The position numbers and the translations under genes are program-made. A DNA stretch of 20,047 bases from a virus: the IMG/VR virus record IMGVR_UViG_3300031673_000618, positions 1-20,047 of that record; one strand, 5' to 3'. The notes under the pieces were generated by a model. That model made no database searches. It had not been told where the DNA came from and was given only the letters and a program-made list of their open reading frames with translations. Within the stretch, counting starts at the first letter, position 1, and each line of letters opens with the position of its first letter. Of the stretch, positions 1 to 20,047 are shown piece after piece.

Positions 1-1
1 T

Positions 2-277
2 TTAAGTGGTGACATTAGAGAAGAATTTATACAAGATGTTGTGGAGTTAGTGAGCAATCACATCTTTACTGGCAAAGGACTTGTAGATTACTGCACTCAA
101 TCATCTAATGTTCAGCTTTCATGGTTTGATAATTTCATTGAGTTATCGGATGACCAAAGGATACATATGATTCCACACGCATTTGACCAGGTGCGAATAG
201 AACAACGCAACGAGTGCATAAAGGTGGCACGAGAATATATGAATACAGTTAAACCTATTAACAATATTATTAAATAA
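2..277 (+). CDS. Hypothetical protein, 5'-truncated by window edge
   Basis: The reading frame is open from base 2 to a TAA at 275-277, so the gene probably begins outside the window; the GTG at 41 is only an internal candidate start. The visible 91 residues are mixed acidic and hydrophobic, with a helical C-terminal part (IEQRNECIKVAREYMNTVKP). There is no signal peptide, membrane segment or motif that I recognise. It is followed after 20 bases by the winged-helix-like gene at 298 and lies at the left end of the replication module, so an early-phage role is likely by position only. Function unknown. Confidence 0.6.
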   Translation, partial: LSGDIREEFIQDVVELVSNHIFTGKGLVDYCTQSSNVQLSWFDNFIELSDDQRIHMIPHAFDQVRIEQRNECIKVAREYMNTVKPINNIIK

Positions 278-279
278 CC

Positions 280-297
280 AAAAAACAAAACAAAATT
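280..297 (+). repeat. A/C-rich early-gene leader, copy 1
   Basis: The stretch AAAAAACAAAACAAAATT stands immediately before the ATG at 298. Near-identical sequence precedes the starts at 2055, 3364, 4042 and 4463. It contains no Shine-Dalgarno match; A-rich leaders are typical of translation starts in Bacteroidota. Confidence 0.6.
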
Positions 298-678
298 ATG
301 AGTACAGCACAAAAAGAGGCTTTGATACAAGGTATAGAAAGTGGAAAATTTAACACAGACATAGCAAGAGTTTATAAATTACTTACTATTGAATCACAGA
401 CCTTAGAACAGCTTACAATAAAGCTAAATAAGAAAGGCTTAAATGAGTTATCTGGAAGGGTAACAGATTTATTAGATATGGGTTTGATTAGGGAAACATC
501 ACGAGGCAGATACACCAAGTATGAGATAGTCACCGATGAATTAAAACAGTCAATTATAGCTTTTGAAAGGAAAGGTGAAAAGGCTTTGAAATGGATTAAA
601 CAAGGTCAAGATAAAGGCTATCTTAATTTCTGGGCAGTAAGAGATGATTTAACTAACATTTTAAAAACTTACAAATAA
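298..678 (+). CDS. Winged-helix-like DNA-binding protein, putative
   Basis: This 126-residue protein has a pattern typical of a winged helix at about residues 28-78: two helices, a recognition-helix-like segment (ELSGRVTDLLDMGLI) and a beta-wing-like RGRYTKYEIV. This is fold-level inference; no specific family is recognised. The C-terminal part is basic and helical (KALKWIKQGQDKGYLNFW). The ATG is preceded by the A/C-rich leader also found before other early genes, which supports this start. The stop TAA (676-678) shares its last base with the ATG of the next gene, so the two are translationally coupled. A regulator or accessory replication factor is plausible; the function is unproven. Confidence 0.7.
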   Translation: MSTAQKEALIQGIESGKFNTDIARVYKLLTIESQTLEQLTIKLNKKGLNELSGRVTDLLDMGLIRETSRGRYTKYEIVTDELKQSIIAFERKGEKALKWIKQGQDKGYLNFWAVRDDLTNILKTYK

Positions 679-995
679 TGAGCAAGGAACGGATCATATC
701 TAGAGCATTAGTTTTAATGCAACTGCAACAGCTTACATTTGAGCAGTTGGATGGACAAATAAAGCACTCCTACAAACAACATCACAATAATTTTATGAAT
801 GCCACAGAGCGAGAATTAAATCGCTTAGAACGCATTATTGATAGCAATGTAGATGAAGAACAAGCTAAAGATGGTTTAGCTGCACAGAATGAACTTACAT
901 TGATGATTGACTATATTTTAGATGTCATTTTCGGAGTGGAGGAAAACAAAGATTTATTAACTGCAATTCAAAAAACTATAAATGGAAAAGATTAA
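678..995 (+). CDS. Hypothetical helical protein
   Basis: A 105-residue, probably all-helical, soluble protein rich in Gln, Glu and Leu (for example MQLQQLTFEQLDGQIKHSY at residues 14-32, then ATERELNRLERIID). It has no membrane segment or metal motif. The ATG overlaps the previous stop by one base (TAATG), and the next gene starts 14 bases before its end, so it belongs to a tightly coupled small-gene operon. I do not recognise a family; small helical proteins in this position may be anti-host or accessory replication factors, but nothing here shows that. Confidence 0.65.
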   Translation: MSKERIISRALVLMQLQQLTFEQLDGQIKHSYKQHHNNFMNATERELNRLERIIDSNVDEEQAKDGLAAQNELTLMIDYILDVIFGVEENKDLLTAIQKTINGKD

Positions 996-1290
996 GGCAG
1001 GACAAAAGGTAAAGGTGCATCTCGGTGTATTGGGGAGTTGTTATGGAATTACAACTGGTAGAAGTGTTAAACGAGTATTAAGGAAGCGAGAAGTAGATGT
1101 ATTAGAACTTAAACAATGTTTGCCAATACCATTTAATGAGATAGATGTGTTTAGGAGTGGAACTGAAATTAGTTTTAAGATTCGATATGCAAACCAAGTG
1201 CAAATCTATAAGAATGAAAAAGAAGTATTCCCAAGAATTGAATTAAGAAGTTATTTCAAATTAAAAAAGAAATATTTCCAAAACTTATAG
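982..1290 (+). CDS. Hypothetical small basic protein
   Basis: A 102-residue basic protein, rich in Lys/Arg throughout (GRSVKRVLRKREVDVLEL) with a lysine-rich C-terminus (YFKLKKKYFQNL). The N-terminal part (KAGQKVKVHLGVLGSCYGITTG) looks like a small beta-barrel of SH3/KOW type, which is fold guesswork. The start overlaps the preceding gene by 14 bases. The net charge suits nucleic-acid binding. It is the last gene before the intergenic promoter at 1300 and the structured leader. Family not recognised. Confidence 0.6.
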   Translation: MEKIKAGQKVKVHLGVLGSCYGITTGRSVKRVLRKREVDVLELKQCLPIPFNEIDVFRSGTEISFKIRYANQVQIYKNEKEVFPRIELRSYFKLKKKYFQNL

Positions 1291-1299
1291 ATAAAATTT

Positions 1300-1307
1300 T
1301 ATCTTTG
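1300..1307 (+). promoter_or_regulatory. Bacteroidota-type promoter, -7 box TATCTTTG
   Basis: TATCTTTG fits the TAnnTTTG -7 consensus of the primary sigma factor of Bacteroidota. A weak -33 candidate, TTTC at 1275-1278, lies 21 bases upstream. Transcription would begin near 1310-1314, just before the first pairing element of the structured leader, and would read into the replication gene at 1412. Confidence 0.65.
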
Positions 1308-1315
1308 TAAAAATA

Positions 1316-1395
1316 ACGACCAAATGAAACTTAATTTTTTTTATAATGCCCTTGTTAAAGATGCCTCTTGGTCGTGGCTATTTGATGAGGGCATT
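1316..1395 (+). promoter_or_regulatory. Structured 5' leader, H-type pseudoknot-capable
   Basis: A stem is formed by AATGCCCT (1345-1352) and AGGGCATT (1388-1395), a perfect 8-bp match that extends inward to 1359/1381 (15 pairs in all, three of them G-U). The loop contains TTGGTCGT (1368-1375), which is the exact complement of ACGACCAA (1316-1323) at the predicted 5' end of the transcript. Together these form an H-type pseudoknot. A second ATGCC at 1361-1365 could compete for the same 3' strand. The structure ends 16 bases before the ATG of the replication gene. I do not recognise a known riboswitch class; translational or attenuation control of that gene, or an origin/operator role of the DNA, is inference. 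Confidence 0.5.
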
Positions 1396-1411
1396 TCTAA
1401 TTTATAATATT

Positions 1412-2125
1412 ATGGCACAAGACAAAAAAAGCATAATAGTTTATGCAGATTGGCAAGAGCAATTTGACAGCCTAACAGATGAAGAAGCTGGTAAGCTAAT
1501 AAAGCACTTTTTTGCTTATGTAAACGATGAAAATCCAACATCTGACAGACTAACTGAGTTGATGTTTATTCCTCTTAAAAAGGCTCTTAAACGTGATTTA
1601 AGAAAGTATGAAAGTTACATAGATAAACAGAAAAGCAATGGGAAAAAAGGGGGTAGACCAAAAACCCAAAAAACCCAAGCCTTTTTAGAGAAAGCCAAAA
1701 AAGCTGATAGTGTTAATGTTAATGTTAATGATAATGTAAGTGATAATGATAATGATATACTTTTAAAAAAAGTAACAAAAGGGAGTGATTTATCAAAAGG
1801 CGTTATTGAATATTTTAATGGGGTTTGTGTTAATCTTCCTAAAGTCATTAAGTTAACAGACAAAAGAAAACTCTTAATAGTGAGCCGAGAAAAAGAATAT
1901 TGCAAGGATGATTTAAAAAAGGTAATAGATTTGACTGCTGAATCTGAATTTATGAATGGCAATAATAATAATGGATGGACAGCAAACTTTGATTGGATAA
2001 TGCAAAAGCAAAATTTTATTAAGATATTAGAGGGTAATTACAAAAACAAAACAAATGGAAAAACTAAGCGAAATATTACACAAGAGCAATTTGAGCAATC
2101 CATTGACAAGCATTTCCAGGATTGA
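1412..2125 (+). CDS. Replisome-organiser-like phage replication protein
   Basis: The protein (237 residues from the ATG at 1412) has the architecture of phage replication initiators related to DnaD/O-type proteins. Residues 1-80 form a helical N-terminal domain (SIIVYADWQEQFDSLTDEEA), like the DUF6291-type proteins of Bacteroidota prophages. A basic turn (GKKGGRPK) and an Asn/Asp/Val low-complexity linker follow, and the C-terminal domain ends in WTANFDWIMQKQNFIKILEG, a pattern typical of replisome organisers. An in-frame ATG at 1346 exists but lies inside the leader hairpin; the family N-terminus MAQDKKS fits 1412. It overlaps the next gene by 71 bases. It probably binds the origin and recruits helicase loader or helicase; the exact family is from memory. 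Confidence 0.75.
   Translation: MAQDKKSIIVYADWQEQFDSLTDEEAGKLIKHFFAYVNDENPTSDRLTELMFIPLKKALKRDLRKYESYIDKQKSNGKKGGRPKTQKTQAFLEKAKKADSVNVNVNDNVSDNDNDILLKKVTKGSDLSKGVIEYFNGVCVNLPKVIKLTDKRKLLIVSREKEYCKDDLKKVIDLTAESEFMNGNNNNGWTANFDWIMQKQNFIKILEGNYKNKTNGKTKRNITQEQFEQSIDKHFQD
1711..1756 (+). repeat. Intragenic AT-rich short tandem repeats
   Basis: Imperfect six-base units, GTTAAT three times, then GATAAT-type units, run through the linker of the replication protein and encode Asn/Asp/Val residues. Lambdoid phages carry their origin iterons inside the initiator gene, so this could be an origin or unwinding element; it may equally be a simple coding linker. Confidence 0.45.
2041..2054 (+). repeat. 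A/C-rich early-gene leader, copy 2
   Basis: CAAAAACAAAACAA lies directly before the ATG at 2055 while also coding inside the end of the upstream gene (YKNKTN). It matches the leaders at 280, 3351, 4028 and 4451 and supports the out-of-frame overlapping start at 2055. Confidence 0.55.
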
Positions 2126-2516
2126 TAATGGTGCAATAAGTATCTATAACGGAAAGCTAAGTAAAGAAGGAATCAAAAAGAACTGCTTAAAGATATTAGC
2201 AGCGTTTGAAAAGACTGATGCGATGTTTACCGATTTGCTAACCGAGAGTCTTAAAAGAAATGGCTTTACTGATGAAAGATTTACCGATGCAGTAAACTAT
2301 GTGATTGACAACTGCCGCTATCCAAAGCCAAGCATAGCAGATTTTGTGAGTTATGATAAAAGCATAAAGGTTTATACTTGGCAAGATATGGCAAACAATT
2401 CTTTTGATTTTTATAAATTTGTTCAGATTCGTATAAGTGCCGAGCAAAGCAAACCATTATACATAAGACAAGAAGATTTTGAAACGAATAATTTTATAAG
2501 ATATGAAAATACTTGA
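2055..2516 (+). CDS. Hypothetical, possible helicase-loader-type protein
   Basis: A 153-residue soluble protein. Its middle (FTDERFTDAVNYVIDNCRYP followed by KPSIADFVSYD, about residues 71-100) resembles the N-terminal helical domain of G39P/loader-type phage proteins, in which a helix is followed by a Pro-Ser-x-Ala-Asp turn; this is weak, pattern-level evidence. Its position right after the replisome-organiser gene also suits a loader, as in many phages. The gene starts 71 bases before the upstream stop in another frame; the A/C-rich leader before 2055 favours this start over later ones. Its end overlaps the methyltransferase gene by 14 bases. Confidence 0.6.
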   Translation: MEKLSEILHKSNLSNPLTSISRIDNGAISIYNGKLSKEGIKKNCLKILAAFEKTDAMFTDLLTESLKRNGFTDERFTDAVNYVIDNCRYPKPSIADFVSYDKSIKVYTWQDMANNSFDFYKFVQIRISAEQSKPLYIRQEDFETNNFIRYENT

Positions 2517-3153
2517 ATTATTTGCTGGTAGTCGGTCAATAGGAATGGCAGCCGAATCTTTAGGGCATCAAGTTTTTTCTGTAGATATAAATGCATTTAA
2601 AAATATTGATTTGTTAAAAGACATTGAGTTTTTAAATGTATCAGATGTGCCATTTAATCCAGATATGATTTGGGCATCTCCACCTTGCACAACTTATTCC
2701 ATAGCTGCAATAAGCACACATAGAGATAATGGAAAACCTAAAACAAAATTTGCAGTTAAAAGTGATAAACTTGTTTTAAATGTTTTAAGGTTAATAAAAC
2801 AATTTGATTGTATTTATTATATTGAAAATCCAAGAGGCTATTTAAGGAAAATGAATTTTATGCTTGGAATACCTAAAACTACTGTTTGGTATTGTAAATA
2901 TAAAGACAAAAGAGCAAAGCCTACTGACATTTGGAGTAATAACATTTACAGCCTATTTAATGAAAATGGATGGAATCCAAAACCAATTTGTTTCAATGGA
3001 AATATTAAATGCCATCACGAAGCTGCACCAAGAGGATCAAAAACTGGAACACAAGGATTAAAAGACAACTATACAAGGTCTAAAATTCCAAAAGAATTAT
3101 GCCTGGAAATAATAAAAGCAACTGAAAAAACATTAAATTTAAAATATGATTGA
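2503..3153 (+). CDS. DNA (cytosine-5) methyltransferase homologue, short type
   Basis: The 216-residue protein carries C5-methyltransferase hallmarks: motif I ELFAGSRSIG (about 5-14) for S-adenosylmethionine, the acidic end of motif II (FSVDIN), motif IV SPPCTTYS with catalytic Cys62, and motif VI IENPRG (108-112). The region with YCKYKDKRAKPTDIW and the C-terminal CHHEAAPRGSKTGTQG are features I associate with phage Dcm-like enzymes. There is no long target-recognition domain, so it is much shorter than bacterial Dcm or HhaI (over 320 residues). It probably methylates phage DNA to evade host restriction. No cognate restriction gene is obvious. The following small gene overlaps its stop (ATG at 3146). 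Confidence 0.85.
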   Translation: MKILELFAGSRSIGMAAESLGHQVFSVDINAFKNIDLLKDIEFLNVSDVPFNPDMIWASPPCTTYSIAAISTHRDNGKPKTKFAVKSDKLVLNVLRLIKQFDCIYYIENPRGYLRKMNFMLGIPKTTVWYCKYKDKRAKPTDIWSNNIYSLFNENGWNPKPICFNGNIKCHHEAAPRGSKTGTQGLKDNYTRSKIPKELCLEIIKATEKTLNLKYD

Positions 3154-3352
3154 GATACTAAAAGCACTAACTGAACTAAAAGACAATAGACTACTGGATA
3201 CTATTTTAAAATGTATTGATGATGATATTTTAAACCAATTTTTAAACAATATCCAAAAGCTAAATGATGATGATTTATATTTAATGATAGCATTACTTAG
3301 AAAAGCAGGATACAGAGACAAGGCAATACAAAGAATTTTAAACGGACAATAA
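3146..3352 (+). CDS. Hypothetical small acidic helical protein
   Basis: 68 residues, acidic, Leu/Ile/Asp rich and predicted all-helical (ILKALTELKDNRLLDTILKC, then DDDLYLMIALLRKAGYRDKA). It is translationally coupled to the methyltransferase: its ATG lies inside the last codons of that gene (overlap 3146-3153). It ends 11 bases before the next methyltransferase. No motif is recognised; a partner or regulator of either methyltransferase is possible by position only. Confidence 0.6.
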   Translation: MIEILKALTELKDNRLLDTILKCIDDDILNQFLNNIQKLNDDDLYLMIALLRKAGYRDKAIQRILNGQ

Positions 3353-3363
3353 AACAAAACAAA
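3351..3363 (+). repeat. A/C-rich early-gene leader, copy 3
   Basis: AAAACAAAACAAA stands directly before the ATG at 3364 and is shared almost exactly with the leader before 4042. It lacks a Shine-Dalgarno match. Confidence 0.6.
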
Positions 3364-4026
3364 ATGAAACCAATTAAAATATTAAATTTATACGCTTGTC
3401 TTGGTGGCAATCGTTTTAAATGGGATGAAGTAGCAGACATAGAAGTGACTGCTGTAGAACTTGATGAAGAACTTGCTAAACTTTACCAGGAAAGATTCCC
3501 AAAGGACAAAGTAATAGTTGCAGATGCACATCAATATTTAAGAGAAAATTATGAAGAATTTGATTTTATTTGGACATCTCCCCCTTGTCCAACGCATAGC
3601 AGAATGAGAAAAACAAATACTGGAGAAGGTGAAAGAAAGTCTAAAGCAACTTATCCAGATATGAAGCTGTACCAAGAAATATTATTGTTGCAACATTTTT
3701 TTAAAGGCAAGTATTGCGTAGAAAATGTTATACCTTATTACGATCCGTTAATAGCTGCAAAAAAAAGAGGTAGGCATCTATATTGGACAAATTTTAATCT
3801 TCCTTATAATTTAAACGAAAGAAAAATTTCAGGCGGTTTATTAACAAATGATTTAAATATTTTATGCAAATTTCACGATTATGATTTTACAAAATATAAA
3901 GGAAAACAAAGGAAGGATAAAATTGCAAGAAATTTAGTAGATTATGAAGCTGGCAAAACTATATTGCAAACAGCTTTAGGAATAATTAAAGACAATAATA
4001 AAGAGCAACAAAAATTATTTAACTAA
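3364..4026 (+). CDS. Second DNA (cytosine-5) methyltransferase homologue
   Basis: A 220-residue C5-methyltransferase-like protein from a different branch than the one at 2503. Motif I is NLYACLGGNRFKW (about 8-20), the motif II acid is in VTAVELD (28-34), motif III is VADAHQYL, motif IV is SPPCPTHSRM with catalytic Cys75, motif VI is VENV (119-122), a motif VIII-like RGRHLYWTN follows at 135-143, and a motif X-like tail has RNLVDYEAGKTIL. A separate target-recognition domain is hardly present (short insert near 150-185). It presumably modifies phage DNA; its target sequence cannot be read from the protein. It sits in the same operon as the first enzyme, with its own A/C-rich leader. Confidence 0.83.
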   Translation: MKPIKILNLYACLGGNRFKWDEVADIEVTAVELDEELAKLYQERFPKDKVIVADAHQYLRENYEEFDFIWTSPPCPTHSRMRKTNTGEGERKSKATYPDMKLYQEILLLQHFFKGKYCVENVIPYYDPLIAAKKRGRHLYWTNFNLPYNLNERKISGGLLTNDLNILCKFHDYDFTKYKGKQRKDKIARNLVDYEAGKTILQTALGIIKDNNKEQQKLFN

Positions 4027-4027
4027 T

Positions 4028-4041
4028 AAAAACAAAACAAA
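4028..4041 (+). repeat. A/C-rich early-gene leader, copy 4
   Basis: AAAAACAAAACAAA precedes the ATG at 4042, identical over 13 bases to the leader at 3351-3363. Confidence 0.6.
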
Positions 4042-4452
4042 ATGAGCAGAGAACTAATAGGGAAACTTTTACAGATTATACAAGACTATCCAGAGTACAG
4101 CGAAGAAATAAATTTAACCATTCACCGAATATCACCTAAAAGAAGTGGTCATCATTTAAGTAATGTGGTGTTAAGTTACATTGAAATACTATGTAATGAT
4201 TTAGGTGTAAACAAAAACTACTTTTTTAAAAAAAGATCTAGGGATGTTTTGTATTATCGATATAGTTTGATAGCATGGGTAAAGTATAATACATCTATGA
4301 GCCTTACCGACATTGGAAAGCTATTTGGCAACAAAGACCATAGCACAATCATAAACGCTTTAAACGAAGTGAAAAACGCATTGCATCCAAACAGCTATAA
4401 CCAACCATTAAGTGATACCTACCATAAGGTAAAGGAAGCATTAGAGCAATAA
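4042..4452 (+). CDS. Stand-alone DnaA domain IV-like DNA-binding protein
   Basis: This 136-residue protein has the helix-turn-helix of DnaA domain IV at about residues 63-112: KKRSRDVLYYRYSLIAW matches the start of the domain, and the signature segment is IGKLFGNKDHSTIINA (91-106; bacterial DnaA has IGxxFGgrDHSTVxxA). In DnaA this domain binds DnaA boxes. There is no AAA+ domain, so it cannot load helicase by itself. The first 60 residues are helical and unrecognised. Flanking replication and recombination genes suggest that it binds the phage origin, hijacks host DnaA sites, or regulates transcription; which one is open. Own A/C-rich leader; 10 bases separate it from the next small gene. Confidence 0.85.
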   Translation: MSRELIGKLLQIIQDYPEYSEEINLTIHRISPKRSGHHLSNVVLSYIEILCNDLGVNKNYFFKKRSRDVLYYRYSLIAWVKYNTSMSLTDIGKLFGNKDHSTIINALNEVKNALHPNSYNQPLSDTYHKVKEALEQ

Positions 4453-4462
4453 AACAAACAAA
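4451..4462 (+). repeat. A/C-rich early-gene leader, copy 5 (shorter)
   Basis: AAAACAAACAAA precedes the ATG at 4463; it is the same pattern with one A fewer in the second run, and supports the small membrane-protein gene as real. Confidence 0.5.
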
Positions 4463-4597
4463 ATGAAAAATACATCTATTCAATCAACAGTAATTTTATT
4501 TTTAATTTGCACATCTGCATTTTTTAAATGCTGGTCTTTACTTGCATCATTGTTCATTGCCATTGCTATATTTTTAGTTTTTAAATACTACAAATGA
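4463..4597 (+). CDS. Small membrane protein, two predicted helices
   Basis: A 44-residue ORF that is easy to miss. Residues 9-20 (TVILFLICTSAF) and 24-42 (WSLLASLFIAIAIFLVFKY) are strongly hydrophobic, separated by a short FKCW turn, with a basic C-terminus (KYYK). This suggests a hairpin in the inner membrane. It has the A/C-rich leader of the early genes, and its stop overlaps the next start (ATGA at 4594-4597), both signs of a real gene. Holin, superinfection exclusion or host-interaction roles are possible, but early-module position makes a holin less likely. Family not recognised. Confidence 0.6.
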   Translation: MKNTSIQSTVILFLICTSAFFKCWSLLASLFIAIAIFLVFKYYK

Positions 4598-5301
4598 AAA
4601 AGTGCAAAGGCATAAATAAGGCTAAAGGATATGGATGTGATAACATGGTAGAAAGAAGAAAGTATGGCTTATGTTTTGAACACAAATGCTTTCAAAAATG
4701 GCTATACGGAACTGATGAAGGAAAGGAAACTTTAAACAGTCACACCATAAAAGCCAAGAAAGAAACAAAGCACAAGGAAAGACTGAAAGACCAAAAGAAG
4801 AAGATAGACTTAATGAGTTTAAGCAATGTTAAAAGCACGATGATTCAGCCAAAAATAAACGAGTTAGTAAGGATTATTGACAATGGGCAGCCTTGTATTG
4901 CTACTGGAAACTTTGGCAAGATGAACGCAGGGCATTTCTATCACGCAGGTGGAAGCAGTCAAATAAGATTTAATCTTCACAACATCCACATCCAATCTTT
5001 TGAATCAAACCATTTTAAAAGTGGTGATGCAATGAACTACATACAAGGGATAAAGAGAATCTATGGTGATAGTTATTTGGAATTTATGGAAGGATTAAAG
5101 CAAACACCAAGCGACAATCATACAAAGCAGTTTTATCTTGAGTTAAACACTAAGCTATCAGAGGTTAAAAAGTGGCTTAAAAGCGAAATAAACGGACAGA
5201 TGCAAGATTCTACAAATAGGATTAGACTACGCAATCAAGTAAATATATTATTAGGATTGTATGACAAAGAATTTAGTGTATTTAAACAAGATTTATTATG
5301 A
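4594..5301 (+). CDS. ninG: NinG/Rap-like recombination endonuclease
   Basis: The central region (about 86-170) matches lambda NinG (Rap), a structure-specific endonuclease acting on recombination intermediates: NAGHFYHAGGSSQIRFNLHN (111-130), IHIQSF (131-136), KSGD (142-145). An N-terminal Cys cluster (Cys4, Cys15, Cys27, Cys32 with His30) suggests a small zinc finger, followed by a Lys-rich coiled segment (50-72). Oddly, where NinG usually has two CxxC pairs around the active site, this protein has C101-I-A-T104 and S135-F-E-S138, so only one of four cysteines remains; His114 and Asn139 are kept. The C-terminal part (170-235) is helical. Start ATGA overlaps the small membrane gene; the end overlaps the nuclease gene by 4 bases. 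Confidence 0.85.
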   Translation: MKKCKGINKAKGYGCDNMVERRKYGLCFEHKCFQKWLYGTDEGKETLNSHTIKAKKETKHKERLKDQKKKIDLMSLSNVKSTMIQPKINELVRIIDNGQPCIATGNFGKMNAGHFYHAGGSSQIRFNLHNIHIQSFESNHFKSGDAMNYIQGIKRIYGDSYLEFMEGLKQTPSDNHTKQFYLELNTKLSEVKKWLKSEINGQMQDSTNRIRLRNQVNILLGLYDKEFSVFKQDLL

Positions 5302-5789
5302 TAAAATTTAAGTATCCAGAATGTTTTTGGATTATAGCAGAACAGATTGGTCATGCAAGAAATGTAATGAATAAAGAAAATAACAAAATCAATACACGAT
5401 TTGATAGAGGTGTTAAAAATAAGCAAGTTGATATTTTGGGAGTTTTGGGTGAATTAATTGCAATTGATTATTTAACTAAACAAAATATAAGTTTTGACTT
5501 AGCTAATTTATTAGACTTTAAGTCAAGCAAGAATCCAGATTTTATATTAAAGGGAAAAAGGATTGATGTAAAAACAAATAAATACACCAAATATTCACAC
5601 CTTTTAGTTAACGAAGAAGCACATAAAAAAGGCTTTAATAAAATAGATTTATATTGGTTTGTTTATGTTATAGATAAAACAAATGCTGAATTTTATTTTG
5701 TTGATTACAATGATGTTAGTGAATGGAATTGTAAATTGATGAAATACACAAATGCGTTATACATTAAAAGAGAAGATATAAAACAATAA
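5298..5789 (+). CDS. PD-(D/E)XK-type nuclease, putative
   Basis: The 163-residue protein fits the restriction-endonuclease-like fold: GE at 51-52 (LGELIAIDYL), then PD at 80-81 (NPDFILKG) and DVK at 90-92 (RIDVKTN), giving the order E, PD, DxK expected of a Mg-dependent PD-(D/E)XK active site. The remaining C-terminal half is beta/aromatic rich (DLYWFVYVIDK). It is coupled to ninG by an ATGA overlap, which suits a recombination or DNA-processing nuclease such as a Holliday-junction or branched-DNA enzyme. A restriction partner for the upstream methyltransferases is a weaker alternative. Motif evidence only; no specific family is recognised. Confidence 0.7.
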   Translation: MIKFKYPECFWIIAEQIGHARNVMNKENNKINTRFDRGVKNKQVDILGVLGELIAIDYLTKQNISFDLANLLDFKSSKNPDFILKGKRIDVKTNKYTKYSHLLVNEEAHKKGFNKIDLYWFVYVIDKTNAEFYFVDYNDVSEWNCKLMKYTNALYIKREDIKQ

Positions 5790-5823
5790 CTATTAAAAAA
5801 CCAAGATTACCAAGTAAAAGCCT

Positions 5824-5831
5824 TATCTTTA
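5824..5831 (+). promoter_or_regulatory. Possible promoter -7 box TATCTTTA
   Basis: TATCTTTA in the 78-base gap before the SSB-like gene differs from TAnnTTTG only at the last base. No clear -33 box is seen. It could drive the gene at 5868 separately from the operon; weak evidence. Confidence 0.25.
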
Positions 5832-5867
5832 TGGCACTCTATTAATTAATAATTTAAACTAAAAACA

Positions 5868-6170
5868 ATGAGTAAAATGCTAAGTGGTTCAATTAACCTA
5901 ACAAAAATTGACAAGACAAAAATTGTAAGCACCAACAAAGAAGGTAAGCCTTTTGATAATGGTGCGAAATACTTAAACGTGGTTATATGGCTAAATGATG
6001 AAGCCGACCAATACGGAAACAATGCGAGTATTCAAATCAGCCAAACAAAGGAACAAAGGGAAGCTGGTGAGAAAGCTGTGTACATTGGAAACTTAAAATA
6101 TCCAACTGCAGGAACAGAAGAAACAAAAGAGGTTAAGCAAGAAGCATCTGCAACTGGCTTACCATTTTAA
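5868..6170 (+). CDS. Small SSB-like / replication accessory protein
   Basis: A 100-residue protein: an N-terminal beta-rich part (about 1-75; GSINLTKIDKTKIVSTN, AKYLNVVIWLND, AVYIGNLKYP) compatible with an OB fold, then a flexible Glu/Ala/Thr-rich tail ending in GLPF. Single-stranded-DNA-binding proteins typically end in an acidic tail with a DDIPF/DLPF tip that recruits repair and replication proteins, so this looks like a phage SSB-like protein. The acidic residues next to the tip are missing here and no aromatic ssDNA-binding set can be assigned, so the call is moderate. It is the last gene before the terminator at 6195. Confidence 0.55.
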   Translation: MSKMLSGSINLTKIDKTKIVSTNKEGKPFDNGAKYLNVVIWLNDEADQYGNNASIQISQTKEQREAGEKAVYIGNLKYPTAGTEETKEVKQEASATGLPF

Positions 6171-6194
6171 AAGAGAATCCTTTTTTTAATGAAC

Positions 6195-6226
6195 GGCTGT
6201 TGTATTAAGTTATAACAGCCTTTTTA
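6195..6226 (+). terminator. Rho-independent terminator of the early module
   Basis: GGCTGTTGTA (6195-6204) pairs with TATAACAGCC (6211-6220): ten pairs with one G-U and a 6-base loop, followed by TTTTTAATTTT. It separates the replication module from the packaging genes. Confidence 0.85.
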
Positions 6227-6237
6227 ATTTTAAGAAT

Positions 6238-6384
6238 ATGGACAATAAAAAAGAATACTATACTAAGTGCTGTGAGATAATAGATAGGCTCGCAGAACGC
6301 TGTTTAAAGTCTTTAAATGATAACTTAACCGATGGCATAAAGGATGAAGATATTGAACAAGACTTGTTCTATAATCATGACTAA
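6238..6384 (+). CDS. Small hypothetical protein
   Basis: A 48-residue ORF, MDNKKEYYTKCCEIIDRLAE at the N-terminus, then an acidic C-terminal half (NDNLTDGIKDEDIEQDLF). It is probably a helical, soluble protein; no motif is recognised apart from a Cys-Cys pair at 11-12. It starts 18 bases after the terminator stem and ends 12 bases before the next promoter box, so it has no visible promoter of its own and would depend on read-through. Codon choice and the A-rich start context resemble the neighbours. Real gene likely but unproven. Confidence 0.5.
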   Translation: MDNKKEYYTKCCEIIDRLAERCLKSLNDNLTDGIKDEDIEQDLFYNHD

Positions 6385-6395
6385 AAAAAAAATTG

Positions 6396-6403
6396 TACTT
6401 TTG
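6396..6403 (+). promoter_or_regulatory. Promoter -7 box TACTTTTG for terminase operon
   Basis: TACTTTTG fits TAnnTTTG and lies 38 bases before the small-terminase-like gene, downstream of an A-tract (6383-6392). No good -33 box at normal spacing is seen; TTG at 6364-6366 is farther than usual. Confidence 0.55.
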
Positions 6404-6441
6404 TAAGTGATTTAATTTAAACTACGGATAAACTAGGGGAG

Positions 6442-6813
6442 ATGTCAAGAGATAGTAAAGGTAAATTTATTGATGGCAATAATGAGGGTAATACATTTAG
6501 CAAAGACAATCAGCCATCATCAGAAGTAAAGAAAGAAGGACACAAAAGAAAGAGAGCGTTAAAAGACTTAGCAGATGCTTTGATAAGTGGTGAAAGATTA
6601 AAGAAGTGCAAAGTGATAGCTGACAAGGTGGGCATAGACTTACATGATTCTGAATACACACTAGATATTTCAATGACCTTAAAACAAATTGAAAAAGCAT
6701 TTGATGAGGGTGACACAAGAGCATATCAAGCAGCTATGGATAGGTTACTAGGTAAGCCACCACAACAAATTAACCAGGTGACTAGCACGATTAATCTAAA
6801 CACTACTGAATGA
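6442..6813 (+). CDS. Putative terminase small subunit
   Basis: A 123-residue protein directly upstream of, and overlapping by 4 bases (ATGA), the large terminase, the usual place of TerS. The N-terminus (SRDSKGKFIDGNNEGNTF) resembles the G-x-F-x-x-G-x-x-x-N-x start of many phage DUF5681/TerS-like proteins. A basic segment (KKEGHKRKRALKDLADALI) follows, then a helical C-terminal half ending in MDRLLGKPPQQ. TerS recognises packaging sites on phage DNA and stimulates TerL. The helix-turn-helix cannot be pinned down by eye, so the role rests mainly on position. AGGGGAG touches the ATG, too close for a normal ribosome-binding site. Confidence 0.6.
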   Translation: MSRDSKGKFIDGNNEGNTFSKDNQPSSEVKKEGHKRKRALKDLADALISGERLKKCKVIADKVGIDLHDSEYTLDISMTLKQIEKAFDEGDTRAYQAAMDRLLGKPPQQINQVTSTINLNTTE

Positions 6814-8141
6814 ATATCAATTGGTCTAAGAAGATTACTTTAGAGCCATATAGAGCATTGTATGATAGTGATGCAACAATCAATCTAATCTTTGGAGGTC
6901 GTGATAGTGGCAAGACTTATGCTTTACCACAAATCTTAACTAACAAAGCAATTAAATACCCAAAGACAAGAGTGATGCTCATAAGAAAGAATCTTAATAC
7001 AGTCAAGCCAAGTATGTATGATGCCTTTACAAATTTCTTTGAAGATAGTGGGTTGGAATCAATACAGTCCAACACAAAGACACCCTTAGAAATAAAGTTC
7101 ATTAATGGCTCTGATTTCTTGGGAAGGGGTTGTGATGATCCATTCAAGATAAAGTCAACTACGAATCCATCAGATGCATGGATAGAAGAAGCCACCGATA
7201 TAACTGAAGATGATTTTGATGTGATATTAACCACTTTGAGAAGCCAAGTTGCACCAGTTCAAATATGGCTGACATTTAACCCAGAGGTTGACAAGAATGG
7301 GAAGTCCTGGATAAGAGAAAGATTCTTTAAGGATTTTACAGATAAAGATTTTGAAGAAAAGATATACAATAAGGAATACAACTTTGACATTGATGTAAGT
7401 GGCTCAGAAGAAAAGATAAAGGTAAAATGTATTCATACAACTTGCGACATTAACCCATATTCAGATAAGAGCAGAATAGCCATTTATGATTCATACCGAG
7501 AAATCAATGTCAACAAATACAATGTTTGGAGATTGGGCAAGTGGGGAAGAAAGGAAATCAAGTCACCTTTTGCTTGGGCATTTAACACCGACATGATAAA
7601 GGAATGGGAATTGGACTATACGCTAGACATAGACATATCCTTTGATTTTAACAATGCACCTTGTACAGCGACAATATCCCAGCAAGACCATAATAGAACA
7701 TTCAAAAGATTTTGGCGAGAAATAAGATTAGGAACAACAGACAATCACTCAAATGTTTATGATGTATGTGAACGCATTAGAAGATTGCTACCAGATGGTG
7801 CATACATTCGTGTGACTGGGGATTCAAGTGGTCGAAATGATAGTGCGATGGTGAGAGGAAACGCAGATGCATTTGAAATCATTAGGCGAGAACTAAACGT
7901 ATCTAGTCAAAGAGTATGGACACCAAAGAAACAGCCTACACATTTAGATTCATACAATGAGTTCAATGATGCCTTGCAATTAAGAGATGTCACCTTTGAT
8001 CCTAGCATGAAGTATCTAATAGAAGATTTACAACAAGTGGAGTATAGGAGCAAAAACATATTAAAAAAGGAAGCAGAAGCAAAGGGGATGGGACACCTTT
8101 TGGATTGTGCTAGGTACGACATCAATACATTCTTTTACTAG
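6810..8141 (+). CDS. terL: Terminase large subunit (packaging ATPase/nuclease)
   Basis: The 443-residue protein has both TerL domains. ATPase: Walker A GGRDSGKT (29-36), Walker B with catalytic acid in AWIEEATD (123-130), and a coupling-type motif LTFNPEVD after it. RNase H-like nuclease: DISFDFNN with Asp279, VTGDSSGRND with Asp338, and HLLDCARYDI with Asp432/Asp437, giving the metal-binding acids. Length and motif order fit the Terminase_3 / PBSX-type group. It translocates DNA into the prohead with the portal and cuts it at the end of packaging. Adenine-grip and target specificity cannot be read. The overlap ATGA with the upstream gene confirms the start. Confidence 0.95.
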   Translation: MNINWSKKITLEPYRALYDSDATINLIFGGRDSGKTYALPQILTNKAIKYPKTRVMLIRKNLNTVKPSMYDAFTNFFEDSGLESIQSNTKTPLEIKFINGSDFLGRGCDDPFKIKSTTNPSDAWIEEATDITEDDFDVILTTLRSQVAPVQIWLTFNPEVDKNGKSWIRERFFKDFTDKDFEEKIYNKEYNFDIDVSGSEEKIKVKCIHTTCDINPYSDKSRIAIYDSYREINVNKYNVWRLGKWGRKEIKSPFAWAFNTDMIKEWELDYTLDIDISFDFNNAPCTATISQQDHNRTFKRFWREIRLGTTDNHSNVYDVCERIRRLLPDGAYIRVTGDSSGRNDSAMVRGNADAFEIIRRELNVSSQRVWTPKKQPTHLDSYNEFNDALQLRDVTFDPSMKYLIEDLQQVEYRSKNILKKEAEAKGMGHLLDCARYDINTFFY

Positions 8142-8159
8142 TTTATGAATATTTCTATT

Positions 8160-8167
8160 TACATTTG
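8160..8167 (+). promoter_or_regulatory. Promoter -7 box TACATTTG
   Basis: TACATTTG fits TAnnTTTG and lies just after terL, with a T-rich -33 candidate (TTTT at 8133-8136) 23 bases upstream. Transcription would begin around 8170-8175 and read the genes from 8183 to the terminator at 9339. Confidence 0.5.
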
Positions 8168-8182
8168 TTAAAACATAGTAAG

Positions 8183-8431
8183 ATGATAGAGATTTACGAT
8201 ATTTTAAGAATGAAAAACAGACCAATGCACAACAATGGCAAAGAAGATTCTGAAATATGCATAGAGTTGGATGGGAATAAAGCCATTGAATTAACTAATG
8301 GAATGATAAACATTTATGTAAGCAATCTTGATGAGGTGTGCATTATGCAAAGGGGAAGTTGTGGGATTCTAATGTGCGAGGTTGAAAATATTTATGAATT
8401 TGAAATGCTAAGAAAAATGCTAAACGTATGA
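8183..8431 (+). CDS. Hypothetical small protein
   Basis: 82 residues from the ATG at 8183; a TTG at 8165 is in frame but lies inside the promoter box and is unlikely. The protein is mixed alpha/beta (ICIELDGNKAIELTNGMINI, IYVSNLDEVCIMQRGSCGIL) with three clustered Cys and Met residues. No family is recognised. It overlaps the chaperone gene by 4 bases (ATGA at 8428-8431). Position between terL and the tail chaperone suggests a minor morphogenesis factor, but nothing in the sequence proves it. Confidence 0.6.
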   Translation: MIEIYDILRMKNRPMHNNGKEDSEICIELDGNKAIELTNGMINIYVSNLDEVCIMQRGSCGILMCEVENIYEFEMLRKMLNV

Positions 8432-9042
8432 TAAACAAAATTAAGAATCTATTTAAAAAGACTAAAGAGCATTCTAATACAGAGCAAACTGATGGAACTA
8501 ACACATGGCAGATGGAACACATCTACACAGATACATTGGGAAACAAATGGTATCAGCCAATAGATATTGAAATGTTGCCGAGCAAAAGATATGCTGCACT
8601 AGAGGTCAAGAAGTCTTACCTGGAAATAGGTGTGGATGAATTTACATTCCAAGCTGCGTTCAAGATTATTAAGGACTTGATGAAGCAAAATGATACTCAA
8701 AATGTAAACAAACTTTTGGATGCATTAGAAGATAGATTGTCTTTTGATTTCAATTCAAGGAACATCTTGGACATGGCTGTAACTATATTCACCATCAATG
8801 ATGAAAAGATTTACCAATTCAATGAGCATTATGATGGTTTGAAAAAGGCTGCTTTGCTAGAAGATGCAGAAGCCAAATCTTTTTTTTTGACCATTTCCTA
8901 CGAGTTAGCAACAAAATTGACAAAAAAATACGGCCAATACTCGAAAGACACGCTAGGCGAGTTAATGCAAAAGGAAAAGCAAATGAACAGCTATTTTGGC
9001 AATATAATGCACAAAGCAAGATTGATGAGTACAATTCAATAA
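8428..9042 (+). CDS. Putative tail assembly chaperone, short form (G-like)
   Basis: A 204-residue soluble protein: a polar, basic N-terminus (KIKNLFKKTKE), a region with GNKWYQPIDIEMLPSKRY, then an all-helical domain (about 70-204). Its place shortly before the tape measure and the presence of a -1 frame extension make it a functional counterpart of lambda gpG, which binds the tape measure protein before tail polymerisation. There is no sequence motif by which I could recognise gpG directly; families of these chaperones diverge strongly. Two in-phase slippery runs are present, nine T at 8880-8888 and seven A at 8922-8928. Its last 115 bases overlap the extension reading frame. Confidence 0.6.
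   Translation: MINKIKNLFKKTKEHSNTEQTDGTNTWQMEHIYTDTLGNKWYQPIDIEMLPSKRYAALEVKKSYLEIGVDEFTFQAAFKIIKDLMKQNDTQNVNKLLDALEDRLSFDFNSRNILDMAVTIFTINDEKIYQFNEHYDGLKKAALLEDAEAKSFFLTISYELATKLTKKYGQYSKDTLGELMQKEKQMNSYFGNIMHKARLMSTIQ
8922..8928 (+). promoter_or_regulatory. Probable -1 frameshift slippery site A_AAA_AAA
   Basis: Seven A bases lie in the X_XXY_YYZ phase of the 8428 gene (codons ACA AAA AAA). A CTCG (8940-8943) / CGAG (8958-8961) stem 11 bases downstream could act as stimulator. The nine-T run at 8880-8888 (T_TTT_TTT in phase) is an alternative slip point. Confidence 0.5.
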
Positions 9043-9152
9043 ACTTTAAATTAAGTCAAGGGGATCCAATCAAAATCAGATACTTTGAACACATGGGTGT
9101 TGTTGACTACTACACAACAATAAACACAATAATAACCAACAATGAAAAATAG
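8928..9152 (+). CDS. Tail chaperone frameshift extension (T-like), -1 frame
   Basis: The -1 frame relative to the 8428 gene is open from 8835 to a TAG at 9150-9152. It contains no ATG, GTG or TTG until the ATG at 9093, so it cannot be translated independently as a sizeable protein. A slip at 8922-8928 would add 74 residues, giving a fusion of 241 residues. The extension reads like real protein (QLFWQYNAQSKIDEYNSINF, then GDPIKIRYFEHMGVVDYYTT) and fills bases that would otherwise be non-coding. In lambda the equivalent gpGT binds tail tube subunits and the tape measure. A sequencing error in the T run could also explain it. Confidence 0.6.
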   Translation: MRPILERHARRVNAKGKANEQLFWQYNAQSKIDEYNSINFKLSQGDPIKIRYFEHMGVVDYYTTINTIITNNEK

Positions 9153-9321
9153 TGAATTTTTACAAGAAGCAGTCAACTTGTTTGCACAGTTAGACCAAGA
9201 AAAGAGTGAAGCAAAATTCTATCTAAATGGAAATGAAATCCTAATAGAGAAGATGAGAAGTCTAAACAATAGTCACAACATTAGATATGACTTTAAGATA
9301 AAGCCTAAAATAATCATTTAG
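9142..9321 (+). CDS. Small hypothetical protein before tape measure
   Basis: A 59-residue ORF: N-terminal amphipathic helix (FLQEAVNLFAQLDQEKSEAK), a short beta-like part (FYLNGNEILIEKM) and a basic C-terminus (RYDFKIKPKIII). It overlaps the end of the frameshift extension by 11 bases and stops 18 bases before the terminator stem, so it ends the chaperone operon. No family is recognised. Its location suggests a tail-assembly accessory factor, an inference only. Confidence 0.55.
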   Translation: MKNSEFLQEAVNLFAQLDQEKSEAKFYLNGNEILIEKMRSLNNSHNIRYDFKIKPKIII

Positions 9322-9338
9322 TTTGTGTTTGATTGAAG

Positions 9339-9371
9339 GGGTGTATGGTTAAAATTGTACACCCTTTTTTT
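9339..9371 (+). terminator. Rho-independent terminator after chaperone operon
   Basis: GGGTGTATGGT (9339-9349) pairs with ATTGTACACCC (9354-9364): eleven pairs including three G-U, 4-base loop, followed by TTTTTTT. An outer 8-bp inverted repeat, GTTTGTGT (9321-9328) and ACACAAAC (9383-9390), encloses it. The -33 box of the next promoter lies in its descending arm. Confidence 0.75.
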
Positions 9372-9381
9372 ATTATCTTTG
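9355..9381 (+). promoter_or_regulatory. Tape measure operon promoter, TTG / TATCTTTG
   Basis: TATCTTTG (9374-9381) is a perfect TAnnTTTG box with TTG at 9355-9357 sixteen bases upstream. Transcription would begin near 9385, leaving a leader of roughly 20 bases before the ATG at 9408. The promoter overlaps the preceding terminator. Confidence 0.7.
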
Positions 9382-9407
9382 TACACAAACCCAACTAAAC
9401 ACATTTC

Positions 9408-11747
9408 ATGGCTGATATAATACAAGATGTAATTTTAAGAGTTAGTTCGGATGCTGAAGATTTACGCAAAGGCTTTGGAAAAGTTGATGACAAAGTCAAG
9501 GATACGAAGAAACAATCAGAGGGATTACAAAACGCATTTAAAAACTTATTACCAGCATTATCGGCAACTGCACTTGTTGCAGGTATGGTTGGCATAGGAA
9601 AGGCTGCTATTGATGCAGCTGCCAAAGCCGAAGGTATAGAGCAAGCGTTTAGAAGATTTGGCAATAGTGGTCTATTGGATGAGTTAAGGACAAAGACTAA
9701 AAACCTAGTAAGTGATGTTGAACTACAAAAACAAGCAGTAAAATTTGAGCAGTTCAATCTACCTTTAGAAGATTTAGGAAACCTATTGGCATTTGCTACA
9801 CAAAGGGCAAATGATACTGGCGAATCGGTTGATTTCTTAACCAATAGTATTGTGACTGGACTAGCAAGAAAATCATTGCCTATCTTGGATAATTTAGGAC
9901 TTAACACAAAAGAGATTGCATTAGAAGCTGAGAAAGCTGGTGATTTCTTTAAGGGTGTTGGTACAATAGTTTCTAGGGAGATGGGAAAAGCTAGTGGTGC
10001 AACAGAAACCTACTCACAAGTGGTGCAAAAATTACAAGTAAAATGGGACAATGCACAAGTAGCTTTAGGTAAGTTCTTATTGAAGTCAGTTGGTTTAATG
10101 AAAGAGCAACAGACAGAGCAAGAAATATTGAAAGATGTAAATACTCAATTAAACTTAAATTTACAAGTATTAAAAAAGGATACTTTAGGTAAAGCTGCAA
10201 GAAAAAAACTTATTGAAGAAACTAATGCAAAGTATGGTCAGTATTTACCAAATCTATTAACTGAAAAAAGCACGATTGAAGACATTGAAAAAGCACAAAA
10301 AGCATCTAATAAGCAACTGCTTTTTAAAATTGCATCATTAGATTTTGAAGAAAAAAGAAATAAAATAATAAAAGACCAAGTAATCTCAACAAACTTTTTA
10401 ATAGGGAGTCAAATAGACTACAATAAAAAATTAGAAGAATTGAATAGAATTGGTGCGACTGCTGGGCAAATTAAAGCTGTAGAAGATTTAATAAAAACAC
10501 AAGAAGAACAAGCAGAGGCAATAGATTTCGTAAGTGAAAATACACAATCAGCACTTGATGAAGTTGAGGCTTACTACAGAAAGTTTGCTGAATCATTAGG
10601 TGGGACATTGGGTGATTTGTTTGGTGATTCTGGCAAACAATCTGGTAAAGATTTTGCGAATGGCATTGCTGAAGGGGCAGAAGAAGAAGCGAAAAAAGTT
10701 GACATGGCTAAAGTTGCAAGAGAATTGGAATTAAAGTTCATTGAAGATTTGCAAAAATTATTGCAAGCCGATGCACCAGAATTGCAAAATGCATTTTTAA
10801 TTGCTTTAGAAATAGACACAGAAGAAAGCATAAATAATGTAAAAGATTGGCTAAATGCAAATAAAGAAATTATTGATGAAGAAGATTTCTTGCCAAAAAA
10901 AGATAAAATTAAAGCAATTGGGGATGCATTAGTAGAATCTTTTTCAATGATAAATGATGCAATGAATGCTTTGCCTATTGGAGAAAAGGCACAAAAGGAA
11001 ATTGAAAGGCTTGATGAATTAATAGCTAAACAGCAAGAGGTGGTTGATAAAACTAAGCTAAATGCTGAAAATGGGAATGCTGAACAATTAGGACTTGAAG
11101 AAGAAAGATTGTCAAGGCTTGAGAACATGAGAAAGCAAGAGGAAGCACAAAAAGAACAAGCATTAAAAAGAGCATTAGCAGTTCAAAGAGCAATGGCACT
11201 TGCCGAGATAGCAATAAATCTTGCAGTAACTTTATCAAACATTGATAGAAATTCAACTGCTTTAGGGCCATTGGGTGTTCCTTTAAAGGTCACACAAACA
11301 ATTCAAGCCATAGCACAAGCTGCAATTAGTACTGCATCAGTATTGGCATCAACTGCATCATTTTATGATGGAACAGATGATACTGGGCGAGGTGGCAAAT
11401 TAGATTCAAAAGGTGGATTTTCTGCTATCCTACACCCTAATGAAAGGGTGATGAATTCCAAGCAAAACAAACGAATCAAAAGTGCATTGGGTAATGTTTC
11501 AAATGATGACCTGGTAAATATGATTGAGAATAGCAAAGGGATGTCTATTGGCACAAATGGTTTGCTTATTGATAGTGGTGCAATCAATGAAAAGATGGGC
11601 AACAAAATGGATGAGATGATACAAGTGAATCGCCAAATGTTAAAAGCAATGAAACGAAATGGTGTGAATGTAAACATAGACAAGAATGGTCTTAGTGTAA
11701 TGATGCATTCAATGGTTAAACGACAAGAAGTCATAAATAGAATATGA
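9408..11747 (+). CDS. Tail tape measure protein
   Basis: A 779-residue protein with typical tape-measure features. The N-terminus is coiled-coil-like and polar (EDLRKGFGKVDDKVKDTKKQ), an Ala/Gly-rich hydrophobic segment lies at about 47-70 (LPALSATALVAGMVGIGKAA), long Lys/Glu-rich helices fill 280-600, and the C-terminal region has an Ala-rich hydrophobic stretch plus the FSAILHPNERVMN segment that I associate with Bacteroidota phage tape measures. It sets tail length and helps DNA entry; the usual rule of about 0.15 nm per residue would give a tail of roughly 115-120 nm. It follows the chaperone genes, and its stop overlaps the next ATG (ATGATAA at 11744). Confidence 0.9.
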   Translation: MADIIQDVILRVSSDAEDLRKGFGKVDDKVKDTKKQSEGLQNAFKNLLPALSATALVAGMVGIGKAAIDAAAKAEGIEQAFRRFGNSGLLDELRTKTKNLVSDVELQKQAVKFEQFNLPLEDLGNLLAFATQRANDTGESVDFLTNSIVTGLARKSLPILDNLGLNTKEIALEAEKAGDFFKGVGTIVSREMGKASGATETYSQVVQKLQVKWDNAQVALGKFLLKSVGLMKEQQTEQEILKDVNTQLNLNLQVLKKDTLGKAARKKLIEETNAKYGQYLPNLLTEKSTIEDIEKAQKASNKQLLFKIASLDFEEKRNKIIKDQVISTNFLIGSQIDYNKKLEELNRIGATAGQIKAVEDLIKTQEEQAEAIDFVSENTQSALDEVEAYYRKFAESLGGTLGDLFGDSGKQSGKDFANGIAEGAEEEAKKVDMAKVARELELKFIEDLQKLLQADAPELQNAFLIALEIDTEESINNVKDWLNANKEIIDEEDFLPKKDKIKAIGDALVESFSMINDAMNALPIGEKAQKEIERLDELIAKQQEVVDKTKLNAENGNAEQLGLEEERLSRLENMRKQEEAQKEQALKRALAVQRAMALAEIAINLAVTLSNIDRNSTALGPLGVPLKVTQTIQAIAQAAISTASVLASTASFYDGTDDTGRGGKLDSKGGFSAILHPNERVMNSKQNKRIKSALGNVSNDDLVNMIENSKGMSIGTNGLLIDSGAINEKMGNKMDEMIQVNRQMLKAMKRNGVNVNIDKNGLSVMMHSMVKRQEVINRI

Positions 11748-13471
11748 TAAGAATATACTTAAATAGTGTGGCTGATTCAGATAGTCCAATAAATGCACCT
11801 AGCTTGTGGTTGGAAGCAACAGCCAATTGTCAAGGCATAGAAGATTTGGAATTGACCTTTAATAGAAAGGATGATGTAGCACAAAGAGCAATAAGTAATC
11901 AGCTAGAATTTTATGATGTATCGTATGACTTGCTTTATGAAAAATTAGTGACAGATAAAGCAGAACACGTTTGGGTAAAGATTGAAGTGGATGGCTTTGG
12001 CTATACATTCCCATATTTACAAATCAGATGGAATGCAATTGAATGGTGTAGTGATAGATGTTCAATAAGTGCAAATCTTACCACATGGGATACAGATTTA
12101 GATAAATATAAATTGCTAAGAAGCACTTTAGTTTGGGATGTTGATTTCTTAAACAATATCGTATATGACAATCCCTTTACTGGTCTGTCTGAAGATGCAC
12201 ATCCATTAATGCGTTTAAGATGGGGAAAGGGTGGAGTAACAGCAACAAAAGAATGGTCTTATGGTTTGGTGGGTGTTTATTTAAGGCATTACTTTTTTAA
12301 CCTATGCCATAAAGTAGGGTTAACACCAAGCAGTTCCATATTTGAATATGATGGGTTGAATGGTTGGAGTGGTGATTCATATGATGACATTTACTATGAT
12401 GTGCCTTATCAGTCTGGAACACCAGTTCCAAAGACACCTAAAAACCCATATTACAATGCAGCTGTTTTTATTAATGCAACAGCCACAAGTGATGAGAATT
12501 CACAATACGATTTCCTAAAAATAGGACAATCAACAAGACCAAGTCCAAATGAATTGGATAATGCGTTGAATAAAAATGGAATTGAATTTCTTAATGAGTT
12601 TGGACAAGTATTTAATGCAAAGTTTAGAATTAAAAATGGAAGCCTGGAATTTGAACGTAAAGATTACTTTTTCCAAAGTCAAAATGTATGGGTTGATTTA
12701 TCAAATAAAAATCAATGCTTGAAACTAAAGCCACAAGATAATTGGGCATATTTAAGATTGGAGTATGGTGATGAATCTTCATTGTGGGCAAAAGGGAATG
12801 CATTTCTTGAACGTGGCTCATTGAACTACACACCACAACAAGTAGCACAAATTAACCCACCTTATCCAATATTTGCAGAAAAGTATTATGATGAGATAGT
12901 AGAATGGAATAGTCCAGTATCAACAAGGCAAGAAGGCGAATTAAATAGAGTATTACCATTTGCCAAATTAAGAACAAAAACAAATGGAACTAATAGAAGC
13001 AACAATACTGATAGGTTTGGGTTGTATTGTTGGAGTTTACAAGCAGACATCCCATTCTTGGCTTGTGTTCGTGAATCTGGTGCTATGAATCAAAAAAACA
13101 TTTACCAATCATATGACTATTTAGAAAGTGCTGGATCATGGAATGAGAATTATAATAGACCATTTTTTGCCAAAAAACAAAGCACAGCAGAACTAGATAG
13201 TGGACAAACCTATGAATTAAATTGGGAAGGAACACTATATGATAATTTCCATTTCATAGATGATCCAAGAAGGAGACCTAACAACAGAGGTTACTATGCA
13301 AAAGAGCCTTACAAAAGTTATGAATACACAATCACAGCAGACTTTGATTGTGATATGCTAAACAACTTTGACATTGATAGCGTAATAGAAACACAGCAAG
13401 GAACTGCAAGTATGGAAGAAGTAGTGTTCAATTTTAAAAATTTAGAAGTAGAAATAAAAGGATTCGTATGA
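11744..13471 (+). CDS. Putative tail hub / baseplate protein
   Basis: A 575-residue protein rich in Trp, Tyr and Asp, coupled to the tape measure gene by a 4-base overlap. After a beta-rich N-terminal region (LWLEATANCQGIEDLELTFN), the middle carries GIEFLNEFGQVFNAKFRIKN and GSLEFERKDYFF, the kind of segment seen in hub proteins of the gp27/Tal type, where a domain closes the tail tube tip. A Pro/Asn/Arg-rich loop (DDPRRRPNNRGYY) lies near the end. Position after the tape measure is where distal tail and hub genes are expected. No peptidase or lysozyme motif is visible. Role by position and composition, not by family match. Confidence 0.6.
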   Translation: MIRIYLNSVADSDSPINAPSLWLEATANCQGIEDLELTFNRKDDVAQRAISNQLEFYDVSYDLLYEKLVTDKAEHVWVKIEVDGFGYTFPYLQIRWNAIEWCSDRCSISANLTTWDTDLDKYKLLRSTLVWDVDFLNNIVYDNPFTGLSEDAHPLMRLRWGKGGVTATKEWSYGLVGVYLRHYFFNLCHKVGLTPSSSIFEYDGLNGWSGDSYDDIYYDVPYQSGTPVPKTPKNPYYNAAVFINATATSDENSQYDFLKIGQSTRPSPNELDNALNKNGIEFLNEFGQVFNAKFRIKNGSLEFERKDYFFQSQNVWVDLSNKNQCLKLKPQDNWAYLRLEYGDESSLWAKGNAFLERGSLNYTPQQVAQINPPYPIFAEKYYDEIVEWNSPVSTRQEGELNRVLPFAKLRTKTNGTNRSNNTDRFGLYCWSLQADIPFLACVRESGAMNQKNIYQSYDYLESAGSWNENYNRPFFAKKQSTAELDSGQTYELNWEGTLYDNFHFIDDPRRRPNNRGYYAKEPYKSYEYTITADFDCDMLNNFDIDSVIETQQGTASMEEVVFNFKNLEVEIKGFV

Positions 13472-15261
13472 CAATCACAGATATAAAAGTATATGATAAT
13501 AGTGGCTTATTGTGGAGTTTAGGAGATACTCCATTCTTATCTTTTGGCTCATTTGGTCAGAACATTAAGGTAGTTTCCAGGATAACAACATCAGCTGCTG
13601 TAAGTGGTAATCTTACTTTCGATGCTGCAATGTTTTCACCAACTGCATACGATTTCTATCCAAGTGATATTCACCCAGTTTATGGAAGTGCTGCTCGTGG
13701 GTTTATCCTTGATGTAACATCATTAGCCATTACCACACCAACACAAATGCTCACCTATGGCAATAATAACACCCATAACATTGGAACAGCCACAATTGAG
13801 ATTTTAGATGCCTCAAGGCAAGTATTTCAAATAGAGCATGAATTCAGTTTACTAAAGGATGTTAATGATTGGATGCATTCAAGCGACACAACAACATTAA
13901 ACAATGGCGATGCGTTGACTAGCTATGGAGATGCAACAACTATTTATGATGTCATTAAGTATTATAACATTTATGTATGGACAGCTGCAGAGCATGATGC
14001 TAATGGTGCTGGTTTGGCATTTAGTAGAGAAGGCGAATACAATAAAGGAACTGGAATTGTAAGTGATATTGAGATAGAATACTATGATGGTGCAACATTA
14101 AAGGATAGCCTTTTAAGTAATGTTGATACGACTGTAAGGGTTAAATTTGATGACTTTGATAGTTTAGCTTTTAGGGTTGATTTAGTTTTAGGCTCACAAG
14201 ATGTCCAAGCAGAAGCCAATGTGTCAAGAGATGAGCAATTGGGACTGCTTACATACACAACTACAACTATCACAACAATAGCTGGAACTGAAAAATACGC
14301 AGAGTTCACGATAAGCAAGTCAGACTTGGAGTTTAAGAATTACCAGATTATTGCTACTGTGAAAAACAATGCTAACAAAAGCACATCAAATGGATTTACT
14401 AGCAATTTAAAATTTAGCTTTACCGAATGTGTGCCAAGAATAGATGTGGATTGGAAATCATATTTAAAAACTAGAACAACAAGCAAGATTGATTGTGCTG
14501 GTTATGAACGTATGTGTGTTGAATTAACAATATGGCATGATACGTTCCCAACAGAAACACCACCATCTCCAAGCTATGAAGATTGTTTATCAAATCAACT
14601 TATAATCAATTCAACACTACTTGGATCTTTGCAAAAAATCACCATTCCTATTCTTGGTGAAAATCATATATTCACAAACAATAGTGGAACAATCACAAGC
14701 AACTTTACACAAGATGAGATTGAAAGTGGAACATCTAGTGGTAATGATTTTACAAAAATTAGAATATTCTTTAGAGTTGAAGAAAGCTACATAGGTCAAT
14801 TGACCACTTTAGATGCTACTTTGTATTCAATATTTAATCAAGTTTTAGTTGTCAATGGTGCATTAGTTCAAGTGCCTATGGTTAGTCATACAATCAATCA
14901 GCCTTTAGAGATTAGATGTGCTATCTATGAAAATGATAACCCATCAGCAGACATCACAGCATTAGATGTTTACGATGATGAGGGAAGAAAGTATGATGCC
15001 ATTTGTGATGATAGTGAATACATAGAATGCATTGCAGAAAGTTTAGTGGCTTATGATGTTCAAGCCTTGCTTGTTAATCCTAGCAATATAGAAGAAGAAG
15101 AACTATTTACATCCGTTCAAAGTGAATCATTCTTTGCTACTTTAACAAGTCCATACATCTATGATTTAGAGGGCGATTTCACAACTGCAAACAATTGCAA
15201 ATTTAAGGTGCAAAATATCAATTTAAATTACAATAAAATAATGGTAGTATGTTGCAAGTAA
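13468..15261 (+). CDS. Beta-rich tail protein, possible fibre/receptor-binding
   Basis: A 597-residue, Ser/Thr/Asn/Asp-rich protein with hardly any basic helices, predicted mainly beta with several Ig-like sections (for example IATVKNNANKSTSNGFTSN, and VDTTVRVKFDDFDSLAFRVD). Cysteines cluster in the second half (from about residue 325), and it ends in VVCCK. Coupled by an ATGA overlap to the hub-like gene. Such proteins in this position usually decorate the tail tip or contact the host surface. No collagen repeats, hydrolase motif or chaperone domain are seen, so whether it is a fibre, a distal tail protein or an adhesin is open. Confidence 0.55.
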   Translation: MTITDIKVYDNSGLLWSLGDTPFLSFGSFGQNIKVVSRITTSAAVSGNLTFDAAMFSPTAYDFYPSDIHPVYGSAARGFILDVTSLAITTPTQMLTYGNNNTHNIGTATIEILDASRQVFQIEHEFSLLKDVNDWMHSSDTTTLNNGDALTSYGDATTIYDVIKYYNIYVWTAAEHDANGAGLAFSREGEYNKGTGIVSDIEIEYYDGATLKDSLLSNVDTTVRVKFDDFDSLAFRVDLVLGSQDVQAEANVSRDEQLGLLTYTTTTITTIAGTEKYAEFTISKSDLEFKNYQIIATVKNNANKSTSNGFTSNLKFSFTECVPRIDVDWKSYLKTRTTSKIDCAGYERMCVELTIWHDTFPTETPPSPSYEDCLSNQLIINSTLLGSLQKITIPILGENHIFTNNSGTITSNFTQDEIESGTSSGNDFTKIRIFFRVEESYIGQLTTLDATLYSIFNQVLVVNGALVQVPMVSHTINQPLEIRCAIYENDNPSADITALDVYDDEGRKYDAICDDSEYIECIAESLVAYDVQALLVNPSNIEEEELFTSVQSESFFATLTSPYIYDLEGDFTTANNCKFKVQNINLNYNKIMVVCCK

Positions 15262-16091
15262 TAACAGACATAGACAATAGTTCAGACAGCTTTTTAAGCA
15301 CTAACACCAAGACAAGATATGTGAACTTTCCTGGTCAGATTTCATGTGGAGAGAACTATCCAACATTTGGCGAATGCACAAATTGTTCACCTTACTCACA
15401 CCCATTTGAAAGTAATAGTGTTATACCTATTCAATTCGCTTTAGGTAGTTACAATTTTAGTGATGTCACAGCTGCCAAAGTTCAACTAATAGATGAAAGC
15501 CAAGCAATCATCAAAGAATCTGATTATATCGCTGTAACAAATAACATTGACATAGTAAGCAATTTATGGTCAGAAGTAGAAGGACTAAGATTGACCATTA
15601 ATTTTAGACCAAGCAATTTCACCAATCAAGTATTTTATGTAAGAGGTGTTTTTACGATTGATGGGGTTGACCTTGAATTCACATCACAAGCATATTGCAG
15701 ACAGAGGTGTGAAGATTTATTGAAGATTAGTAGTCAATACCGAGATAATGCATTGGATTGTTTAGGTGCGTTTTATGATGGCACATATGTAAACAACATC
15801 TATCTAAACACAGACATGGAATTAAGCGAGTTTGAGATGAATGATGTGGCATACAATAGTCAAGGTCAAAAGACCTATGCTAAAAATTGGGATGCCTACA
15901 CGATTAAAGCAGTATTAAATGAAACAGCTGCCAAACATCTTAAAGCTGTCTTACAAGGCACAAACATCATGGTCAATGGCAAAAGCTATTTTAACACAGC
16001 ATTATTTGAAAAGAATAACACTAGTAGTGGCTTGTGGATTGTTGAAGTGACCTTATACCAACAATGCGAAAGTGATATAAAGAGGTGCTAA
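15249..16091 (+). CDS. Cys-rich tail-associated structural protein
   Basis: A 280-residue protein starting 13 bases before the previous stop. It has eight cysteines, mostly paired: SCGENYPTFGECTNC near residues 32-45, YCRQRC near 150, DCLGAFYDGTY, and QQCESDIKRC at the end. It is otherwise beta-rich (VIPIQFALGSYNFSDV, TNQVFYVRGVFTIDG). Paired cysteines in a virion protein suggest disulphides or metal binding. It closes the tail-tip block before the promoter at 16113. Family not recognised; minor tail protein by position. Confidence 0.55.
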   Translation: MLQVITDIDNSSDSFLSTNTKTRYVNFPGQISCGENYPTFGECTNCSPYSHPFESNSVIPIQFALGSYNFSDVTAAKVQLIDESQAIIKESDYIAVTNNIDIVSNLWSEVEGLRLTINFRPSNFTNQVFYVRGVFTIDGVDLEFTSQAYCRQRCEDLLKISSQYRDNALDCLGAFYDGTYVNNIYLNTDMELSEFEMNDVAYNSQGQKTYAKNWDAYTIKAVLNETAAKHLKAVLQGTNIMVNGKSYFNTALFEKNNTSSGLWIVEVTLYQQCESDIKRC

Positions 16092-16112
16092 AAAGTACGT
16101 TTAAAAATTGTT

Positions 16113-16120
16113 TATCTTTG
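16113..16120 (+). promoter_or_regulatory. Promoter -7 box TATCTTTG for head block
   Basis: A perfect TATCTTTG box lies in the gap after the Cys-rich tail gene, 13 bases before the ATG at 16134. No clear -33 box is visible. It would drive the small gene, the tail-tube-like gene, portal and MuF-type gene. Confidence 0.6.
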
Positions 16121-16133
16121 TGAAAATTGAATT

Positions 16134-16298
16134 ATGAAAGTATATGATACTTGGAATAATAGTAAAGAGGTGAGTAAAAGTAAAGAGCAATTTGATATTG
16201 CTAATAAACTTTATCCAGAGAGATTTTTGACATCAAAACCACAGACCGATTTACCAAAGAAAAAGAAAGAAAAAAAAGAAGCTGAAGAAGCTGAATAG
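16134..16298 (+). CDS. Small lysine/glutamate-tailed hypothetical protein
   Basis: A 54-residue ORF. The N-terminal half (MKVYDTWNNSKEVSKSKEQF, then DIANKLYPERFLTSKPQ) looks folded or helical; the C-terminal 16 residues are a Lys run then Glu/Ala repeats (KKKKEKKEAEEAE). It follows a perfect promoter box with a very short leader, and ends 54 bases before the next gene, where nothing but an AT-rich leader is seen. It resembles the small leading genes often found at the start of phage head operons, but I recognise no family. Confidence 0.6.
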   Translation: MKVYDTWNNSKEVSKSKEQFDIANKLYPERFLTSKPQTDLPKKKKEKKEAEEAE

Positions 16299-16352
16299 AT
16301 AATACAATGTCAATCCAAAATTGAATTTGTTAACAATTAAAATTTATTAAAA

Positions 16353-16931
16353 ATGGCATTATGTGCAACATCTTGTGCAGTTAACGTTCCAGTTTTTCCC
16401 AACGCTGGCTGCGAAATAGAAACAAGAAAAAGTGGGATACAATATTTAGGATTGATTAAATGTGACTATTTGTTTAGTGACATTACCGATCCGACTGAAT
16501 GGGCAACTGCTGTAACAGCTAACCAAGTCCATATCACGACTGAAGGAATTGGTGCAAAACCAGAGACCACAAAAGTAAGTCAAAAATTATCAAGCTGTAG
16601 ACCAGAGCAAAAAGTAGGTGAAACACACACAGTTACTTTCAGAACTTATGGTGTAGATACAGCTACCAATACTGACTTTGCCATTCATAACACAGCAAAG
16701 AACAATTTAGGTGCATACCGATTGTTTTGGATAGGTTGTGATGGCTTATTTTATGTACATCCAGATTACGCATCAGAAAGTGCTGGATTCCAAGTTTCTG
16801 AAAACAAATGGGATTACATTATGAATGAAGATTCTAATGAGCCTGCTTTTTACGATATTGAGGTGTCTTTTGACTTTATCGGTATTGTTGGAGGTATTGC
16901 GTTACCAGGTGTTTTAGATGAGTTAGCATAA
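16353..16931 (+). CDS. Putative major tail tube-like structural protein
   Basis: A 192-residue beta-rich protein with six cysteines, three of them near the N-terminus (CATSC and NAGC within the first 20 residues). The middle (HTVTFRTYGVDTATNTDFAI, then GAYRLFWIGCDGLFYV) and the C-terminal FYDIEVSFDFIGIVGGIALP resemble tail tube subunits, which assemble as beta-barrel rings. Size fits tube proteins (about 150-250 residues). It lies directly before the portal, an unusual place; a capsid-associated or decoration protein is the alternative. No signal peptide. The call is by composition and size only. Confidence 0.5.
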   Translation: MALCATSCAVNVPVFPNAGCEIETRKSGIQYLGLIKCDYLFSDITDPTEWATAVTANQVHITTEGIGAKPETTKVSQKLSSCRPEQKVGETHTVTFRTYGVDTATNTDFAIHNTAKNNLGAYRLFWIGCDGLFYVHPDYASESAGFQVSENKWDYIMNEDSNEPAFYDIEVSFDFIGIVGGIALPGVLDELA

Positions 16932-16943
16932 GATAAAAATTAG

Positions 16944-18884
16944 ATGGATTACATTTTTGATAAAATAGATACTATCACTAGTTCTATTCCTACCAAACAA
17001 TGGGAAAAGGCTAGTGATAAAATCTTGTTACATACAAGAGGCAAAGGTCTTGCTGAGTTATTACACAAGTATAGACCTAATGAGCCAAAAGACATAACCG
17101 AATATAGAACTAACAATAGCTATCTTTATACTAGAGATAGCTTTATAAAGGCTATTGATGCCTTTAAAAAGTCTGTGCGTTCTGTTGGTTTGTCTTATGA
17201 TGTACAAGAAGAACTTGAACAAGTATTGGCTAATAAAAGGATAAACACACCTTTAGGCACATACTCAATTGTTCAATATCTTATATCTGTTTTTCAAGAA
17301 GTAGTTGAATATCCAAACGCACATCTAGTTTGGTTACCTATAAACCCAGATTTAAATGCTGAATATAACCCACCGAATCATCCTATGGGTGTTGAAGGGT
17401 TTAATGTTCAGTTAGATTTTGAGCCTTACATAGCTAAAGATGTTCTTTATTTTGATGCACATTGCACAATATGGAATCATGGCAAATGGAAGTTTAGACA
17501 CAATGGCAAAGTTCAAAGTGCAAAGTATTACATGGGAGTTGATCCGAGTGGATTTTATAGATACATACCAATAGGATACAAGAATGGAAAGTTAAAGTAT
17601 GTTACCGAAGAATACTATGTGCCAGATAATGGTTTAGGGTTTAGAACAACAAGACCATTGGGTGGTGATTTAAGTAGTGTTGAAGTAATGGGTGAAGATT
17701 TCCAATACTTTGAAAGTTATCTGGCAAACGCTGCTGAGTATGGCAAGGATTTCTTATCATCTTATAGTGATGCCAAAGCTGTTCAAATCAAAAATTCTTA
17801 TCCTTTAAGAGTTTTTAATGAATCAATTTGTGGAAGTTGCAATGGTCAAGGTTATAGAACAATCAAAGGCGAGGATACAGATTGCTTAGATTGCAATGGT
17901 AGTGGTAAAATGTTTACTACATCACCATATGGAGATATTCAAAGAAAGCCAACTGGAAGGAGAGATGATAACGGAAAAAGCACTCCATTTGTAGAGTATT
18001 ATTCTAGTGGATCGGAATTGCTAGAGTTCAACATGAATCATTGTTTTAATACATTACTGCCAAAAGTGGATGATGCATTATGCTTGAACTATGTTAGAAC
18101 TGCACAAAGTGGAACAGCAAAAGAAGAAGATAAAGAGTGCTATTATGCACTAATGGAAAAGATTGTGGGCAACTACATTGAGATGCTAGAATTTAGTTTA
18201 AAGGCTATTCAAAACATTATCATATACGATAAAGCCGACCATAGGAGAGTTCGTGTCTATTCCATTAGAAGTGTAAGAAGTGCAAACACATTTGATTTTA
18301 TTAAAGAGATTAGCCAATTAAATTCAAGTACATTGCCTAGCCAAATGAAGTCAGCAATAACAAAACAATATTTAGCAGACATTAAGAGTGACATTGAAAG
18401 AAAGACTTTGGGTGTTATTCTTGACTATGATGTGCTGTATGGAAAGACTGAGGCTGACATATTAAGCCTATCAGCTGCAATAGATAGTCCAATCACCAAA
18501 CAAGATATGGAGTTCCATTTGCGAGGTATAGTGACCTTAAATGAATTGGCACAAAAGTATGGTGATGAATATGTGCGAAAAACTAATGCAGAATTGTATG
18601 GTGAGGTTGTATCCATTATAAACCCACAAGCAATAGATCTAAGTGATATTAGTGCAGTTGTAGAAACTAAGATAGATATAGAAGCCGAAGCAAAAGCCAA
18701 ACTTAAGGGAACTGTTGGTGGAGTTCAAGGTATTATCTCAATCAATCAAGCAGTTGCACAAGGTCAAATGACAGAAGCAAGTGCAGAAAAACTATTGCAA
18801 GAGATTTATGGATTTAGTCCAGAGGTGTCATCAGCATTAATTGAAAAAGTACCTAATGGAGAAATTCGCCCAACTAAAGGATGA
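16944..18884 (+). CDS. Portal-like protein with DnaJ-type zinc knuckles
   Basis: A 646-residue protein just before a MuF-type gene, the standard partner order portal then MuF. The N-terminal and middle parts are mixed alpha/beta (YPNAHLVWLPINPDLNAEYN, VDPSGFYRYIPIGY). Helical sections from about 400 on, with KTEADILSLSAAIDSPITKQ (where portals have a helix-rich stem/wing region) and a C-terminal VAQGQMTEASAEKLLQEIYG, fit portal C-termini. Unusual: residues 296-321 carry two exact CxxCxGxG units, CGSCNGQG and CLDCNGSG, as in the DnaJ zinc-binding domain. It probably forms the dodecameric ring through which TerL pumps DNA; the assignment is inferred from context and helix pattern, not a signature. 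Confidence 0.65.
   Translation: MDYIFDKIDTITSSIPTKQWEKASDKILLHTRGKGLAELLHKYRPNEPKDITEYRTNNSYLYTRDSFIKAIDAFKKSVRSVGLSYDVQEELEQVLANKRINTPLGTYSIVQYLISVFQEVVEYPNAHLVWLPINPDLNAEYNPPNHPMGVEGFNVQLDFEPYIAKDVLYFDAHCTIWNHGKWKFRHNGKVQSAKYYMGVDPSGFYRYIPIGYKNGKLKYVTEEYYVPDNGLGFRTTRPLGGDLSSVEVMGEDFQYFESYLANAAEYGKDFLSSYSDAKAVQIKNSYPLRVFNESICGSCNGQGYRTIKGEDTDCLDCNGSGKMFTTSPYGDIQRKPTGRRDDNGKSTPFVEYYSSGSELLEFNMNHCFNTLLPKVDDALCLNYVRTAQSGTAKEEDKECYYALMEKIVGNYIEMLEFSLKAIQNIIIYDKADHRRVRVYSIRSVRSANTFDFIKEISQLNSSTLPSQMKSAITKQYLADIKSDIERKTLGVILDYDVLYGKTEADILSLSAAIDSPITKQDMEFHLRGIVTLNELAQKYGDEYVRKTNAELYGEVVSIINPQAIDLSDISAVVETKIDIEAEAKAKLKGTVGGVQGIISINQAVAQGQMTEASAEKLLQEIYGFSPEVSSALIEKVPNGEIRPTKG
17829..17906 (+). other. 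Two DnaJ-type CxxCxGxG zinc motifs in portal gene
   Basis: Codons 296-303 (CGSCNGQG) and 314-321 (CLDCNGSG) give four cysteines spaced C-x2-C-x14-C-x2-C, enough for one tetrahedral zinc site. DnaJ itself has four such units, in two zinc sites; here only one pair is present. Confidence 0.8.
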
Positions 18885-19683
18885 TTATATTGAAGAAGTA
18901 GCAAGTCAATTCAATAAAAATCTGATAAATGTAGAAAAGGAACTAGCCAAAGAGTTGAACAAGTTGGTTGGCTCTTACTATGGCCGTAATCTTAGTGTAC
19001 CAGATAAAGCAAGATTAATCAATGAAATCACAAACAAGCTAAACAATCTAATCTTAAAAAGCGATTACAAGAGTGCTGTTGATGATTACTTAGTAAGTTT
19101 TGATGAGATAAACAATCTGCAAAAATCACTACAAAAAGAAGTCAATGGTATATCATTAAGGAAAGTTCCTTTAAATGATTACAAAAAGGCTCAGATAGAC
19201 ATTGTCAAAAACAATCTTTTAAAGAATGGTGTAAGTGGTAAATTTACCGAGCCAATCAAAGAAATCCTAACAAGAAATGTTTTGATAGGCACAAGCCTGG
19301 AAGATGCTAGAGGTATACTTGAAGAATATGTTTTGGGTGATGGTGGTTTAGGTATTTTACAGAGAAACATTGGTCAAGTAGCAAATGATACTTTAAGGCA
19401 ATATGATGGTGCTATTAATGGAGTTATCAAAGACAAGTATGGAATGACTAAAATTGCATATGTAAATTCAAACATAGACACGACAAGAGGACAATGTCTT
19501 TATTGGACTAGCTTTGAATTTTTGACTGATGAGCAATTACAAAGTGAAATACCAATAGCAAATGCTGGTGGAACACTAGGTGGTTTTAAATGTAGTGGGA
19601 TGATTCAAGGTACTGACTTTAACAATTTTACAGCAAACAGAGGTGGCTATAATTGCCGACATGAAGCAATACCAATCTACTAG
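18856..19683 (+). CDS. MuF-like phage head morphogenesis / minor head protein
   Basis: 275 residues from the ATG at 18856 (MEKFAQLKDD); an upstream in-frame TTG at 18841 is less likely. The N-terminal two thirds are helical and charged. The C-terminus (about 195-275) has the SPP1 gp7/Mu gpF pattern: NSNIDTTRGQCLYWTSFEF, an Ala/Gly-rich connector, and the end NRGGYNCRHEAIPIY, matching the conserved C-terminal Asn-Cys-Arg-His region of MuF proteins. These proteins bind the portal inside the prohead and may be injected. It overlaps the portal gene by 29 bases. No toxin domain is fused to the end. Confidence 0.8.
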   Translation: MEKFAQLKDDYIEEVASQFNKNLINVEKELAKELNKLVGSYYGRNLSVPDKARLINEITNKLNNLILKSDYKSAVDDYLVSFDEINNLQKSLQKEVNGISLRKVPLNDYKKAQIDIVKNNLLKNGVSGKFTEPIKEILTRNVLIGTSLEDARGILEEYVLGDGGLGILQRNIGQVANDTLRQYDGAINGVIKDKYGMTKIAYVNSNIDTTRGQCLYWTSFEFLTDEQLQSEIPIANAGGTLGGFKCSGMIQGTDFNNFTANRGGYNCRHEAIPIY

Positions 19684-19715
19684 TTTTTGCTTAAAATATG
19701 CATTTCTATTTTTTG

Positions 19716-19723
19716 TATCTTTG
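19716..19723 (+). promoter_or_regulatory. Promoter -7 box TATCTTTG
   Basis: A perfect TATCTTTG box follows the MuF-type gene. TTTG at 19686-19689 is 26 bases upstream, longer than the usual spacing. The GTG at 19728 would be only five bases beyond the box, which argues for a leaderless start or a later start codon for the next gene. Confidence 0.55.
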
Positions 19724-19787
19724 AAAAGTGGAATTTTTGATATTATCAGCACTAGCACAAGAAACAGCAACTAATCATTTAATATCT

Positions 19788-19934
19788 ATGAGTGATGTTG
19801 ACTTTTTAGATTGGCTTTCTTTGGGTAGTGTAGAATCCATTGAATATGCCTTAGAGCATTTTGAAGAAATGGATAGCGTAGAAGGATATTTAAAGTGTGC
19901 TATCATAAGAGATTACTTAAAGGTTATATCATAA
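19788..19934 (+). CDS. Small acidic hypothetical protein
   Basis: Starting at the ATG at 19788 the product is 48 residues, MSDVDFLDWLSLGSVESIEY onward, acidic and helical, ending in IIRDYLKVIS. The frame is also open upstream to a GTG at 19728 (68 residues, with a more hydrophobic N-terminal EFLILSALAQ), but that codon is immediately next to the promoter box, so it could only be used by a leaderless transcript. Codon use is like its neighbours. No family is recognised; perhaps a head accessory factor such as a scaffold-related protein, based on location after the MuF-type gene. Confidence 0.5.
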   Translation: MSDVDFLDWLSLGSVESIEYALEHFEEMDSVEGYLKCAIIRDYLKVIS

Positions 19935-19961
19935 TGTCAATTGAATTGAAATGAATTAAAA

Positions 19962-20047
19962 ATGGAATGTTACAACAATTATATAGGGATTAAATCATGT
20001 GGAGATTCCACATCCACAAGTGGCAAGTTTTTGGAAGATATAGGCAT
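19962..20047 (+). CDS. Hypothetical structural protein, 3'-truncated by window edge
   Basis: An ATG at 19962 opens a frame that runs off the window end with 28 full codons seen. The start MECYNNYIGIKSCGDSTSTS followed by GKFLEDIG resembles, from memory, small phage structural proteins of Bacteroidota prophages that begin with a Tyr-Ile-Gly-(I/V)-x-x-Cys-Gly motif and a Ser-Gly-x-(F/Y) motif. It has an A-rich leader (ATTAAAA). Too little is visible for a functional call. Confidence 0.5.
   Translation, partial: MECYNNYIGIKSCGDSTSTSGKFLEDIG

Follow-up and report, generated by a model that had tools for sequence, protein, structure and literature searches.

The window, i.e., the whole stretch of DNA analysed here, is a 20,047-base IMG/VR virus record in which a replication-initiation gene occupies positions 1412-2125 of the plus strand. 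The encoded protein has an N-terminal DUF6291 domain (Pfam PF19808, E = 1.5e-23) and a DnaD-like C-terminal part, and it matches PHROG entries for replication initiation protein and DnaD-like helicase loader (E = 1.5e-27 and 7.5e-26). Inside the gene, the low-complexity linker between its two domains contains four to five 12-bp direct repeats (TGATAATGTTAA, 1705-1757). Farther downstream, the window encodes two short DNA C5-methyltransferase-like proteins near each other (2503-3153 and 3364-4026; 216 and 220 aa), both of which match the N-terminal part of PF00145 only, and a 136-aa protein (4042-4452) with a DnaA C-terminal DNA-binding domain only (PF08299), similar to genes annotated in phages tooticki, phi10:1, phi13:2 and phi19:1. 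Upstream of the replication gene is a Bacteroidetes-type -7 promoter element, TATCTTTG (1300-1307, plus strand), recognised by its sequence motif, and transcription probably starts a few bases 3' of TATCTTTG.

The leader between this promoter and the ATG contains, all on the plus strand, a 5' kissing segment termed a (ACGACCAA, 1316-1323) that is the exact complement of a loop segment, a' (TTGGTCGT, 1368-1375), the latter identified by sequence and by the descriptor defined below. Segment a' sits in the loop of a terminator-like hairpin whose 5' arm (AATGCCCTTGTTAAA, 1345-1359) and 3' arm (TTTGATGAGGGCATT, 1381-1395; delineated by fold and covariation) are paired at 15 positions, the outer 8 being Watson-Crick pairs. 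In the MFE structure, an inner 3-bp helix (GCC/GGC; 1363-1365 with 1376-1378) closes the loop, and a U-rich tail (ATTTCTAATTTA, 1394-1405), imperfect in this allele, lies 3' of the hairpin. The nested part of the leader alone folds at -23.6 kcal/mol (z = -3.3), a value equalled by none of 200 shuffles. As defined here, the element begins within ~20 bases of the promoter motif TAnnTTTG and heads a replication-initiation operon, and this is the arrangement found in the window. An earlier, sequence-only reading of this DNA had described the 15-pair stem, the 8-base complement, both ATGCC/GGCAT sites and the ATG at 1412, and all of its coordinates proved correct when checked on the sequence, as did its statement that the structure opens directly after the promoter and closes just ahead of the replication gene. 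That reading also proposed two mutually exclusive folds, in which a second ATGCC (1361-1365) could take over the pairing with GGCAT (1390-1394). However, the alternative fold is 10 kcal/mol weaker (-13.5 vs. -23.6 kcal/mol) and was not observed in other alleles, and we have not retained it.

The window allele was found in only one other contig (L010/L012), which differs in the stem at 1357 (A to G) and 1387 (G to A), with pairing kept at both positions. A 27-codon ORF runs across the leader (MKLNFFYNALVKDASWSWLFDEGISNL, 1324-1407, plus strand) and was considered as a possible leader peptide, yet it was judged incidental: other alleles lack a corresponding ORF, and both L010/L012 differences are nonsynonymous while preserving pairs.

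Related phages carry leaders built on a general plan that consists of a TAnnTTTG promoter, a 5' hairpin (P1), a short linker, a terminator-like hairpin, a U-tract and a replication-initiation operon. In this plan, the loops of P1 and of the terminator hairpin match each other as exact complements over 6-9, mostly 7-8, Watson-Crick pairs, and TAnnTTTG directly precedes the element in the window and in nearly all relatives. Altogether, 44 distinct leaders carry 26 kissing sequences in a constant geometry. At ten related IMG/VR loci, the promoter-to-ATG stretch falls into three sequence types that have little similarity and the same plan. In type B, the arms GCGT/ACGC enclose the loop ATGGGAC and are followed by a second hairpin, ATCAAA/TTTGAT, which encloses GTCCCAT and lies within GGCTTAT/ATAAGCC ahead of a T-tract. 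In type C, ATCGT/ACGAT encloses AACGCAC, CTTGCA/TGTAAG encloses GTGCGTT within AGGCTTT/AAAGCCT, and again a T-tract follows; at two type C loci, TGCAAG replaces TGTAAG, so that a G-U pair becomes G-C and pairing is maintained. In each type, the two 7-nt loops are fully complementary to each other. Cultured phages of Flavobacterium, Cellulophaga, Olleya and Croceibacter carry the element in varying sequence, and the leaders of three of the cultured phages, tooticki, morran and mumin, have different loops. The window allele is a divergent member, with an 8-bp contact, an imperfect U-tract and a P1 that is at best a weak A-U stem; the P1 hairpin is clear in most other alleles. The pseudoknot described by the sequence-only reading stands as a loop helix and requires correction in its topology, since in most relatives the contact is a kissing interaction between two hairpin loops, the second of which is terminator-like.

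Judged from the comparative evidence, the feature in the window is one allele of a widespread ~100-nt leader RNA whose structure is conserved and whose sequence is variable. It appears to represent an undescribed RNA family shared among phages from several genera with Flavobacteriia as hosts, and a published description was not found in the open-licence literature searched, including PMC2864571 and PMC8040213. Several searches delimited its distribution. No convincing element was found in phi38:1, phi18:1, phi14:2 or RAP44. A blastn search of one leader against phages returned no matches, consistent with sequence turnover, and most loci returned by a GTTATTA-hairpin pattern scan were without the element. 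Scans of bacterial genome contigs, whose prophage coverage was ineffective, found no relatives, and plasmids gave two weak matches to the replication protein only. By eye, five leaders 5' of DUF6291 genes (L164, L166, L168, L169 and L174) are longer and have a GGAGG...CCTCC outer stem; with a possible G.U-containing loop contact, this class is perhaps another branch of the same element. Two side observations concern related contigs: after position 2662 of L021, a gene resembling GTP cyclohydrolase I (by eye) stands where the leader and the replication gene would otherwise follow, and L001 contains two matches to the DUF805b RNA family (RF02914; 510-547 and 2712-2746).

With respect to genomic placement, the element at DUF6291 loci mostly lies directly before the gene where the gene opens an operon. 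Several DUF6291 loci without a nearby element have another gene upstream, and some elements are located hundreds to thousands of bases upstream. By eye, the plan is also recognisable at several loci scored negative, whose contacts are 6 nt long or contain G.U pairs; these loci were not counted. The distance from element to ATG ranges from 0 to >300 bases and the first gene varies: other replication modules headed by the element are operons that encode a ResIII helicase (mumin/snusmum), a DnaD-like loader (phi18:3) or an HTH protein (P2559S), and, in L006 and L010, it precedes proteins with different N-termini and the same C-terminus. Exceptions are a second copy ahead of an endonuclease gene and ssb in tooticki and one at ~23.5 kb in the Baltivirus phages phi13:2 (23462) and phi18:3 (23584). 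The positions recorded for second copies before genes not known to initiate replication are L238 11590 and these two Baltivirus sites.

The comparative check suggested by the sequence-only reading, i.e., a search for compensatory changes in homologous leaders, was performed and strongly passed. The loci were chosen for encoding proteins similar to DUF6291, and a structure-blind MAFFT alignment was made of 24 distinct leaders from one subfamily; the divergent leaders L219, L223 and L236 were excluded, and the tested pairs were read from L181. Across P1, the kissing helix and the terminator stem, 96.4% of cells in this 24-leader alignment pair, compared to 76.7% when shuffled, and double-sided changes occurred at 28 of 35 pairs. 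The covariation score was 0.615, vs. 0.10-0.15 (maximum 0.146) for partners slid by 1-3 columns, and none of 500 shuffles reached it. In the kissing helix itself, all seven pairs have changed on both sides among the 24 leaders and 97.6% remain paired; on this alignment, the tertiary loop contact is seen to covary as strongly as the stems. A scan of IMG/VR by the 5'-hairpin sequence alone returned 36 distinct leaders, a set that partly overlaps the 24, and every one of them (36/36) had the exact loop complement at +60 to +62, against a null expectation of 0.4%. Sister phages of the same Flavobacterium hosts, with leaders that are otherwise similar, differ in their loops with exact compensation (GTGAGACG/CGTCTCAC, GTGAGAAG/CTTCTCAC and GTGGAACG/CGTTCCAC). 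The loops change in step across viruses, and this shows that the loop-loop lock matters. When a covariance model of the nested part was built from the 24-leader subfamily only, it gave 12 matches over 610 kb at E values up to 1; 11 were leader sites, distant cultured phages included, and the twelfth, in RAP44, was without a kissing partner. Thus, the compensatory changes support the earlier proposal that the leader is a structured RNA, located in cis, in which a loop segment forms a pseudoknot helix.

Rarity was assessed separately with a descriptor consisting of the promoter, at least 7 Watson-Crick pairs between a and a', a stem of at least 6 pairs enclosing a', and a T-tract. Since the descriptor itself requires complementarity, its tests measure rarity and not covariation. 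The window scored 55.4, which was reached by 0 of 200 dinucleotide shuffles, and the descriptor found nine of nine leaders, with 0 of 1800 dinucleotide shuffles reaching the score of their leader. At 981 promoter-like sites, taken from the window and from several phage genomes or regions, it gave nine matches (shuffles, 0/981), eight of which were replication-operon leaders and one of which precedes an endonuclease gene. Among 1925 promoter sites at 168 loci, the high scorers were the known leaders and two further leaders of equal spacing. Pairing of the loops over 8 bp is far from chance.

In close relatives, leader and flanks differ in their degree of identity. Between L004 and L001, identity is 90.3% in the upstream flank and 96.1% in the downstream flank, as against 54.5% in the leader (47% when shuffled). 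Conversely, the leader of the window is 97.8% identical to that of L012 with an upstream flank at 84%, and the leaders of L003 and L004 are 97.7% identical with upstream flanks at 76.7%. These contrasts between flank and leader identity show that leaders move as blocks between a conserved promoter and the start codon, and leaders replaced in close relatives have unrelated sequence and the same architecture. Such block exchange fits selection on allele identity; neutral recombination could also have caused it.

Several features indicate that the element functions as RNA and that its second hairpin resembles a terminator. The terminator stem retains many conserved G.U pairs in the 24-leader alignment; since these would be mismatches in a DNA cruciform, they argue for RNA rather than DNA. 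In addition, 53 of 59 raw element matches were in sense orientation. The terminator-like stem has a median hairpin dG of -20.9 kcal/mol, and in 42 of 44 alleles at least 5 of the next 8 bases after the stem are T. In one subfamily, a T7 tract abuts the ATG and the stem ends just 7 bases 5' of it. From these properties we infer that the second hairpin and U-tract constitute an intrinsic terminator. A strict intrinsic-terminator scan with short loops returned no terminator in the window, whose allele may terminate poorly, given an imperfect U-tract and a weak P1 stem.

On balance, the element is probably a transcription attenuator controlled by the kissing loops, and the RNA that it releases may feed back, allele-specifically, on the leader it came from. 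Transcription would either end at the second hairpin, with release of a kissing-hairpin RNA of ~100 nt, or continue into the replication genes, and kissing between P1 and the terminator would set the balance between the two outcomes. Less certainly, the released RNA, carrying both loops, could pair with their counterparts on leaders still being transcribed, and such trans pairing would provide allele-specific, copy-number-dependent feedback on replication in sense orientation. Trans feedback of this kind would account for the exchange and diversification of loop alleles under retained complementarity. Its fullest form, in which the released RNA is an allele-specific trans regulator serving as a sense-only, purely RNA-based copy-number and superinfection-incompatibility system with cassette-swapped alleles, is put forward tentatively and seems to us possible without being probable. 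Weighing against attenuation are the imperfect U-tract and weak P1 of the window allele and the compatibility of the kissing helix with the terminator stem, which makes it hard to see how termination would be tuned. In addition, elements resembling this one precede, in a few phages, genes without a known part in initiating replication.

The element might instead control translation, opening of the structure at the start codon setting initiation of the replication gene, perhaps via a phage protein. The subfamily whose stem ends 7 bases before the ATG would suit such a role, as would the unstructured, A-rich leaders of other starts in the window; however, the wide range of ATG distances, the varying first gene and the tight U-tract after a strong, G+C-closed stem, a terminator-like combination, make it unlikely. 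Since a promoter and a terminator amount to a complete small-RNA gene, and since the loops are variable and whole leaders are swapped as cassettes, the main product could also be a trans-acting phage small RNA directed against host or competing-phage targets, the replication gene being merely downstream. Against this, the loops occupy each other in cis and co-change, so that any target elsewhere would need to follow the two together, and the element mostly heads a replication operon in sense orientation; we regard this explanation as improbable. A location immediately after the promoter and a topology conserved without sequence would likewise be expected of a structured RNA that modifies RNA polymerase (a put-like cis antiterminator) or of a protein-binding site. 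However, known put-type recognition depends on particular nucleotides, and no unpaired nucleotides common to the alleles were seen, which leaves this possibility distinctly doubtful. An origin-linked role, in which the transcript primes or activates replication in a ColE1-like manner with the repeats at 1705-1757 as origin, draws on the adjoining replication genes, on the position of the repeats within the gene and on an allele diversity that recalls plasmid incompatibility. The origin of lambda lies within gene O, and the repeats are a possible origin; however, they encode a low-complexity linker, the leader-to-gene distance varies and some elements are elsewhere, and we consider this role very improbable. 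Finally, a DNA cruciform or operator (the origin/operator option of the sequence-only reading, prompted by inverted repeats that are present in the DNA too) or chance complementarity is scarcely credible in view of the conserved G.U pairs, U-tract and sense bias on the one hand and the shuffles, structure-blind covariation, promoter-site scan and 36/36 scan on the other.

Should the element control replication, it would reveal how the supply of replication initiator is metered in these phages, and it would bear on whether co-infecting phages recognise each other through RNA loops. Since topology and complementarity are conserved and the letters are not, sequence-based family searches would miss elements of this kind.

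Comparison with known RNAs identified resemblances in parts. The Rfam comparison proposed earlier matched the element to no family: none in Rfam 15 reached the gathering cut-off, the best sub-threshold matches were at chance level, and the c4 model (RF01695) gave no gathering-level match in the window and 19 related loci. Single leaders scored 19.0 with the S15-Flavobacteria leader (RF03161; gathering 46.5) and 16.6 with 6S-Flavo (RF01685; gathering 85), families that have their host clade in common with the element and whose scores are far below gathering. Apical loops of ~7 nt pair mutually in purine riboswitches and in ColE1 RNAI/RNAII. However, unlike the purine riboswitch, the element has no conserved ligand-binding nucleotides and its sequence varies while pairing holds; by inspection, conserved unpaired nucleotides, the riboswitch criterion, were absent across relatives. 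Ligand sensing, as once suggested for this leader, is thus unlikely, since the alleles have the architecture in common and not the loop or junction sequence. In ColE1, by contrast, RNAI/RNAII kissing joins two antisense molecules. The put antiterminator of HK022 also has two hairpins, which act on RNA polymerase so that later terminators are read through, and its resemblance to the element is topological only.

Closer parallels exist among replication leaders. In the antisense-attenuated leaders of pT181/pIP501-type plasmids and the loop-loop leaders of IncFII/IncI plasmids, as in the present element, the leader of a replication initiator carries a structure or terminator before the start codon, and loop complementarity sets specificity. 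In contrast to these leaders, the element has both complementary loops in one transcript and belongs to phages, not plasmids. A pT181-type countertranscript is unlikely since the antisense promoter motif is nearly absent: a TAnnTTTG on the antisense strand within 300 bases occurred at 1 of 44 loci, below background, in a search for the consensus motif only. The CI RNA of phage P4 and the c4 antisense RNA of P1 lead a replication or antirepressor operon; their leaders contain segments complementary to each other, terminate transcription prematurely and confer immunity that is specific to the allele. The element is like them in leading a replication operon and in its internal complementarity, and differs in having a single loop-loop pair, one half of which lies in an intrinsic-type terminator. 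Lastly, in Salmonella Gifsy-1, according to the abstract of PMC4825925, one promoter yields two transcripts, the small terminated RNA IsrK and a longer mRNA made by read-through, on which IsrK acts in trans. IsrK involves other genes and another host, and that abstract makes no mention of a kissing-loop terminator; however, it provides a precedent for a terminated RNA that acts on its own read-through mRNA (PMC4825925).
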